From Catalinimonas niigatensis (lineage in GTDB: Bacteria > Bacteroidota > Bacteroidia > Cytophagales > Cyclobacteriaceae), in assembly GCF_030506285.1 (NCBI RefSeq), contig NZ_CP119422.1, positions 1,860,001-1,924,000 of the forward strand: 64,000 nt of DNA. The letters are read 5' to 3'. Positions 1 through 64,000 of this stretch are shown piece after piece (the first letter of the stretch is position 1; every line of letters begins with the position of its first letter). Under the pieces are notes generated by a model. That model did not search any database. It had not been told where the DNA came from and saw nothing but the letters and a program-made list of their open reading frames with translations. The position numbers and the translations under genes are program-made.

Positions 1-1
1 T

Positions 2-1000
2 TATCCTCCTATCCGCTTTAGTGATGTAAGAGAATTCAAGAAACGTTATGATTATCCATCAAAAATTTCTGTGAATACACAAATCACCGGCAATGCAGAA
101 GTAAACCGTGGTTCAAAAAAAACAAATCCTAATATCCGCCTTTACGGAACTGATGAAAGCTATATAATAACTGAAGGATATAATCTGGAGTATGGGCGTA
201 ATTTCAGCAGTTTTGATCTGGAGAAAGGGCTAAATGTAGCCATTATAGGCTACGATACATATGAAACTCTTTTTGGTACCAACGAAGATCCTATTGATAA
301 AGAAATTTCTTTGTACGGAAATATTTTTAAAGTAATTGGTATCATGGAAAAGATGGGCTCTGTGGGTGGAGGTGGCAATGCTGACCGTAAAATACTAGTT
401 CCTCTCTCCAAAGGAAGACAATTGGGTGCCAATCAGGAATTGGATTACCGGATTGATGTGCTGGTCAGCAACTCAGGTAACCTGGATGCTGCTATGGGCG
501 AAGCTACCAGTCTGATGCGGGCTATCCGCCAGGACCCTATCGGAGCTGATCTGTCTTTTGAAATTCAGGAGAAAAAATCGTTGAGCGAACAATTGGGTGA
601 AATTACCGGCTACCTGAGAATCGGAGGATTTTCCATTGGCCTAATCACTTTGCTGGGTGCATCGGTAGCTTTGATGAATATTATGATGGTATCAGTAACG
701 GAACGCACCCGCGAAATAGGAATCAGGAAAGCAATGGGAGCAACTCCTCAGCGCATCAGGCAGCAGTTTTTGATTGAAGCCATTGTCATCTGCCAGATCG
801 GGGGACTAGCCGGCGTACTCATGGGCATTGGGATTGGGAATGTTGTAGCTAGCTTTATGGATGTGGGGCGTTTTCTTGTACCCTGGGTTTGGATCATTTC
901 TGCTCTCTTCATTTGCGTAGGTGTAGGCTTATTTTCCGGATACTATCCTGCTTTCAAAGCTTCCCGTTTAGATCCAATAGAATCTTTGCGCTACGAATAG
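2..1000 (+). CDS. MacB-type ABC transporter permease, C-terminal part (5' end outside window)
   Basis: The reading frame is open from base 2, so the gene starts before the window and the GTG at 71 is not its start. About 333 residues are visible. The first 180 look like the periplasmic MacB core domain. The rest is the FtsX permease domain with three hydrophobic segments: near the ALMNIMM motif, in the stretch after [10 protein letters not shown], and at the C-terminus. The cytoplasmic [14 protein letters not shown] loop and the end DPIESLRYE are characteristic of the family, and the same C-terminal pattern recurs in the permease at 19908-21266. Such permeases export peptides, lipids or drugs, or drive envelope processes, with a separate ATPase; its partner must lie upstream. 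The stop codon directly abuts the stop of the next, convergent gene. Confidence 0.9.
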
Positions 1001-3601
1001 TTAATTCGGATCACGCAGGTACACATACACCTGCCCTTTGTAATTATCATTGTTATAGTAAATCGTATAATAATAAACTCCCGGTGAGATACCTTCGGCA
1101 TGCCATTCAAAATTAACATCCGAGGAAGTGAAAACCTTTTTACCCCAACGGTTGAAAATGTCTATTCTCTGAAAAATGTTAGCACAATTTCCAAAGGGCA
1201 AGTCACATTCTCCTTCTGGATTATTACAAAAACGTAAAAAGAAAAAATCTCCCTGCTGATCTCCATTCGGCGTAATGGCATTTCTTGGCTGATAGGCTTC
1301 CAGATTCAGCGCTTCATCGGTTATCTGCAAGATGATGCTGACTGTATCATTTTTAATATTAAAACACTTGCTATCTTCAGCCACAAAAAATAATTCTACG
1401 AATGAATCTCTATTCGTCTGGCCTACCGTTTCGCATCCTGGCAACCAGTTGAAACGCGAGCCTACAGTTCCTCTACCCCTTGCTGGAAAAAAGTTGAAGT
1501 TGACTACTTCAGTATCTAGCTGCGTGCCATTAAAGACTACTCTTGACAATCTAAGGGTAATGATATCATTATCTACATCATTACTGATCACATCAAATGA
1601 TACAGGACGATTGACCATAGCGACTATGGTATCTCCGCTTTCAAAATTTCTTACAAATAGTTCAGGAGCTTCATTCAGCGGAGGCAGCACATTGACTGTG
1701 ACTTTGAGGCTATCCATTGAAGGAACACCGCATGCACTATTATCTCTGGCAAGGAAAGTAATCACAAATTTACTTTTTTCAGCGAGGTCAATCACATTGC
1801 AGGAGAGTCTCCAGCTAAATGGACTTTCTACGCTCTTGATTCCCTGATTTCCAGGGAAGTACATGTTGTAATCATTCAATTCAAATCCATCCCCTACTGC
1901 ATTTAGTACAATAAAATCATCGTCAAAGTCTTCTGCCAACACATCAAAAGCAAGGGTTTCGTCAATACGAATGCTCACTTCTCTTTCATCCAGGCCCTGA
2001 ATGGTAAGTCTAGGGCGTTCATTAACTGGTGGGTTCACTGTGAAACGAAAAAGCAAAATGTCTGTTTCCCCAAAGGGGCAATCACTATTGTCGCTTAGTA
2101 TCACCTCTACTTCAAATTTATTTCCCTTACTAAAATCTATATTCTCACATTCAGGGGTCCACCTGAACACTTTCTGCACTTCACCTGGTACCAGTAACCT
2201 TTCTTCTAACCGCATTCCATAATCAGAAATGCTAAAGCCATCGCCTATTGCTTCCAGGCTAAGTAAATCACCATCTTCATCTAGACCACGGATTGGATAG
2301 GTAAATGCTTCACCTTCGTCCAATGCTACCTCTACCACATTAGGATTGTTGACAATAAAAGGATCACTATCATCTGCACCTACAATTTCTACCCTGAATG
2401 CTATGGTATCGGAGAGCGGCTGACTACAGGCATCGTCAAAAGCGATGAGCCTGATCTGCATTGGCCCTTCTGTATAAGGACACTGAGGAAGGCATAGCTC
2501 AAATCTGAGTGTATCATTGGGCCCATCCATCAATTGTAAGGAAGGACTAATCAATGAACTTATGTCATTGTCAAAATTAATACCTTCTGCACTAACCCGA
2601 ATAAGTTCGTCAGGGTCCTGATCTGTCACCAGAATTTCTATGCAGCGATCGCCGTCTTTTGACAGACTCAGCAGTTCTTCGTCATTGACAAATGCTCCTT
2701 CATGGCGCACAAAAATCTCAGGCGCTTCGCCAGGGTTACAGTCTACCACCAGTAACTGATAATCTCGCCTTACTTCTCCTATTTTTTGTCCGTTTCTGTA
2801 CTCTTCCACCTTGATGCCAAATACAAATACACCAAGCGTGGAAGGAATAACTCTTAGTTTACCTTCGTTATCTATGCGCAGAGGAGGTACACCCGGTACC
2901 ATATTATTTTCATTTATTCCCTGCCTGAAGGTTACTGGGCGATGAGGTGCTGAGGATGGCGTAGGCACGGGCTCAAAACGAGAGCTATTCAAAGGAGTTG
3001 ATAAGCTATATACCAAGGAATCTCCATCCGGATCACTAGCCCCAAAATCGTACATAAAATTTTTGTTGATGCAGGCATAATCGCTGATGGGCGCGGACAA
3101 TTCAGGTGAAGAGTTGACAAAAGGTTGATTGTTGATTACTACTGGCGGGAACTCCATATAAAAAGTTTGCCCGGTAGATTCTGGAGAGACTAGGTTGCTG
3201 ACTATATTATTACGACAGCAACGTTCAAATACCGCGTAATAACCTTCAGGATCATTAAAATCTGCCGGAGCTAAGGTAAGATCGGCGGAGTAGATAATCT
3301 GACGAAACAGGATACTTTCATCAGTACAGGAAGGATTAGTATAAGGCACAAAGGATGAAGATAGCTGATTAACATTGAGTATACGTACGTTTACATTATC
3401 GCTTTTGCGAAAAATATAGACAGTTGCAAAGTCGTCTTCAGCTTCCGGATCACCATTTACCTCATCAAAGTACTGCACCAGCCTCAATTCAAACTGATAA
3501 CCTTGTTTATGGATCAGCCTGAACTCACCTCCTACTATATGGGTAGCCGAAGCCCAAATCGGAGCGATCCATAATAATAGGATTAAAAGCTTTTTCATCA
3601 T
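1001..3601 (-). CDS. Secreted gliding-motility-type protein with type B T9SS C-terminal sorting domain
   Basis: This is an 866-residue protein. A Sec signal peptide (residues 1-19, ending WASA) precedes THIVGGEF, a start often seen in Bacteroidota surface proteins. The middle holds at least three repeated beta-sandwich units of about 110 residues. Each carries a DGFxxxDYxM-like motif, a conserved SFRW/FSWR-Cys element and a PPxNExPxL linker, which resembles Ig/cadherin-like folds. The last 85 residues begin at AITPNGDQQGD and contain IFNRWGKKVF and SPGVYYYTI, the hallmarks of the gliding-motility-associated C-terminal domain (type B sorting signal). It is therefore probably exported by the type IX system and displayed or released at the cell surface as an adhesin-like protein. 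The ligand is unknown. It is convergent with the upstream permease with no gap between the stop codons. Confidence 0.88.
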   Translation of the reverse strand: MMKKLLILLLWIAPIWASATHIVGGEFRLIHKQGYQFELRLVQYFDEVNGDPEAEDDFATVYIFRKSDNVNVRILNVNQLSSSFVPYTNPSCTDESILFRQIIYSADLTLAPADFNDPEGYYAVFERCCRNNIVSNLVSPESTGQTFYMEFPPVVINNQPFVNSSPELSAPISDYACINKNFMYDFGASDPDGDSLVYSLSTPLNSSRFEPVPTPSSAPHRPVTFRQGINENNMVPGVPPLRIDNEGKLRVIPSTLGVFVFGIKVEEYRNGQKIGEVRRDYQLLVVDCNPGEAPEIFVRHEGAFVNDEELLSLSKDGDRCIEILVTDQDPDELIRVSAEGINFDNDISSLISPSLQLMDGPNDTLRFELCLPQCPYTEGPMQIRLIAFDDACSQPLSDTIAFRVEIVGADDSDPFIVNNPNVVEVALDEGEAFTYPIRGLDEDGDLLSLEAIGDGFSISDYGMRLEERLLVPGEVQKVFRWTPECENIDFSKGNKFEVEVILSDNSDCPFGETDILLFRFTVNPPVNERPRLTIQGLDEREVSIRIDETLAFDVLAEDFDDDFIVLNAVGDGFELNDYNMYFPGNQGIKSVESPFSWRLSCNVIDLAEKSKFVITFLARDNSACGVPSMDSLKVTVNVLPPLNEAPELFVRNFESGDTIVAMVNRPVSFDVISNDVDNDIITLRLSRVVFNGTQLDTEVVNFNFFPARGRGTVGSRFNWLPGCETVGQTNRDSFVELFFVAEDSKCFNIKNDTVSIILQITDEALNLEAYQPRNAITPNGDQQGDFFFLRFCNNPEGECDLPFGNCANIFQRIDIFNRWGKKVFTSSDVNFEWHAEGISPGVYYYTIYYNNDNYKGQVYVYLRDPN

Positions 3602-3716
3602 AAGGCGCGAGCTAGCTATCTATAGAAAGACACTGAGTCTTCATACATTGGTTGTAGGGCCATTTCTAAATTTAGCAATATTATTGTAAATCCACATATC
3701 TAAAATTCAAATATGA

Positions 3717-3724
3717 TACCTTTG
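3717..3724 (+). promoter_or_regulatory. Candidate -7 promoter box of rlmD (TACCTTTG)
   Basis: TACCTTTG matches the Bacteroidota -7 consensus TAnnTTTG exactly and lies 6 bases before the ATG at 3731. I see no convincing TTG -33 element at the usual spacing. If it is used, transcription would begin at or just before the ATG, giving a leaderless mRNA and ruling out the ATG at 3713. Confidence 0.4.
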
Positions 3725-3730
3725 CAGCCT

Positions 3731-5152
3731 ATGGGAAACAGGAAAAATATTGTGCTGAAGGAGATCAGAATAGATCGGATGGCTGCTGAAGGTAAATGTA
3801 TCGCGCATCATGAGGATATGGTAATTTTTGTAAAAGATGTAGCGCCGGGAGATGTGGTTGACCTGAAGGTGACCAAGAAGAAAAAATCGTTTATGGAGGC
3901 AAAGCCCATCCATTTTCATCAACTTTCTTCCATCCGTACTGAACCTTTCTGTAGTCATTTTGGAATCTGTGGAGGATGTAAATGGCAGCATATTCCTTAC
4001 GAACTGCAACTGCAATACAAACAGCAGCAGGTAGTTGATAACTTTGAGCGTATTGGAAAAGCACCGATAGGAGAAATGTTACCCATTATTCCTTCTGAGG
4101 AGACAACTTACTACCGGAATAAACTTGAATACACCTTTTCTACCCATCGCTGGCTTACCCGAGAAGAGATTGGTAGCGGAGCAGATTTTGATAGAAGAGC
4201 ACTGGGTTTTCATATACCTCAAAGTTTTGAAAAGATTATACCCATTGTCCATTGCTATCTTCAACCTGATCCGTCTAATGCAATCAGGCTTGCCTTGGAC
4301 GAATTTGCCAGGACACATGACATCCCTTTTTATGATCCGGTAAATCATGTGGGTATGCTACGCAATCTGATCATCAGGACCAGCAATACCCAGGAGGTCA
4401 TGGTCATTGTTCAGTTTGGAGGTGAGGCGGCAAATCATCCGGAAAAAGTCAGGCAGGTGATGCAGTTCCTACAGGAAAGTTTTCCTGAAATCACTTCATT
4501 GCAGTATATCATAAACCCTAAGAAAAATGATACCTACTTTGATTTACCAGTAGAATTGTATCATGGCATTCCTCACATCACTGAAAAGATGGAGGATTTG
4601 ATGTTCAGAATTAGTCCCAAAGCCTTTTATCAGACGAATGCGCAGCAGGCTTATCAACTTTACAAGCTTGCACGATCATTTGCAAATCTGCAAGGTGATG
4701 AAGTTGTATATGATCTTTATACCGGTACCGGCACCATTGCAAATTTTATAGCCCGGCAGGCCAGACAGGTAGTAGGTATTGAATATGTGGAAGACGCCAT
4801 TGAAGATGCCAAGGTCAACGCTAAAATCAATGATATTACCAATTCTCTATTTTATGCTGGTGATATTAAAGAAGTTTTGAATGAACAGTTTCTAGCAACA
4901 CATGAGCGCCCGGATGTAGTGATTACTGATCCTCCCCGTAACGGGATGCATCCAGACGTGGTACAAAAACTTCTGGAACTGCAAGCTTCTCGTATTGTAT
5001 ACGTGAGTTGTAATCCAGCTACCCAGGCAAGAGATGTAGCTATGCTAGGACAGAAGTATGATGTTATCAAATTACAGCCTGTAGATATGTTTCCTCATAC
5101 ACATCATGTAGAAAATGTTGCACTGCTTTCTCTAAGAGATGTAATCCCATGA
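3731..5152 (+). CDS. rlmD: 23S rRNA (uracil-5-)-methyltransferase RlmD/RumA family
   Basis: The protein (473 residues from this start) methylates a uracil C5 in 23S rRNA using S-adenosylmethionine. An N-terminal TRAM-like RNA-binding segment is followed by the iron-sulfur motif CSHFGICGGCKW, which supplies three clustered cysteines. The SAM-binding motif DLYTGTGTIANF lies about 330 residues in, DPPRNGM near 400, and the catalytic cysteine in VSCNPATQARD near 425. The family also includes the tRNA enzyme TrmA, but the TRAM domain and Fe-S cysteines favour RlmD. An in-frame ATG exists at 3713, but a -7 promoter box sits between it and 3731, so I prefer 3731. The gene stands alone, with a long AT-rich gap downstream. 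Confidence 0.92.
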   Translation: MGNRKNIVLKEIRIDRMAAEGKCIAHHEDMVIFVKDVAPGDVVDLKVTKKKKSFMEAKPIHFHQLSSIRTEPFCSHFGICGGCKWQHIPYELQLQYKQQQVVDNFERIGKAPIGEMLPIIPSEETTYYRNKLEYTFSTHRWLTREEIGSGADFDRRALGFHIPQSFEKIIPIVHCYLQPDPSNAIRLALDEFARTHDIPFYDPVNHVGMLRNLIIRTSNTQEVMVIVQFGGEAANHPEKVRQVMQFLQESFPEITSLQYIINPKKNDTYFDLPVELYHGIPHITEKMEDLMFRISPKAFYQTNAQQAYQLYKLARSFANLQGDEVVYDLYTGTGTIANFIARQARQVVGIEYVEDAIEDAKVNAKINDITNSLFYAGDIKEVLNEQFLATHERPDVVITDPPRNGMHPDVVQKLLELQASRIVYVSCNPATQARDVAMLGQKYDVIKLQPVDMFPHTHHVENVALLSLRDVIP

Positions 5153-5681
5153 GATTGAAGCTCTTATTTTTTAAGAAGATAACTTACATCCTGTCTCAAA
5201 AGCAAAAATCAAACTTCGCAATAGGAGTTTAACAGCTTTACTGCTAGAAAATAGTTCAATAAGGATACTTAAGTAAAATGAGGGTTTAACAATGACTAAA
5301 AGCTCTGAGAAAAAGCCTTTTACAATAAAATTATAGATTTTAAAAATTGACTTATAAAAATTTTTAAATGCATAAAGCCATATTTTATATGCTATTCATT
5401 ACAAATATGCATGCATTTTTATAATCGCTATTTGTTCTGCTTTTTTTGTAAAAAATTTCATAGCACCATAAGCATCTTCCTAAAGTTATTCTTCGGCTTT
5501 TTTTACAAATTGTTTTTTAAACCTTAAAAAAAAGTAACAACGTATGGTTTATTAAATATTAAATTATTTCCATTTTGTTACTTATTGACAACAAGCCTAT
5601 CAATAGCAAAATTTTATGGTCAGTTGGTTTTTCTATATTTTCACTGCTGTAGAATCAAATCATCTTTCTGAACAAGCTTTT
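5153..5681. other. AT-rich intergenic region without a recognised gene
   Basis: About 530 bases of AT-rich sequence lie between rlmD and the histidine kinase. I find no small ORF with protein-like character and no strong terminator hairpin. An in-frame ATG at 5616 would place the kinase start inside this region, but the residues it would add look unlike coding sequence. Confidence 0.5.
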
Positions 5682-5689
5682 TACTTTTG
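5682..5689 (+). promoter_or_regulatory. Candidate -7 promoter box (TACTTTTG) at the histidine kinase start
   Basis: TACTTTTG fits TAnnTTTG and ends one base before the ATG at 5691. It may be a genuine promoter box or a chance match in AT-rich DNA, as no clear -33 TTG is seen at the right spacing. If real, it gives an essentially leaderless message starting at 5691. Confidence 0.3.
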
Positions 5690-5690
5690 T

Positions 5691-8264
5691 ATGAACCATT
5701 TGCAACAAAATGCCGAAGAAAATCCGAATTCCATCCATCAGTCTTTATCCTCTTCGCCTTTACATGCTTCATCTAATAATTATTCTTTCTTTCATTCTGT
5801 TGCCAATTACAGATTAAATGTCCAGCAGTTTTTACCTGAAGTAGTATATACCCAAGATCAAGGCAAACTGGATGAGCAAACTTTTTTCTTTTCAAAACAT
5901 GCTCTGAGGGAGATTCTACAAAAAACGCCCTACTCATTTTATGTCTGTGACCTCAGTTTGGTTCAAAACCTTTCAAAAGTAGTTGTTCAACTGATATGTA
6001 AACGTAGTAAAGAGTTGTTTTCAGAAGATTGTTTTATATTTTATGTAGTAGAGGGGGAAGAAATAGACCGTACTATTTTTTCTGAGGCATGTAGTAATCA
6101 GGTTATGGTTACTTCTTCTCGTGAGGAAGCATATAAACTCTGTATGAAGCATAAGTATAGTAAAAGCCTTTCTGCTTCCCAAGCTCTGGATAAGCTTGAT
6201 AAAAGTGACCTGATCCATATCATTCATGCTCAAAACCTACAGCAAGAAGCCCTTCTTTCAGGTATGATTTCCTCTTCTGAGCATACCCAGGATGCAATTA
6301 GTATTATAAGAGAAAAAATAAACGGTCATGTTAAAGATGGGAGCAATCCTACCTCATTACAAGAAATCAAACTACTGCTTGATACTTTTGAGAAAGATGT
6401 ACTGAAACAGTTGCAGGAAAAAGAAGAAGCACTCAACCACAAAACAGCAAATTTGAATTCGGTAATTGAGAGCACAGACATGTGCGTTGGTTTGTTGGAT
6501 ATAGGAGGGAATCTGGTTGACTGTAATCAACGTTTTACTTCATTTTTTGAAAATTTTTTCAATGAGCAGTTAGAACTTGGCCAAAAGTTATTCAGGCTAG
6601 GAATTAAATCTACTTTCCAGCAGAATTGGCAATATCATTTTGATGAGACACTGAAAGGAGTGACATCTCAGTTTTCTGAGATTTTAACTACTCAGGGCAA
6701 AAGCGCCATTCTTAATGTAAAGCTTTTTCCCATTTATCGCGAAAGTAAAGTAACAGGCATATCCTGTTTTATTCAGGACCATACCAAGAGGCAGCAGGAA
6801 GAAGCCCTTTTCCGCCTTTTGAATTCTGCAGTAGTACATACCAATGATGCTATTTTAGTGACTGAAGTAAAATCACTGGATTTTATGCATGCGCATATCA
6901 TTTATGTAAACCGCTCATTTTCTACCCTCACAGGATATGAAGAAGATGAAGTTATTGGTAACAGTCATAACATGCTATATAGTGCCCTTACTTCAGCAGA
7001 GGAACTTGACAAAATCAACCAAGCCATACAAAAAGGGGAAGCAACCCGTACAGAAGTCATCAACTATAAGAAAGATGGTAGTCACTATTGGGTGAACCTT
7101 TCTTTAGTCCCACTCAAAAATGAAAAGGATGAAATTACACACTGGATTTCTATCCACAGAGATATCACCGCCAGAAAAGAAGCAGAAGAAACGGTACGTC
7201 ATCACAAACAGTTTCTAGAGTCTATCAACAAAAACATCAAAGAAGCCATTATCCGTACAGATGACAATAAAAGATTATTGTACATTAATCAGTCATTTCG
7301 TGATTTATTCGGGTATAAAGAGGAAGAAATTAAACTGGAAGAATTATTTGCAGAGGAAGAGACCAACCTTATCTTCAACGAAGCAATACAAAAGGGGAGC
7401 ATCAACAACCGCTCGTTTCTATTCAAACGTAAAAATGGCAGTACTTTTTGGGGACTTACCAGTTTTATCATTCATGAGGATGAGGGAGTGAGGTATTATG
7501 ATGGAGCCATCCGGGATATTACTGAAAGAAAAGAATCTGAAAGAATATTACAGGAAAAAAATTTAGCGCTTCAAAAAACCAATGAAGAACTTGACAGGTT
7601 TGTTTACAGCGCCTCACATGACTTAAGAGCTCCATTAGCCTCAAGCTTGGGATTAATCAATATCTCTAGAATAACGCAGGATGAAAAGGAGCGCATGAGC
7701 TATCTGGATATGATGGAGCAGAGTCTTAACAAAATGGATAAAATCATCCAGGATATCACAGACTATTCGCGCAATGCCAGGCTGGAAATTGAGTGTGAGG
7801 AAATCCACTTTGAAAGCCTTATCGCTGATGTACTTCAGCGGCTAAAATATTTGGAACACATAGATGATGTCAATATCCATACTTTTGTAGATGGCGAAGA
7901 TAAGTTTTATACCGACAAAATTCGTTTGTATGTGATCCTTATTAATTTGATATCCAATGCTATTAAGTATCATAAATATGAAGAAACTGACCCTTACATC
8001 AATATCAAAGTGTACATAAAAGACGAAAAGGCACATATTTTGGTAGAAGATAATGGTATCGGCATTGAGGAAAAGCACCTTGATAAGATTTTTGGAATGT
8101 TTTTTCAGGCAGCGAGAGAATCCTCCGGTTCTGGTTTAGGATTATTTGTTGTTAAAGAAACTATTAACAAATTGAATGGTAGTATCAAAGTCCAATCAAG
8201 ATTGAAAGAAGGTAGTTGCTTTGAGGTTATTTTACCTAATGAAATATGTAGTGTAGATCTTTAG
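5691..8264 (+). CDS. Multi-PAS sensor histidine kinase with degenerate STAS-like N-terminus
   Basis: The kinase has 857 residues from this ATG and no transmembrane segment, so it is probably cytoplasmic. Residues about 35-140 show a pattern resembling a STAS fold: CDLSLVQNLS, then helices, then a strand and an EEAYKLC helix. Next comes a helical linker and three PAS modules; the second and third end in PAC-type motifs (ISIHRDITARKEAEE, DGAIRDITERKESE). The HisKA helix carries the phospho-acceptor in SASHDLRAPL. The ATPase domain has NLISNAIKYH, DNGIGI, FGMFF and GSGLGL. A receiver-only regulator follows 14 bases downstream and is the likely phosphotransfer partner. The signal sensed is unknown. 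Its kinase core is strikingly similar to that of the convergent kinase at 8784-10265. An alternative start at 5616 adds 25 residues. Confidence 0.9.
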   Translation: MNHLQQNAEENPNSIHQSLSSSPLHASSNNYSFFHSVANYRLNVQQFLPEVVYTQDQGKLDEQTFFFSKHALREILQKTPYSFYVCDLSLVQNLSKVVVQLICKRSKELFSEDCFIFYVVEGEEIDRTIFSEACSNQVMVTSSREEAYKLCMKHKYSKSLSASQALDKLDKSDLIHIIHAQNLQQEALLSGMISSSEHTQDAISIIREKINGHVKDGSNPTSLQEIKLLLDTFEKDVLKQLQEKEEALNHKTANLNSVIESTDMCVGLLDIGGNLVDCNQRFTSFFENFFNEQLELGQKLFRLGIKSTFQQNWQYHFDETLKGVTSQFSEILTTQGKSAILNVKLFPIYRESKVTGISCFIQDHTKRQQEEALFRLLNSAVVHTNDAILVTEVKSLDFMHAHIIYVNRSFSTLTGYEEDEVIGNSHNMLYSALTSAEELDKINQAIQKGEATRTEVINYKKDGSHYWVNLSLVPLKNEKDEITHWISIHRDITARKEAEETVRHHKQFLESINKNIKEAIIRTDDNKRLLYINQSFRDLFGYKEEEIKLEELFAEEETNLIFNEAIQKGSINNRSFLFKRKNGSTFWGLTSFIIHEDEGVRYYDGAIRDITERKESERILQEKNLALQKTNEELDRFVYSASHDLRAPLASSLGLINISRITQDEKERMSYLDMMEQSLNKMDKIIQDITDYSRNARLEIECEEIHFESLIADVLQRLKYLEHIDDVNIHTFVDGEDKFYTDKIRLYVILINLISNAIKYHKYEETDPYINIKVYIKDEKAHILVEDNGIGIEEKHLDKIFGMFFQAARESSGSGLGLFVVKETINKLNGSIKVQSRLKEGSCFEVILPNEICSVDL

Positions 8265-8278
8265 AAAGTAGAAAGAAT

Positions 8279-8698
8279 ATGATGGAGAAAATAAAGCAGG
8301 TATTGATCATAGATGACGATCCTATCAACAATATTATTTTTCAGAAATTATCAGAGTTTATAGATTTTGCGGAAGAAATTATCCCCTTCATCAGCGCAGT
8401 AGATAGCTTGGATTATTTACAAAAGCTGGAAGAAAGTCAAACTACTCCACCCAATATCATCTTCCTTGACATCAGAATGCCTATTGTGAATGGATGGGAG
8501 TTTTTGGAAAGATTGAGTCAACTCAATAAAAACCACTATTTTGATAGCATGGCTATTTATATGCTCACTTCATCTTCTGAGCAGTCTGATATCAATAAAG
8601 CCAGGAATTATAGTCTTGTCACAGATTATATTGTCAAGCCTTTGTCTACAGAAAAACTGGAAGAGATAAAGGAAAAGATGCTACCGCAAACTGCCTAG
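8279..8698 (+). CDS. Single-domain response regulator (receiver only)
   Basis: The 139-residue protein is a lone CheY-like receiver. The acidic cluster DDD lies at residues 12-14, the phospho-acceptor Asp64 in FLDIRMP, the switch Thr97 in MLTSSS, and the conserved Lys120 in IVKPLS. There is no output domain, so it probably acts by phosphotransfer or protein contact, in the manner of Bacteroidota Rcp1/CheY-type regulators partnered with PAS kinases. It sits 14 bases after the kinase gene and is surely co-transcribed with it. A second kinase faces it on the other strand and could also use it. Confidence 0.9.
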   Translation: MMEKIKQVLIIDDDPINNIIFQKLSEFIDFAEEIIPFISAVDSLDYLQKLEESQTTPPNIIFLDIRMPIVNGWEFLERLSQLNKNHYFDSMAIYMLTSSSEQSDINKARNYSLVTDYIVKPLSTEKLEEIKEKMLPQTA

Positions 8699-8783
8699 TG
8701 ATTTTTTGAGTCTCAACGATTAAAGTTGATTTTATAATTTCTTTTTATTCTACAATCAGAAAATATAGTAATGCTAAGCTATT

Positions 8784-10265
8784 TTAAATGTCCAGTTTCA
8801 TCTGGTTTTGTGCTCCACTTAAAGTAGCAGCAGAAGGTATGTTGACGATGAAACAACTTCCCTTACCCAGTTCCGAAACCACATGAACAGATCCATGCAT
8901 TTTATCCAATGTCTCTTTGACAATATATAAGCCCAGACCCGTTCCTGTCTGTCCTTCTGAAGCCCGAAAAAACATCTCAAATATTTTCTCAATATGGCTT
9001 TTGCCTATTCCCTGTCCATTGTCGTTGACATGAATAGTCGCTTTATGTGGACTCACTTTTACGCGCACCTCAATTAAACCATCTCTTCTATGTGTACTAC
9101 TATATTTATAGGCATTACTGATTAAGTTATTTAATACAACTTTAAGGCGATGGGCATCTGTTTGAAAAGGATACTCTTGTTCTATTTGAATGACCTTTTC
9201 AACTTTTGAGGCATTTTCCATGTGAGCCATGCTTTCAAAAACTTCTTCTATCAAAGGTTGGAAGTCAATATTATCCCGCTTTACATCCTGATTAGCGTTC
9301 CTAGAGTAATCAACAATTTCCTTGATGAACTCATTGAGACGATGAATGCTCTTCTCCATCATTTGCAGGTATTGTTCTTTCTGCACAGGGTTTTCTTCTC
9401 TTCTTAAGATATTGATCAGGCCGGAAATGGATGCCAGAGGCGCTTTTAGGTCATGGGTTGCCCCGTAAACAAAATGATCCAGATTCTTATTGGCATTTTT
9501 TAGCTCTTCTAACTTTTTGTTCAGTTTTCGCTCCAACAGTTTTTGATCTTCCTGATTTACAACTGTCATATCAAAACATACCTGTCCATCCTCATTGATA
9601 GCAGTAGAAGCACTTAACAGTGCCCAAAAAGGTGGATGGTCAGCCCTTTCTAGCAAGACTGACAGATTATCAATGAACCTTTCCTCATTTAATAGCTGTA
9701 CCAAAGGAAGCTTTCTGGGGCTATTTTCATTGTATATGGTTACTTCATTTTGTAAACTTTTAGAACCTGCCGGTAAAAACAACAGCGTTCTGGCATGAGG
9801 GTTTGCGTATAATAATTCTCCTTCCTGGCTACATCTTAAAATACCTGATTTCACATTATTGCCAATCATCAACTCATGAGGAGGCTGACTTCCTATCGAA
9901 CTTGATTCGGTCTTATCCGAAGCTTCTATTACATTGTAGATTTTCAGTACATTTCCAAACTCATCTTCAGAAGTAGCAGTAAAAGTATATACACTCTTTC
10001 TTTTACCCGACTTGGTCATTACCTGTCTCAAAGCAGTGTTTTGATTTCCTTCTACAAAGTTTTGATAATACAAATTTGCTCTTTCTTTATAATTTTCAGG
10101 TTGTAAAGTAGAATATGGCTTTTGTAACAACTCCTCCCGATCATATTCAAATATTTTGCAAAAAAAATCATTCACATCTATGATCTTGTTACGATGATCA
10201 ACCATGCACACGCCAAGATTGGCAGCATCAATTATTGTATTTAGCAACCTTTCGGTTTGTATCAT
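8784..10265 (-). CDS. PAS domain sensor histidine kinase
   Basis: A 493-residue soluble kinase. The N-terminal PAS domain (about 1-115) contains GVCMVDHRNKIIDVN, and a second PAS-like region spans about 130-235. A coiled segment (KLLERKLNKKLEELKNANKN) leads into the HisKA helix, with the phospho-acceptor His near residue 270 in GATHDLKAPL. The ATPase domain carries NNLISNAYKYS, DNGQGIG, FEMFFRA and GTGLGL. From HisKA onward it closely resembles the kinase at 5691-8264, which suggests they are paralogues from a local duplication. It is convergent with the receiver gene, leaving 85 bases between stops, and no regulator gene follows on its own strand. Confidence 0.9.
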   Translation of the reverse strand: MIQTERLLNTIIDAANLGVCMVDHRNKIIDVNDFFCKIFEYDREELLQKPYSTLQPENYKERANLYYQNFVEGNQNTALRQVMTKSGKRKSVYTFTATSEDEFGNVLKIYNVIEASDKTESSSIGSQPPHELMIGNNVKSGILRCSQEGELLYANPHARTLLFLPAGSKSLQNEVTIYNENSPRKLPLVQLLNEERFIDNLSVLLERADHPPFWALLSASTAINEDGQVCFDMTVVNQEDQKLLERKLNKKLEELKNANKNLDHFVYGATHDLKAPLASISGLINILRREENPVQKEQYLQMMEKSIHRLNEFIKEIVDYSRNANQDVKRDNIDFQPLIEEVFESMAHMENASKVEKVIQIEQEYPFQTDAHRLKVVLNNLISNAYKYSSTHRRDGLIEVRVKVSPHKATIHVNDNGQGIGKSHIEKIFEMFFRASEGQTGTGLGLYIVKETLDKMHGSVHVVSELGKGSCFIVNIPSAATLSGAQNQMKLDI

Positions 10266-10585
10266 GAGGAGCAGGCAGTTTAGTCGTCTAGTGTACGAAT
10301 GTTGGTAGCAAAGAGGATACGAATTTATGGATATATGTCAGATAAAAAAGTCGATTTTGCTTTGGTAAAAGCTCTATTTATAAGGTAGACATACTGTATT
10401 TTGATGCAATGGCAAGATTATCAAGTACTTGCCCCAGTAAGTTTCAAGAAATACTACAGATAACTAAATAATATTTTTATCTGTAAATAAGTAATTACAA
10501 AAAGTCAGTAACTCATCTATTTCAAAAAATTGAGGGCCAATGCTGGTCATTTATAAATATTCCGTTGCAGAATTGCTATAGATTA
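10266..10585. other. Intergenic region upstream of the kinase, up to the IS element
   Basis: About 320 AT-rich bases between the kinase start and the left end of the IS630 element. I see no protein-like ORF, RNA gene or strong hairpin. It presumably contains the kinase promoter, but no unambiguous TAnnTTTG box was identified. Confidence 0.4.
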
Positions 10586-10613
10586 TAGATAGCGTCATAA
10601 CTTGTCGGAAAAG
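10586..10613. repeat. Left terminal inverted repeat of the IS630 element
   Basis: It starts with TATAGATAGCGTC and runs through CGGAAAAG. The transposase stop codon lies within it (TCA at 10595-10597 on the plus strand). It pairs with 11738-11765. Confidence 0.7.
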
Positions 10614-11416
10614 GGAATAGGATTATTTACAAAGACTGAGTTCCAGATATTGTCAATCCAAGACTTGGCAAAAGATTGTTTTTTGGCGCATACTTTGAAA
10701 GCCGATTGGATCAGGAACTCAAGTTGTTTGAGATTATCAATGACGCCGGCTTCAGCGATGGTTTTCTTGATTTGTTTCCAGATACGCTCAATCGGATTCA
10801 GGTTAGGCGAGTAAGCAGGCAAGTTTACCAGCACAATCTGTAAGTCTTTAGCCCTCTGTTCTACTTTGGCAGTCAGATGCGCTTTGTGATTGTCCCAGAT
10901 GAGAATAATGGTTTCTGCCTGCTGGTTAGCCTCTCGGATCAAAGTGAGCATTTGAATCATATTCTCCTGGTTGCCTTTGTCAATACTAGAGATGATACTG
11001 TTGCCTTTCAAAGCATAGAAGCCAAAGCAATTTCGCCTCTTTTTGTCGGTATTGACCTTTTTGAGGCCTCCTTTCTGTACTGACCACAATCGGGCAGAGT
11101 TGGCATGCAACTGAGGCGAACTCTCATCGGCAAAACCCATACAGAGTTTATCCAGGTCTTTGCCTTTTAGTCCTAATCCATCAGCTACGGCTGGTAATCG
11201 CTCTTTGAGTTTCTCATCGGCTTTCTCGGGTTGGCGGTAGTCTCGGGGTTGAGGTTTATAACAGTACAACCCAAGTTGCCTTAACAGACGCTGTATCTGC
11301 CGCTTACCGTAGTTCACCCCGTATTGCTTGTCAACCAACTTGCGCACCTGCCCCACTGTCCAATACTCCTTCTGGTCCAAAGACTGCTTGAGTTGCTGCT
11401 TCTGCTCTTTACTCAA
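10595..11416 (-). CDS. IS630 transposase, DDE catalytic frame (orfB)
   Basis: This frame carries the second part of the transposase: a further winged-helix region (VGQVRKLVDKQYG, RQIQRLLRQLG) followed by the DDE catalytic core. The acidic residues are seen in GFADES, IWDNHKAH and NPIERIWKQIKK, the standard IS630 arrangement. The listed start is a TTG (11414-11416), but the frame is open further upstream through the codons for LENRQGQGGG to the A-run at 11467-11473. It is almost certainly translated as a -1 frameshift fusion with the upstream frame, giving about 360 residues, the normal IS630 length. No independent start with a convincing context is visible. Confidence 0.88.
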   Translation of the reverse strand: MSKEQKQQLKQSLDQKEYWTVGQVRKLVDKQYGVNYGKRQIQRLLRQLGLYCYKPQPRDYRQPEKADEKLKERLPAVADGLGLKGKDLDKLCMGFADESSPQLHANSARLWSVQKGGLKKVNTDKKRRNCFGFYALKGNSIISSIDKGNQENMIQMLTLIREANQQAETIILIWDNHKAHLTAKVEQRAKDLQIVLVNLPAYSPNLNPIERIWKQIKKTIAEAGVIDNLKQLEFLIQSAFKVCAKKQSFAKSWIDNIWNSVFVNNPIPFSDKL

Positions 11417-11454
11417 GCGGACTTTTGAGCCCCCGCCTTGACCCTGACGGTTCT

Positions 11455-11679
11455 CTAAGCCAGTCTCTTTTTTTCATTCCACCGGGGAGCCGGCCAGTCC
11501 TTTACCCAATCATAGAGCGTACTCAGACTCACTCCACTCAAAGCCGATACACTTTCCAGACTCTGGCCTGATTCCACCAGTTTCAGCACCAATCCCTTAA
11601 AATCCTCACTGTGGCTACTACCAAAGGATTTGACAAAGCGATCTAAACGCGCTGGTTCATCAATAGCTATTCTTTTCAT
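11455..11679 (-). CDS. IS630 transposase, N-terminal helix-turn-helix frame (orfA)
   Basis: A 74-residue frame containing a helix-turn-helix (LVESGQSLESVSALSGVS, then STLYDWVKDW), the DNA-binding head typical of IS630 transposases. It ends at a TAG 12 bases after the run of seven A's. Shifting -1 at A AAA AAG joins NEKK to ETGLENRQ and then the catalytic frame. That restores the W...GL..R.G spacing normal for the family. This split arrangement is well known in IS630 elements and is not in itself a sign of decay. Confidence 0.82.
   Translation of the reverse strand: MKRIAIDEPARLDRFVKSFGSSHSEDFKGLVLKLVESGQSLESVSALSGVSLSTLYDWVKDWPAPRWNEKKRLA
11467..11474 (-). other. Programmed -1 frameshift site A AAA AAG
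   Basis: On the minus strand the transposase reads AAT GAA AAA AAG AGA. The heptamer A AAA AAG is the classical bacterial -1 slippery sequence. Slipping back one base continues into the open catalytic frame without meeting a stop, whereas the zero frame ends at TAG shortly afterwards. I did not find an obvious stimulatory hairpin by eye, although the GC-rich stretch GGCGGGGGCTC lies downstream. Confidence 0.7.
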
Positions 11680-11737
11680 CTTTTTTACCTTTTGTACCTC
11701 TTTTGCTTTTTGTACTTCTACAAGCCTATTTTACAAA

Positions 11738-11765
11738 AATTTCCACTAAGTTGGGACGCCTTCTA
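11738..11765. repeat. Right terminal inverted repeat of the IS630 element
   Basis: Read on the minus strand it begins TATAGAAGGCGTCCCAACTT and continues AGTGGAAA. It matches the left end at 15 of the 20 core positions plus TATAGA at the outer edge. Confidence 0.7.
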
Positions 11766-11883
11766 TATGAAAAGAGAGGTGAGGCATGCGTAGTAAAAAC
11801 AGAATATCAAGGTCTGGTTGCTGTTTGACTCAAAAGCAACTAAATAAGCCAAGAGTTTTCATTATTTAAAATATGCACTGCTC

Positions 11884-12138
11884 TTAACTTTTCATCCAAT
11901 GCCCAAGCTCTATCCTGTCTAAGTATTTATTTAAATACTTGCTGTGGGTAAATGCTGAAACCTGCTGAATTCTTTGTCTTGCCACATTAACGGTGATTTC
12001 TACAAAATAACTTTTATCTACCCAGTAAAGATGATAACAATATATTTCGCTGACGATGCCAATTAACCATGTTCCTGACGAATGAGCATGCTCTACTTGG
12101 TAATCCGGTGACATTTTGCAGAATTCATTGATTAACAT
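11884..12138 (-). CDS. Small hypothetical protein (84 aa)
   Basis: I recognise no named family with certainty. The 84 residues have even, protein-like composition, with alternating strands (GTWLIGIVSEIYCYHLYWV, then YFVEITVNV) and a helical end. This resembles the short INEFC-type proteins of unknown function found in Cytophagales genomes. No signal peptide or membrane segment. It lies between the IS element and the DUF2480 gene, with its own start ATG at 12136-12138. Function unknown; it could be a fast-evolving orphan. Confidence 0.6.
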   Translation of the reverse strand: MLINEFCKMSPDYQVEHAHSSGTWLIGIVSEIYCYHLYWVDKSYFVEITVNVARQRIQQVSAFTHSKYLNKYLDRIELGHWMKS

Positions 12139-12315
12139 AATCTTTCCTTTGGTCAGTTTTTCATTGGAAAGATCATATTTTAATTCAAAGGAAGCTTGCT
12201 GAAATGTTATGGCTAATTACAATGTAACTTCCTAGGTAAAACTTAAAACCAAAAAAATTTCTAATCACTGCTGACATCCTCAAAATCAGCTTGATTGCTT
12301 TTCAAAAATGAGTAC

Positions 12316-12837
12316 CTACAGCTTAGGCTTTTTGTACAAAGGTACTGTACTACAAGGTTCTCCGTACATCAGGCTACCAACATAAGGTCGTAACATTCTT
12401 GTGATTTCTGTGTAGGCAAAAATAGGAACAGGATATTTGCCGCATCCTTTGATAACTACTTTGGCATCCTGAAATTCTTCAGGATTAACTCTGCTTAAAG
12501 CTTCTTTAAAAAGTGTGGCTTCCAGCACTTCCAGACTTCCGTATACCAACATTTTTGCATAAGGTTCTAACTTGCTTGTTAGCAACATATACGCCCAGGT
12601 AGGTACAATTGCATCTACCGAGCAGGTCAGCGCTACCAGTTTATCCTGATATTGAGCCCAGTCGTGTTCTTTGACAAAAGCCCTAAAATCCTTTTCTCTT
12701 AAAATAGCTTCCTGAAACAGATTATCTCTAATATCATAGACTATTCTTTCTTCTTTTGGATAATAATCCTCCAAATTAAAAGTGACCAGAGGGCTATTGG
12801 CTACTTTATTGATGATTTCTCCTTCTTGCTTGTTCAT
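12316..12837 (-). CDS. DUF2480 family protein
   Basis: A 173-residue cytoplasmic protein starting MNKQEGEIINKVANSPLV. The motifs NLEDYYPK, TCSVDAIVPTWAYMLL, VYGSLEVLE and KGCGKYPVP match the DUF2480 family, which is common in Bacteroidota and of unknown function. The frame is open to 12900, but the extra residues overlap the end of tsaB and look non-conserved, so I place the start at 12837. It is 37 bases downstream of tsaB and probably co-transcribed with it. Nothing in the sequence indicates a reaction. Confidence 0.83.
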   Translation of the reverse strand: MNKQEGEIINKVANSPLVTFNLEDYYPKEERIVYDIRDNLFQEAILREKDFRAFVKEHDWAQYQDKLVALTCSVDAIVPTWAYMLLTSKLEPYAKMLVYGSLEVLEATLFKEALSRVNPEEFQDAKVVIKGCGKYPVPIFAYTEITRMLRPYVGSLMYGEPCSTVPLYKKPKL

Positions 12838-12874
12838 AATGCTTATCAAAACGTAACTACGTAAGGCAACGAAT

Positions 12875-13561
12875 CTATTTCTCTTTAGGTTTAGTTGCAC
12901 GAAATTCCTTCAGATAAAAAGGCTCAAAATAAGCTACATCTTCAAAGTGCGCTGCCTGGTATTTCTTCCACGCCAAATCGCCAATCCAGGCAGCAGAAGG
13001 TTGTATGTTGTCAACAAAGATAGCCTGCTGAGAATGCGCTTCCAGCATCGCACGACATTTAGCACTACCATCGCCAAAAAACCACATTTTCTCCTTTTCC
13101 AGATACACATCAAAGCTGTCTTCTGCCATCACTAAAGGTGTTGTAGGCATCACCTCATCCCCGTTATAGTTTCTTATCTGGCAGTAGACTTCCATTCTCC
13201 GTGCGTCTAACATCGGACAAAGTAATGCTTTATGGATATTGAATTTTTGTAAGCCCCAGGCCATAGCTTCCAGAGTATTCACTGCTATCAATGGAATATC
13301 CAGAGCAAAGCAAAGACCTTTGGCCGTTGAAGTGCCAATTCTGAGCCCGGTATATGAGCCGGGACCCATAGAAATAGCTATGGCACTCAGTTGGTCCTTA
13401 TGTAGCTCACAGTATTGTAGCATATCCCTGATTAAAGAATGCAGAAGAGAAGAATGTGATTTGTCCAGATGAAATTCCTGTAAGGCAAGCAATTGTTGAT
13501 CCCTGTGAAGGGCTACTGAGCATGTTTTAGTAGCAGTTTCCAGGCTCAGAATATAGCTCAT
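12875..13561 (-). CDS. tsaB: tRNA threonylcarbamoyladenosine biosynthesis protein TsaB
   Basis: TsaB (228 residues) is the ASKHA-fold partner of TsaD and TsaE in making t6A37 on ANN-decoding tRNAs. The N-terminal LSLETATKTCSVAL and the central SMGPGSYTGLRIGTSTAKGL are the family signatures, and the length is normal. It has the inactive-paralogue character expected of TsaB, lacking the TsaD metal-binding histidines. It starts 187 bases from the divergent murF, so both promoters must lie in that gap. DUF2480 follows on the same strand. Confidence 0.93.
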   Translation of the reverse strand: MSYILSLETATKTCSVALHRDQQLLALQEFHLDKSHSSLLHSLIRDMLQYCELHKDQLSAIAISMGPGSYTGLRIGTSTAKGLCFALDIPLIAVNTLEAMAWGLQKFNIHKALLCPMLDARRMEVYCQIRNYNGDEVMPTTPLVMAEDSFDVYLEKEKMWFFGDGSAKCRAMLEAHSQQAIFVDNIQPSAAWIGDLAWKKYQAAHFEDVAYFEPFYLKEFRATKPKEK

Positions 13562-13748
13562 AGTTATTTTTTTTTTAGCTTACTTCCGAAATGCTTTATT
13601 TTGGAGTGTTATCTTCTTGGCATATGGTATGTGGTTGCGCATATAGTTTTTGATTTTGTTTAACAGCATCCATAAAAACCTCATTTTTAAATGATAACAC
13701 TCTAACACTATCGTACTACAACAGCATTAAAACGATTATGCAATTACA

Positions 13749-15029
13749 ATGATAGAAGATATTTACGAGAAATTCCTGGAATGCGAACATGTTTCAACTG
13801 ATACCCGCAAGATTGAAAAAGGCAGCTTATTTATCGCCCTGAAAGGAGATAAATTCAATGCTAATCAATTTGCTGCTGAGGCATTGGAAAAAGGTGCTCG
13901 CTACGCACTTATTGACGAGGCTCAATATCAACAAAACGAGCAGTACATTCTGGTGCCGGATACATTAAAAACACTTCAGGAATTAGCCCGCCATCATCGC
14001 AGGCAACTGGCTATTCCCGTTTTAGGAATCAATGGTACAAATGGAAAAACCACAACCAAAGAGCTGCTGAACCTGGTACTGAGTAAAAAGTACAAGACGC
14101 TGGCTACTCAGGGTAATCTGAACAACCATATTGGTGTGCCGCTCACGCTCCTTCAACTTCAACCTGAACATGAGCTTGCTATTATTGAACTGGGAGCCAA
14201 CAGTATTGGTGAAATTATGACACTCTGCCAGATTGCTGAACCTACACATGGACTTACGACCAATATCGGCAAAGCGCATATGGAGGGTTTTGGAGGGTAT
14301 GAGGGAGCCATAAGAGGAGAAAGTGAGCAGTATCATTATCACATCCAGACGAATGGTACAGTCTTTATCAATTCTCAAAATCCTATTCTTAGTAATATGG
14401 CCAAGCGTTTTGAACAACCTCTGTTTTATCCAGCTGCTGGCAACTATTTTCACTGTGAATTGATTAGTGCCGACCCTTTTATTGTGTATAAGCATGAGAA
14501 TAGTCAGGAAGTACAGACAAAACTTATAGGGGCTTATAATTTTGAAAACATTGCTGCTGCTCTATGTATTGGTAAATACTTTGAAGTTCCTGATGAATTG
14601 GCGAATCAAGCGGTGAGCCTTTATCAGCCTGCCAACAAACGCTCTCAGTTGATTGAAAAAGGTAGCAATACTATTATCATGGATGCTTATAATGCCAATC
14701 CGGATTCTATGCAGGCCGCGATCAGAAACCTGGATAAGATGAAGGTAAAACATAAAGTAGCTATACTGGGAGATATGTTCGAACTCGGAGCAGACAGTCC
14801 TGCTGAACATCACGCTATAGGTAAGTTACTTGCTGAATGCCAGATAGATGAAGTTTTGCTTTGTGGAAATATGATGGCAGATGCTAAAGATGCATACCCC
14901 GCAGCCAGATATTTTCCAAAGAAGAAAGACCTGGCTACCTATCTGCAAACACAACATTATGATCAGTTTACCATTTTGCTCAAAGCCTCAAGAGGTATCG
15001 CATTAGAAACTTTATTAGATCATTTATGA
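13749..15029 (+). CDS. murF: UDP-N-acetylmuramoyl-tripeptide--D-alanyl-D-alanine ligase MurF
   Basis: The enzyme (426 residues) adds D-Ala-D-Ala to the UDP-MurNAc-tripeptide, the last cytoplasmic step of the peptidoglycan stem. The N-terminal domain contains the VSTDTRKIEKGSLFIALKG motif. The ATP-binding loop GINGTNGKTTTKE lies near residue 95, ELGANSIGEI near 145, and MDAYNANPDSM in the C-terminal domain. Length and order are normal. Here murF is separate from other mur genes and is followed by a DUF2461 gene overlapping by four bases (ATGA), so the two are translationally coupled. Confidence 0.95.
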   Translation: MIEDIYEKFLECEHVSTDTRKIEKGSLFIALKGDKFNANQFAAEALEKGARYALIDEAQYQQNEQYILVPDTLKTLQELARHHRRQLAIPVLGINGTNGKTTTKELLNLVLSKKYKTLATQGNLNNHIGVPLTLLQLQPEHELAIIELGANSIGEIMTLCQIAEPTHGLTTNIGKAHMEGFGGYEGAIRGESEQYHYHIQTNGTVFINSQNPILSNMAKRFEQPLFYPAAGNYFHCELISADPFIVYKHENSQEVQTKLIGAYNFENIAAALCIGKYFEVPDELANQAVSLYQPANKRSQLIEKGSNTIIMDAYNANPDSMQAAIRNLDKMKVKHKVAILGDMFELGADSPAEHHAIGKLLAECQIDEVLLCGNMMADAKDAYPAARYFPKKKDLATYLQTQHYDQFTILLKASRGIALETLLDHL

Positions 15030-15685
15030 ATCTCCAACTTGTTTTTAGCTTTCTTGAAGAACTTGCCCAGAACAATAACAAAGAATGGATGGACGCCCAT
15101 CGTAAGAGGTATGAGCAGGCCAAAGATGAGTTTAAGGACCTGGTAACACATTTACTGGGTGAGCTCTCAATCATTGATGAGGGATTGATGGGCTTAACGC
15201 CTAAAGATTGTATCTTCCGTGTTAATCGGGACATTCGTTTTTCCAAAGATAAGTCCCCTTACAAAAATAACTTTGGTACTCATATGTCGGAGGGTGGTAA
15301 AAAATCACCCAATGCGGGATATTATCTTCACTTACAACCTAATGGCGAGTCTTTTATAGGTGGAGGTATGTACCATCCTGACACTGATATACTATCAAAA
15401 GTAAGACAGGAAATAGATTACAATGCCTCAGAACTCAAGAAAATCGTATCGGAAGCAGATTTTACAAAGTACTATGGATCTATCCAGGGAGATCAATTGA
15501 AGAAAGCTCCCAAAGGTTATGAAGCGGATCATCCCAACATCGAGCTACTTAAACTGAAAGATTTTATTGTGATTCATAAATTGAGTGATGAAGAAGTAAT
15601 GCATGAACATTTTAAGGACCGTGCCATTGCTATGTTCAAAGCAATGACGCCTTTTGTTCATTACCTTAACGTAGCGATTAGCTAA
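15026..15685 (+). CDS. DUF2461 family protein
   Basis: A 219-residue protein of the DUF2461/TIGR02453 family. Diagnostic motifs are FLEELAQNNNKEWMDAHRKRY, FRVNRDIRFSKDKSPYKNNF, GYYLHLQPNGESFIGGG and a C-terminal FKAMTPFVHYLN. Members are cytoplasmic proteins of unknown function found in bacteria and fungi. Its start overlaps the murF stop (ATGA), so it shares that transcript. It ends just before a bidirectional terminator. Confidence 0.88.
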   Translation: MNLQLVFSFLEELAQNNNKEWMDAHRKRYEQAKDEFKDLVTHLLGELSIIDEGLMGLTPKDCIFRVNRDIRFSKDKSPYKNNFGTHMSEGGKKSPNAGYYLHLQPNGESFIGGGMYHPDTDILSKVRQEIDYNASELKKIVSEADFTKYYGSIQGDQLKKAPKGYEADHPNIELLKLKDFIVIHKLSDEEVMHEHFKDRAIAMFKAMTPFVHYLNVAIS

Positions 15686-15688
15686 AAA

Positions 15689-15718
15689 AAACACCCTTAC
15701 TTTTAAGCAAGGGTGTTT
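15689..15718. terminator. Bidirectional intrinsic terminator between the DUF2461 gene and sod
   Basis: A 10-bp perfect stem (AAACACCCTT with AAGGGTGTTT) around a 10-base loop, preceded by an A-run that becomes a T-run on the minus strand. It lies between two convergent stops and suits both directions, best the minus strand. Confidence 0.8.
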
Positions 15719-15740
15719 GTCCTATTAAAATTATCTATGC

Positions 15741-16349
15741 TTACTTAGCTGCGGCAAAACGTTTGCTCACTTCGTCCCAGTTTATTACATTCCAGAATGC
15801 AGAAATGTATTCAGGACGCTTATTCTGATAATTTAGATAATAAGCATGCTCCCATACATCCAGACCTAAGATAGGAGTACCTTTGGTCTCAGCAATTTCC
15901 ATAGCAGGGTTATCCTGATTAGGGGTGGAAGTTACTTTAAGCATACCACTGTTATCTACTATTAACCAAGCCCAGCCTGATCCAAAACGGGTAGCTGCTG
16001 CATTATCAAACTCTTCTTTGAATTTGTCAAAAGAACCAAAAGCTTTATCTATGGCTTGAGCCAATTCGCCACTGGGTTTTCCTCCACCATTGGGAGACAT
16101 AATTGTCCAGAAAAGAGAGTGATTATAATGCCCACCGCCATTGTTGCGGACTGCTGGCGAAAGGCTCCCAATACTTTTCATCAGCTCTTCCAAAGACATA
16201 TTAGCCTGAGGAGTGCCTTCAATGGCTCCATTAAGTTTAGATACATAGGCTCCATGATGTTTGCCATGATGGATTTCCATAGTTTTGGCATCAATATGAG
16301 GTTGTAATGCATCAAAAGAGTAAGGTAAGTCAGGTAATTTGAATGCCAT
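15741..16349 (-). CDS. Superoxide dismutase, Mn/Fe family
   Basis: The 202-residue enzyme converts superoxide to hydrogen peroxide and oxygen. The metal ligands are visible: His27 in EIHHGKHH, His77 in [11 protein letters not shown], Asp164 and His168 in [11 protein letters not shown]. There is no signal peptide, so it is cytosolic. The [11 protein letters not shown] and MSPNGGG context looks like the Mn or cambialistic type, but metal choice cannot be settled from sequence alone. It is divergent from the cation efflux gene, with a short dyad at 16385-16404 in the shared upstream region. Confidence 0.95.
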
Positions 16350-16384
16350 TGGTTTGTTTATTTAAGGTTTAAAAAAATATGAAA

Positions 16385-16404
16385 AAATCATTCGGAAATG
16401 ATTT
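16385..16404. promoter_or_regulatory. Short perfect dyad in the sod/CDF intergenic region
   Basis: AAATCATT and AATGATTT flank a 4-base centre (CGGA), 36 bases upstream of the sod start. It could be an operator or an RNA hairpin in the sod leader. It is not a good Fur box, and AT-rich DNA yields such dyads by chance. Confidence 0.3.
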
Positions 16405-16441
16405 CATTACTGCAATTTATATAAACGACTATTCAAAATCA

Positions 16442-16474
16442 TTGTTTCTCTATAAAACTTAGTTCTTACTTTTG
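16442..16474 (+). promoter_or_regulatory. Promoter of the cation diffusion facilitator gene
   Basis: TTG at 16442-16444 and TACTTTTG at 16467-16474, separated by 22 bases, fit the Bacteroidota -33/-7 pattern. Transcription would start near 16480. That excludes the TTG codon at 16472 as translation start and favours the GTG at 16517. Confidence 0.5.
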
Positions 16475-16516
16475 TCGCTATCTACTGAAAACGTAAATTT
16501 TAAAAATTGTATTAAA

Positions 16517-17434
16517 GTGTCAGATAGAATTCGTCTTATCATCAAGGCCTCTTGGATAGGTATTGTAGGGAATGCAATACTTGCTATCATCAAGGTAATT
16601 ATTGGGTTTGCTGCTCACAGTCAGGCAGTTATTGGAGATGGTATAGATACCCTGTCTGATGTAGCTACTTATGTCATTATTCTTTTTATGGCACGTATTA
16701 GCAAAAAACCACCCTCTGTCAAATACCCTTACGGATATCGCCGTGCCGAAACCATTGCCAGCAAATTTCTTTCATTCTTTATATTTTTTGCCGGAGCACA
16801 GCTTTTTTACACCAATGTACAAAATCTTTGGAGTAGCAGTCAGCGTGCGTTACCAGATTTGTTAGCAGTATATGTAACTGTATTTTCTATTCTCGGAAAG
16901 TTTTTACTGGCTTCCTGGCAGTTTAGGATAGGTAAGAAGACCAATAGCAGTATGCTCATTGCCAATGCCAAAAATATGCGTGCTGACATTATTCTATCAT
17001 TTTCAGTACTTTTGGGAATAGCAGCTACTCTTTATTTAGAGATGCCCATCATAGATACCATACTTGCCATTGGCGTTAGTCTCTGGATACTTCGTATTGG
17101 TTTTAAAATATTTATGGAGTCCAATACAGAGCTAATGGATGGTGTAGATGATACTTCTGCTTATGAAAAAGTGTTTGAAGCAGCCGATGCGGTAAAAGGA
17201 GCCTACAACCCACATAGAGCACGTATCCGTAAGATGTCCAGTCTATACCTTATTGACCTGGACATTGAAGTAGATGCCCGTATGAGTGTTGCAGAATCAC
17301 ATCAAATTAGTGTCGCAGTAGAGAATGGGATCAAGGAACGGCTGGACAATGTATATGATATCATGATTCATATTGAACCCAAAGGAAATTATGAAGTAGA
17401 TGAGAAGTTTGGCCTCAGTCGTGATAAGTTGTAG
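16517..17434 (+). CDS. Cation diffusion facilitator family transporter
   Basis: About 305 residues from the GTG start (320 if read from the upstream TTG). It is an inner-membrane proton-coupled divalent metal exporter (Zn, Co, Fe or Mn class). Five to six hydrophobic helices are visible. The second carries HSQAVIGDGIDTLSD, containing the intramembrane metal-binding acidic residues, and KYPYGYRRAETIASK follows the third. The cytoplasmic C-terminal domain contains VDARMSVAESHQIS and ends with the strand IMIHIEP. The metal cannot be assigned. It is divergent from superoxide dismutase, so an Fe/Mn role is conceivable but only an inference. Confidence 0.88.
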   Translation: MSDRIRLIIKASWIGIVGNAILAIIKVIIGFAAHSQAVIGDGIDTLSDVATYVIILFMARISKKPPSVKYPYGYRRAETIASKFLSFFIFFAGAQLFYTNVQNLWSSSQRALPDLLAVYVTVFSILGKFLLASWQFRIGKKTNSSMLIANAKNMRADIILSFSVLLGIAATLYLEMPIIDTILAIGVSLWILRIGFKIFMESNTELMDGVDDTSAYEKVFEAADAVKGAYNPHRARIRKMSSLYLIDLDIEVDARMSVAESHQISVAVENGIKERLDNVYDIMIHIEPKGNYEVDEKFGLSRDKL

Positions 17435-17496
17435 AAATGTCCTGGGAAACATTTTCATTTAAACATTAAATTTTATATCCTTCCCATCCATTGCTT

Positions 17497-18138
17497 TCAG
17501 GATTCAAGTTCCAATCCCAACGCTTCCAGGGTATGGAGGTCATCCTGCAATACGATCTGGGCTACATTATGGAATTTATACATCCATTGTTGCAGTTCAT
17601 TAAAGGCTTTATCGCGACGAATGATAGCTTCCTGAGTTGTTTTCCTCATTTTGAGATGCGCATGCCTGGCATCATGTAAAGCTTCTATCATCACTCTAAG
17701 CTGCATCAACTCTGCCTCTTCTACGCCTTGCTCTGCCATATATTTTGTGATATAGGCAACATTCTTATAAAAAATCATCGCCTGATCCAGCCAACCGGAA
17801 ACAACAGATGTTTTAGATTCATTGAATCTTAAAGCTTTGGCTAATTCTGGATTTTTTTTGAGTGCTGCTCTCGCAATTTTTTTATGTCTGAGATACTCCT
17901 TATAAGCAAGCTTACGATCTATATCCAGCGCCTGAGAGAAGTTTTTTTGCTTTTCAAATTCTTTTTCCTGCTGCTTGTGTAGATTTAACACTTTTTCAAG
18001 CAGAGTCTTTCCGTAGGTAAATTGTTTATGATCAAACTTAGAAGTTTCTAACTTTTTCAGGACTTCAGGCTTGTTCAATGCATTCTCTATGATTGTCTTG
18101 GCACTCTGCAACTGGTCCTCAATTTTGTAAACTAGCAT
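17497..18138 (-). CDS. Alpha-helical protein of unknown function, paralogous in pattern to 26954-27580
   Basis: A 213-residue, highly charged, all-helical protein with no signal or membrane segment. Its C-terminus (FNELQQWMYKFHNVAQIVL, then LHTLEALGLELES) has the same W-M-x-x-F-x-x-VA-x-x-x-L...LEAL pattern as the end of the protein at 26954-27580. Both also have a central W-L-x-QA-x-x-FY motif (GWLDQAMIFY here, DWLEQAERFY there). They are similar in length, so they belong to one family, which I cannot name. Function unknown; a four-helix-bundle or coiled-coil structural role is plausible. Confidence 0.75.
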   Translation of the reverse strand: MLVYKIEDQLQSAKTIIENALNKPEVLKKLETSKFDHKQFTYGKTLLEKVLNLHKQQEKEFEKQKNFSQALDIDRKLAYKEYLRHKKIARAALKKNPELAKALRFNESKTSVVSGWLDQAMIFYKNVAYITKYMAEQGVEEAELMQLRVMIEALHDARHAHLKMRKTTQEAIIRRDKAFNELQQWMYKFHNVAQIVLQDDLHTLEALGLELES

Positions 18139-18376
18139 ACATTCATTTTTTTCACACTAAAATACAATCTGCTTGCAAAAACAGAATTGCTTAAAGGCTA
18201 GCTTTAGTACAATAGACAGGTATGGCTCAACTCGGTATGATTCGGCATAAGAAACTAAATCAAATGCTTTTCTTATTTCAATGATAGTAGTAAAGGGGGC
18301 TTGACCTATAGAGTTTTGCCGAAAGCATTGATAGAAGAAAAACAAATGTTACATCTGATGAAGGATTTGTATAAAA

Positions 18377-18412
18377 AAAAGGGCTGTGATTTTTAGATAT
18401 CATAGCCCTTTT
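18377..18412 (-). terminator. Intrinsic terminator of the exporter operon
   Basis: The stem AAAAGGGCTGTGAT pairs with ATCATAGCCCTTTT (14 bp, one G-U) around an 8-base loop. On the minus strand the stem is followed by a run of eight T's. It lies 19 bases past the stop of the TolC-like gene. Confidence 0.85.
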
Positions 18413-18430
18413 GATAAAATCTTATACGTT

Positions 18431-19915
18431 TTATTTATAGCCTTCCATAGTCTCAGGAGTAAGTAAGGTCTGATCCTTTTCAAAATCATAGAGCGTGAGG
18501 CTTCTGAGAGTATAGTAGTCTGTCCAGAAATCTCTCAGAGATTGTAAATATTGCCTGCGAGCCTGGTCTTTTTCCTGAAGAGCAATACTTAAATCTGTAT
18601 TGCTGATTTTGCCGATGAGGTAGCGCTGCTTGGTAATCTCAAACCTGCGGTTGGCAATATCATCTGCCACACGGGTGATTTCTACCTGGTCACGCAGCAT
18701 TTTAAAGGTTTTTACCTGTGTATACACTTGCTGCTCAAAATTGATACGATCCTGATCTACACTGTACTGCGTAAAATTATAGTCTGCTTCGGCAGTTTTT
18801 ACCCTCGCTTTCTGACGCCCCCAGTTGACAATGGGAATATCAAACTGAATATTTATACGCTGCTGGTTTTCAGGTCTGTAATAAATATCTGAAAAGGCAT
18901 CTCCCCTGTTGGTGAGACCATAAGTAGCATAAAGATTAGCCTGTAGCCCACTATTTCCTTTGGCACGGGCTACTTCCCTTTCCGCCTCTTTGATCTGTCT
19001 TACATAATCTACCGGATTAGGGTGATTTTGTAAGGCTTCACTGAGGGCTGTACTCTCTTCTACTTCAAAATCAGGTATGTTGCCTGGCACTGCCAATGTT
19101 ACAGGTTCATTATCATTTAATCCAAGAAAAGAACGCAATCGCAGTGTACTTGTCTCGAGGTCCAATCTGGCCTGGGCTACATCCTGACGAGAAGTCATCA
19201 CATTGTATTCAACCTGCAACAAGTCATTCTCCCCTATTTTGCCCAAATTGTACCTGCCTTCAGAAATTTGATAAATTGTATCGTTGTTTGCCCGGTTTTT
19301 CTCAGCCATTTCCAGGTTAATCTGCTGTAGCAGCACATCAAAGTAAAGTCCTGTTACTTCTACTGCTATCTGCTCCATATCTGCCACGTAGCTTTTTTTA
19401 GAAACATCATAACGTAATGGTTCTACTTCTTTGGCCCATTTGAGTTCATTGAAGCCAAACAAGGGCTGGTTCAGTCCTATCACAGCAGGATTACCACTGT
19501 AGGTAGTCACTTCATTTTCAAAGTTATCAAAACGCTGAAGTTCTGATTGAACGAAAATCTCTCCTCCGGAAAAACCAAGCTGCTGCCTTACCCCAAGATT
19601 GAGTTGTGCCAGGTTTTGGTTTACTCGCCTGAACTCATAACTTCCATCCGGTTGGCGAATGGCATCATTGGTACGCAAATAGCCGGGTAATGTACCGCTA
19701 AGATACACCTCCGGACGGTAATCAGACAAAAAAGTGCGATACTGCCAGAAGAAGTTTTGTCTGCGGGTATCAGCCAACAGAGCCTGAGGTGATTGCCCTT
19801 TGGCAATTGCTACAATCTCTGGCAGTGTAAATTGTCTGGAGAGTTTCAGGCTGTCCTGAGCCAGTGCAGGAACACAAAAAAACAAGCTTAGGCTGATGAC
19901 TAGTAGTTTATTCAT
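18431..19915 (-). CDS. TolC-family outer membrane efflux protein
   Basis: The 494-residue protein begins with a Sec signal peptide (LLVISLSLFFCVPALAQ). It then has two long helical repeats, each with the alternating coiled-coil character of TolC, for example VEVTGLYFDVLLQQINLEMAEKN in the first and FEQQVYTQVKTFKMLRDQVEI in the second. The outer-membrane strands are short, as in TolC. It forms the trimeric exit duct for the adjacent ABC exporter. Its start overlaps the end of the permease gene by eight bases, so it is the last gene of the operon. A strong terminator follows. Confidence 0.9.
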   Translation of the reverse strand: MNKLLVISLSLFFCVPALAQDSLKLSRQFTLPEIVAIAKGQSPQALLADTRRQNFFWQYRTFLSDYRPEVYLSGTLPGYLRTNDAIRQPDGSYEFRRVNQNLAQLNLGVRQQLGFSGGEIFVQSELQRFDNFENEVTTYSGNPAVIGLNQPLFGFNELKWAKEVEPLRYDVSKKSYVADMEQIAVEVTGLYFDVLLQQINLEMAEKNRANNDTIYQISEGRYNLGKIGENDLLQVEYNVMTSRQDVAQARLDLETSTLRLRSFLGLNDNEPVTLAVPGNIPDFEVEESTALSEALQNHPNPVDYVRQIKEAEREVARAKGNSGLQANLYATYGLTNRGDAFSDIYYRPENQQRINIQFDIPIVNWGRQKARVKTAEADYNFTQYSVDQDRINFEQQVYTQVKTFKMLRDQVEITRVADDIANRRFEITKQRYLIGKISNTDLSIALQEKDQARRQYLQSLRDFWTDYYTLRSLTLYDFEKDQTLLTPETMEGYK

Positions 19916-21266
19916 AGCGAAGAGAAGTTATGGGATCTTGATTGGCAGCTTTACGGGCAGGAGCAATGCCAAAGATCAACCCAACCGTAGCAGCTACACC
20001 AAAAGATAATAGAATGGAAGATAGGGTAATGACCGTTGGTATTTCCGCAATATTAGATATGCCTATCGCGATCAGGATACCCAGTACCACACCGATCAGT
20101 CCTCCGGCGATACTGATGAGCATGGCTTCAAACAAAAACTGCCAGATGATATCCGCTTTCTGCGCTCCCACGGCCAATCGTAAACCTATTTCTTTGATAC
20201 GCTCCATTACTGAGGCCAACATGATATTCATGATACCAATACCCCCTACCAGCAGTGATATCCCTGCCAGCGCACCAAGTACTACATTGAATATCTGATT
20301 GGTACGCTGCTGCTGTTTGATGAGTAGTTCTGGTATCTCTATTTCATAATCTATTACCCCAAAGTGTCTACGTTCTAACATGCGTGACAACACTTCTGCT
20401 ACTTTGTTAAGCGATTCGCTTTCGCTCACACTAATCACCATGCGGTCAAGCTGATGATAGTTCCTTCTTTCCTGAAACTCTTCATCGCTTGTTTCTTCCC
20501 CATCGTTACTGCTAAGTACCATTTGGCTATTGGCAGCCTCTATCATAGTTTTTGTAATCAAAGACCGATCGCGATAACGTATCAACATGGTGTTGATAGG
20601 GACATACACATCCATATTATAATCTCTGATTCCCAGCCGGTTGATGTTTTCATCTGTAATCAGTCTTCTATCCAGCACTCCCACAATCTGAAGCCACTGA
20701 TTCCCTACCTTGATCATTTTGCCAAGGGGCTCTTCATCACTAAAAAATTTATCCTCTATGGATTTACCGATAATACATACCGGATCTCCTTGTTCCATTT
20801 GATCACGGGTAAACATTTCGCCATAGCCCAGATTAAAATTGGCTACGTTAAAGTAACTATCCTCCACCCCCACCAGCTTAGCCGACCTGCGAATACCATT
20901 TTTGATAATATACTTATCCATGATGATCTCAGGACTCACTGAGTTGATTCCTGGAATGATGTTTTTTAGGCTTTCCACATCTTTTATGGTGAGGCCAGGA
21001 GAAAATTTCGGCTTTTTACTGGCCGGAGATACCTCACCTACTTCTTCTTCTGTCTGTTCTACTATAGGTTTAACAATGATATTATTCACTCCTACCAGTT
21101 TGATCTGCTCCAGTATTTCTTCCTGGGCACCGGCACCTATTCCCAACATGGCGATGACTGCTGCTACCCCAAAAATAATCCCTAAGGCAGTCAGCAAAGA
21201 GCGAAGCTTGTTGGCCAGTATAGCCTCCAGTGCTATGCTGAAATTTCCTGATATTTTCTCAATCAT
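19908..21266 (-). CDS. MacB-like ABC transporter permease
   Basis: The 452-residue permease has an N-terminal transmembrane helix (NKLRSLLTALGIIFGVAAVIAMLGIG), a large periplasmic core domain of about 250 residues, and three C-terminal helices with MERIKEIGLRLAVGA between the first two. It ends DPITSLRYE. The ATPase domain is encoded separately, unlike E. coli MacB, which is fused. With the adaptor and TolC-like protein it forms a mechanotransmitting tripartite exporter. The start overlaps the end of the adaptor gene by four bases. Confidence 0.92.
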   Translation of the reverse strand: MIEKISGNFSIALEAILANKLRSLLTALGIIFGVAAVIAMLGIGAGAQEEILEQIKLVGVNNIIVKPIVEQTEEEVGEVSPASKKPKFSPGLTIKDVESLKNIIPGINSVSPEIIMDKYIIKNGIRRSAKLVGVEDSYFNVANFNLGYGEMFTRDQMEQGDPVCIIGKSIEDKFFSDEEPLGKMIKVGNQWLQIVGVLDRRLITDENINRLGIRDYNMDVYVPINTMLIRYRDRSLITKTMIEAANSQMVLSSNDGEETSDEEFQERRNYHQLDRMVISVSESESLNKVAEVLSRMLERRHFGVIDYEIEIPELLIKQQQRTNQIFNVVLGALAGISLLVGGIGIMNIMLASVMERIKEIGLRLAVGAQKADIIWQFLFEAMLISIAGGLIGVVLGILIAIGISNIAEIPTVITLSSILLSFGVAATVGLIFGIAPARKAANQDPITSLRYE

Positions 21267-22543
21267 TCTACCTTATCCGTTAATGGTTGAGGATCTTCTT
21301 CCAGATAGGCAATCTGCTTTTCATCAGGATTACTTGGTGTTGAAAGATATACAACATCATCTTCCTCTAGACCTTCGCTGATCACTACCATATCATTGCC
21401 TTTAGGCCCCAGGGCTATCTGTTGTTTCACCGTAGTCAGACCCGTTCTTTTGAATACATAAGTAAGACTGTCTCCCTGACTGTATATCGCTTCTAAGGGT
21501 ACGACCAACACGTTTTCTATATAGTTGGTGATGATTGTATTACCCGTTGTCATGGCAGGACGGAGGGTGGTATCACTTTCATTTACCAATACTGAAATCT
21601 CAAACACTTTAGCGTCTGAATTGGGCCTTTGCTCGCCTACATTAGCCACTTGTGTCACACTACCGGTGAGTCTTTTGTCAGGAAAAGCATCTAAACCTAT
21701 TTCTACCTGTTGCCCGGCACGGATTCGGCTGATATCTACTTCATTGACATACGTTTTGGAAACCATAGAAGAAAGATCAGGCAAAGTAGCCACTTCAGGG
21801 TCCCAGGCACCAATTTGTGAACCCTCTCCCTTTTTTTTGCCATTCCATTCCCTGGCATAGATGACCATGCCATTCTCAGGTGCTTTGATAACAAAATCCT
21901 GCAACAAATCCTGCAATTGCTTGAGATCCATCTGATCATCCTGGAGTTTAGCATTGGCCTGCGACATCTCTGAGCGGCTTTTTCTCAGTAGCAGTTCATA
22001 TTCTTCCCCTGCCTGTTCTAAAGCTCTTTCTGCCTTTTCAAGCTCCAACTCTGCCTGCTTAATAGTAGCAGGGGGCTCATACTGAGATTGTTCCAGTTCA
22101 AGCTTTCTTTTCTCCATATCGTATTCCAAACTAATAAGCTTATCACGCTGTGTTCGCAGATTAATAGCAGTATCAATACGAGTTTGTTCATGCTTATTAA
22201 GGCTTTCCTGCAACTCAAGTTCTTCCTCCCGGATTTTGTTACTCAGTTCAGAATTATCCAGACGCGCTACATAGTCGCCCTTATTCACTACAGTACCTTC
22301 AGGCACGATATTATCAATTTTCACCTGATAAATACCAGCATTTCTAAGTCCGATAGGTCCCATAATGCTTACCGAAGTCTGGGCCTGTAGTTCGCCGGTT
22401 ACGGTAACGTCAATTTTCAAATTGGTACGTTTGACAGAGGTGACAATATCCTGCTCTGCTTCTGTTGCCGGGCTACCAAAAAAGAGATAAACGCCTATGG
22501 CTATAGCCAGGACAGCAATAGGAATAAGGATTTTTTTGCTCAT
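21263..22543 (-). CDS. Periplasmic adaptor of the ABC exporter (MacA/HlyD family)
   Basis: The 426-residue adaptor has an N-terminal membrane anchor (ILIPIAVLAIAIGVYLFFG). A lipoyl-like half-motif (VPEGTVVNKGDYVARLDN) opens a long coiled-coil hairpin (about residues 100-210) rich in Glu, Leu and Gln. The second lipoyl half contains VIKAPENGMVIYA, followed by beta-barrel and membrane-proximal domains (GNTIITNYIENVLVVPLEAI). It bridges the inner-membrane permease and the TolC-like duct. Operon order is ATPase, adaptor, permease, TolC, with a 41-base gap to the ATPase gene. Confidence 0.92.
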   Translation of the reverse strand: MSKKILIPIAVLAIAIGVYLFFGSPATEAEQDIVTSVKRTNLKIDVTVTGELQAQTSVSIMGPIGLRNAGIYQVKIDNIVPEGTVVNKGDYVARLDNSELSNKIREEELELQESLNKHEQTRIDTAINLRTQRDKLISLEYDMEKRKLELEQSQYEPPATIKQAELELEKAERALEQAGEEYELLLRKSRSEMSQANAKLQDDQMDLKQLQDLLQDFVIKAPENGMVIYAREWNGKKKGEGSQIGAWDPEVATLPDLSSMVSKTYVNEVDISRIRAGQQVEIGLDAFPDKRLTGSVTQVANVGEQRPNSDAKVFEISVLVNESDTTLRPAMTTGNTIITNYIENVLVVPLEAIYSQGDSLTYVFKRTGLTTVKQQIALGPKGNDMVVISEGLEEDDVVYLSTPSNPDEKQIAYLEEDPQPLTDKVE

Positions 22544-22584
22544 AATAGGATTGTTGAGGGTGCTGACGGTTTATGAATATACAC

Positions 22585-23304
22585 TTACATAGATTGTTCC
22601 ATGCTGCTTCTTCGGATTTTGGAGTTAACCTCGTCCTTTTCTATCAGACCATCTTTGAGGCGGATAATCCGGTGAGAATAATGGGCAATGTCATCTTCAT
22701 GCGTTACCATAATGATGGTATTTCCCTGATCGTGCAAATCCTGAAAAAGATCCATCACATCATATGAGGTTTTGGAATCCAGGTTACCGGTAGGTTCATC
22801 AGCCAGGATAATACTGGGATTATTCACCAAAGCTCGGGCAATCGCCACACGCTGCCGCTGTCCACCTGAAAGTTCATTGGGTTTGTGAAACGCTCTGTCA
22901 CCCAGCCCTACATTCTCCAGTGCCTGCCGGGCACGATCTTGCCTTTCTGACTTATTGATACCTGCATAGATGAGAGGAAGGGCTACATTGTCCAGAGAAG
23001 AGGAACGAGGCAATAAATTAAAGGTCTGAAATACAAAACCTATTTCTTTATTTCGCACGGTAGCCAGCTCATTTTCGCTCATATCGCTGACATTTTGTTC
23101 GTTCAAGAAATAGGTGCCGGAAGTTGGGGTATCCAAACAGCCAATGATGTTCATCAAGGTAGATTTGCCCGAACCGGAAGGTCCCATAAAGGCTACATAT
23201 TCACCGCGGTTGATCAGAATGGAGATAGACTTTAGAGCGTGAATCTCCTCTTCACCCATACGGTACATTTTCGAAATAGCATTCGTCTCGATAATTGGTT
23301 TCAT
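22585..23304 (-). CDS. ABC transporter ATP-binding protein (MacB/LolD type)
   Basis: The 239-residue ATPase carries Walker [10 protein letters not shown] (near residue 41), the Q-loop [11 protein letters not shown], signature [15 protein letters not shown], Walker [13 protein letters not shown] and the switch His in IIMVTHEDD. The short FQTFNLLP segment and the genetic setting place it in the MacB/LolD/FtsE group, which powers conformational work rather than classical substrate pumping. It is the first gene of the four-gene exporter operon. Confidence 0.94.
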
Positions 23305-23728
23305 GAGGTTGGGCTATGGCAGTTGTTGGTTGAGTAATAAGACGTAAAGAATATGACAGTAAAAACAGACTCCAAAGAGATCAACTAATTCCTTAGTTAT
23401 TTAAACATATGAAAAATAAATAATATCTCAATTATTTAAACGTGATTTTCTGCCAGTTATTGAAATTATTATACTAATGCTGGGGTATGAATCCTATTTT
23501 CACATTTTATCGGCTTGTACTTAGCGGCAGCTTATTGAAAATAATGATTTTTGTGGATATCTCACAACTTAATGAATAAAAGTGAATGAAATCCACTCTT
23601 ATTTGATATAAATTGAGGATGAAGGGGAAAATTTATAAGTTAGAAGTGCTACGGACAGGCCAAATGGTGGATGAAAGGGATTAAGTTTATTTCCTCCCTT
23701 TCAACCCATAAATTTAAGGGCAAATACT
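23305..23728. other. Intergenic region upstream of the exporter operon
   Basis: About 420 AT-rich bases between the ABC ATPase start and the stop of the small secreted peptide gene, on the same strand. I see no coding or RNA gene in it and no strong terminator after the peptide gene. The exporter promoter is presumably here, but no exact TAnnTTTG box was identified on the minus strand. Confidence 0.4.
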
Positions 23729-23896
23729 CTATGCCAAAATGTTAACTGACGTCAGGGCTGAGCTTATATCAAGCTCCGGTTTATATTGCATCATAAACTC
23801 AAAGATGTGGGTAGGCGTGGCGGCGTGGGCAATGGTATTTGCCAATACAAATAATACAACAGTCAATACAACGAATACAAGAAATCTTTTCAACAT
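23729..23896 (-). CDS. Small secreted peptide (55 aa) behind a Fur-box-like site
   Basis: A 55-codon frame from ATG at 23894-23896 to TAG. The N-terminus MLKRFLVFVVLTVVLFVLAN has two positive charges and a 15-residue hydrophobic core. It is followed by TIAHAATPTH, which gives an AxA signal-peptidase site after AHA. The mature part would be about 30 residues (ATPTHIFEFMMQYKPELD, then a short Ser-rich end), without cysteines. I recognise no family. Support comes from the textbook signal peptide and from a 17/19 Fur box 37 bases upstream. It could still be a chance frame. It lies upstream of the exporter operon in the same orientation, but 424 bases separate them. Confidence 0.5.
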   Translation of the reverse strand: MLKRFLVFVVLTVVLFVLANTIAHAATPTHIFEFMMQYKPELDISSALTSVNILA

Positions 23897-23932
23897 GAAA
23901 TCAGGAAAATTTTAAATAAACAGTTAGGTATA

Positions 23933-23951
23933 GGTAATGATTATCATTATA
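23933..23951. promoter_or_regulatory. Fur box (iron-responsive operator)
   Basis: GGTAATGATTATCATTATA matches the classical 19-bp Fur box consensus at 17 of 19 positions, with a near-perfect inverted core TAATGAT/ATCATTA. It lies between the divergent small secreted peptide gene (starts at 23896) and the PAP2 gene (starts at 23999), within promoter distance of both. Fur with iron would repress both genes. This is established for the consensus in proteobacteria; use in this organism is inferred. Confidence 0.6.
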
Positions 23952-23998
23952 TAATTTTTAATAAACTTTGCAAATCTTTCCACTGAAAGAATTTTTCT

Positions 23999-24832
23999 AT
24001 GAGATTTTACCGTCAAAACCTTTCCTTATTTCTAGTCATTTTATTAATTCTTGGCACCTTGGGAGAAAGTGCTGTTGCACAGCAGAAAGCATACCAGCTG
24101 TCACCCGGCAAAGAGATTCCTTTACTTTCTGTAGGTGCTGCCGGAACAGTGACCAGCCTCCTGCTCAGAAGAAATCAAGTGTCTCTTGATTCTACGCAGA
24201 TTGTGGATCTTTCTTCCGACCGACTTTTAGGTGTAGATTTATCTGCCATAGATAATTATCACCAGGGTGCACGCATTGCCAGTGATGTATTTTTAAGTGT
24301 ATCCTATTTGTTTCCCCTAACCCCCCTCCTCTTGAAAGATGCCCGCCAGGAATATGGGGCAATTAGCGTCATGCTACTAGAAACTATACTGCTCAACGAA
24401 ACCCTAACTGGCTTAAGCAAGGTATTGGTCAGCCGTCCCCGGCCTTATACCCATAATCAAAATGTGGATTTTGCTGACAGAATTGATGATGACAACAACT
24501 TATCGTTTTTCTCCGGCCACACTTCCTACACTGCTGCCATTTCTTTCTTCACGGCGCAGGTACTTTCTCAATACATAGATAATCGGACAACGCGTAACCT
24601 GATCTGGGCGGGAGCCATTGCCTGGCCGGCAGCCACCGGGTATTTCCGTTATGCATCCGGTAAGCACTATATCACCGATGTGCTCACCGGCTATATTGTG
24701 GGTGCAGCGATAGGCTATTTTATTCCCCGGCTTCACGAAACAGTTGCCAAGAGAGGCAACGAAGCCAGTACTGATGGTATTCACCTGGATACTCAGGCCA
24801 GCCAGATGTTTAAGCTGGTGTTTGTTTTTTAG
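23999..24832 (+). CDS. PAP2-family membrane or exported phosphatase
   Basis: A 277-residue protein with an N-terminal signal sequence (SLFLVILLILGTLGESAVAQ). The acid phosphatase motifs are in order: KVLVSRPRP, then SGHTSYT, then RYASGKHYITD. The last keeps the histidine nucleophile and aspartate, although the usual SR pair reads RY. Hydrophobic stretches lie around and after these motifs. Likely substrates are lipid phosphates (undecaprenyl pyrophosphate, phosphatidic acid or lipid A phosphate) on the outer face of a membrane; which one is not shown. The Fur box 48 bases upstream suggests expression rises under iron limitation, which would be unusual for this family. Confidence 0.88.
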   Translation: MRFYRQNLSLFLVILLILGTLGESAVAQQKAYQLSPGKEIPLLSVGAAGTVTSLLLRRNQVSLDSTQIVDLSSDRLLGVDLSAIDNYHQGARIASDVFLSVSYLFPLTPLLLKDARQEYGAISVMLLETILLNETLTGLSKVLVSRPRPYTHNQNVDFADRIDDDNNLSFFSGHTSYTAAISFFTAQVLSQYIDNRTTRNLIWAGAIAWPAATGYFRYASGKHYITDVLTGYIVGAAIGYFIPRLHETVAKRGNEASTDGIHLDTQASQMFKLVFVF

Positions 24833-24836
24833 GATG

Positions 24837-24920
24837 ATGGTGTTAAGGGGTTATAGTGTTATGGTTCTTGGGAAATACAGAATACCATAACACCAAGGCA
24901 CTATAATACTATCACACCAT
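24837..24920. terminator. Large imperfect palindrome between convergent genes (probable bidirectional terminator)
   Basis: Nested inverted segments: ATGGTGT with ACACCAT at the edges, TATAGTG with CACTATA, TTATGGT with ACCATAA, and TTCT with AGAA around a 9-base centre. It fills the gap between the PAP2 stop and the M42 peptidase stop almost exactly. There is no long T-run, so termination is inferred from position. Confidence 0.5.
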
Positions 24921-24923
24921 TAT

Positions 24924-25979
24924 CTAACGATGCTTCCAGTCAAATTGATCCATGCTTTCTAGAGAAGCTTTTAGCAACTGAATACAAGCATCAATATCTT
25001 TTTTGTTGGCCATCTCAATGACCTGATGTAAATTTCTTGTAGGAATGGAAATGGCTCCGGCAATGGCTCCCTGCTTGCCCATGCGCTGTATGCCGGCAGT
25101 ATCGGTACCTCCGGCGGTAAGGATTTCTGCCTGCCATTTGATATTATGCTTCTCAGCGGTCTCTTTCAGAAAGGCGACCATTCTGTAATCGGCAATGGCT
25201 GAGGCATCCATCACTTTGATGGCGGCTCCCTCGCCCAGGCTGGTAATTTTTTCATGGGCCTGTGCTCCCGGTAGGTCAAAAGCAATGGTTGTATCCAGTC
25301 CCAAACCAAAATCGGGGTTGATGTTGTGCGCTGCGACGTTGGCACCTCTTAAACCTACCTCTTCCTGTACGGTAAATACGCCATAGACATCATAAGGCAC
25401 CTCTTTCAACTGGCGCAAGGTTTCTATCAGAATAAACACCGACACGCGGTTATCAATGGACTTACAATTGACGCAATCGCCCATTTCTATCAGCTCACGC
25501 TCACGGGTGATGGGATCACCAATGCTCACGATCTCTTTCACCTCATCCCCGCTCATACCCAGGTCAATGAAATAGTCTGACAGTTTGGGATTCTTATTTC
25601 TTTCGTCCTGGCTCATCACATGGATAGGTTTGCTGCCCATCACGCCCACTACATCTTTCTTGCCATGTACTATCACACGCTGGGCAGTAAGGGTTTTGGG
25701 ATCAAAACCACCCAAAGTATGGAAACGAATGAAGCCTTTGTCATCTATGTGGGTAACGATAAAGCCAATCTCATCCATATGCGCCGCCACCATCACCTTT
25801 TTGCCGTCCGGATTCTGTTTGGCTTTCTTCACGGCAATCACGCTGCCCATATTATCCACTTCCAGGTGATCCACCAGCGGTTCTACTTCTTTGATGACCA
25901 GATTACGGATGCGCGACTCAAAACCAGGTGCTCCGGCTATCTCACATATGTCTTTTAATAAAGATACATTGATACTCAT
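24924..25979 (-). CDS. M42 family metallopeptidase (glutamyl aminopeptidase/tetrahedral aminopeptidase type)
   Basis: The 351-residue cytosolic enzyme has the M42 signatures: AAHMDEIGFIV (first zinc His and Asp), DNRVSVF with the bridging Asp, the catalytic pair VQEEVGLRGA, and GGTDTAGIQ near the end. M42 enzymes assemble into tetrahedral dodecamers that trim short peptides; some members were first named endoglucanases. Length is typical. It is monocistronic, with the convergent PAP2 gene downstream and a repeat-bearing gap upstream. Confidence 0.93.
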   Translation of the reverse strand: MSINVSLLKDICEIAGAPGFESRIRNLVIKEVEPLVDHLEVDNMGSVIAVKKAKQNPDGKKVMVAAHMDEIGFIVTHIDDKGFIRFHTLGGFDPKTLTAQRVIVHGKKDVVGVMGSKPIHVMSQDERNKNPKLSDYFIDLGMSGDEVKEIVSIGDPITRERELIEMGDCVNCKSIDNRVSVFILIETLRQLKEVPYDVYGVFTVQEEVGLRGANVAAHNINPDFGLGLDTTIAFDLPGAQAHEKITSLGEGAAIKVMDASAIADYRMVAFLKETAEKHNIKWQAEILTAGGTDTAGIQRMGKQGAIAGAISIPTRNLHQVIEMANKKDIDACIQLLKASLESMDQFDWKHR

Positions 25980-26119
25980 GGATAAAAATTCTCTGTTTAC
26001 AATTTCCCGTTAATCTAGCAGGATGATCGCAAAAAAGAAAGAAGGAGAAGGAGGGTTTAGTAGTGAAAATACGCTAGAAAGTCATTCTTTTAGAGTGAAG
26101 TCCTTTGACAAACCTTATT

Positions 26120-26166
26120 GTCATCCAGGACCCTATTAAGGCTTGCGAAGATGTTTAAGCAATGAG
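26120..26166 (+). repeat. Dispersed repeat, right-half copy 1
   Basis: It begins GTCATCCAGGACCC and ends CTTGCGAAGATGTTTAAGC. It shares the GTCATCCAG start and the CTTGCG-AGATGTTTA-GCA-TGA end with 28917-28973, in the same orientation. This is the right arm plus tail of the element whose full hairpin is at 26845-26918. Confidence 0.55.
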
Positions 26167-26233
26167 ACTAAGCTTGGGTGTAAATTTACTACCCTGACAT
26201 TAGATTTGTTCTTGCACTGAAATTATGTGCTCC

Positions 26234-26322
26234 TGACAACAAAGTTCCTTCCTGTATGACAATAGAGGCTCAAGTCTGTCATTCAGCATTGCATGGGATG
26301 CCCCGCATGCCGCGAAGGAACC
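26234..26322 (+). repeat. Dispersed repeat, copy 2 (left of the GIY-YIG gene)
   Basis: The first 53 bases, starting TGACAACAAAGTTCC, match 26845-26897 at about 45 of 53 positions. After the shared CAG this copy diverges into a GC-rich palindromic stretch before resuming with GAAGGAACC. The hairpin arms are less perfect than in copy 3, which suggests an older or interrupted copy. Confidence 0.6.
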
Positions 26323-26518
26323 TTTTCATTTTAGTGCACAACATGATCTCGGAAGTCCGAGATTAAGTAAGGTAGTAAAACTATTACATAAGCTTTACAT
26401 GAATGTTTTACATATTAATAAGTCAAAAAAATCTCAAGCCAACCGATGTTGGATGTGAATGGAAGCATTTTTGCCACTTCCCTTACTAATTAGCTCTTTT
26501 TATATACTTGCTTTCTTT

Positions 26519-26809
26519 ATGCTTCAAGGCAATTATTTCGTTTACATCACCACCAATCCGGGGAAGACCGTATTGTACACCGGCATTACCAATGATCTTG
26601 AAACAAGATTACAACAGCACTTTGCAAACAGAGGTAAAAAAGAAAGTTTTGCAGGAAGATATTATTGCTATAAGCTTTTGTATTATGAGCGTTTTTCAAA
26701 TGTACAACAAGCCATAGAACGGGAAAAGGAAATTAAAGACCTCAGTAGGGAAAAAAAGGAGGCTTTAATCAAAGCTTTTAACCCACAGTGGAAATTTTTG
26801 CTTCCTTAA
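26519..26809 (+). CDS. GIY-YIG nuclease domain protein
   Basis: About 96 residues from the ATG at 26519 (116 if read from 26459). The GIY-YIG core is visible as YFVYITTNPGKTVLYTGITN, followed by the conserved Arg in LETRLQQH, the tyrosine-rich YYCYKLLYYERF and the catalytic-region Glu in AIEREKEIKDL. It ends AFNPQWKFLLP. This is the short stand-alone type (COG2827-like), abundant in Bacteroidota and of unclear biological role; nuclease activity is inferred from the fold. It lies between two direct copies of a palindromic repeat, so it may be a mobile or repeat-associated cassette. Confidence 0.85.
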   Translation: MLQGNYFVYITTNPGKTVLYTGITNDLETRLQQHFANRGKKESFAGRYYCYKLLYYERFSNVQQAIEREKEIKDLSREKKEALIKAFNPQWKFLLP

Positions 26810-26844
26810 AGTTGAAAGGGTACTGATACCTTTTTTTGTGCTTT

Positions 26845-26918
26845 TGACAACAAAGTTCCCTCCTGGATGACAATAGAGACTCCGATTTGTCATCCAGAAG
26901 GGAACCTGTTGGGACTTG
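26845..26918 (+). repeat. Dispersed palindromic repeat, copy 3 (right of the GIY-YIG gene)
   Basis: GTTCCCTCCTGGATGACAA (26855-26873) and TTGTCATCCAGAAGGGAAC (26887-26905) form a 19-bp inverted repeat with one mismatch around a 13-base centre. This is the most complete copy. It starts 36 bases after the nuclease stop and can fold as a strong hairpin, so it might also act as a terminator. Confidence 0.7.
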
Positions 26919-26953
26919 ATAAAACATTTGGATTCGGGAAAATCAGCAATGGA

Positions 26954-27580
26954 TCAAGCAACCACTTTGTTGAGGGCTTCCAGTTGCTGAGGAGATTCGC
27001 TCAGGGCTACTTCTGCCACCCTCATAAACTGGCGCATCCAGATTTTCAGGGCTTCTACCTGCTCATTGCGTTGCTTGGTAAGTTCCTGCTCCCTGCTTTT
27101 GGCACTGGACTGGGCAGCCATTAAATCCATCACCTGAACCAATAACTGGCTGGCCTGCTCCAGTTCCTGTGGCAGTACATTGTATTTTTCCATCATCGGC
27201 TGGGGTACCGTGGCATAAAAACGCTCCGCCTGCTCCAGCCAGTCCATCGTAGCCCCTTTGCGACGCGCACAGATATTAAGGTCATCATGATAGTCTGCCT
27301 CTCTTTTGAAAGCTAGACGAGCCGTTTCCAGATGAATGTTAAACAGGGACAGCAAAGTATCCTTGGCCAGCTGCAAATTGCGGGTAGCAGAACGAGATAC
27401 ATTGGAAGCCTCATTGCGCAGCAGTATGATCTGTTTGATCTGCTGTAGCCGATCCATCGCCTCCCTGATTTTCTTCTCATTGTAGCCGAATTTAGCCAAG
27501 AGCGTCAGCATGGAGGGCGTGGTAAGCGCATTATGAAGAGCGATATAGCTGTCCTTCATAAATAAATTGAGCTTTTTCAT
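26954..27580 (-). CDS. Alpha-helical protein of unknown function, same family as 17497-18138
   Basis: A 208-residue all-helical protein without signal or membrane segments. The central DWLEQAERFY and the C-terminal ALKIWMRQFMRVAEVAL plus LEALNKVV correspond to motifs of the protein at 17497-18138, although overall identity looks low. I cannot name the family. Its composition is somewhat more GC-rich than its flanks. The upstream region holds the 41-bp repeat array, so that array lies in its 5' region. Confidence 0.75.
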   Translation of the reverse strand: MKKLNLFMKDSYIALHNALTTPSMLTLLAKFGYNEKKIREAMDRLQQIKQIILLRNEASNVSRSATRNLQLAKDTLLSLFNIHLETARLAFKREADYHDDLNICARRKGATMDWLEQAERFYATVPQPMMEKYNVLPQELEQASQLLVQVMDLMAAQSSAKSREQELTKQRNEQVEALKIWMRQFMRVAEVALSESPQQLEALNKVVA

Positions 27581-27819
27581 GTTTTAGAATTTGTTGTACT
27601 TAAAATAAAGCATTAACAAATTTATTTATATAGTTATATATAAAATAGTAATATTTACATAAATATTTTGAGTTGTAATGAATTGCCGATGGGTATCCTG
27701 GCTTTGATAGGTTTTTAGCAAGTAAAATTTCAAATACAATAGACCAGCAATGTTTTGTGGAGGCTTGCTCCATTTACATCGGAATGAAAAGACAGGTAAT
27801 AAAAAACCTGACGCGTCAC
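27581..27819. other. AT-rich intergenic region next to the repeat array
   Basis: About 240 bases, very AT-rich near 27600-27670, with no gene visible. It presumably contains the promoter of the minus-strand helical protein gene. A minus-strand frame runs through here and the array, but its composition is not protein-like. Confidence 0.4.
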
Positions 27820-28024
27820 CAAAGCAGTGCATACATGCTTCGGCAGCTTTGTCGCACGACAAATGCAGTGCTTTTGTGCCTGGGCGAGCTTGCCGGGTCA
27901 TAAAAGCAGTGCAATAGAGGTTCGGAAAGCCTGCCGGAAGGCAAAAGCACTGCTTTAGCGACCGGACTGACTTTCCGAAGCGCAAAAGCAGTGCATACGT
28001 CATCCGGCACTTCCGCCCAAAGGC
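27820..28024. repeat. Five-unit array with exact 41-bp period, two palindromes per unit
   Basis: Units begin at 27820, 27861, 27902, 27943 and 27984. Each opens with a 15-base core close to AAAAGCASTGCTTTT (S = G or C at the centre of symmetry): CAAAGCAGTGCATAC, AAATGCAGTGCTTTT, AAAAGCAGTGCAATA, AAAAGCACTGCTTTA and AAAAGCAGTGCATAC. The remaining 26 bases vary but average to a second palindrome, CTTCGGCAAGCTTGCCGAAG. The unit length is not a multiple of three, so this is not a coding repeat. The units are GC-rich in an AT-rich setting. No cas gene or recombinase is near. Function unknown. Confidence 0.8.
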
Positions 28025-28252
28025 TATGGAGATGGTTTGGTGATTGGTCTGACTTTGGGGGTGGTTATTAAACTACCTTGAGGTTAGGGTAACTCTACTG
28101 CTAGCTTAATAAGATGCATTGATGATGAAGAAAAATGCTTGTTAAGCAGAGTAGGAATTAATATTTCAAAGCAGTAGCAAAGGTAAAAGATAGAAGTCCA
28201 TCCGCGTTGAAAGATTAGTATTTTTATATTGAATCCTAAATAAGATTAAATT
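28025..28252. other. Intergenic region between the array and the lipoprotein gene
   Basis: About 230 bases with no coding signal that I can support. The promoter of the lipoprotein gene should lie here. No exact TAnnTTTG box was found, although TAGTATTTTTATATTG is present at about 28206-28221. Confidence 0.35.
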
Positions 28253-28813
28253 ATGAGGTTAAACATATTATTGATTATATTGATCGGTGTTTCTTGTAAG
28301 CCCAAAGCTGTAGATGAAGAGCTTATTATCAGTATTTTAGAAAATTATATTGAGGAGGATTCCCTTTACAGTTCAGATTATATATATCCTGAATTACTTC
28401 CTTATATTTATTATCAGCCTGAATATTCCGATGATGGACTTGAACATCCGACTCCACCACCTTCATATGAAGGCGAATATTTGAACGAAATAAAATTTAT
28501 TGAAAGATTAGAGTGTGAGAAGTATTTTTCCTATGAAGACTCCAGCCATATTAAACATCAGATATTTTTATCCAGTAAAATCTTTTCAACTCTAAATTTA
28601 TCTTCTTTATCCAAAAGAGAATTTGAATTTTCACCCGATGAGGCAGCTTCATGGTATGCCTTCTACCTTCCAGTTTTTAATAATGATAGCTCTGCTGTCT
28701 ATGTTCAATATGATTACCAATATGAAGGTGTAGGATACGGTAATGGAGCCATTTTAGTGAAAAAAAATGGTCATTGGATTATGGTGAAATTTATTTCTCG
28801 CTGGATGACTTGA
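28253..28813 (+). CDS. Hypothetical lipoprotein (186 aa)
   Basis: The N-terminus MRLNILLIILIGVSCKPK is a lipoprotein signal with lipobox GVSC at Cys15. The following lysine may favour inner-membrane retention or surface export, which cannot be decided from sequence. The mature part is acidic and tyrosine-rich (LYSSDYIYPELLPYIYY). It ends in a beta-strand pattern, GYGNGAILVKKNGHWIMVKF, resembling the last strands of small beta-rich periplasmic domains. I do not recognise a family. The gene stands alone in the accessory stretch. Confidence 0.7.
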   Translation: MRLNILLIILIGVSCKPKAVDEELIISILENYIEEDSLYSSDYIYPELLPYIYYQPEYSDDGLEHPTPPPSYEGEYLNEIKFIERLECEKYFSYEDSSHIKHQIFLSSKIFSTLNLSSLSKREFEFSPDEAASWYAFYLPVFNNDSSAVYVQYDYQYEGVGYGNGAILVKKNGHWIMVKFISRWMT

Positions 28814-28916
28814 ATAAACAACAAGTTACTACAGTTATTCCCCTCTACCATAGGTTCAACGAATTGTAAAAAATTGTAAATGAGGTTAGCACTCTCCCTT
28901 CATTATACAGTCAAGG

Positions 28917-28973
28917 GTCATCCAGAAGGGAACTTGTTAGTACTTGCGTAGATGTTTAGGCATTGACAATGAG
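28917..28973 (+). repeat. Dispersed repeat, right-half copy 4
   Basis: GTCATCCAGAAGGGAAC is identical to the right arm of the hairpin at 26845-26918. The tail TTGCGTAGATGTTTAGGCAT matches copy 1 at 26120-26166. The left arm is missing here. Confidence 0.6.
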
Positions 28974-29059
28974 TAGTCTCTTTGCGTTTGTATCCCATAA
29001 GCTAAGATGGATGAAAACGAATAAAATAAGATTTCGTATCTTTAGTAAAAAAGGTTGCT

Positions 29060-29194
29060 ATGTCTGATGTTCAATTATATAATAAGATCATCTCTTTACC
29101 AGAAGATTTAAAAAAGCAAGTGGCTGATTTCGTTGAATTTTTAGAGACAAAATCCCATACTCAAGCTGAAAAAAAAGAAAGTTCAATACTTTAG
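29060..29194 (+). CDS. Small DUF2281-like protein (44 aa), possibly a truncated antitoxin
   Basis: The frame encodes MSDVQLYNKIISLPEDLKKQ followed by VADFVEFLETKSHTQ and a short lysine-rich tail. The LPEDLKKQVADFVEFL pattern is that of DUF2281 proteins, small Bacteroidota/cyanobacterial proteins often beside VapC/RelE-type toxins. Typical members continue for another 25-30 residues after the lysine-rich tail; here a TAG comes first and no toxin gene follows. It is either a short functional form or a decayed remnant. A near-match to the -7 box, TATCTTTA, lies about 20 bases upstream. Confidence 0.5.
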   Translation: MSDVQLYNKIISLPEDLKKQVADFVEFLETKSHTQAEKKESSIL

Positions 29195-29299
29195 GTATCT
29201 CCACCAAAGTTGAGATTAAATCACTTCTCCTCCCTCAGAGTTACCTGCAAGCGCCCCCGCTGCGGAAACGCTGAGTTTTTTTCACATTGCTCTATAATT

Positions 29300-29328
29300 C
29301 TCAGTGTCCTCTGGCGAGTGACACTGAG
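29300..29328. repeat. Hairpin of unknown role in the accessory gap
   Basis: CTCAGTGTCCTC pairs with GAGTGACACTGAG (one bulged base) around TGGC. It is not followed by a T-run. It may be a REP-like palindrome or part of a leader. Confidence 0.4.
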
Positions 29329-29453
29329 GGTGGGTATGACAAGCAAAAAAATAATTCACCCTGCCAGCAAAGCATAGCGATACATCATATTTTGTTTTTC
29401 GTTATATTAATATAGGAATCAGGCGACGCCTTACACCTTATTCCACCAAAGCT

Positions 29454-30344
29454 ATGCCCTTCAGTAAACGAAAAGTTTGTCTGTTTGCTGCCCTGCTCCT
29501 GGGCACTGTCAGCCTCTCGGCTCAGAATATACTCTCCGATTATGACTCTTTGCCCATTTCCCGGCCCAAGGCTTTAAAGAGCAAGTATAAGGTCAACCAT
29601 CCTGTCATTCATGAAATCTCCATCCTACATGGAGAACCCCGGGCGGTGACTGTCCTTCCAAAAAAGTTCTGGGGAAACCTGGCTGAAGGAACATTTACCC
29701 TGCTTTCGGGCTTCAGCACCAGCAGCTCAGAGGAAGCCCTCTGGGTGTCGGGAAACGAGCTAAGAAGCAACGATGAGACCTACAACTGGCAGGTACTGCT
29801 TTTCCTCCGGGGAGAATACATGAAAAACAGGGAACGTGTGCAGAATGAAGATGGCAGTAGCAGCGTGGAAACACAAAGAGGAGTATATATAGATTGGAGC
29901 CAGGGGGCTTACGGGCTGATCCTTGAGCAAGGCGATACGCTGGGAGGCTTTACCCTGATCGCCAAGCCGGAGGCAGATCCCGACAACTTGTACTGGCTCT
30001 CAAGAATAAGAGAAGAAAGCAGCGAGCTGAGGGACAAGCTCAAAAAATATGAAGCAGGGCAAATGAATTTTAACTTTCAGCTAATCGGAGTACTCAGGGG
30101 GCAACTTTTCTCTGTACTTACCAATGGCAGCCATTACAAATCGCTCCTTATGCTGGAAGAACAGCCTGAAGCCATCTTTCAAAACCACCCTGACTATATG
30201 ATTCTCAGTAAAAAAGACAGAATACACCCTTACCTCTTGCTCAACAAGACTTTAGAGGAAGAGCGTAAAATGGATATGATCCGGCTGGCATTCTTAAACA
30301 ATCTGATGGATCAAAGCATGAGAGTAGACTTCTACAGTAGGTAG
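29454..30344 (+). CDS. Secreted protein of unknown function (296 aa)
   Basis: The Sec signal peptide (KRKVCLFAALLLGTVSLSAQ) is cut near residue 24. The mature protein mixes beta-rich segments (TFTLLSGFSTSSS, EALWVSGNEL, WQVLLFLRGEYM) with a helical C-terminus (LLLNKTLEEERKMDMIRLAFLNNL). No lipobox and no C-terminal sorting domain, so it is probably periplasmic. I do not recognise the family. Codon use is more GC-rich than the preceding gap and similar to the aminotransferase gene 136 bases downstream, with which it could be co-transcribed. Confidence 0.72.
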   Translation: MPFSKRKVCLFAALLLGTVSLSAQNILSDYDSLPISRPKALKSKYKVNHPVIHEISILHGEPRAVTVLPKKFWGNLAEGTFTLLSGFSTSSSEEALWVSGNELRSNDETYNWQVLLFLRGEYMKNRERVQNEDGSSSVETQRGVYIDWSQGAYGLILEQGDTLGGFTLIAKPEADPDNLYWLSRIREESSELRDKLKKYEAGQMNFNFQLIGVLRGQLFSVLTNGSHYKSLLMLEEQPEAIFQNHPDYMILSKKDRIHPYLLLNKTLEEERKMDMIRLAFLNNLMDQSMRVDFYSR

Positions 30345-30480
30345 ATTAGCCCGGAATATTGGCTTTTGCCTGCTTAATTCTCACGCAACTATTCGCCACC
30401 CTGTTTCAAAGTCCGATATTTTTTCCAATTTTGTACTCAATTTCATCCAAATACAAGAAGCACAGTAATACAGGCTGATC

Positions 30481-31788
30481 ATGAGACAAAGGTTATTGAG
30501 CGAAGGCGCTAAAGAGTTGACGTATGAGATACGGGGAATCGTTAGAAAAGCACAGCAGTTACAAAAGTTAGGCAGGCCCATCTTCTGGGAGAACATAGGA
30601 GATCCTATCCAGAAAAATTATCAGGTGCCGGAATGGATCAAAGATATCATCGCCTCTCTGCTCAAAGAAAACAATACCTATGGCTATTGCGATTCCAAGG
30701 GTGTACTGGAAACCCGGGAATTTCTGGCGGCACGCAACAATCAGCGCCAGGGCGCGCAGATCACTTCCGATGATATTCTCTTTTTTAATGGTTTGGGCGA
30801 TGGTATTTCTAAGCTTTACCAGTATCTGGTGCCTACTTCCCGGGTCATTGGCCCATCTCCCTCCTATTCTACCCACTCTTCGGCTGAAGCTTCTCATGCC
30901 AACCATCATCCGCTCACCTACCAGCTTGATCCCAACAACAACTGGTATCCGGATATGGACGATCTGTATATGAAGGTGAAGTACAATCCCAATATTGTAG
31001 GCATACTGGTGATCAACCCGGATAATCCTACCGGCGTAGTGTATCCGCTGGAAATCCTGAAGCAGATGGTGGAAATTGCCCGGGAATTTGATCTCTTTCT
31101 GGTAGCCGATGAGATTTACCTCAACATTACCTACAATGGGGCCGAGGCCATTGCCCTGGCTGATATTATTGAAGATGTGCCGGGTATTTCTATGAAAGGA
31201 ATATCTAAAGAGTTACCCTGGCCCGGCTCGCGCTGCGGCTGGATGGAATTTTATAACCGGGATAAGTCACGGGAATTCAGCAAATACTGCTCTACCCTGG
31301 AAAATGCCAAGATGATAGAGGTCTGCTCTACCAAGCTACCTCAACTGGCCATTCCCAGAATCATGGGTAATCCCAGATATCCTGAGTACCGCAGGGAATT
31401 TAACGAAGCCATTGGGAGGAGAAGTGCAATCATTACCGAGATGCTACAGGATATACCTGAACTGACTTTTAACCCTACCTACGGGGCTTTTTACAATACG
31501 ATCATCTTTAACGAAGGGACACTGGCGCCTCATCAAAAGCTAAAGATTGATGATCCGGAAGTAGCAGCACTGCTTCAGGGCTGGCTGGATGCTGAACCTA
31601 ATATGCCACTGGACAAACGTTTTGTGTACTCGCTGCTGGCAGCAAAAGGAGTATGTGTGGTTCCTATTTCGTCCTTCTGTTCAGAGTTGCAAGGCTTCAG
31701 AGTGACTTTACTGGAAAACAATGAGGAGATATTGATAGAAACTTTTACCAGAATACGGGAGGCTGTCAGAGAATTTACCCATTCTTAG
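30481..31788 (+). CDS. PLP-dependent class I/II aminotransferase
   Basis: A 435-residue fold-type I aminotransferase. Motifs in order: FFNGLGDGISKLYQ (cofactor phosphate region), NPDNPTGVVYP, VADEIYLN (Asp contacting the PLP pyridine nitrogen), and the Schiff-base lysine in KGISKELPWPGSRCGW. The SKELPWPGSR form is typical of a Bacteroidota group annotated as aspartate/alanine-type or valine-pyruvate aminotransferases; the actual substrate is not evident. It is slightly longer than the 390-400 residues usual for the family. Its stop overlaps the stop of the convergent CHAT gene. Confidence 0.9.
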   Translation: MRQRLLSEGAKELTYEIRGIVRKAQQLQKLGRPIFWENIGDPIQKNYQVPEWIKDIIASLLKENNTYGYCDSKGVLETREFLAARNNQRQGAQITSDDILFFNGLGDGISKLYQYLVPTSRVIGPSPSYSTHSSAEASHANHHPLTYQLDPNNNWYPDMDDLYMKVKYNPNIVGILVINPDNPTGVVYPLEILKQMVEIAREFDLFLVADEIYLNITYNGAEAIALADIIEDVPGISMKGISKELPWPGSRCGWMEFYNRDKSREFSKYCSTLENAKMIEVCSTKLPQLAIPRIMGNPRYPEYRREFNEAIGRRSAIITEMLQDIPELTFNPTYGAFYNTIIFNEGTLAPHQKLKIDDPEVAALLQGWLDAEPNMPLDKRFVYSLLAAKGVCVVPISSFCSELQGFRVTLLENNEEILIETFTRIREAVREFTHS

Positions 31789-34700
31789 CGGCCAATCATG
31801 ACGAAAGCTGCCCAGTGGTAAGGCTCTTCATACTTTTCGCGCATGCTACGCTGGGCATTGAGGAGCGCCACTGATTTACGCTGGCCTGACAGCCAGTTTT
31901 CATAAAAAAGGGTAATCAGTTCGGTGGTAGATTCGTCATTTACCTTCCACAGACTCATCAGCACGCTTTTGGCACCTGCTACCAGGAAAGCTCTTTGCAG
32001 TCCGTAAACCCCTTCTCCATTTTTCACTTCACCCAAGCCTGTTTCACAGGCACTTAGTACTACCAGATCTGTACCACTTAGGTTGAGGTTCATGGCTTCA
32101 TAGGCTGTCAGTACACCATCTTCGGTGATTAGGTTCATGCTGTCATTATGATGCAACGTACTGGCTGCGCCAGCAAGCAGGAGACCAGAACGAAGTAAGG
32201 GATTGGCTCCTATGTTTTGCATATGTATGCCATAGGCTCTCAGATCAGATTCTATCGGAAGATCGCTAAGAAAATATCCATGCGTAGCAATATGCAATAC
32301 ATTTGGCATCACCAACTGTTTTAGGGTTTCCTCTCTGGCACCGCTCCCCAGTAGTTTTTTTACCCTCCAGTTTTCTCCCTGCATCATCTTTTCTATACTA
32401 TTGACTTCCAGCATTGTGCCGGGAAGCGGATGTAATTCATAACTCTCCTTTCCGCCAATCACTTGTTGGTGGGAAGCCAGTGCAGTACCTATATCTGCCA
32501 TAAAGTTCTCTTCACCCTGACCAGAAGCCACAGTTTGATCCAGCACACGCAATTGATAATCAGGGTAACCCAGCAAGAAAGCTTCTGTTATTTTAGTAGT
32601 AGATGTCTGAGCCGGATCATTTTCGGTGAGTTCCCGGGTGCTACTCAGCATGCGCAGATTAATCTCATCCAGGAGGAAGGTTTTTGTCTCCAGGTTATAA
32701 AGACTAATTAAACTAATTTTATTATAGATACCATCTGGGGCTACATAGACTGTTTCTATATGAGGTGCTAAGGCATCGGCAATGGCTTTCCAATACAGTG
32801 CGTACGAAAGTTCATCTTCAATCCTAAACTCTATGGCATTTTTATAGTAATTATAGTTTTTCGTTTCCATAGCCAGGCCATCGGGCAGTACCACAAGGCG
32901 AGGCGATAAGGCCTGGGGTTCAATAATAAGGGCAATGTAGAAAATAAGCCCTTCCTCCTCTTTACTGATCCGTAGTATTTCTACTGCCGCTTCATTCTCT
33001 TTGAGTTGCTGCTGTACATCTCTCCAGCTAAGCTCACGGCTTTCCAGGCTGCTGGCAAAAAGCTGTGATCCTGCCGAGAGCTTTTTTTCCAATTCGTTAG
33101 CTTCAGCTTCTATCTTTTTGAGGTTTAGTTTTCGGCTTTGCAGTTCTTGGGTAGATAGAGTATAGTATTTTGCAAGTTGCTCCTTAAGTAGCAGCCACTG
33201 CTCATAAACTTCAATGAGTTTTTCATCTCCTCTTTGAAAAATGCTTCTCCTAATCCTGCTCGATGCATCTAAGAGCATGGCCTTGGTAATTAACTGCAAG
33301 TCATAAAGATTTGCCAGCAACTCTTGATGTACCTGTTCTGATAGCTCGTTCTCTTGTAAATTCATGTTCATTGCAAAATCGCGATAGGCATTCAAGACTG
33401 GTTCTATACGCTGGTAAAAAGCGCTTTTTTCCTTTTCGCTCAAGGCCGGAAAATATTCTTTGAGTTGCCAGGTATAGAGCTCTATTACCTCTTTAAATAT
33501 CGTCTCTACTTCTTCATAACGATTCAAACGGTAGCTGTTTACTGCTTTTCCATAGAGGGCATAGGCATAGTCAGGATGCTGAGCGCCTAAAAGTTTTTTG
33601 CGTAACGTCACTACCTCATCAATTAAAGGAGCGGCTTTGTTATACTCTCCCATATCCTGATACAGCAGAGCCAGATTCAACAAAGTGGATGAATATAAAG
33701 GATGTTCCTTACCCAGTACATTCTGGCAAATCAGGATCGCCTCTTCTAACAGGGGCATGGCTTGGGCTAGGCTATCATTTTTCTGATAAAAAGAGGCAAG
33801 GTTACTAAGAGCAATAGCATAAGAAGGATGCTGCTTTCCTAAAGTATGCTGGTCTATGTCCAGGGTTTCGAGCAGATATTTTTCTGCCATCTCTTTATTG
33901 CCCTTTACCTCAAAAAGGACAGCTAAGTTTTGAGTTGCAGTAGCATAGTCGGGATGGTAGGTTCCGTAGCTTTTCTGTAATATATCCCTGCTATGTAGCA
34001 ACAAAGGTTCAGCTGCTTCATAATTGCCAAGTTGCATGTAGAAGTTTGCCATCTCAATCGCAGTAATGGCGTAAGCCGAGTGCTGCTCACCATACACAGT
34101 TCGTTGAATTTGTAAGGCTTGTTTTAATAAAGGCTCAGCCTCAGGATATGCTCCTACGGCAATTTCCAGTCTCGCCAGATTGGTCAAACTCTGCGCTACC
34201 TGTGGGTGTGTACTTCCATAGAGGTTCTCATTTTTGATAAGCACCGTTTCCAGCATTCTTCTGGCCTGCTCAAAGTTTGCCTGCTCCAGATACAATAAAC
34301 CCATGTTGGCCAGTACCATGATGTATTCAGGATGATCAAGACCCAGTAGTTTTCTTTTGATGGTACGTGCTTCATCAAAAACCTCTTTTGCCTTAGTATA
34401 ATCTCCCTTCTCCTGATATAAAAGTGCGTAATTACTTAATATACTAGCATATACATTCGTCTCAGTACCCCCCAGCTCTTTTTGAATCCGCAAAGCTTCG
34501 TTATAGAAAATCTCTGATTCTGTAAAAAAACCTATATCCTGGTACAATGCTGCCATACCTGTAATGGCTGCTAAATACTCTGAACTTATATTGGCATTCG
34601 CCAGCTTGCTAATTTCAGTGGACCGTTTGTAATAATAAATGGCAGTATCATACTGGGTAAGGTGCTGATAAGTACGCGCCAGATTATAATAAAGGGTAGC

Positions 34701-35894
34701 AATTTTTAGCTGTTCATTTTTAGTTTTCAGCGTAATGCTTCTCAGTACTTTTTCTGCTTGATGAAGACTTTGTATCGCTGAGGAAGAATATCCTGCATCC
34801 CTGAGCAATAAAGCATGATTATTTAGTGCAGAAGCAAAAGCCTGACTCATCAGGGTTATGGTATCCTGTGCCTGTTCTTTATGAGTTTGATAAAGCTGAA
34901 GCGCTTGATCTGTTTTTCCCTGTTCATACAAAGACATGGCATAATTATCAATACTTGCCCAAAGTCTGGCATCTTCAGGCTTTAGTTTATTGCTGTTAAT
35001 TTCATATGCTTTCTGTAACCATCGCCTGGCTTCTTCAGGTTTTACTTTGAGTGAAAGTCTTCCCAGGTTGTTAAGAATGGAGGCCCATTGTAAGCTATCG
35101 GTCAGTTGCTTTTCTTCATACAGATGGTTAAGCGTCTGATAAAGGTCAATGGCTCTTTCAAAATCTTCTCTTTGCTGATATACAGAGGCCAATACTTGTA
35201 AGGCCGCGCCTTTAAATTCCAAATACTTATTTTCCTCACTTTGCTCAAAAAAAGATACGGCTTTATACAAAGCATGCGTATCAGGTTCTTCTTCAGTGGC
35301 TTCACTTAGCTTATATTTTAGATACCAGACCAACCCCAGGTCAGCTCCTGAAGGTTGCTCTGCTGCTAAACTTTGACTAAGCTCACTCAGCAGATTTTCT
35401 ACTTTGCGATATTCATGTGATTGCAGATAAGCTTCTGCCAGATATAATTGTATATGCGTTAATGTACTAGTGGTATCTGAGGATTCGGTATATAAAGCTT
35501 CTGATTGCTCTAATAAATGCGCAGCGGCAGAGGCTTCCTGTGTACTAAGTTTCAGCAATGCCAGATTGAACAGTGCCTCTGCATAAGGTTTGAGATTCTG
35601 TATCTTTAATAATTTTCTTAACGCTACTTCCTGTTGTGCATATTCTTGTCCTTGCTCATAAATTCCTGCTGAGTAGCAAATCAACACCATTAGCCTGAGC
35701 TGCCGGGCATAGTGTTGGTTTTGAACGCCTTCTTCCTGCTTTAACCTGGCAAGCCCTTGCTGTCCAAGTGAAAAAGCCTGATTAAACTGTTGATTTTGAT
35801 AAAGATTCATGAGTTGCTGATACTCACTTTCCCAGGATTGAGCATACCCACCGTAAGGAAAAAGCAAAATTATTATCAGACAAATATTTCTCAT
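31785..35894 (-). CDS. TPR-CHAT protein (tetratricopeptide repeats with caspase-like CHAT domain)
   Basis: A 1369-residue exported protein from the start MRNICLIIILLFPYGGYAQ, a signal peptide; the frame is open 15 residues further. Residues about 25-800 are a long run of TPR units, many of the NLA-x-LY-x-x-x-G-x-Y-x-x-A type with HPDYA linkers. A helical region follows. The C-terminal third is a CHAT domain with the catalytic His in VLHIATHGYFL and Cys in VLSACETGLGEV, ending in WKVNDESTTELITLFYENWL. CHAT domains are separase/caspase-like proteases; some act in defence, but many periplasmic TPR-CHAT proteins have no known substrate. Both catalytic residues are intact. Confidence 0.92.
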   Translation of the reverse strand: MRNICLIIILLFPYGGYAQSWESEYQQLMNLYQNQQFNQAFSLGQQGLARLKQEEGVQNQHYARQLRLMVLICYSAGIYEQGQEYAQQEVALRKLLKIQNLKPYAEALFNLALLKLSTQEASAAAHLLEQSEALYTESSDTTSTLTHIQLYLAEAYLQSHEYRKVENLLSELSQSLAAEQPSGADLGLVWYLKYKLSEATEEEPDTHALYKAVSFFEQSEENKYLEFKGAALQVLASVYQQREDFERAIDLYQTLNHLYEEKQLTDSLQWASILNNLGRLSLKVKPEEARRWLQKAYEINSNKLKPEDARLWASIDNYAMSLYEQGKTDQALQLYQTHKEQAQDTITLMSQAFASALNNHALLLRDAGYSSSAIQSLHQAEKVLRSITLKTKNEQLKIATLYYNLARTYQHLTQYDTAIYYYKRSTEISKLANANISSEYLAAITGMAALYQDIGFFTESEIFYNEALRIQKELGGTETNVYASILSNYALLYQEKGDYTKAKEVFDEARTIKRKLLGLDHPEYIMVLANMGLLYLEQANFEQARRMLETVLIKNENLYGSTHPQVAQSLTNLARLEIAVGAYPEAEPLLKQALQIQRTVYGEQHSAYAITAIEMANFYMQLGNYEAAEPLLLHSRDILQKSYGTYHPDYATATQNLAVLFEVKGNKEMAEKYLLETLDIDQHTLGKQHPSYAIALSNLASFYQKNDSLAQAMPLLEEAILICQNVLGKEHPLYSSTLLNLALLYQDMGEYNKAAPLIDEVVTLRKKLLGAQHPDYAYALYGKAVNSYRLNRYEEVETIFKEVIELYTWQLKEYFPALSEKEKSAFYQRIEPVLNAYRDFAMNMNLQENELSEQVHQELLANLYDLQLITKAMLLDASSRIRRSIFQRGDEKLIEVYEQWLLLKEQLAKYYTLSTQELQSRKLNLKKIEAEANELEKKLSAGSQLFASSLESRELSWRDVQQQLKENEAAVEILRISKEEEGLIFYIALIIEPQALSPRLVVLPDGLAMETKNYNYYKNAIEFRIEDELSYALYWKAIADALAPHIETVYVAPDGIYNKISLISLYNLETKTFLLDEINLRMLSSTRELTENDPAQTSTTKITEAFLLGYPDYQLRVLDQTVASGQGEENFMADIGTALASHQQVIGGKESYELHPLPGTMLEVNSIEKMMQGENWRVKKLLGSGAREETLKQLVMPNVLHIATHGYFLSDLPIESDLRAYGIHMQNIGANPLLRSGLLLAGAASTLHHNDSMNLITEDGVLTAYEAMNLNLSGTDLVVLSACETGLGEVKNGEGVYGLQRAFLVAGAKSVLMSLWKVNDESTTELITLFYENWLSGQRKSVALLNAQRSMREKYEEPYHWAAFVMIGR

Positions 35895-36236
35895 AAGGAA
35901 ACCATACATGATCACAATATTGAAGCACAAAGCAAACAATAATTTTCAGTCTAATTGTTCACTTCTACTTATCAAAAACTCAATCTGTTGAAATAAGTCT
36001 ATACTGGCTAAAAATTATAAACCTATTTATATCTAATATTATATTAATTATTTAAATTAGAAGTAAATTCTGAAAAATTAGCAAAAATGTAACTTAAATA
36101 ATATTAATTTTAAAATTTACAACATTGCATTATTTTAATATGTGCCTCTGCAAACTTTTGTATTGATTTGGAAAATGGCACAACCAAGCAGGTGTATGAA
36201 AGTGATCATTTTCCAGACCAAAAGTTAATTTAAATC
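35895..36236. other. AT-rich divergent promoter region
   Basis: About 340 bases between the CHAT gene and the divergent OmpA/PD40 gene. Very AT-rich, with no coding or RNA gene visible. Promoters for both genes must lie here; no exact TAnnTTTG box is obvious. Confidence 0.4.
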
Positions 36237-38336
36237 ATGAAAAAACTTTACTCCCTTTTATCATTACTTATTCTACACTGTCTATTGGCTTCCTCCCTTA
36301 TGGCACAGGAAGAAGAGACTTTATGGGCCAACAGAGTAGTTGATGTTTCCTCTACTTACAAACAAGGCTTTTTATTCAAAGAAGAGCTACGCTATAATAC
36401 TTATCCTGCCGAAAGAGTATTGGGAAGACCTGATGTATTGCCCGGTAACTCAGGCGACAGCCCCAATGCCTGGGTACCACAAAAACCTGACCGTCAGGAG
36501 TTTATCAAATTAGGATTTGAGTATCCTATCAAAATTCAGCAAATCGCTATTGCTGAATCCAGAAATCCAGGCGCAGTTTCTGAAATTTATACCTATGACC
36601 TACAGGGAAATGAGCGGCTGGTGGCAGATCTTGATGCTGCACCTGTCAATTCCACTGCCCGTGTTTATAATGTATTTATAGACCCTACTGACTATGAAGT
36701 GTACGCTATCAAGCTGGTCATGGATGGAGCAAAAGTTCCTGGGATTAATGCTATTGATGCAGTGGCCATCTCATCTTCTCCTATTCCGGTCAATGCTGAA
36801 ATCAATGTAGCAGAAGGTATTAATCCTGATCTGGTCACTGAGCAGCTCGAATTTAGTAAAGATAATACTTTCATTAGCCTTAATCCCATCATAGCCCCTG
36901 ATGGAAACATGCTTTTTTTCAGCCAGCAATCGCCTAATAATATTGGTGGCGAGACCGATCCCGAAGATATCTGGTATATCAAACGTAACCTCGGTACTGA
37001 TACCTGGAGCACTCCCAAAAATGTAGGTCCGCCTTTGAATAATAAAGGAAGCAATTTTATCAGTTCCATTTCAGTAGATGAAAACAACAATTATGTGGCG
37101 CTATTAGGTAACGCTTATCTGGAAGATAAAAAAATGATCTCTGGAGTATCTACCAGTACGCAAAATGCCAATGGCTGGTCTGCTCCTACTCCACTTAACA
37201 TTTCTAACTATTATAATTATGCCATGTCTGCTAATTACTTTTTGTCCAATGACCAGCGATATTTGCTAATGTCAGTGGAAAGGGATGATACACATGGGGG
37301 GCGTGACCTGTACATCAGTTTTAATCAAAGTAAGAACAAATGGTCAGAACCTATCAATCTTGGAGAGCAGATCAATACCCCTGATATTGAATCATCACCT
37401 TTTGTAGCATCAGATGATTCCACACTTTACTTCTCTTCGCGAGGGTACAGCGGTTTTGGAGGAGAAGATGTGTATGTATCTTATAGATTGGATGATAGCT
37501 GGCAAAATTGGTCAGAGCCTCAAAATCTGGGCGCAGACATTAATTCTTCAAGTGATGACACCTTCTTTAATATTTCTTTAAGCCAAGAATATGCCTACCT
37601 CACTCGCGGAAAAGTAGACAATGCAAACCTTTATCAGGTAACAATGCCCATCTTTAGCAGACCCGCAGTACCTTCAAATATGTACGTAATGCAGGGCTTG
37701 GTATATAATGTCAAAAACAATATGCCTGTGGATGCGGAGATTGTGATAAGACCAGTTTCCGAAGAAAGTACTGATATAACAGAACAAAGTCAGGAGAATG
37801 GTAATTACAACATTAATTTACCTCCAGGAGAGTATGAAGTATTTGCTATAAAAGAGGGATATACGACCGTAGAATCTCAACCTATCAATCTCTCTGAGCT
37901 CGATAACGATGGAGACAGAATTATTTTCAGAGACCTTTATCTCATCAATGATTTTAGAAATGTAGATATAAAAGACGACCTCTTAACAAACAGAGTCGCT
38001 ATCGCTGCTGAAGAAGTTTTATTTGATTTGAACAAGTATACCCTGGATAGAAGAGCATATACTCAACTTCAAAGAGTGGCTGAATATATGAAAGAAAATC
38101 AAAGTGTAAGCTTACGGATCGGTGGACATACCTGTGACCTGGGTGCAAGTCAGCACAATTTGAAGTTATCAGAAAGAAGAGCTGAATCAGTCGCTAAATA
38201 CCTTGAAAGACAAGGCGTTTCTCCAGTGAGAATTCAGGTGCGGGGCTATGGAGAGAGTGAGCCCTTAGTCAACAACTCTAATCCCGCTAATCGTAAAATC
38301 AATAGAAGAGTGGAGTTTACCGTATTGGGAAATTAA
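36237..38336 (+). CDS. OmpA-family outer membrane protein with PD40 propeller
   Basis: A 699-residue protein. Signal peptide (residues 1-22, ending SLMA). An N-terminal region of about 160 residues (AERVLGRPDVLPGNSGDSP, then IKIQQIAIAESRNPGAVSEI) looks like a discoidin-type beta-sandwich. Next is a PD40/WD40-like propeller with repeated SxDxxTLYFSS motifs. A short carboxypeptidase-regulatory domain follows (LPPGEYEVFAIKEGYTTVES). The C-terminal OmpA domain binds peptidoglycan: LRIGGHTCDLGASQHNLKLS and NRKINRRVEFTV. The architecture resembles PorE-type envelope anchors of the type IX secretion system without the TPR. The next gene, also OmpA-type, follows after a terminator. Confidence 0.9.
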   Translation: MKKLYSLLSLLILHCLLASSLMAQEEETLWANRVVDVSSTYKQGFLFKEELRYNTYPAERVLGRPDVLPGNSGDSPNAWVPQKPDRQEFIKLGFEYPIKIQQIAIAESRNPGAVSEIYTYDLQGNERLVADLDAAPVNSTARVYNVFIDPTDYEVYAIKLVMDGAKVPGINAIDAVAISSSPIPVNAEINVAEGINPDLVTEQLEFSKDNTFISLNPIIAPDGNMLFFSQQSPNNIGGETDPEDIWYIKRNLGTDTWSTPKNVGPPLNNKGSNFISSISVDENNNYVALLGNAYLEDKKMISGVSTSTQNANGWSAPTPLNISNYYNYAMSANYFLSNDQRYLLMSVERDDTHGGRDLYISFNQSKNKWSEPINLGEQINTPDIESSPFVASDDSTLYFSSRGYSGFGGEDVYVSYRLDDSWQNWSEPQNLGADINSSSDDTFFNISLSQEYAYLTRGKVDNANLYQVTMPIFSRPAVPSNMYVMQGLVYNVKNNMPVDAEIVIRPVSEESTDITEQSQENGNYNINLPPGEYEVFAIKEGYTTVESQPINLSELDNDGDRIIFRDLYLINDFRNVDIKDDLLTNRVAIAAEEVLFDLNKYTLDRRAYTQLQRVAEYMKENQSVSLRIGGHTCDLGASQHNLKLSERRAESVAKYLERQGVSPVRIQVRGYGESEPLVNNSNPANRKINRRVEFTVLGN

Positions 38337-38359
38337 TCAAATCAAATAAAAGCATCGTT

Positions 38360-38391
38360 AAAGCCTTCCCGCAAAATGGAAGGCTTTTTTT
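38360..38391 (+). terminator. Intrinsic terminator after the OmpA/PD40 gene
   Basis: AAAGCCTTCC pairs with GGAAGGCTTT (10 bp) around an 8-base loop and runs into TTTT. It separates two OmpA-type genes on the same strand. Confidence 0.85.
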
Positions 38392-38488
38392 ATATGTACC
38401 ATTAAATTTAACTTTGTTAATATTTTATTTTATTATTTTAATAAATTTAGTATCAAAATGAAAAAGTGATATCAATTTACCGATAGCC

Positions 38489-39199
38489 ATGTACTTTCTA
38501 AAATATTGTCTCGTCTCTTTATTACTTCTTAGTGTATACAGTTTGCAGGATGTAAAAGCCCGCAACGAAAATGATGATGTGCTTGTAAGATTAGAAGGTA
38601 AGATAATAGATGCAGCCACTTTTGAGCCTGTTTCAGCCAAGCTCATCTACAAAATGATTCCTGCGGGTAGTGTAACCGGTATTAGAATGTTTGCTAATGC
38701 AAATGGCAATTATCATGTACAACTTCAGAAATATCATCAATATAAGATTGAAGTAAGTGCGGAAGATTATCAGCCGATTGAAATAGTACTCAATACAGAA
38801 GGTAATCAGGCTATTGAAAATGACTTTCACCTTTATAAGATCCCAAAAAAAGGAGAAGTATTCGAACTTTCCAGTAAGATTTATTTTGAAAGGGGCGAAT
38901 ATAGCATCAGTGAGATTTCTATTCCTACGCTACAGGCTTTAGGAAAGATTATGCAAGATCATCCGGATATGAAAATTCGGCTGGAAGGCCATACGGATAG
39001 AGGTGCGCTGAGGTCTCTTTTCCATTTATCAGAAAACCGTGTAAAAGAAGTGCAACGCTATATGGTGGAAGTGATGGGCATTCCCCAACATCGCATCAAA
39101 GTTAAAGCTTTTGGCGGAAGTAAACCTATCTCAACAGAAAATACGATAGAAGCAAGGCAGCAAAACCGTAGAGTTGAGGTAAGAGTGCTTAAGTTATAA
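38489..39199 (+). CDS. Short OmpA-family protein with carboxypeptidase-regulatory-like domain
   Basis: A 236-residue exported protein (signal LLLLSVYSLQDVKA). A prealbumin-like domain (about 30-115: GKIIDAATFEPVSAKLIY, NYHVQLQKYHQYKIEVSAEDY) is followed by an OmpA C-terminal domain with IRLEGHTDRGALRSLFHLSE and ARQQNRRVEVRVL. It thus repeats the last two domains of the upstream 699-residue protein and probably anchors to peptidoglycan as well. A separate promoter is expected because a terminator lies between them. Its stop nearly coincides with the stop of the convergent TPR lipoprotein gene. Confidence 0.85.
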   Translation: MYFLKYCLVSLLLLSVYSLQDVKARNENDDVLVRLEGKIIDAATFEPVSAKLIYKMIPAGSVTGIRMFANANGNYHVQLQKYHQYKIEVSAEDYQPIEIVLNTEGNQAIENDFHLYKIPKKGEVFELSSKIYFERGEYSISEISIPTLQALGKIMQDHPDMKIRLEGHTDRGALRSLFHLSENRVKEVQRYMVEVMGIPQHRIKVKAFGGSKPISTENTIEARQQNRRVEVRVLKL

Positions 39200-40243
39200 A
39201 CAATGCTGCTGATAGATTCTTACTGCCTCTGTTTGTTTGGTAAGTTTTGCTTTACTCAGTGCAATACAAGCTTCTTCCTTTTTTCCTAAATCTATATAAG
39301 CCATACCCAAATAATAGTGGGTTTTATCAGTACGTTCACTAATAGACAATGCTTGCTCAAGAGAACGCACTGCTTCCTGTGGCTGACCATTTTTCAGATA
39401 ATATATCCCTTTATTACGATAAGCGTAAGCGTTTCTAGCATCAAGTCTGATACTTTGATTAATATCTTGCTTCGCCTGCTCCAGGCTATCTGTTTGCAAA
39501 TATAAGTAACCACGATTGTTGAGAAAAAAAGGTTGATAAGGAGTCAGTTCCAAAGCTTGGTTAAAAGCTGATAATGCCTGCTCGTAGTTCTTTTCTTCTG
39601 TATGTAATAAACCTGAAAGATTAAAAGCATTAGCCTCTTTAGGATCAAAGATCAAGGCTTTATGTACATCGTTTTTAGCTTTTACAAAATTTTGTTGATA
39701 ATAATAGAGCGTACCCCTATTTACATAGGCTTCCGCATTGGTAGAATCCAGAGCAACGGACTGATTCATAGACTGGATAGCCCTATCGTATTCTCCTACT
39801 TCAGTAAGTGTCAAACCTTCAGTAAAAAACACATAAGCAGAATCCGGATAGTACTTTTTAACACTATCCAGATCCTGCAAGCTTTTCTCTAGCTGGCCTA
39901 ATTGATAATAAGCATTTGCTCTGTTATAATATGCGTCAGTAAACTGCTCTTTGAGTTGAATAGCCTGGGTATAATCCAAAACAGCCTGACCATACATTCT
40001 TTCTTCATAAAAAGCAATTCCACGATTATTATAGACATCGGCAAAGTTGGAGTCTATTTTCAAAGCTTCACTATAATAGCGGATAGCCTCAGAATGCTCT
40101 CCCTCATTCAACTTCAGATTTCCCTTCACAAAGAAGGCATCCCGTTCACGCTGTCTATTCTTGTCGCAACTACTGATACAGAACAAGAAAAACAAACATA
40201 CTATAAAGTAAACAGAGCTTTTTATTTTATTCTCCAACAACAT
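39194..40243 (-). CDS. TPR-repeat lipoprotein
   Basis: A 349-residue protein with a lipoprotein signal (VYFIVCLFFLFCISSC, lipobox ISSC). About nine consecutive TPR units follow, with motifs such as AIRYYSEALKIDSNFADVYNNRG and YGQAVLDYTQAIQL. It is a periplasm-facing scaffold; the partner is unknown. Its start overlaps the end of the M28 peptidase gene by 17 bases, so the two are one operon. It is convergent with the OmpA gene, overlapping stops by six bases. Confidence 0.87.
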   Translation of the reverse strand: MLLENKIKSSVYFIVCLFFLFCISSCDKNRQRERDAFFVKGNLKLNEGEHSEAIRYYSEALKIDSNFADVYNNRGIAFYEERMYGQAVLDYTQAIQLKEQFTDAYYNRANAYYQLGQLEKSLQDLDSVKKYYPDSAYVFFTEGLTLTEVGEYDRAIQSMNQSVALDSTNAEAYVNRGTLYYYQQNFVKAKNDVHKALIFDPKEANAFNLSGLLHTEEKNYEQALSAFNQALELTPYQPFFLNNRGYLYLQTDSLEQAKQDINQSIRLDARNAYAYRNKGIYYLKNGQPQEAVRSLEQALSISERTDKTHYYLGMAYIDLGKKEEACIALSKAKLTKQTEAVRIYQQHCL

Positions 40244-41807
40244 CCACTTCTATTCTTTTGTCCTGATTAGCAAGCTTCCAGGCTGTGTGAAATACCAATC
40301 TTGCTCTTTGCTCAAGTAAATCATACCTGATTTTATCCGGTGTATCTCCGGGCTGATGATAATCTTCATGAACCCCGTTGAAGTAAAAAATAATCGGAAT
40401 CTGATGTTTGGCAAAATTGTAATGATCTGAGCGATAATAAAACCTATTTGGGTCATCCAGAGCGTTGTATTTGTAGTCCAAGATCAAATCTGTGTAGGTA
40501 GCATTAGCTTCTTCGTTGATCTGATGTAATTCCGAACTCAGGCGATTAGAACCTATCACATAAACATAAGCTGGCGTTTCATCATGTTCGGGGTCTACTC
40601 TTCCAATCATATCAATATTAAGATTTGCCACAGTATTTTCCAGAGGTATCACCGGATGATTGGTATAATACTCTGAACCCAAAAGTCCTTTTTCTTCACC
40701 TGAGACATTCATAAATAATATACTGCGTCGAGATCCGTGACCTGCTGCCTTGGCTTGAGCAAAAGCTTCCGCGATTTCAAGTACCGCTACCGTACCACTT
40801 CCATCATCATCTGCGCCATTATACACCTTTCCGTCAGTAGTACCTACATGATCATAGTGAGAGGTAATCACCAGCACTTCATCTTTCAGATCTTCTCCCT
40901 CTATGTATGCCAAAACATTGGATGTATTGATTTTTTTATCCTCCTTTTCCAAAGCCAGTTTAATATCAGCTTTAGCAATAAAAGTTTGTGGCTTTCCTTT
41001 CTTACTGATTTTTTGTTTTATTTTTTCCAGGTCTTTTTTTCCTAACAATGCCTGAGCCATTTCCGGAGAAATAAAAATAAAGTTCGCTACTGTATCTTTT
41101 TGGTCGGCAGGAAGCTGCATAGATGGCATTTTGGTATACATGCCATATCGGCGCGAATTTGCAGCATAATTTTCGTCTACCATCATAACAAGCGAAGCTC
41201 CTTTGGCCGATGCAATCTCCTGTTTAGTTCTCATGCTTGCCGAAAAGTTGCTTGTAAACCTGGATTTATCTGTAGTTCCGGTCACAAAATAAGTACTATC
41301 TGCTGACATAGGTTCACCAGAAAGAATAACAACTGCTTTACCTTGGATATCCAACTTTTGGTAATCGTTGTATTTTTCGCTCTCTATACCATAACCGGCA
41401 AATGTAACTTTCTCAATTTCTTCTTCCAGCGTATGGTTCATGGAAGGAAATCCATAGAAATCTTCCGGAAAGCTAAATTTTTTTCCATCAACTTGCATAT
41501 AAGGATTACCCCATTTAGATTCTGTAACCGTAAATGACTGGAGATATCCTCCATCCACAATACCTTGCAGTTGATTTGATTTGTAATTTTTGATGAGATA
41601 ATCTGCGGCCATCTTCAGTTCTTCAGAACCAGTGTCACGTCCTCCAAAAGAATCAGAAGCTACAATAAAAAGATGCTCTTTCAACTCATCGGCAGTAATT
41701 GTATTGCCAAATTGCAAGGCTACTGAATCAATTGGCTGTTGAGCATAAGTAGTAATTGTTATACAAAGAAAGCATGTAATTAACGCTAATGATTTTTTCA
41801 TATACAT
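40227..41807 (-). CDS. Exported M28-family zinc peptidase with PA-like insert
   Basis: About 526 residues from the start MYMKKSLALITCFLCITITT; the frame is open 38 residues upstream, but the signal peptide fixes the start here or at the Met two codons on. Zinc and catalytic residues are in TSHYDHVG, GADDDGSG, SGEEKGLLGSEYY, NIDMIGR and YYRSDHYNFA, the standard M28 order. A PA-type insert (about 130-290) precedes the catalytic core and includes GKAVVILSGEP. M28 enzymes are aminopeptidases or glutaminyl cyclase-like; substrate undetermined. It probably acts in the periplasm or outside the cell. Overlaps the TPR lipoprotein gene. Confidence 0.92.
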   Translation of the reverse strand: MYMKKSLALITCFLCITITTYAQQPIDSVALQFGNTITADELKEHLFIVASDSFGGRDTGSEELKMAADYLIKNYKSNQLQGIVDGGYLQSFTVTESKWGNPYMQVDGKKFSFPEDFYGFPSMNHTLEEEIEKVTFAGYGIESEKYNDYQKLDIQGKAVVILSGEPMSADSTYFVTGTTDKSRFTSNFSASMRTKQEIASAKGASLVMMVDENYAANSRRYGMYTKMPSMQLPADQKDTVANFIFISPEMAQALLGKKDLEKIKQKISKKGKPQTFIAKADIKLALEKEDKKINTSNVLAYIEGEDLKDEVLVITSHYDHVGTTDGKVYNGADDDGSGTVAVLEIAEAFAQAKAAGHGSRRSILFMNVSGEEKGLLGSEYYTNHPVIPLENTVANLNIDMIGRVDPEHDETPAYVYVIGSNRLSSELHQINEEANATYTDLILDYKYNALDDPNRFYYRSDHYNFAKHQIPIIFYFNGVHEDYHQPGDTPDKIRYDLLEQRARLVFHTAWKLANQDKRIEVDVVGE

Positions 41808-42042
41808 TTTTTTGATTTTATAATAGACAGCACATTTCCTTGCGATGTCATTCTCATGCCCTAAACAAGCAAACCACTGCTTTTCGTTTAAGGAATAAGC
41901 AAAAACTTTAAAACACACGGTTGCAAATATACAGTTGTTCTCAGGAGAATTTTCCTCTTAAAAATTTTTTAATAATAATTGTGAAATTTCAGAAGAGGAG
42001 GATCAATTCGTATTACTTTTACCAAATATTTTTCGTGTACGA

Positions 42043-42076
42043 GCGAGTTCGCACTTATATACGTCTGGCAACTCGC
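42043..42076. other. Inverted repeat upstream of a lipoprotein gene
   Basis: GCGAGTT and AACTCGC (7 bp, perfect) flank a 20-base loop, 20 bases before the ATG at 42097. It could be a 5' UTR hairpin that shapes translation, an operator, or chance. Confidence 0.3.
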
Positions 42077-42096
42077 TTAATCCTTACATTATTACA

Positions 42097-43032
42097 ATGA
42101 GTATTTATTTTCGGTTAACTATTCTTTTTTTACTTCTTCCTTTGTTCGTTTGTTGCCAAGAGAATGAAGCCCCCAACAATGAGCCTGACATTCCGGTTGC
42201 CGCTTACGGTACAGCACAGGATTTAGGTGAATTAAGTGATAATGAAATTAATGAAGCTTCTGGCATTGCTGCCAGTATCCATTATGAAGATGCTCTTTGG
42301 GTACATAATGACAGTGGTAATGATCCTTTGCTATTTCTGATAAATAATCAGGGAAGAACCCTAAAAACATTTTTTATCCAAGGTATTGAAAACAGGGACT
42401 GGGAAGATATTACCATTGGTCCTGGTCCCGATGAGAATAAACAATATATCTATCTGGGTGAAATTGGTGATAACCTTACCCGCTATGATACTAAATTTAT
42501 CTACAGAATAGCTGAACCCATAACTTCCCTGGATGATCAGTCCAAAGTGGATACCATCTCAAATATTGATGTGATAGAATTCAGATATCCTGAAAAGACA
42601 CAAAATGCCGAAGCATTGATGATTGATCCTATTACTAAAGATGTATACATTATTGCCAAAAATTTGGATGATCCTTCTATTTATCGTCTTCCTCATGAGC
42701 AAATCAGCACAAGTCAGCTTCTAACTCTTGAAGAAACCGGAAAACTCAATATTGAATCAAAAGGATTACAGGATCTGGTGACAGGAGGTGACATTAGTTC
42801 AGATGGGCTGGAAGTACTAATTAAAACTTACGGCCATATCTATCACTGGAAACGAGAAAATACTCAGACAACCATCACAGACTTATTACAAAGTCAACCG
42901 GATACAATAACCTACAATCCTGAACCACAAGGAGAAGCCATCACTTTTACACCCACACTTGATGGTTTTTATACCCTTAGCGAAAAAAGATTCGGCATCA
43001 TTCCCCATCTTTTTTTCTATCCCCGGAAATAG
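42097..43032 (+). CDS. Hypothetical lipoprotein with beta-propeller-like repeats
   Basis: A 311-residue protein with lipobox FVCC at the end of a hydrophobic signal (YFRLTILFLLLPLFVCC). The mature part contains ELSDNEINEASGIAAS, ALWVHNDSGNDPLLFLI, NRDWEDITIGPG and YIYLGEIGDN, a pattern seen in Bacteroidota lipoproteins predicted to form a propeller resembling phytase or esterase-like folds. The acidic loops could bind calcium. No enzyme motif is certain. Its stop directly abuts the stop of the convergent gene. Confidence 0.75.
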   Translation: MSIYFRLTILFLLLPLFVCCQENEAPNNEPDIPVAAYGTAQDLGELSDNEINEASGIAASIHYEDALWVHNDSGNDPLLFLINNQGRTLKTFFIQGIENRDWEDITIGPGPDENKQYIYLGEIGDNLTRYDTKFIYRIAEPITSLDDQSKVDTISNIDVIEFRYPEKTQNAEALMIDPITKDVYIIAKNLDDPSIYRLPHEQISTSQLLTLEETGKLNIESKGLQDLVTGGDISSDGLEVLIKTYGHIYHWKRENTQTTITDLLQSQPDTITYNPEPQGEAITFTPTLDGFYTLSEKRFGIIPHLFFYPRK

Positions 43033-43707
43033 CTAGAGTGAAGCAATTTTGTTCAATTCTATGGTAGTGGTGGGTGTACCCGGTCCACCGTTTGCCCCTT
43101 CATATTTCAAGAAAAGACCACTGTCAACTTCATACCAGCAATAGGCTGACCACAGTTGAGATAGGAGGAAACCATCCAGTGTCAGTTTCACCTTTACTGC
43201 CTCATACTCACCTTCAGGAAGACTTATGCTTTCGGTGCCTAATTTTTTCGCTCTGAATTTGATAGGATCAAGATCTGAAGAAAGTTTAAGTGTCCAAAAT
43301 ACCAGTTCATTCTCTTGACTTTTTGCCCACTGGCTCAATCCATGATCTAATTTGTTGAGCCATTGCTTTTCATCTATATCTACTGTCTTTTGTACAGGCT
43401 CTCCATTAAATATTCCCTGGATATGAATTTGATTTCCTTCTCTAACCGCTTCAAAATCATGCTTATTCTTTTCGTCTTTGTATTTCCAGCTTTGGGTAAA
43501 ACCTTCGGGCTGAAACACGTGACGAGAATAGGTTTCCGGATCAGTAAAGATGAGCTCCTTACCCTGTGCATGAGGTTTTATATGTATTTTCTGCAGCGTT
43601 TCATCCTGACCGGTTACTTCAGTATATTCCATTTTCTGGGCCATTACACTAAATTTTAACAAAAGTAACGACCCGGAAAATATTAGAAAAAACAACTTTG
43701 TGTGCAT
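43033..43707 (-). CDS. Exported beta-rich protein of unknown function
   Basis: About 224 residues from the start MHTKLFFLIFSGSLLLLKF, a signal peptide cut after VMAQ; the frame is open seven residues further. The mature protein is beta-rich, with DFEAVREGNQIHIQG, SISLPEGEYEAVKVKLTLDGF and WSAYCWYEVDSGLFLKYEG. The last motif pair resembles the DUF3108-like periplasmic lipid-binding fold, but I am not sure of that. No lipobox. It lies close after the AarF gene start region on the same strand (30 bases), possibly as part of that transcript. Confidence 0.72.
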   Translation of the reverse strand: MHTKLFFLIFSGSLLLLKFSVMAQKMEYTEVTGQDETLQKIHIKPHAQGKELIFTDPETYSRHVFQPEGFTQSWKYKDEKNKHDFEAVREGNQIHIQGIFNGEPVQKTVDIDEKQWLNKLDHGLSQWAKSQENELVFWTLKLSSDLDPIKFRAKKLGTESISLPEGEYEAVKVKLTLDGFLLSQLWSAYCWYEVDSGLFLKYEGANGGPGTPTTTIELNKIASL

Positions 43708-43736
43708 AGAGTAATAACGGATTAACAAAAGCTAAA

Positions 43737-45056
43737 TTATGCCTCCTGTACCTGTAACCACTCCGGCTTGCGGGTAACTACTTTAGCCCCTAAAGCATTA
43801 AGCAAATTATATAATCCAAAATAAGTCCGGTTGATGTATAAAGCATCTCTGGGGCCACGTGCAGAACGGGATTCTTTTACTTCCTTGGTATTTGATACTT
43901 TTTCGCTCAGCGCAAAAATTTTCTGGAAGTATGAATCATCAGCAAAATCAAAGTTATCATGATGAAATGGTTTGCCCAGTAGCTCAATCATTTCTATGAA
44001 AATACCTTTAAATAACTTTTTATCGTGCTCACTGTCACGATCGTTGATGAATTGTAATTCGTAGAAGATATCATCAAGTTCCTGACTGTTCAGGAGCATA
44101 TCTTTACGAATAAGCTTAAAATATTTCTGATAAAAATCTTCAGGAATCACTTTGACACAACCAAAATCAATGATGCCTAATGTTCCATCTTCTCTCATCA
44201 GAAAATTACCTGGATGTGGGTCTGCATGCACCTGGTGCAACTGATGGATCTGAAAATCATAGAAATCCCAAAGTGCCTGTCCAATACTATTGCGTACTTC
44301 CTGAGAAGGATCGCTTTGCAGAAATTCCTTCATATGCTTGCCTTCCAGCCAATCCATGGTGATGATTCGCTCAGAAGAAAACTCAGGATAGTAAGTAGGA
44401 AAATAAAGATTCTCTATATGCGCACACTGTTTGGAAATTTCTACTGATCTTCTAAGTTCCAGCTTATAATCAGTCTCTTCCAAAAGCTTGGATTCCACTT
44501 CTTCCATATAATGATCCAGATCTTTTTCATTGATATTGAAGAGACGAATGGCAAATGGCTTTACAATTCTAAGATCCGAACTCACGCTCTCTGCTACTCC
44601 CGGGTACTGAATTTTTACTGCCAGCGTCTTTCCATTCAACTTTGCTTCATGCACCTGTCCTATGGAAGCCGCATTTTTGGCGTTTCTGCTAAAAGTATCG
44701 TAGAGTTGCTCAGGTGTTTTTCCAAAAGCTTTTTGAAAAGTTTTCATTACCAAAGGAAAAGATAAAGGTGGCGCACTATATTGGGCCATCGCAAAACGAT
44801 CGCCATAAGCAGTGGGAAGTAGGTTTTTGTCCATACTCATCATTTGCAATACTTTCAACGCACTCCCTTTGAGTTCACTTAGTTCTTCATAAATATCTTC
44901 TGCGTTTTCCAGATGTAAAGCCTCTCTGGTATGCTTGGGATTAAATGCTCTCTTAGCGTAATATTTTACATAATTTCCTCCCACCTTAGCTCCGGTACGT
45001 ACAAAACGACTAGCTCTCTGCACTTTGGAAGTGGGTATCTTTGATTGCTCCTTCAT
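43737..45056 (-). CDS. AarF/UbiB-type ABC1 atypical kinase
   Basis: A 439-residue member of the ABC1/UbiB family. The KxGQ-like region reads LKGSALKVLQMMSMD. The nucleotide-contacting lysine is in LAVKIQYPGVAES, the catalytic motif is QVHADPHPGNFLM and the metal motif GIIDFGCVKVIP. There is no C-terminal transmembrane segment, unlike ubiquinone-pathway UbiB, so it is probably soluble. These kinases are linked to quinone or lipid metabolism; the target here is unknown. A TetR-like regulator gene lies 47 bases upstream on the same strand. Confidence 0.9.
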   Translation of the reverse strand: MKEQSKIPTSKVQRASRFVRTGAKVGGNYVKYYAKRAFNPKHTREALHLENAEDIYEELSELKGSALKVLQMMSMDKNLLPTAYGDRFAMAQYSAPPLSFPLVMKTFQKAFGKTPEQLYDTFSRNAKNAASIGQVHEAKLNGKTLAVKIQYPGVAESVSSDLRIVKPFAIRLFNINEKDLDHYMEEVESKLLEETDYKLELRRSVEISKQCAHIENLYFPTYYPEFSSERIITMDWLEGKHMKEFLQSDPSQEVRNSIGQALWDFYDFQIHQLHQVHADPHPGNFLMREDGTLGIIDFGCVKVIPEDFYQKYFKLIRKDMLLNSQELDDIFYELQFINDRDSEHDKKLFKGIFIEMIELLGKPFHHDNFDFADDSYFQKIFALSEKVSNTKEVKESRSARGPRDALYINRTYFGLYNLLNALGAKVVTRKPEWLQVQEA

Positions 45057-45103
45057 TAATTTTTTATCTAGTAGTGAATGTTCTTAAGATGAGTCAGGCT
45101 AAA

Positions 45104-45784
45104 TTATTTACGCCCCTGATAAAGGAAACGTGCAAAATCAAATGCTGCATCCAGAGCACTTCTACTCATCAAGTCAAAAGAAAGGTTGACAGCCTTCTCA
45201 ATGGCTGCATCAGTACGCTCAAAGCCCTTGCTATCATCATTAACCCAAAATTTCAGTACGAATAAGAGTTGCTGCCATAAGCCATCGTCGTAGCGGCTTC
45301 CAACAATTGGGCGATCTACAATCTCTTCCGTTTCCTTTCCCTCAGCGATCAGATCATTGACATAATCCAGAAAAGAAGTTTTAAATGAACTGAGAAAATC
45401 CATGTTCATCCTACGCAGGTTTTGTCTTTTCGCTCCGTTTACAGAATAGGTAACATAACTGCGGTTATCTCTTAGTACTTCTATCCAGGTGTAGTAGAAA
45501 GCCAGTAGCTTTTCCCTTACTGTGTACTCATTATATACACTATCACTTTGGATTCGTGAAAGTGTTTTATCAAAATATCCTTTCCAGATGTCTTTCTCTA
45601 TGGCTGAAAAAGAATTGTAATATTCGTAAAAGACACCTTCTTTCATCTTCAATATCTTCATGAAATGGTATACTGAAGCAGGCGCTGCCCCGTGCTCTAG
45701 AAGATAATCTATATAAGCCTCCCTGATTTTTACAGATTTATCAGGAGTAGACTTGGTATTTGTTTTTTCTGCTGAATTTTCCAT
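45104..45784 (-). CDS. TetR-like transcriptional regulator
   Basis: A 226-residue protein. After a Lys-rich start, the helix-turn-helix reads REAYIDYLLEHGAAPASVYH, then MKILKMKEGVFYEYYNSFSA, the TetR pattern with the usual FYxYF replaced by FYEYY. The remainder is the helical ligand-binding/dimer domain (TetR_C type found in Bacteroidota beside AarF genes), with LLAFYYTWIEVLRDNRSYV. It probably controls its own operon with the kinase gene 47 bases downstream. The ligand is unknown. Confidence 0.82.
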   Translation of the reverse strand: MENSAEKTNTKSTPDKSVKIREAYIDYLLEHGAAPASVYHFMKILKMKEGVFYEYYNSFSAIEKDIWKGYFDKTLSRIQSDSVYNEYTVREKLLAFYYTWIEVLRDNRSYVTYSVNGAKRQNLRRMNMDFLSSFKTSFLDYVNDLIAEGKETEEIVDRPIVGSRYDDGLWQQLLFVLKFWVNDDSKGFERTDAAIEKAVNLSFDLMSRSALDAAFDFARFLYQGRK

Positions 45785-45906
45785 GCTTAGATAACTGCAA
45801 ATAATTAAATAAAGTTGACTGAAAAGCGTAAAATATGTTTAAATAAACTGACGTAAAAGTTAAACAGTAAGTTATATATTTTTCTTGGCTCCTGCTAAAA
45901 CAAGAT

Positions 45907-45931
45907 AGGCAGTCCTTGATCAGAACTGCCT
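45907..45931 (-). terminator. Probable terminator after the aldo/keto reductase gene
   Basis: AGGCAGT pairs with ACTGCCT around an 11-base loop; on the minus strand TTGTTTT follows. The stem is short, so strength is uncertain. Confidence 0.55.
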
Positions 45932-45960
45932 CTCCATGTGTATTGTATTAAGAATTGAAA

Positions 45961-46869
45961 TTATGGAATCAATCCACCTGCTGCCACCCACAGTTTATAC
46001 CATTCCTCGCGTGTTATATGAATGTCTTCTGATTCTACAGCGGCACGCACCCTTTCTATCTTTTTAGTACCCAATATAGGAAAGATGCTAGCAGGATGAT
46101 GGTACAGCCAGGCCAGAGCCAACTGATCATATCCGGCATCATCATACTTTTTACTTAGTTCATCCAAAACTCTATGCAGTTCTTCATTTTCTGTATCTCT
46201 GTGAAAAAGTCCGCCACCTCCAAAGGGCGACCATGCCATAGGGGATTTTTTAAGTTGCATCAGATAATCCACACTACCGTCCAGCATCAAATCTCGGTAC
46301 AATAGCGAAAGTTCAATTTGGTTGGTAACCAGAGGCATAGAAAGGCGGGATTGTAACAACTCAAACTGACGAACAGTAAAATTAGACACTCCAAAATGAA
46401 ACACTTTTCCGTGATCATTTAATAAACTGAAAGCTTCAGCGATCTCATCCGGGTTCATCAGTGGGTCAGGGCGATGTATTAGCAGCAAATCGATATGGTC
46501 TACCCCCATCACTTTCAGGGAGTTTTCTACAGAAGATATAATATGGCTTCTTGTAGTGTCGTAATGCTTCACTTTATGGGAAGGCCGTTTATCTGAAATA
46601 AGCTTGATGCCACACTTGGTGATTACTTCAATTTTATGTTTTATTGATGAATTCAGATTTAAAGCTTTCCCGAAAGACTCTTCGCTACTGTAGTTTCCAT
46701 AGATATCTGCCTCATCAAAAGTAGTTATTCCAAGATCTACACATTCTTCAACCAAGCTTAATATTTCTTGCGAGGAAAGAACCGGATCATCTACCAATCG
46801 CCATGTACCCATCACTAGGCGAGAAAATTCAGGTCCGTCTGAACAAAGTCTGGTTCTGCTTGCACTCAT
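45961..46869 (-). CDS. Aldo/keto reductase (YdhF-like group)
   Basis: A 302-residue NADPH-dependent TIM-barrel oxidoreductase. The catalytic tetrad is visible: Asp and Tyr in FDEADIYGNYSSE, Lys in EVITKCGIK, and His in LLLIHRPDPL. The phosphate-binding ILGTKKIERVRAA is near the end. The DEADIYG form and GTWRLVDDP start match the YdhF-like group, whose physiological substrate is unknown. Monocistronic, with hairpins on both sides. Confidence 0.92.
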   Translation of the reverse strand: MSASRTRLCSDGPEFSRLVMGTWRLVDDPVLSSQEILSLVEECVDLGITTFDEADIYGNYSSEESFGKALNLNSSIKHKIEVITKCGIKLISDKRPSHKVKHYDTTRSHIISSVENSLKVMGVDHIDLLLIHRPDPLMNPDEIAEAFSLLNDHGKVFHFGVSNFTVRQFELLQSRLSMPLVTNQIELSLLYRDLMLDGSVDYLMQLKKSPMAWSPFGGGGLFHRDTENEELHRVLDELSKKYDDAGYDQLALAWLYHHPASIFPILGTKKIERVRAAVESEDIHITREEWYKLWVAAGGLIP

Positions 46870-46947
46870 AATTAGGTTAGTTTATTTTATAGAATATCAA
46901 TTTTTCTCTTTGCTTTTACTAAAATAGTTCAAAAGCCTGAAATAAGA

Positions 46948-46975
46948 AGAGCATGAAGTTCTTGCTTCATGCTCT
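46948..46975. terminator. Hairpin terminator between the acyl-CoA ligase and aldo/keto reductase genes
   Basis: AGAGCATGAAG pairs perfectly with CTTCATGCTCT (11 bp) around TTCTTG. On the minus strand TTCTTATTT follows; on the plus strand AAATTTTTT. It lies 35 bases past the acyl-CoA ligase stop. Confidence 0.75.
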
Positions 46976-47010
46976 AAATTTTTTCTCTCAAAAAAAGGTG
47001 AATCGTTAAG

Positions 47011-48708
47011 TTAAACTTTTGTCTCTCCTTCTTTTAGTAGCCTTCTCAGAATTTTACCTACGTTTGACTTAGGTAATTCATCTCTGAACTCAATGTATTT
47101 GGGCACTTTATAAGCTGTCATATTTTCTTTGCAATAGGCTTTTAGTTCTTCCGCCGTCAGACTTTGATCTTTCTTCACTACACAAATCTTGACTACCTCA
47201 GTTGACCTATCATCTGACACGCCAATGGCTCCTACTTCCAATACTTTGGGGTGGCCAGCCACAATATTTTCTATATCATTGGGATATACATTAAAACCTG
47301 AAACGTTGATCATCTCTTTTTTCCTATCAATGATCTTTATATAACCATCTTCATCCATGATACCTATATCCCCTGTTTTGAACCAGCCCTCTTTGCTAAA
47401 AACATGTCTGGTCTCTTCTTCCTTTTCCCAATAGCCTGACATCACCTGAGGGCCTTTGGCATAAATCTCTCCAGCTTCTCCTATCGGAACTTCCTGTTCA
47501 TTGTCATCGGCTATTATCAGTTGAGTGCTCGGCACCGGCAAGCCAATCATTCCAATCCTTTCATGTCCATCAATACGATTGGTAGTAAGTACAGGTGAAG
47601 TTTCTGTTAATCCATAGCCTTCGGCAATCGGTACTCCGGTGATTTCCTTGCATTTTTCAGCCACAACTTGTTGCACTGCCATACCTCCGGCACTTGCTAC
47701 TTTAAAGTGGCTAAAATCCAGTTTTGCAAAATCAGGCTGATTCAGGAGTGCATTGTACAAAGTATTAACGCCTGTCATCACTGTAAAAGGGTACTTACCC
47801 AGTTCTTTGATAAATGCTTTCATATCCCGGGGGTTCGTAATCAGGATATTTTTAGCTCCCAGTTTGAACATCCCCAGGCAATTTACTGTGAAGGCATAGA
47901 TATGGTATAAGGGCAAAGCTGTAATAATAATTTCTTCCCGCTCTTTCAGTTTTACCTTCATCCAGATGGTCATTTGTTCTACGTTGGCCACCAGGTTGGT
48001 ATGGGATAATACAGCTCCTTTAGAGACACCAGTAGTTCCCCCGGTATATTGCAAACAGGCAGTGTCTGTCCCCTTGATCACTGGCTTTTGGAAACTATAT
48101 TTGCTTCCTTTCTGTAGTGTATAATTAAACTTGATTGCCTGAGGCAGATGATAGGAAGGCACCATTTTTTTAATCCTTTTCACCACAAAATTAACCACTG
48201 TACCCTTTAAGCCTCCCAGACGATCCCCTATTTCAGTAGTGATGACATGTTCTATGCTGGTTTTATGAATAATCTTTTCAAGATTGCACGCAAAATTTGC
48301 CAGAATAATAATGGCCTTGGCCCCGGAGTCCTTAAACTGATGCTCCATCTCGCGAGCGGTGTATAGAGGATTTGTATTAACTAATATAAGACCCGCTCTC
48401 ATGGCTCCGAAGGCAGCAATAGGATATTGCAATAGGTTTGGTAGCTGAATGGCTATACGGTCACCTTTTTGCAGCTTAAGCTCTTGCTGAAGAAATGCAG
48501 CGAAATGTAAGGATTGTTCCTTTAATTCTGCAAAGGTAATTGCTTTACCCATGCACTCAAAAGCTGTAAGGTCACTATATTTAGTGAAAGACTCCTCTAA
48601 AAGCTCTATCAAGGATTCATATTCGTGCGGGTTTATTTCTTTGGGCACCCCTTTAGGATAATTTTTTAGCCACGGATACTCTTCTTTTACGTTCATCGCT
48701 TTACTCAA
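47011..48708 (-). CDS. Long-chain fatty acid--CoA ligase
   Basis: The 565-residue enzyme activates fatty acids to acyl-AMP and then acyl-CoA. The AMP-binding motif is LQYTGGTTGVSKGAVLSHTN. Then come GYGLTETSP, the ATP-contacting GWFKTGDIG, and the C-terminal DRKKEMINVSGFNVYPNDIE and lysine region LPKSNVGKILRR. It closely follows the FadD pattern, including the family's ETSPVLT. It acts at the inner face of the cytoplasmic membrane, feeding beta-oxidation or lipid synthesis. Alone on its strand; chain-length preference cannot be read from sequence. Confidence 0.93.
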   Translation of the reverse strand: MSKAMNVKEEYPWLKNYPKGVPKEINPHEYESLIELLEESFTKYSDLTAFECMGKAITFAELKEQSLHFAAFLQQELKLQKGDRIAIQLPNLLQYPIAAFGAMRAGLILVNTNPLYTAREMEHQFKDSGAKAIIILANFACNLEKIIHKTSIEHVITTEIGDRLGGLKGTVVNFVVKRIKKMVPSYHLPQAIKFNYTLQKGSKYSFQKPVIKGTDTACLQYTGGTTGVSKGAVLSHTNLVANVEQMTIWMKVKLKEREEIIITALPLYHIYAFTVNCLGMFKLGAKNILITNPRDMKAFIKELGKYPFTVMTGVNTLYNALLNQPDFAKLDFSHFKVASAGGMAVQQVVAEKCKEITGVPIAEGYGLTETSPVLTTNRIDGHERIGMIGLPVPSTQLIIADDNEQEVPIGEAGEIYAKGPQVMSGYWEKEEETRHVFSKEGWFKTGDIGIMDEDGYIKIIDRKKEMINVSGFNVYPNDIENIVAGHPKVLEVGAIGVSDDRSTEVVKICVVKKDQSLTAEELKAYCKENMTAYKVPKYIEFRDELPKSNVGKILRRLLKEGETKV

Positions 48709-48846
48709 TTATTTTAAATAATTAAAAATGTCACACTAATATTAGGAATATTATTTAAAATTTTCTAATAGAATTGTTATAATTCGGATGAATTGTAAAG
48801 AATACGAAGTTTTTGCAATTTTTGGTGATGAAGGAGGGATGAAATC

Positions 48847-48878
48847 AAAAAAGGCCATGAAAACTCATGACCTTTTTT
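48847..48878. terminator. Intrinsic terminator downstream of the tRNA-like gene
   Basis: AAAAAAGGCCATGA pairs with TCATGACCTTTTTT (13 of 14) around a 4-base loop, ending in six T's on either strand. It lies 30 bases beyond the 3' end of the minus-strand tRNA-like gene, as expected for a stand-alone RNA gene. Confidence 0.8.
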
Positions 48879-48908
48879 GAAAACAACATTAACCCAAAAA
48901 ATGAAGTG

Positions 48909-49027
48909 CTGTAGGGGAAGGAGTCGAACCTCCACGGAGCGGTTAGTTCATGAGGTTAATCAGAATTTATTCCGTTGTCTCCACCCTCGAGACGGGAGGG
49001 CATGTCTGCCAATTTCATCACCCTACA
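48909..49027 (-). tRNA. tRNA-like gene with class II features, anomalous anticodon loop and very long variable region
   Basis: Read on the minus strand: the acceptor TGTAGGG pairs with CCCTACA, followed by discriminator G and no encoded CCA. The D-arm is ATGAAATTGGCAGACAT, as in tRNA-Leu. The anticodon stem CCCTC/GAGGG is perfect. The T-arm GGAGG-TTCGACT-CCTTC is canonical. The anticodon loop CCGTCTC, however, has C at 33 and T at 37, with GTC in the anticodon position. About 50 bases lie between the anticodon stem and T-stem, against 15-20 in normal Leu/Ser tRNAs. GGAG/CTCC and CGG/CCG could pair within it. Isotype undetermined; it may be a tRNA-derived RNA. Confidence 0.6.
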
Positions 49028-49189
49028 GTATAAAAACTACGCGTTTGATAACATTTATCGCTTAGTTCGTTTGCTAAATTAATATTTTATCTTTTAACTT
49101 AAAAAAAATTTAATAAATTTGATTAAAATTTATATATGTCGTAATTTTCGGCTGATAAAATTAAACCAAACCTAATTTGCCCTATCAAA

Positions 49190-49657
49190 ATGAGCAAAAA
49201 TTTAGAAATTGATAACATCGACCTTAAAATTCTTGCATTACTATCGGAAGATGCAAAGATTCCTTACACTGAAATAGCCAAGAAAGTGTATGTTTCTGGA
49301 GGAACTGTCCATGTTCGTATGCGTAAAATGGAAGAGATGGGAATTGTCAGAGGTACCACTCTGAACATGGATTATTCCAAATTAGGCTACGATATTACTG
49401 CTTTCCTCGGAATTTATCTGGAAAAAAGTTCTTTATACAATCCTGTAGTTGATGAATTAAAGAAAGTACCTGAAGTGGTTAAGATTCACTACACCACGGG
49501 TAATTACAGCATTTTTATCAAAATTCATTGCCGCGATACCAGGCATTTAAGGGAAGTACTGCACGACAAAATTCAAAAAATTGATGGCATTGTCCGTACT
49601 GAAACTCTTATTTCACTTGAAGAAAGCCTAAACCGCCACATTCAACTTGGTGAATAA
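49190..49657 (+). CDS. Lrp/AsnC-family transcriptional regulator
   Basis: A 155-residue regulator. The N-terminal helix-turn-helix is DLKILALLSEDAKIPYTEIA, followed by VYVSGGTVHVRMRKMEEMGI. The C-terminal RAM/effector domain contains TAFLGIYLEKSS and the strand EVVKIHYTTGNYSIFIKIHC. The family forms octamers that respond to amino acids. It lies 182 bases before sufB on the same strand, so it might control the SUF operon or simply be a neighbour. Confidence 0.9.
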   Translation: MSKNLEIDNIDLKILALLSEDAKIPYTEIAKKVYVSGGTVHVRMRKMEEMGIVRGTTLNMDYSKLGYDITAFLGIYLEKSSLYNPVVDELKKVPEVVKIHYTTGNYSIFIKIHCRDTRHLREVLHDKIQKIDGIVRTETLISLEESLNRHIQLGE

Positions 49658-49839
49658 ATAATAAATTTTGATGTGTAACTCCGCTTGTTTAAATTCGTTC
49701 CAAATAAGTAAATAAGCGTCAGTTAACGTGATCGTTATCTGTCCTTGAAATATTAGGTAAATATGGGAACGTTTACCTCTGATCCATGTTACCCATATAC
49801 ACCTAAATGCTGTCAATATCTGTTTATCAATACATAACT

Positions 49840-51285
49840 ATGAACAAGGACAACCAGATTCTTAATGAATTCACCAATTCAGATTATAAATATGGATTTG
49901 AATCTAAAATTGAATCTGATTCGGCACCAAAAGGGCTGAGTGAAGATATTGTTAGATTTATATCCGCTAAAAAAGAGGAACCTGAGTGGTTGTTAGAATG
50001 GCGACTGAAAGCTTATCGTCATTGGCTTACCATGAAAGAACCTACCTGGCATAATGTAAAATACCCTGAGATCAACTATCAGGATATTATCTATTATGCT
50101 GCTCCCAAACAAAAAGTAAAACCTAAAAGCCTGGATGAAATTGATCCGGAATTATTGGATACCTTCAAGAGGCTGGGAATTTCTCTGGAGGAGCAAAAGA
50201 GACTTACTGGCGTTGCCGTTGACGCCGTAATGGATAGTGTCTCTGTAGCCACTACTTTTAAAGAAAAGTTGGGAGATTTGGGGATAATTTTCTGCTCTTT
50301 TAGTGAGGCAGTGCATAAACATCCCGAACTTGTAAAGAAATACGTTGGCTCTGTGGTGCCACAGAATGACAATTATTTTGCAGCACTGAATTCAGCAGTT
50401 TTTAGTGATGGTTCTTTCTGTTACATTCCTAAGGGGGTAAGATGTCCTATGGAGCTTTCTACCTATTTCCGTATCAATGCAGCCAATACCGGACAATTTG
50501 AGCGTACCTTAATCATAGCTGAAGAAGGTTCATATGTGAGTTATCTGGAAGGCTGTACCGCTCCTCAACGTGATGAAAATCAGCTTCATGCCGCAGTAGT
50601 GGAAATTTACGCTGCTAAAGACGCTGAAGTTAAATATTCTACTGTACAAAACTGGTATCCCGGTGACAAGAATGGTAAGGGAGGTATTTATAACTTTGTC
50701 ACCAAAAGAGGAATTTGTGCTGGTGATCATTCTAAAATCTCCTGGACGCAGGTAGAAACCGGTTCGGCAGTGACCTGGAAGTATCCCAGTTGTATTCTGA
50801 AAGGCGACAATTCTATCGGTGAGTTTTATTCAGTAGCAGTTACCAACAACTATCAGCAAGCGGATACTGGTACAAAAATGATTCATATCGGTAAGAATAC
50901 CCGCAGCCGTATTGTATCCAAAGGTGTTTCAGCTGGCCATAGTCAAAATAGCTATCGTGGGCTGGTTCAGGTGATGAAACGTGCTGAAAATGCCCGTAAC
51001 TTCTCCCAGTGCGACTCTTTGCTGATGGGTGAAAAGTGTGGGGCACATACATTTCCCTACATAGAATCAAACAATAACACTGCTCAGATTGAGCATGAGG
51101 CAACTACTTCAAAAATTGGAGAAGATCAGATTTTTTACTGTAACCAGCGAGGTATCAGCGAGGAAGATGCAGTAGCACTTATTGTCAATGGCTACTGTAA
51201 AGAAGTGCTCAACCAGTTGCCCATGGAGTTTGCCGTAGAGGCACAAAAGCTGCTCGCCCTCACCCTGGAAGGCAGCGTAGGATAA
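49840..51285 (+). CDS. sufB: Fe-S cluster assembly scaffold protein SufB
   Basis: SufB (481 residues from this ATG; the frame is open 11 residues more) is the main scaffold of the SufBCD complex on which iron-sulfur clusters are built. Recognisable segments are the N-terminal [19 protein letters not shown], the [19 protein letters not shown] strand set, [20 protein letters not shown], the conserved cysteine in [20 protein letters not shown], and [16 protein letters not shown] near the end. Length is normal. It is the first gene of the suf operon; the gap to sufC holds a strong hairpin. Confidence 0.96.
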
Positions 51286-51310
51286 TCAACATTATATCAC
51301 ACTTATATCT

Positions 51311-51339
51311 AAAATCAGAAGGTTCACCCTTCTGATTTT
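51311..51339 (+). terminator. Strong hairpin between sufB and sufC (attenuator or partial terminator)
   Basis: AAAATCAGAAGG pairs perfectly with CCTTCTGATTTT (12 bp) around TTCAC, then GTTTATT. It has intrinsic-terminator form but sits inside the operon, 25 bases after sufB and 26 before sufC. It may lower downstream transcription or stabilise the sufB end of a processed message. Confidence 0.7.
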
Positions 51340-51365
51340 GTTTATTAAAAAATACTAATCAGAAG

Positions 51366-52127
51366 ATGCTGAAGATAAATAACCTTAAAGCAAAAATTGA
51401 AGGTAATGAGATTCTAAAGGGGATCAACCTTGAAATAAAAGCTGGTGAAGTCCATGCCATCATGGGACCCAACGGCTCAGGAAAAAGTACCTTAGCCTCT
51501 GTGCTGGCAGGAAGAGAAGAATTTGAAGTGACTGAAGGAAGTGTAGAATATCTAGGTAATGATCTGTTGGAGATGGACCCTGAAGAGCGTGCCCGTGAAG
51601 GTATATTCTTGGCATTTCAGTACCCAGTAGAAATACCCGGAGTGAGTACCACCAATTTTTTAAAGACTGCCATTAATCAGATCAGGCAGCACAAAGGGCT
51701 TGACCCAATGGATGCAGTTTCTTTTCTCAAAATAATGAAAGAAAAAATGAAACTGGTGGAGATTGACCAGTCTTTGCTTAGCCGTTCATTGAACGAAGGT
51801 TTTTCCGGAGGTGAAAAGAAGAGAAATGAAATTTTTCAGATGGCCATGCTAGAGCCTAAACTCTCTATTCTGGATGAAACTGATTCCGGTCTGGATATAG
51901 ACGCCTTGCGTATCGTTGCCAACGGAGTGAATAAACTTAAAAATAAAGATAATGCAACCATTGTGGTGACTCATTATCAACGCCTGCTTGATTATATTAT
52001 TCCCGATTATGTACATGTACTCTATAATGGGAGGATTGTGAAATCAGGTACAAAAGAATTGGCTATGGAGCTTGAAGAGAAAGGATACGACTGGATTAAG
52101 GAAATTGCCGATGAGGCGGTTGCTTAA
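51366..52127 (+). CDS. sufC: Fe-S cluster assembly ATPase SufC
   Basis: The 253-residue ABC-type ATPase drives conformational change in the SufB-SufD pair. Walker A is GPNGSGKSTLAS, the Q-loop LAFQYPVEIPGV, the signature FSGGEKKRNEIFQMA, Walker B LSILDETDSGLDID and the switch His in VVTHYQRLL. The FSGGEKKRNE signature is specific to SufC among ABC ATPases. Followed by sufD after 27 bases. Confidence 0.97.
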   Translation: MLKINNLKAKIEGNEILKGINLEIKAGEVHAIMGPNGSGKSTLASVLAGREEFEVTEGSVEYLGNDLLEMDPEERAREGIFLAFQYPVEIPGVSTTNFLKTAINQIRQHKGLDPMDAVSFLKIMKEKMKLVEIDQSLLSRSLNEGFSGGEKKRNEIFQMAMLEPKLSILDETDSGLDIDALRIVANGVNKLKNKDNATIVVTHYQRLLDYIIPDYVHVLYNGRIVKSGTKELAMELEEKGYDWIKEIADEAVA

Positions 52128-52154
52128 TTTTTTTGAAACGACTAACCTATAGCA

Positions 52155-53501
52155 ATGAGTCAAGTAACTAAAAGTCAAAAAACAGATTTGGCTACTGCTT
52201 TTGCAGAGCAGTATAAATCATTTTCTAAAGAAAGCACAGATAAGCAGACTGCTTCTTTGCGTCAGGAAGCCATAGACAACTTTATCAGTCAGGGCTTACC
52301 TTCCAACAAAAGTGAAGCTTATAAATATACCCCGATTACTCGTAGGCTGGAAAAGCAGTTTAGTAGCCTGGATCTTACAAAATCTACTGTTCCAGAAATA
52401 TCTGCCGAACTGGAAAAGGAAATTCAAAGTATTTTATTAAATATAGAGGCAAATCATTTGGTATTTGTCAATGGACATTATGTTGAAGCTTTATCTTCTA
52501 TTATTTCTCCCCAAGAAGAGCTTACCTTAATGCCCCTACATAAGGCTTTCAGTGGACAGAATAATGTCATTGAAACCTACTTTGGCAAACAAGCTGATAT
52601 CAAGAGTGATCCATTTATTGCGCTCAATACGGCTATGGCGCATCAGGGTGTATTTTTGCATGTGCCCAAAGGTAAAGTAGTTAAAAAACCAGTACTTACT
52701 TATTTCTTCAGTGATACCAGCGCAGGAAATATAACAGCACATCCGCGTAACCTATACGTGATTGAAGAGAATGCACAGGTCCAATTGATGGAATCTTTTC
52801 ATACCTTGGGTGAAGCAGCCAGTTACAACAATCCTGTAACAGAACTTGTAGTCAAGGAAGCCGCTCATGTGCATTATTATAAATATGTAAATGAAAGCGC
52901 CTTAGCCTATCATACAGGTACTACGCAACTTTTGCAAGCCCGAAATAGCCATTTTCACGGTGTGAATGTCTCACTTAAAGGCAATATCATCCGTAATAAT
53001 GCCAACGCAGTGTTAGATGCAGAACATTGTGAGTCACATTTATATGGTCTTTATATGCTGGATGGGCAAAGTCACGTAGATAACCATACTTCCGTAGACC
53101 ACAGAAAAGCAAATTCCTTTAGCAATGAGCTGTATAAAGGCATCATGGATGATAGCTCAAAAGGTGTTTTTAATGGAAAAATCTTCGTCAGACCGAATGC
53201 CCAGAAGACCAATGCATTCCAGTCAAATAATAATATTTTATTGACTAATGAGGCTTCCATTGACACCAAACCACAGCTGGAAATATGGGCAGATGATGTA
53301 AAATGTTCACATGGTGCCACCACCGGTCAACTAGATAGTGAACAAATGTTTTACCTTCAAACGCGTGGCTTGAGCAAAATACAAGCCAGAGCAGTATTGC
53401 TGAAGGCTTTTGCAGGTGATGTTATACAACATGTTAAAATTGACGTCCTGCGCGAAGCAATTGAGCAAGTGATTAGCAAACGGTTGGAAAAAGAAACTTA
53501 G
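52155..53501 (+). CDS. sufD: Fe-S cluster assembly protein SufD
   Basis: The 448-residue SufB paralogue completes the SufBC2D scaffold. The N-terminal helical part (SFSKESTDKQTASLRQEAI) is followed by the beta-helix (VHYYKYVNESALAYHTG, GVNVSLKGNIIRNNANAV). The C-terminal segment has FVRPNAQKTNAFQSNNN, and the conserved ADDVKCSHGATTGQL supplies the cysteine and histidine used in cluster formation. Ends two bases before sufS. Confidence 0.95.
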   Translation: MSQVTKSQKTDLATAFAEQYKSFSKESTDKQTASLRQEAIDNFISQGLPSNKSEAYKYTPITRRLEKQFSSLDLTKSTVPEISAELEKEIQSILLNIEANHLVFVNGHYVEALSSIISPQEELTLMPLHKAFSGQNNVIETYFGKQADIKSDPFIALNTAMAHQGVFLHVPKGKVVKKPVLTYFFSDTSAGNITAHPRNLYVIEENAQVQLMESFHTLGEAASYNNPVTELVVKEAAHVHYYKYVNESALAYHTGTTQLLQARNSHFHGVNVSLKGNIIRNNANAVLDAEHCESHLYGLYMLDGQSHVDNHTSVDHRKANSFSNELYKGIMDDSSKGVFNGKIFVRPNAQKTNAFQSNNNILLTNEASIDTKPQLEIWADDVKCSHGATTGQLDSEQMFYLQTRGLSKIQARAVLLKAFAGDVIQHVKIDVLREAIEQVISKRLEKET

Positions 53502-53503
53502 TT

Positions 53504-54769
53504 ATGAGTAGCATTTCAGCGCAACATAGCGATACAACATTTGCATCTTCTTTTGAGGTGCAAAAGATTCGTGAGATGTTTCCTATTCTTCATCAGGAAG
53601 TCAATGGAAAACCTCTTGTCTATTTCGATAATGCTGCTACTACACAAAAACCACAATCTGTCATTGATGCCTTAAATCATTATTATACCCATGATAATGC
53701 CAATATCCATAGAGGTATCCACACTTTGGCGGAACGTGCTACTGCTGCTTTTGAAGAAACAAGACAGGCTATACAGGCATTTTTAGGAGCCCGTGAGCCT
53801 GAAGAAATCATTTTTACCAAAGGTACTACGGATAGTATCAACTTGGTGGCTCATTCTTTTGGCAAAGCAAATGTCAAAGAAGGTGACGAGATCATCATTT
53901 CTGCGATGGAACATCACTCCAATATTGTTCCCTGGCAAATTTTATGTGAAGACAAAGGAGCGAAGCTTAAAGTAATTCCTGTAAATGAGCAGGGTGAGAT
54001 ATTAATAGATGAGTACCAAAAACTGTTGAGTGAAAAAACTAAGCTGGTAAGTGTAGTATATGCTTCTAACAGTTTAGGTACAATTAATCCAGTAAAAGAG
54101 ATCGTTGATTTAGCCCATTCTTATGGTGCAGTGGTCGTGCTGGATGGAGCTCAGGCTTCTGCTCACCTGGAGATTGATGTACAGGAACTCAATTGTGATT
54201 TCTTTGCCTTGTCAGCACATAAAATGTATGGTCCTACCGGGGTGGGTGTGTTGTATGGTAAAAGAAGGCTGTTAGAAAAAATGCCTCCTTACCAGGCAGG
54301 TGGTGAGATGATCAGCAACGTAAGTTTTGAGAAAACCACTTACAATGATATTCCTTACAAATTTGAGGCTGGTACTCCCAACATTGCAGATGTGGTGGCT
54401 TTCAAACAGGCCATTGATTTTATCCAGAGCATTGGTAAAGCAAAAATTCAAGCCCATGAGCAGGCATTGTTGGCCTATGCACATCAACAACTAGAGCAAA
54501 TTCCCGGTCTGAAAATTATTGGAACAGCCCGGGAGAAAGTAAGTGTGGCCTCTTTTGTCATTGATCAGGTTTTTCATTTTGATATTGGGCAAATGCTGGA
54601 TGCCAGAGGTATTGCCATACGTACCGGTCATCATTGTACACAACCCCTTATGGATAGATATGGTATTGAAGGAACAGCCAGAGCTTCTTTTTCTGTTTAT
54701 AATACCAAAGAGGAAATTGACAATTTGGTGGAAGGCTTATCAAAGATCGTAAAAATGATGCGTAAATAA
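53504..54769 (+). CDS. sufS: Cysteine desulfurase SufS
   Basis: The 421-residue PLP enzyme removes sulfur from cysteine to give a persulfide for SufE and the scaffold. Motifs: YFDNAATTQKP near the start, SAMEHHSNIVPW, the Asp in VVLDGAQASAH, the PLP lysine in FALSAHKMYGPTGVG, and the catalytic Cys in IRTGHHCTQPLM. The short loop around the catalytic Cys is characteristic of group II desulfurases. Immediately follows sufD and precedes sufE by one base. Confidence 0.96.
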   Translation: MSSISAQHSDTTFASSFEVQKIREMFPILHQEVNGKPLVYFDNAATTQKPQSVIDALNHYYTHDNANIHRGIHTLAERATAAFEETRQAIQAFLGAREPEEIIFTKGTTDSINLVAHSFGKANVKEGDEIIISAMEHHSNIVPWQILCEDKGAKLKVIPVNEQGEILIDEYQKLLSEKTKLVSVVYASNSLGTINPVKEIVDLAHSYGAVVVLDGAQASAHLEIDVQELNCDFFALSAHKMYGPTGVGVLYGKRRLLEKMPPYQAGGEMISNVSFEKTTYNDIPYKFEAGTPNIADVVAFKQAIDFIQSIGKAKIQAHEQALLAYAHQQLEQIPGLKIIGTAREKVSVASFVIDQVFHFDIGQMLDARGIAIRTGHHCTQPLMDRYGIEGTARASFSVYNTKEEIDNLVEGLSKIVKMMRK

Positions 54770-54770
54770 T

Positions 54771-55211
54771 ATGCCAGAGACTATCAAAGAAATACAGGAC
54801 GAAATCATTGAAGAATTTTCCATGCTGGATGGAGATCAGGAGATGACCAATTTTTATATCATGGAACTTGGCCAGAAGCTTCCTGAGTTAGAAGAAGAAA
54901 ATAAAACGGAAGATAATATCATCAAAGGCTGCCAGTCTAAAGTATGGGTAGTACCTGTACCTGAAGGAGAGCGCCTGAATTTTAAAGCAGATAGCAATTC
55001 TGCCATTACCAAGGGGCTGGTAAGTTTGTTAGTACGGATTTTTAACCATCAAAAAGCTGAGGATATCCTGAACGCAGATCTATATTTTATTGACAAGATT
55101 GGAATGAACCGCTTTATTGGCACCCAACGGTCTAATGGTTTTGGAGCTATGATCAAGCAAATCAGATTGTTTGCTTTGGTGCAAAAAGACCGTATTGAAG
55201 CGACCAAGTAA
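54771..55211 (+). CDS. sufE: Sulfur acceptor protein SufE
   Basis: The 146-residue SufE takes sulfur from SufS and passes it to SufB. Motifs: the helix EIQDEIIEEFSMLDG, the acceptor cysteine in NIIKGCQSKVWVV, and the C-terminal FIGTQRSNGFGAMIKQIR. Length is normal. Its start overlaps the sufS end region without a gap of more than one base, which indicates coupled expression. Confidence 0.94.
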   Translation: MPETIKEIQDEIIEEFSMLDGDQEMTNFYIMELGQKLPELEEENKTEDNIIKGCQSKVWVVPVPEGERLNFKADSNSAITKGLVSLLVRIFNHQKAEDILNADLYFIDKIGMNRFIGTQRSNGFGAMIKQIRLFALVQKDRIEATK

Positions 55212-55223
55212 TTATTTTTAACA

Positions 55224-55550
55224 ATGAGTACTGAGAAAACAAATATTGAAAATCTGAGAGAAAAAGTAGTCAACGCCATCAAGACTGTGTATGATCCTGA
55301 AATTCCAGTTGACGTTTACGAACTGGGATTAATTTATGAGATCAGCGTCTATCCAGTCAATAATGTGTTTGTGTTGATGACGCTTACTTCTCCATCTTGT
55401 CCGGCTGCCGAGACTATTCCTTCGGAAGTAGAACAAAAGATCAAACAGATAGAGGGCATCAATGATGTAAAAATTGAGCTGACCTTTGACCCTCCTTTCA
55501 CACAAGACATGATGTCTGAAGCAGCAAAGTTAGAGCTTGGTTTTATGTAA
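55224..55550 (+). CDS. SUF-associated DUF59/MIP18-family protein (SufT-like)
   Basis: A 108-residue DUF59 protein. VYDPEIPVDVYELGLIYEI, the conserved Cys in TSPSCPAAETIPSEVE and DPPFTQDMMSEAAK are the family signatures. These proteins aid maturation of iron-sulfur enzymes and are routine members of SUF operons in Bacteroidota. It follows sufE after 12 bases. Confidence 0.92.
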   Translation: MSTEKTNIENLREKVVNAIKTVYDPEIPVDVYELGLIYEISVYPVNNVFVLMTLTSPSCPAAETIPSEVEQKIKQIEGINDVKIELTFDPPFTQDMMSEAAKLELGFM

Positions 55551-55585
55551 AATTTCTTAATATACAATAATAAAATTATACAGAT

Positions 55586-56002
55586 ATGTATCCAGAACAA
55601 TTAGTAGCACCTATGCGCAAAGACCTGACTACGGTTGGGTTTCAGGAGTTTACAACCTCTGAGCAAGTAGAGAAGCATTTGAGCGAACATAAAGGCACTA
55701 CCTTGATGGTGATCAACTCTGTGTGCGGATGTGCCGCAGGCGCTGCCCGTCCCGGAGTGAAATATGCTTTGCAACACAGCGAAAAGAAGCCTGATCATCT
55801 TACCACTGTTTTTGCCGGTGTAGATCAGGAAGCGGTAGCCAAAGCGCGTGAATTCACTTTACCTTACCCTCCTTCTTCACCTTCTATTGCTCTTTTCAAA
55901 GATGGTGAACTGGTTCATTTCGTAGAAAGACACCATATTGAAGGTCGTCCTGCTGAAATGATTGCCGAGCACCTGATAGATGTGTTTGAAGAATTTTGCT
56001 AG
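55586..56002 (+). CDS. BrxA/BrxB-family bacilliredoxin (YphP/YqiW type)
   Basis: A 138-residue thioredoxin-fold protein. The characteristic CGC active site is in NSVCGCAAGAARPG, and the later PYPPSSPSIALFKDGELVHF gives the cis-Pro region. Bacilliredoxins remove bacillithiol from S-bacillithiolated proteins; whether this organism makes bacillithiol is not shown. In Bacteroidota the gene often ends the SUF operon, suggesting protection of cysteines used in cluster assembly. A terminator follows. Confidence 0.9.
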   Translation: MYPEQLVAPMRKDLTTVGFQEFTTSEQVEKHLSEHKGTTLMVINSVCGCAAGAARPGVKYALQHSEKKPDHLTTVFAGVDQEAVAKAREFTLPYPPSSPSIALFKDGELVHFVERHHIEGRPAEMIAEHLIDVFEEFC

Positions 56003-56022
56003 AGCAAATGGTTATTCAATAG

Positions 56023-56048
56023 AAAAGGAGGAATAAAATCCTCCTTTT
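56023..56048. terminator. Bidirectional intrinsic terminator ending the suf operon
   Basis: AAAAGGAGGA pairs with TCCTCCTTTT (10 bp) around ATAAAA, with further T's following. It serves the suf operon and, from the other strand, the convergent SDR gene. Confidence 0.85.
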
Positions 56049-56069
56049 TTTATGCCTGTGAATCTGTTT

Positions 56070-57008
56070 TTAAAAAGAAAAACGTGTTCGGAACTCCTCC
56101 ATTTCATCCAACAAGGAGTCTTCTTCCCATTGAGGGAGATACTTGAAAAGTTTCAGATTGGTATCTACCGAAAGCTCTCTTAGCCCCAGGTGGCGATTGA
56201 CAAAGATAAATTCAAGGTCAAAATAGATTGCCTTTACCACATCTACGATATCCAGAATCTGGAAGTTTTTATCCACGAGATTATAAATATCTGAAGGCAT
56301 ATTCGTGTGGATCAATTGTGCCAATACCTCTCCTACCCTTTGTACATTGATAAACGCTCTTCTTTGTTTTCCATCTCCATGAATAGAGATACGGCGCTTG
56401 AAATTAGCTTCAAACATAAAACGGTTGATGACCGCATCAAAACGCAAACTTTCGTTGAAGCCATACACGTTACCACAACGCATGATGTATGTAGGAATTT
56501 TAGGAAATAATCTTTGCACATGCTCCTCTCCCCTTAACTTAGAAATGCCATAGAGAGTCTGCGGGCTTGGAATTGAACTTTCATCTACCAACGCTTGAGA
56601 TGATCCATAAACTGAGGTACTACTCAGATAGACCAACTTTTGTACCTTAGGCGACTCTTCAATAGCATAAACCAACTCAGCAGTACCCCAATGATTGGTT
56701 TGCTCGTATGCATGTCCGTCGGAATTTACAAAAGGAGTGACTACCTTTGCTGCCAGATGATATATGATATTGGCCTCCTTTACTGCCATACGCAACTTCC
56801 GCGTATCCAGCAATTCACCATGTATGAGTTCTATTTTAAGCTCTTTGTTAGAAGACTTTTCTTTCAGATGTTCACCTAAAAACATATGAAAATTATCTCG
56901 GGATAAGTTATCATAGACGATAATGCGCGAGATGGATGGATCTTTTACCAATTGCGCCATCAATTGGGTGCCGACATAGCCTGCTCCCCCAGTTACTAAA
57001 ACAGTCAT
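56070..57008 (-). CDS. NAD-dependent epimerase/dehydratase (extended SDR)
   Basis: A 312-residue extended short-chain dehydrogenase. The Rossmann motif TGGAGYVGTQL is at the N-terminus, the catalytic Ser/Thr is in YLSSTSVYGSS and the Tyr-x-x-x-Lys is in YGISKLRGEE. AYEQTNHWGTAELVYAIEE and RCGNVYG complete the fold. It probably epimerises or dehydrates a nucleotide-linked sugar; substrate unknown. It is three bases downstream of the cysH-like gene on the same strand, which is a curious operon partner. Confidence 0.9.
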   Translation of the reverse strand: MTVLVTGGAGYVGTQLMAQLVKDPSISRIIVYDNLSRDNFHMFLGEHLKEKSSNKELKIELIHGELLDTRKLRMAVKEANIIYHLAAKVVTPFVNSDGHAYEQTNHWGTAELVYAIEESPKVQKLVYLSSTSVYGSSQALVDESSIPSPQTLYGISKLRGEEHVQRLFPKIPTYIMRCGNVYGFNESLRFDAVINRFMFEANFKRRISIHGDGKQRRAFINVQRVGEVLAQLIHTNMPSDIYNLVDKNFQILDIVDVVKAIYFDLEFIFVNRHLGLRELSVDTNLKLFKYLPQWEEDSLLDEMEEFRTRFSF

Positions 57009-57011
57009 AAA

Positions 57012-57668
57012 TTAAGCTTTTGCCAAATCAGTATTTAGTCCACATTCCGTTTTGTTCATGCCGTACCAGCGGGCTTCTCTTTCCTGCATATCAGGATCTG
57101 GTTTCTTGGTACAAGGTTCACAACCAATACTTGCGTAGCCCTTAGCATCCAGAGGATGGCGTGGCAGATCATATTCGCGAATGTAAGCAAATACTTCCTG
57201 AATAGTCCAATCCAACATAGGATGGAAACGAAGTACATCATGAGGAGCAGGCTGTTCTACCTTCATCGCCTGCCTTACCCTGCTCTGTTCAGCTCGGATA
57301 CCATTAATCCATATATCATAATCCCTCAGCACAGTCTCCATAGGCTGGGTTTTGTTCAAATAACAGCAATAATCCGGATCAGAAGTAAAAAGTAAGTTGC
57401 CTTCTGCATCGCGCTGCTGATGCTTTGGAACCAATGGATTGACTCTCTTAAGATTCATGCCAAAACGTTCGGATACTTCATCTGCAAAAGCTACTGCCTC
57501 TGGAAAAAGGTAACCGGTATTCAGAAAATACACAGGAATATCCCGGTCAATCCGACTCAACATATGCAATAGTACAAGACTGTGGGTTTGAAAAGAAGAG
57601 GTTGTAAACAGTGTTTTACCTTCACTCTTATATTTTTCCAACTGCTGCTTAATCTGCTCAAATTTCAC
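57012..57668 (-). CDS. cysH: 4Fe-4S phosphoadenylyl-/adenylyl-sulfate reductase
   Basis: The 218-residue enzyme reduces activated sulfate to sulfite. Four cluster cysteines are present as the pair in PDYCCYLNK and in GCEPCT, so it is the iron-sulfur type that usually prefers APS. The P-loop-like TTSSFQTHSLV is at the start. The C-terminal catalytic cysteine is in KTECGLNTDL, where the usual ECGLH has Asn in place of His. Length is on the short side of normal. No other sulfate-assimilation gene is in the window. Confidence 0.9.
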   Translation of the reverse strand: MKFEQIKQQLEKYKSEGKTLFTTSSFQTHSLVLLHMLSRIDRDIPVYFLNTGYLFPEAVAFADEVSERFGMNLKRVNPLVPKHQQRDAEGNLLFTSDPDYCCYLNKTQPMETVLRDYDIWINGIRAEQSRVRQAMKVEQPAPHDVLRFHPMLDWTIQEVFAYIREYDLPRHPLDAKGYASIGCEPCTKKPDPDMQEREARWYGMNKTECGLNTDLAKA

Positions 57669-57760
57669 GATGGGAGTTCTTATAGTAAATCAATTGAATT
57701 CTTGACGGTGGTTATACAACACATGGATACGAAAAATAAATGCATGGAGTTCAGAAAATT

Positions 57761-57789
57761 TTGCTCAGTCAATGCAGCGATTATCTTTG
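57761..57789 (+). promoter_or_regulatory. Promoter of the DinB-family gene
   Basis: TTTTG (TTG at 57761-57763), then 18 bases, then TATCTTTG at 57782-57789: an exact -7 box with acceptable spacing. Transcription would start about 57793, leaving a short leader to the ATG at 57810. Confidence 0.55.
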
Positions 57790-57809
57790 TTGATCTAATT
57801 TTAAGAAAC

Positions 57810-58253
57810 ATGCATACTTTATTCAAAGATTTTCTGGAATATAACCATTATGCTAACAAACTCTTTATCAGAATCTTTCTGGAGAATGGTTTTCAAGAAG
57901 AAAAAGGAATCAGACTCTTCAGCCACATCATCAATGCTCATCACATTTGGCTGGCTCGTATCAGGAACGATACACCTATGTTTGATGTATGGGAAATTCA
58001 TGTCAGCAACAGTTTTTCTAAAGTTGACCAAGAAAATCATCGTCAGTCCCTAAAGTTGCTACAGGATGAAAAAGACCTGAACAGAATCGTCAGTTACACC
58101 AATTCCAAAGGGCATGCTTACCAAAATAGTATACAGGAAATCTTACTGCACATTATCAATCACTCTACGCATCATCGGGGGCAAATTGCAACGCTGATCC
58201 GAGAGAGTGGTATGGAGCCTCCTGTTTCAGATTATATATTTTACAAAAGATAA
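57810..58253 (+). CDS. DinB-family protein
   Basis: About 147 residues from the ATG at 57810, giving MHTLFKDFLEYNHYANKLF. The frame is open much further upstream (to 57582), but that part overlaps the divergent cysH gene and its promoter. The four-helix DinB bundle is seen with HIINAHHIWLARI and the C-terminal LLHIINHSTHHRGQIATLI, which supplies the metal-binding histidines. The NHSTHHRGQ motif is typical of DinB/YfiT-type metalloproteins, some of them thiol transferases. Exact reaction unknown. Followed after four bases by the ATE-like gene. Confidence 0.87.
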   Translation: MHTLFKDFLEYNHYANKLFIRIFLENGFQEEKGIRLFSHIINAHHIWLARIRNDTPMFDVWEIHVSNSFSKVDQENHRQSLKLLQDEKDLNRIVSYTNSKGHAYQNSIQEILLHIINHSTHHRGQIATLIRESGMEPPVSDYIFYKR

Positions 58254-58257
58254 CAAG

Positions 58258-59019
58258 ATGAGAACCATTTTCTCCGAATACAAAACGGATTATTCCAGCT
58301 ATACTTTTTCGTATGCAGTGTACTGCATCAAAGAAACACAAAAGGAATTGGCTGATATCTATGGCCGTGGCTTTCTACCCTATACTGGTAATACTTCATT
58401 AGAAGATGATACCTTTTACATGGCGCGCAGCTTACGCGTTGACTTACAAAACTTTAAAAGCAGTTCTGAGAACCGCCGGGTGGATAGAAAAATAGAACCT
58501 TTGGCAATCCAGATGCAAATTCAAGAGAAAAAAGATTTCAACCTTCAGGATGAGGAATTTCAACAATTCTGCTCCCACTATGCCGAAGAACGCTTCTCCG
58601 GAGGCTCTATGCAGGCTGAAAGACTTAAATATGTGATGGAGCGTGAAATGCTGACCCATATCATATCTTTCTATTCAGGAGATAAAATTTACGGATATGT
58701 ATTTACTGTCATGGAAGGTGATATGCTCCACTACTGGTTTTCTTTTTATGACACGGAGTATATGCGCTCACATTCTTTGGGAAAATGGATGATGTGGAAA
58801 GTCATAGACTGGGCTCAGGAGCAGCAATTGTCACATGTCTATATTGGTACCTGCTATAAGGAAAGATCGCTCTATAAAGTCCGTGACCATAAAGGAGCTG
58901 AGTTTTTTGACGGGGCCAGATGGAATACGGATGTCAGCTTGCTTAAAGAACTCTGCAAGAGTGATGAAGAAGAGAAAAACAGTGATTTATTCAAAAGCAG
59001 GCCGGAAATGTATAAATAA
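58258..59019 (+). CDS. ATE/Bpt-like aminoacyl-tRNA--protein transferase C-terminal-type protein (GNAT fold)
   Basis: About 253 residues from the ATG at 58258, chosen because the longer frame overlaps the DinB gene. The second half (HSLGKWMMWKVIDWAQEQQL, HVYIGTCYKERSLYKVRDHKG, ending DGARWNTD) follows the arginyl-/leucyl-tRNA-protein transferase C-terminal pattern, a GNAT-like fold. The N-terminal cysteine cluster found in full ATE1 is not seen, although YGRGFLPYTG is present. It may transfer an amino acid from tRNA to protein N-termini, or be a relative with another acyl donor. Operon with the DinB gene. Confidence 0.75.
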   Translation: MRTIFSEYKTDYSSYTFSYAVYCIKETQKELADIYGRGFLPYTGNTSLEDDTFYMARSLRVDLQNFKSSSENRRVDRKIEPLAIQMQIQEKKDFNLQDEEFQQFCSHYAEERFSGGSMQAERLKYVMEREMLTHIISFYSGDKIYGYVFTVMEGDMLHYWFSFYDTEYMRSHSLGKWMMWKVIDWAQEQQLSHVYIGTCYKERSLYKVRDHKGAEFFDGARWNTDVSLLKELCKSDEEEKNSDLFKSRPEMYK

Positions 59020-59026
59020 AAAAAAT

Positions 59027-59049
59027 AAGGACGGTGAAACACCGTCCTT
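59027..59049 (+). terminator. Intrinsic terminator after the ATE-like gene
   Basis: AAGGACGGTG pairs perfectly with CACCGTCCTT (10 bp) around AAA; preceded by an A-run, so it may act on both strands, between convergent genes. Confidence 0.85.
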
Positions 59050-59078
59050 TCTGTTTAATCATGTACGTAAATCTAAAA

Positions 59079-59330
59079 TCAACTTCCGAAGATCTTAGTC
59101 AATATTCCTTTTTTTAATGGTTTAGCAGAGAAGCCAGCCAGATTAATAATATCCACGACGTCTCTAGGTTCCAGGGACTCTTGTCCCATGACGGTAAGTG
59201 TTTTTTCTTCCTCCTCCGTAGCTACATTCCATTGTAAAATTTCCTGGGAATTGTTAAGGTACGAAGCAACAGTTTCGACACAGCCGCCACAATTGATGTT
59301 GGTTTTAAACTTATAGGTTTTCATAAGCAT
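59079..59330 (-). CDS. Heavy-metal-associated (HMA) domain protein
   Basis: An 83-residue protein with the ferredoxin-like HMA fold. The metal-binding loop reads NINCGGCVETV, a CxxC that usually binds Cu(I). The rest (TLTVMGQESLEPRDVVDII, AGFSAKPL) is normal for a CopZ-like chaperone or a lone mercuric-type domain. No P-type ATPase is next to it. The start used is MLMKTYK; the internal Met at residue 3 is equally possible. Confidence 0.88.
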   Translation of the reverse strand: MLMKTYKFKTNINCGGCVETVASYLNNSQEILQWNVATEEEEKTLTVMGQESLEPRDVVDIINLAGFSAKPLKKGILTKIFGS

Positions 59331-59449
59331 ATTCTTTCTTATCTAAAGAATTACAAGTATAGAGAATACATTCTTAACAATAATAGTTCCTTGCCTAAAA
59401 CTTATCCTGACAAATCAGTTTAAGCCCTTCATAAGTAGGTAAACAGGTT

Positions 59450-59457
59450 TATATTTG
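59450..59457 (+). promoter_or_regulatory. Candidate -7 box of the sugar cluster (TATATTTG)
   Basis: An exact TAnnTTTG match ending 4 bases before the methyltransferase ATG at 59462. No clear -33 TTG. If used, the message would be leaderless. Confidence 0.4.
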
Positions 59458-59461
59458 TGCT

Positions 59462-60250
59462 ATGAAAAAATTGATCCGCTGGGCCATACGTTACATACCT
59501 CGTAAGTACTTACAGCTTTTCGGGCAGCAATTCCTCAACATTATAGCATTTTTTTATCGGGGAAACAATGTACAATGTCCGGTAGACGGAAGAAAATATC
59601 GCAAGTTTTTGCCTTATGGCAGGATAGAAACCAGACCTAATGCTTTGTGTCCCAGCTCTTTGACTTTAGAACGCCATCGTTTGATGTGGTTGTATCTCAA
59701 AAATAAAACTAACTTTTTTTCCGGAAAACATAAGGTTCTGCATGTGGCTCCCGAGATTTGTTTTATCCATCGTTTTGAGCAAATGCCCAATTTAGAATAC
59801 ATTACTGCTGATCTGGACTCTCCCTGGGCAAAAATCAAGATGGATCTGCATGATGTGCCTTTTGATGACAATTCGTTTGATATTGTTTTCTGCAATCATG
59901 TGATGGAACATGTAAAAGATGACATCCGATGCATGAGCGAGCTCTATCGGGTGCTTAGACCAGGCGGATGGGCTATCATTCAGTCACCAGTCTACGACTT
60001 CCCTGCCACCAAAGAAGATCCCACCATCACTGATCCGGTGGAGAGGGAAAAGGCTTTCGGACAAAGGGACCACGTACGTATGTATGGGCTGGATTACGCC
60101 GATCGTCTACGCACAGCAGGATTTACAGTCACTGAAGATGACTATGTCAGGACATTAGCGCCTGAGGATATTAAATGGTACGCGTTGATGGAAAGTGAAA
60201 CCATTTATTTTTGCCAAAAGGAAAAGAAAGTGGCTGAGAGCAGCCTATAA
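59462..60250 (+). CDS. SAM-dependent class I methyltransferase
   Basis: A 262-residue protein. An N-terminal Cys-rich segment (NNVQCPVDGRKYRKFLPYGR, then NALCPSS) may bind metal. The methyltransferase fold includes KVLHVAPEICFIHRF as motif I (atypical: APE in place of the glycine-rich loop), DLHDVPFDDNSFDIVFCNHV and RVLRPGGWAIIQSP. It is first in the nucleotide-sugar cluster, so it probably methylates a glycan or its precursor, though that is inference. The promoter-like TATATTTG directly precedes it. Confidence 0.85.
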   Translation: MKKLIRWAIRYIPRKYLQLFGQQFLNIIAFFYRGNNVQCPVDGRKYRKFLPYGRIETRPNALCPSSLTLERHRLMWLYLKNKTNFFSGKHKVLHVAPEICFIHRFEQMPNLEYITADLDSPWAKIKMDLHDVPFDDNSFDIVFCNHVMEHVKDDIRCMSELYRVLRPGGWAIIQSPVYDFPATKEDPTITDPVEREKAFGQRDHVRMYGLDYADRLRTAGFTVTEDDYVRTLAPEDIKWYALMESETIYFCQKEKKVAESSL

Positions 60251-60287
60251 AGACTGTTTTAAACATCGCACATAAAGTAATTTATCC

Positions 60288-61064
60288 ATGAAAGTACTCA
60301 TACTGGCAGGAGGATTTGGCACACGCCTGAGCGAAGAAACCCATCTCATCCCAAAACCTATGGTGGAGATTGGCGGACGTCCTATGCTGTGGCATATCAT
60401 GAAAATTTATTCTACCTATGGGTTTAATGATTTTATCATCCTCTTGGGTTACAAAGGCTATGTCATTAAAGAATATTTTGCTAATTATTTTTTACATGAG
60501 AATGATGTGACCATTGACATTGCCAACAATAAAATTGAAACCCATAGCCAAAATAATGTGGAACCCTGGAAGGTAACACTGGTCAATACAGGCATTAATA
60601 CCATGACAGGTGGCAGGCTAAAGCGGGCACTCCCTTATCTAAATGATGGACAACCTTTTATGTTTACTTACGGTGATGGTGTCTGCAATGTAGATATCCA
60701 AGCGCTGGTAAGTTTTCATAAACAACATGATAAGCTGATTACCATGACGGCAGTGCAGCCGGAAGGACGCTTTGGAGCCATGAAAATAGGTGATGATATG
60801 GCGGTAAATAGTTTTGAAGAGAAACCTGAGGGAGAAGGCGGCTGGATCAATGGCGGCTTCTTTGTATGCCAACCTAAAGTATTGGACTACATCAAAGGGG
60901 ATGAAACCATGTTTGAAAGAGAACCTTTAAACATGCTGGTGCGTGACAGACAATTGGTAGCCTATAAGCATAAAGACTTCTGGCAATGCATGGATACCCT
61001 TAGGGATAAGCGAATGCTGGAAAGCATGTGGGAAGAGGAAAATCCTCGCTGGAAAATCTGGTAA
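60288..61064 (+). CDS. rfbF: Glucose-1-phosphate cytidylyltransferase
   Basis: The 258-residue enzyme makes CDP-glucose from CTP and glucose-1-phosphate. The nucleotidyltransferase signature LAGGFGTRLSEETHLIPKPM starts the protein; MLWHIMKIYSTYGFNDFIIL, FMFTYGDGVCNVDI, and GWINGGFFVC with FWQCMDTLRDK are as in RfbF. CDP-glucose leads to CDP-linked 3,6-dideoxyhexoses or related sugars. The usual next enzyme, CDP-glucose 4,6-dehydratase, is not recognisable in the window; the two SDR genes downstream may take related roles. Confidence 0.93.
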   Translation: MKVLILAGGFGTRLSEETHLIPKPMVEIGGRPMLWHIMKIYSTYGFNDFIILLGYKGYVIKEYFANYFLHENDVTIDIANNKIETHSQNNVEPWKVTLVNTGINTMTGGRLKRALPYLNDGQPFMFTYGDGVCNVDIQALVSFHKQHDKLITMTAVQPEGRFGAMKIGDDMAVNSFEEKPEGEGGWINGGFFVCQPKVLDYIKGDETMFEREPLNMLVRDRQLVAYKHKDFWQCMDTLRDKRMLESMWEEENPRWKIW

Positions 61065-61075
61065 CGCTAAAAAAT

Positions 61076-62014
61076 ATGAGTAAAAACCTATTAATCACCG
61101 GAGGACTGGGAAATCTGGGCAGTTGGCTGACTGACTATTTTTGCCGCTATACAGATATGAAGGTATATGTGCTGGCCAGCCAGCAAAGACCGATCCTTCA
61201 GGATTTGGATTTCACTTTCATTGCCTGTGATATTGCGGACACATCCTCCTGCCAGCAAGCTTTGAGTAAATATACTTTTGATGTGGTAATCCATACTGCC
61301 AGCGTCAATGATTTTTTTAAGGAGAACTTTGCCTACGATGCACTGATTGTCAATGCACTGGGTACCAGAAACCTGCTGAATTATTTCAAAGATAAGAATC
61401 TTGAAAATTTTATTTACTTCTCCACTTTTCAGGTCTATGGGCAAAGAAGCGGACTAATTACGGAGGAAACCCCTGCCGAACCAAAGAACGATTACGGCAG
61501 CACCCATCTTTTTGCAGAATATTATGTCAAGCAATTCCATAGTACGCATAAAGTACCTTACACCATATTCAGGCTGACCAATAGTTATGGTTGCCCTAAG
61601 GATCATGATTCATCCAAATGGTATCTTGTGCTGAATGATCTGTCCCGCATGGCTGCGACCGAAGGTCAGATTGTACTTAAATCCAATGGGCAGGCGACCC
61701 GGGATTTTATCTGGATGGGAGATGTATGTAAGATCGTACACGAAGCTCTTAAACGCCCTGCCCCTCATGACACCTTCAATATTGCTGGTGAACAGACCTA
61801 CACCATGCTGTATGTAGCACAGCAGGTACAGGAGGCTTATCGGGAAATGTATGGGAAAGCTTTACTGATCAAAATCAACGAAGAAGACAAATCTGCCTAT
61901 CCTGATGACTTGCAGGTAAGTGCAAAAAAGCTACAAAGCTGTTACGAATATGAGTTGCAGGTTCGTTTCAAGGAAGAGGCGAAAAATATCTTTAAAATGT
62001 TAAATCAATCTTAA
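61076..62014 (+). CDS. NAD(P)-dependent SDR with Tyr-x-x-x-His in place of the usual Lys
   Basis: A 312-residue extended SDR from the ATG at 61076; the frame is open 16 residues further but overlaps rfbF. The Rossmann motif TGGLGNLGSWL and YFSTFQVYG (the catalytic Ser/Thr position) are normal. The active-site tyrosine is in NDYGSTHLFAEYYV, where the standard lysine is replaced by histidine. RLTNSYGCP follows. It probably acts on an NDP-sugar. The YxxxH form is known in some SDR subgroups, so activity may be retained. The stop overlaps the next start (TAATG). Confidence 0.85.
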   Translation: MSKNLLITGGLGNLGSWLTDYFCRYTDMKVYVLASQQRPILQDLDFTFIACDIADTSSCQQALSKYTFDVVIHTASVNDFFKENFAYDALIVNALGTRNLLNYFKDKNLENFIYFSTFQVYGQRSGLITEETPAEPKNDYGSTHLFAEYYVKQFHSTHKVPYTIFRLTNSYGCPKDHDSSKWYLVLNDLSRMAATEGQIVLKSNGQATRDFIWMGDVCKIVHEALKRPAPHDTFNIAGEQTYTMLYVAQQVQEAYREMYGKALLIKINEEDKSAYPDDLQVSAKKLQSCYEYELQVRFKEEAKNIFKMLNQS

Positions 62015-63012
62015 TGAAAATTTTTGTTACCGGACACAACGGATACATCGGAGCCCATCTGGTAGGCTTACTGAAAGCCAAAGGACATGAAGTAACCGCT
62101 TGTGATATCAATCTCTACGAAGACTGTGCCTGGGAAGCCTACGAAAAACCAGACCATGAGTTGATCAAAGATGTGCGGAATGTCAGTGAAAACGATTTGA
62201 AGGGGCATAATGCAGTCATGCATCTGGCAGCGCTCTCCAATGACCCTATGGGCGACATTGATCCTGAGCTTACTTATCAGATCAACCTGGAGGGAAGTGT
62301 TCGGCTGGCCGAATTAGCAAAAAAAGCCGGAGTGACCCGTTTTCTCTTTGCCAGTAGTTGTTCTATCTATGGAAAAGGAGCCAAACTGGATATGGACGAA
62401 AATGATCCGGTCAATCCCCTGACGGCTTATGCCAAATCCAAAATTGAGTCAGAAAAACGGATCAGTGCTATGGCTGATGAGCATTTTTCACCAGTATTTC
62501 TGCGCAATGCTACCGCTTATGGCTATTCGCCCATGCTGCGCATTGATCTGGTAGTCAATAATTTATTGGCCTGTGCTGTTTCCAAAGGAAATATTGCCAT
62601 CAAAAGCGATGGATCACCTTGGCGACCGCTGATCCACTGCAAAGACATTGCGCATGCATTTATTGCGCTGGCAGAAGCACCCAGAGAAAAAATGCATAAC
62701 CGTATCATCAATATCGGAGCCAATACTGAAAACTATCAGGTGCGCGATGTGGCCGACCAGGTGCAACAACTGCTGCCGGAGGCTGAAATTGTCTACACCG
62801 GAGAGGTAGGTGAAGATCCAAGAAACTATAAAGTGAATTTTGACCTCCTTTACTCACTCTTACCTGATTTTGAGTTAGAATATAATCTGCAAAAAGGTAT
62901 GCAGGAACTTTACAATAAGTTGGTTGAGCACCAATTTTCAGCGGCTGATTTTGACGGTGATCAGTTTGTCAGGCTCAGAACCTTGGCCAAACGGCTGGAT
63001 TTGATTCAGTAG
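62014..63012 (+). CDS. NAD-dependent epimerase/dehydratase (NDP-sugar SDR)
   Basis: A 332-residue extended SDR with all catalytic elements: TGHNGYIGAHL, FASSCSIYG (Ser), and YAKSKIESEK (Tyr and Lys). RNATAYGYSPMLRIDLVVNN is typical of a group annotated as NDP-hexose or dTDP-glucose dehydratase relatives in surface-polysaccharide loci. Its start overlaps the preceding SDR stop by one base, so the pair is coupled. Confidence 0.9.
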   Translation: MKIFVTGHNGYIGAHLVGLLKAKGHEVTACDINLYEDCAWEAYEKPDHELIKDVRNVSENDLKGHNAVMHLAALSNDPMGDIDPELTYQINLEGSVRLAELAKKAGVTRFLFASSCSIYGKGAKLDMDENDPVNPLTAYAKSKIESEKRISAMADEHFSPVFLRNATAYGYSPMLRIDLVVNNLLACAVSKGNIAIKSDGSPWRPLIHCKDIAHAFIALAEAPREKMHNRIINIGANTENYQVRDVADQVQQLLPEAEIVYTGEVGEDPRNYKVNFDLLYSLLPDFELEYNLQKGMQELYNKLVEHQFSAADFDGDQFVRLRTLAKRLDLIQ

Positions 63013-63094
63013 AATCTTACTGAACAAAAAACTGATAGCGATATTTAACTTCAAGTAAACTGAACGCTTAACCCCGAACCAAAGAACTGAACGT

Positions 63095-63625
63095 ATGATT
63101 TTTACAGAAACCAAACTGGCAGGAGCTTATATCATTGATCTCAAAAAGATAGAAGATGAAAGAGGTTTCTTTTCCAGGGCTTTTTGTGCCAATGAATATA
63201 GAGAGCATGGCCTTAATCCCAACGTTGCACAAGCCAATTTATCCCGATCAGAAGAAAAATATACCTTGAGAGGTTTTCATTATCAGGTAGAAGGGGCTGA
63301 AGAAGCTAAGACAGTAAGGTGTATCAAAGGTAAAATTCTGGATGTCATCATAGACCTGCGCAAAGACTCGCCTACTTACTGCCAGCACATTGCCGTAGAG
63401 CTTTCTGAAGAAAATCACAGGGCACTATACGTACCAGAGCACTTTGCTCATTCATTTATCACACTGGAAGCACATTCTGAAGTGTACTATCTGGTGTCTA
63501 ATTTTTATGCCCCTGGCAAAGAAAGAGGTATTCGCTGGAATGATCCCAGCTTTAATATTGAGTGGCCTACTCAGCATCCGATAGTTTCTGAGAAAGATCA
63601 GAAGCATCCTGATTTTCAGCGATAA
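63095..63625 (+). CDS. rfbC: dTDP-4-dehydrorhamnose 3,5-epimerase family protein
   Basis: A 176-residue RmlC-type cupin. The RmlC motifs are DERGFFSRAFC, LRGFHYQ (catalytic His region), DVIIDLRKDSPTY, the second catalytic region YVPEHFAHSFITL with the conserved EVYYLVSNFY, and GIRWNDPSFNIEWP. It epimerises C3 and/or C5 of a 4-keto-6-deoxy sugar nucleotide. Because rmlA, rmlB and rmlD are absent here and rfbF makes a CDP-sugar, the substrate may be a CDP- rather than a dTDP-sugar. Last gene of the cluster in this window. Confidence 0.92.
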   Translation: MIFTETKLAGAYIIDLKKIEDERGFFSRAFCANEYREHGLNPNVAQANLSRSEEKYTLRGFHYQVEGAEEAKTVRCIKGKILDVIIDLRKDSPTYCQHIAVELSEENHRALYVPEHFAHSFITLEAHSEVYYLVSNFYAPGKERGIRWNDPSFNIEWPTQHPIVSEKDQKHPDFQR

Positions 63626-63627
63626 AA

Positions 63628-63657
63628 AAAGCCAGCCTCCACTTGAAGGCTGGCTTT
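63628..63657. terminator. Bidirectional intrinsic terminator after the sugar cluster
   Basis: AAAGCCAGCCT pairs with AGGCTGGCTTT (11 bp) around an 8-base loop, with A's before and T's within. It separates rfbC from the convergent DUF4142 gene. Confidence 0.85.
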
Positions 63658-63683
63658 AAACCACAAAAAGAGTAAAACCAAAA

Positions 63684-64000
63684 TTAACTTAGTTCTTCTA
63701 ATAAGGATTCTGCTTTACGCATCTGTTCCTCTTGCATATCTTTGATATCCGCCACTACACCAGCGGTAATAGGGTTATCCCCTTTTGTTATAAGCTCATT
63801 TAAGCGTTCGGTATTTTCCTTGTACTCATCAATAACTTTTGTCACATAAGCTTCGTCAAATTGCTCTTGTGGCAGGCTATCTATACTGTCAATTTTCATT
63901 TTCTGATCCACACCAATAGCTTCCGGTAAATTAGTGTTGGTAGCTTGTGCCAGCTCTTCCAGTTTTATTCTCATCTCTTCCTCTGCATCTACAATTGACT
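63684..64000 (-). CDS. DUF4142 family protein, C-terminal part (5' end outside window)
   Basis: The frame is open through the window edge: codons before the Met at 63974 read SIVDAEEE, so the gene begins outside. About 105 residues are visible, all helical and acidic: MRIKLEELAQATNTNLPEAI, SLPQEQFDEAYVTKVIDEYK and a C-terminal EEQMRKAESLLEEL. The L..LA...NLP then F-D-x-x-Y pattern is that of DUF4142 (ferritin-like putative periplasmic proteins). Function unknown. Confidence 0.75.
   Translation of the reverse strand, partial: SIVDAEEEMRIKLEELAQATNTNLPEAIGVDQKMKIDSIDSLPQEQFDEAYVTKVIDEYKENTERLNELITKGDNPITAGVVADIKDMQEEQMRKAESLLEELS

Follow-up and report, generated by a model that had tools for sequence, protein, structure and literature searches.

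The window, which is the whole stretch of 64,000 nucleotides from Catalinimonas niigatensis that was analysed, contains a tandem array of palindromic 41-bp units. The array is flanked by two divergent genes, as its preliminary description had stated, namely a gene of 208 aa on the minus strand and a 186-aa open reading frame that starts at 28253 on the plus strand. The features considered in this work are as follows.

17497-18138, minus strand: second PQLLE-family gene of the window, with no detectable array upstream (best lag 38, identity 0.42)
26954..27580, minus strand: gene of the PQLLE family (NF052641) whose 208-aa product is internally duplicated and predicted to be all-helical; about 240 bp separate its ATG from the start of the array
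27581..27795, unstranded: AT-rich stretch from the array to the gene (G+C 0.30), presumed promoter or leader of the PQLLE gene
27796..27819, unstranded: gene-proximal flank that recurs beside the other copy of the array in the genome; the two copies can be aligned over 27796-28031
27820..28024, unstranded: array of five units of 41 bp, each with dyad symmetry; the core resembles AAAAGCASTGCTTTT and the other dyad CTTCGGCAAGCTTGCCGAAG, with about 20.5 bp between dyad centres
28025..28065 (about), unstranded: probable decayed sixth unit, recognised by eye, resembling the unit at 27943

The units begin at 27820, 27861, 27902, 27943, and 27984, and each is exactly 41 bp long. At lag 41, the identity of the array is 0.567 compared with a window mean of 0.258 (sd 0.038), and all its other lags from 20 to 61 reach at most 0.32, which confirms the exact five-unit periodicity first described. 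Tandem Repeats Finder did not detect the array in the window because the units have diverged. The AT-rich gap in which the array had been placed is present between array and gene, whereas the array itself is not AT-rich (G+C 0.54 over the 164 bases measured). A single terminator-like site lies on the minus strand at 27810-27793, which is at chance level in that scan. Searching 27500-28300 against Rfam gave three matches, all far below the gathering score, and no known Rfam RNA was recognised in this segment; we also agree with the earlier view that CRISPR does not fit. A GIY-YIG domain protein of 116 aa is encoded near the PQLLE gene at 26459-26809 on the plus strand.

The whole unit is dyad-symmetric, with a circular palindromy of 0.583 compared with 0.370 in column shuffles (p 0.001), and its two dyad centres lie half a period apart. 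Across ten units of two arrays, conservation of the columns is strongly unequal (p 2e-4), and the core GCASTGC is nearly invariant. The palindromic unit and the conserved core of the preliminary description therefore stand. Its further claim, that the remainders drift while keeping their dyads, finds no sign of compensatory change within the units, where covariance had been proposed as a check: palindromy within a unit (0.546) does not exceed that between units (0.578, ten units). As a result, the claim that dyads are kept rests on the comparison of arrays and loci of different sequence.

The product of the neighboring gene belongs to the NCBIfam family NF052641 ("PQLLE family"), scoring 146.7 bits (E 7.4e-43) against a curated cut-off of 80 bits, and five relatives score 181-217 bits. 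The window gene has 36 matches in its own genome (G000) and 15 and 11 in two congeners (G001 and G002), and none was found in three genomes from two other genera of its family. The PQLLE family has undergone a large expansion in this genus lineage and is sporadic elsewhere in the phylum. The predicted structure of the protein (mean pLDDT 92.9) is all-helical with two 56-residue helices, and the two halves of the protein are homologous in profile comparison (probability 98.2, E 3.6e-14). Moreover, 26 of 28 PQLLE members have a pI > 9 and are thus basic proteins. No recognised DNA-binding domain was found, as PaaX (E 0.01) and GntR (E 0.055) both fell below cut-off, which counts against the reading that we prefer below. 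Fold searches returned generic long-helix matches only, which are uninformative, and no recognised fold. ParB, Rep, and ToxN/AbiQ-type families were absent among the Pfam matches of the 28 members, and PADLOC assigned no toxin family to the six members submitted. Likewise, the window protein had no match in plasmid records, and one PQLLE protein had none in phages.

The link between the array and its neighboring PQLLE gene, which is absent from the preliminary description, is the main point of this analysis. Arrays with a period of 41-43 bp were present upstream of 19 of 31 PQLLE genes or gene pieces and of 9 of 386 control genes (Fisher p 2e-18), where an array required that the best of lags 20-79 be 41-43 with an identity of at least 0.455. 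The 31 comprised 24 from G000, six from G001, and one from G002. Among them are the two pieces of a split G001 gene, a short fragment, and a gene whose available upstream measured only 300 bp and which showed an array when retested; duplicates in L189 and a gene with <300 bp upstream were excluded. Four of the nine passing control rows are accounted for by three of the solo arrays presented below. A second set of 20 loci was chosen from the gene matches, and an array was present upstream in 12 of them and downstream in none. It consisted of the 11 G000 genes that remained, two more from G000 with an upstream that had previously been truncated, and 7 of the 11 matches in G002. The ortholog in G002 already belonged to the first set, and a weak match and two fragments were excluded there; the array 2 kb from one of the 20 (L240) had already been seen beforehand. 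Counting against the reading preferred below, 12 of the 31 and 8 of the 20 have no array at this threshold, including the second PQLLE gene of the window. In our own tally, an array accompanies 25 of the 36 G000 matches. In G001, the homologue closest to the window gene (L155:1614-2271) is spread over two overlapping frames and is probably a broken gene; its upstream has a best lag of 41 (identity 0.44, which is under the threshold) and shows significant dyads, whose sequence is quite different from that of the window array.

The period was further characterised by scanning lags 20 to 120 in 20 own-genome stretches of 17-20 kb around paralogues and in 20 congener stretches, 19 of them evenly spaced and one at the homologue of the window gene. 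Lags 41, 42, and 43 were found in 6, 21, and 13 scanning windows of the own genome, compared with one each at lags 40 and 44, and in 1, 8, and 0 windows of the congener, compared with none at either neighboring lag. After merging, 19 of 40 peaks fall in the 800 bp that precede a PQLLE gene, whereas control lag triples gave 2-4 peaks with 0-1 upstream of PQLLE genes. Seventeen of the 21 other peaks were viewed: four look like real solo or displaced arrays, and the rest fall in coding or AT-rich DNA. Overall, the array period in the genus is restricted to 41-43 bp, with about 4-6 units per array (by eye) that diverge from one another by about a third to a half.

Dyads are a common property of the genus arrays, being significant in 17 of 19 when the whole unit is tested and in 14 of 19 with the local test (Fisher-combined p against column shuffles 4e-21 and 5e-17, respectively), in 11 of the 12 arrays of the second set, and in all five solo or displaced arrays tested (p <= 0.004). 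Different arrays, with dyads such as CATTTGA..GG.CAAATG, TGCTCC....GGAGCA, ATAGATCAGTACTGATCT, and TCCCTGGCAGGGA, have little sequence in common, and the best cross-identity between arrays of different loci has a median of 0.37. Array similarity does not correlate with protein identity (170 pairs, rho 0.02). Co-variation would perhaps be expected of cognate pairs, and the missing correlation counts against binding of each protein to its own array; a tendency toward co-variation is seen in the closest pairs only, the three protein pairs that are >58% identical having array identities of 0.53, 0.42, and 0.45. The motif ATGTAAG occurs at 6 of the 31 loci (7 sites compared with 2.1 in shuffles). 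A promoter motif TAnnTTTG was set aside as too infrequent, with 2, 1, and 4 sites upstream of, within, and after the arrays.

Outside the genus, family matches were found in 15 of 395 genomes of the phylum (own genome included), six of them above the family cut-off, and in 9 of 79 genomes (five above cut-off) of a second sample from one other family, whose genomes partly overlap the phylum set. Among the matching loci with at least 250 bp upstream, several of which score below the family cut-off, the best upstream lag (lags 15-89) is 21, 41, or 42 in 19 of 21, compared with 2 of 22 downstream, both weak. This count excludes L214, L215, L217, L218, L225-L227, L232, L233, and L239 (no match to the genus profile at 0.01), L212 and L234 (<250 bp upstream), and L206, L219, and L228 (own genome); of the 19, L229 is AT-rich and weak, and L205 and L235 carry nearly the same array. 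The distant arrays are mostly direct repeats, the whole-unit test detecting dyads in 3 of 16 (combined p 0.009) and the local test in 0 of 16. As 21 and 42 are multiples of three, some of them could be coding, which counts against the preferred reading: four have no frame >62 codons at their middle, and others contain long open frames of up to 472 codons. For the genus arrays a coding repeat was rejected, since 41 and 43 are not multiples of three, in line with the noncoding period noted at the outset. B-DNA has 10.5 bp per turn, such that 21 bp correspond to two turns and 42 bp to four, and it is spacing, rather than sequence, that unites the genus arrays with the distant ones.

The search for the core and the 41-bp consensus in this genome and its relatives, as originally suggested, yielded one further copy in the own genome (7.13 Mb, one contig) and none by blastn in 38 other genomes. 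A 90-column model applied to 98 genomes of the family (own included) gave, beyond the own copies, 11 weak matches in 10 other genomes (E 0.013-0.065), which is about chance at the limit of 0.1, and the window array was not found in plasmids and phages. The pattern GCANTGC repeated three times at 41 bp occurs in 98 stretches of genome contigs and in no viral contig; the 80 stretches viewed were taken for unrelated tandem repeats, and a PQLLE-like open reading frame was found in none of the 98 stretches as fetched, which also counts against the preferred reading. Arrays with an exact 41-bp period and a palindromic GCANTGC core occur at several sites within single genomes, for example in one Kiritimatiellae MAG (L051, L076, L078, L083, L089, L095, L102, and L119), in Hoylesella marshii (L062, L087, L097, and L098), and in Tannerella MAGs (L058, L064, L081, and L092).

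The second copy of the window array is 72% identical over about 235 bp (C1:2857045-2857280) and sits between an M24 peptidase gene and a Sua5 gene, without a PQLLE gene. This gap measures 450 bp here and about 40 and 105 bp in two congeners, where the two genes are still adjacent (81-82% identity) and no array is visible, which indicates that the second array was gained here or lost in the congeners. Neither the pattern nor a sequence model found a third copy in the own genome, giving a total of two; three single pattern matches with two mismatches each were taken as chance. Further dyad-symmetric arrays of 42-43 bp with other sequences are located at L169:7068-7235, L172:989-1160, L199:1790-1957, and L170:19470-19640. 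No PQLLE remnant was found near the M24-Sua5 array or, within the surrounding 2.6-3.2 kb, near three of these four. The L170 array lies about 2 kb upstream of a PQLLE gene, and the L169 array resembles, by eye, the array upstream of a PQLLE gene in a congener (L202).

We observe the linkage of array and gene, the upstream position, the spacing, the dyads in the genus, the private array sequences, and the duplication within the protein, to which modeling adds a predicted helical fold. The best explanation, to which we give about an even chance, is that the array is the cis-acting DNA part of a module with the PQLLE gene and offers phased sites to the cognate protein. The PQLLE protein would bind its own array as DNA, with one two-fold or pseudo-two-fold protein per dyad. 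Because the repeats come every two or four turns, the sites would lie on one face of the DNA, where proteins could assemble side by side into a nucleoprotein complex. Located upstream of the PQLLE gene, such a complex would most likely regulate the promoter of that gene, and the array is most likely an autoregulatory or nucleoprotein-assembly site. The copy between M24 and Sua5 may serve as a second address of the window's PQLLE protein. In addition, a 42-bp palindromic unit could represent two opposed 21-bp half-units, which would unite the palindromes of the genus with the direct 21-bp arrays of distant genomes. Of the possibilities raised in the preliminary description, phased binding sites about four helical turns apart are thus favored, since periods of 41-43 bp in the genus and of 21 or 42 bp at most other loci recur upstream of one gene family.

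The tandem structured RNA that was originally considered as an alternative is less favored. According to this explanation, which we regard as unlikely, the array would be transcribed ahead of the gene and its tandem hairpins would bind the PQLLE protein in the style of type III toxin-antitoxin systems. The order of repeats followed by gene is the same in those systems, and the unit length is similar (34-36 nt in ToxIN; PMC5086642). Folding of the array exceeds that of shuffles (z -4.6 and -4.7 on the two strands; -4.6 to -5.4 overall), yet both strands fold equally, as in any palindrome, and the fold scores therefore do not decide between DNA and RNA. Terminator-like sites between array and gene number 5 compared with 1.7 (sd 1.5) in shuffles, the window being one of the 4 of 19 loci that have one, but such a site is missing at the other 15. 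If RNA hairpins were selected, G-U should exceed A-C among the dyad mismatches of the sense strand; the observed ratio of 38:28 equals the expectation from composition (47:35 with another choice of stems; the power is low), and this absence of strand bias fits dyads that act at the level of DNA. The divergence of units within one array and the lack of a toxin-family match in Pfam or PADLOC also speak against RNA, while the direct repeats without dyads in most of the distant arrays and the narrow period range of the genus favor DNA over RNA.

It is also improbable, in our judgment, that the phased sites of the array serve some other DNA-binding protein, such as a host regulator or nucleoid protein, that controls the PQLLE genes while the PQLLE proteins themselves do not bind. 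A common period in arrays that do not co-vary with protein identity would agree with this proposal; however, a single common regulator would not read the private array sequences, and the period recurs with PQLLE genes in other Bacteroidota. We consider it more improbable still that the array is a satellite-like or mobile repeat (REP- or MITE-like) that tends to sit near PQLLE genes without a function for them. The REP-like satellite first proposed fits the solo second copy in the longer M24-Sua5 gap, and further solo arrays of other sequence are in keeping with mobility, but it is otherwise a poor fit: the arrays have little sequence in common, the window sequence occurs only twice in the genome, and the upstream position and period are constant with the dyads kept. 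A chance array is ruled out by the lag identity, by the linkage to PQLLE genes relative to controls, and by the dyad tests.

The preferred reading of a protein-bound DNA module may extend, more tentatively, to an undescribed addressing system of Bacteroidota chromosomes. Dozens of paralogous duplicated-helix PQLLE proteins per genome could each read a private array, free in sequence and with a spacing locked to whole pairs of turns, and would form separate nucleoprotein assemblies at their own genes and at solo copies. The analysis gives a family known only by name a cis element and a function that can be tested. Should every paralogue read its own array only, a single genome would hold dozens of orthogonal protein-DNA address pairs, a natural set for studying how the recognition of DNA by long helices evolves, and possibly a tool kit. 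The combination of strict spacing and free sequence points to selection on helical phase itself. Among open-licence papers, none was found with a word beginning with "PQLLE"; in this narrow search we recognised no description of such an array-gene module, and a description elsewhere is possible.

Comparing the array with known repeat systems, REPs have one sequence common to many copies. The PQLLE arrays resemble REPs (PMC3733652) as short palindromic extragenic repeats, but they share period and symmetry and have private sequences, and the window array, with two copies in 7.13 Mb, does not qualify as a REP. Type III toxin-antitoxin systems (ToxIN, CptIN, and TenpIN) likewise place tandem repeats upstream of a gene, with a length of 34-36 nt in the ToxIN family (PMC5086642). 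Those antitoxin repeats function as RNA and are followed by a rho-independent terminator, the counterpart of which is a terminator-like site at only 4 of 19 PQLLE loci. The PQLLE loci further differ in their diverged palindromic units and their predicted all-helical protein, in which no toxin domain was found.

Plasmid iterons are direct repeats of about 21-22 bp, or two helical turns, beside the gene of their binding protein, and the operator of rep can consist of an iteron half-site in inverted form. Direct repeats of about 21 bp also precede PQLLE genes in other Bacteroidota, whereas the units of the genus are palindromic. In contrast to iterons, PQLLE arrays are chromosomal and occur in many copies, the window protein lacks a match in plasmid records, and sequence comparison placed no Rep family among the Pfam matches of the 28 members. 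A similar unit design is seen in F-plasmid sopC (parS-F), which consists of twelve repeats of 43 bp; every repeat contains a 16-bp inverted repeat to which a ParB dimer binds, and sopC adjoins the gene of its binding protein, SopB (PMC9178275), as the array described here adjoins the gene of its putative binding protein. Tandem units that each contain an inverted repeat, as in sopC, are present in 17 of 19 and 11 of 12 genus arrays. However, the 12 units of sopC lie downstream of sopAB, whereas the PQLLE arrays have about 4-6 units upstream of a single gene and number in the dozens per chromosome, every array having a sequence of its own, and ParB/SopB is not among the families matched by the 28 members at the sequence level. 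Overall, the array resembles sopC and iterons in form and is a member of neither.
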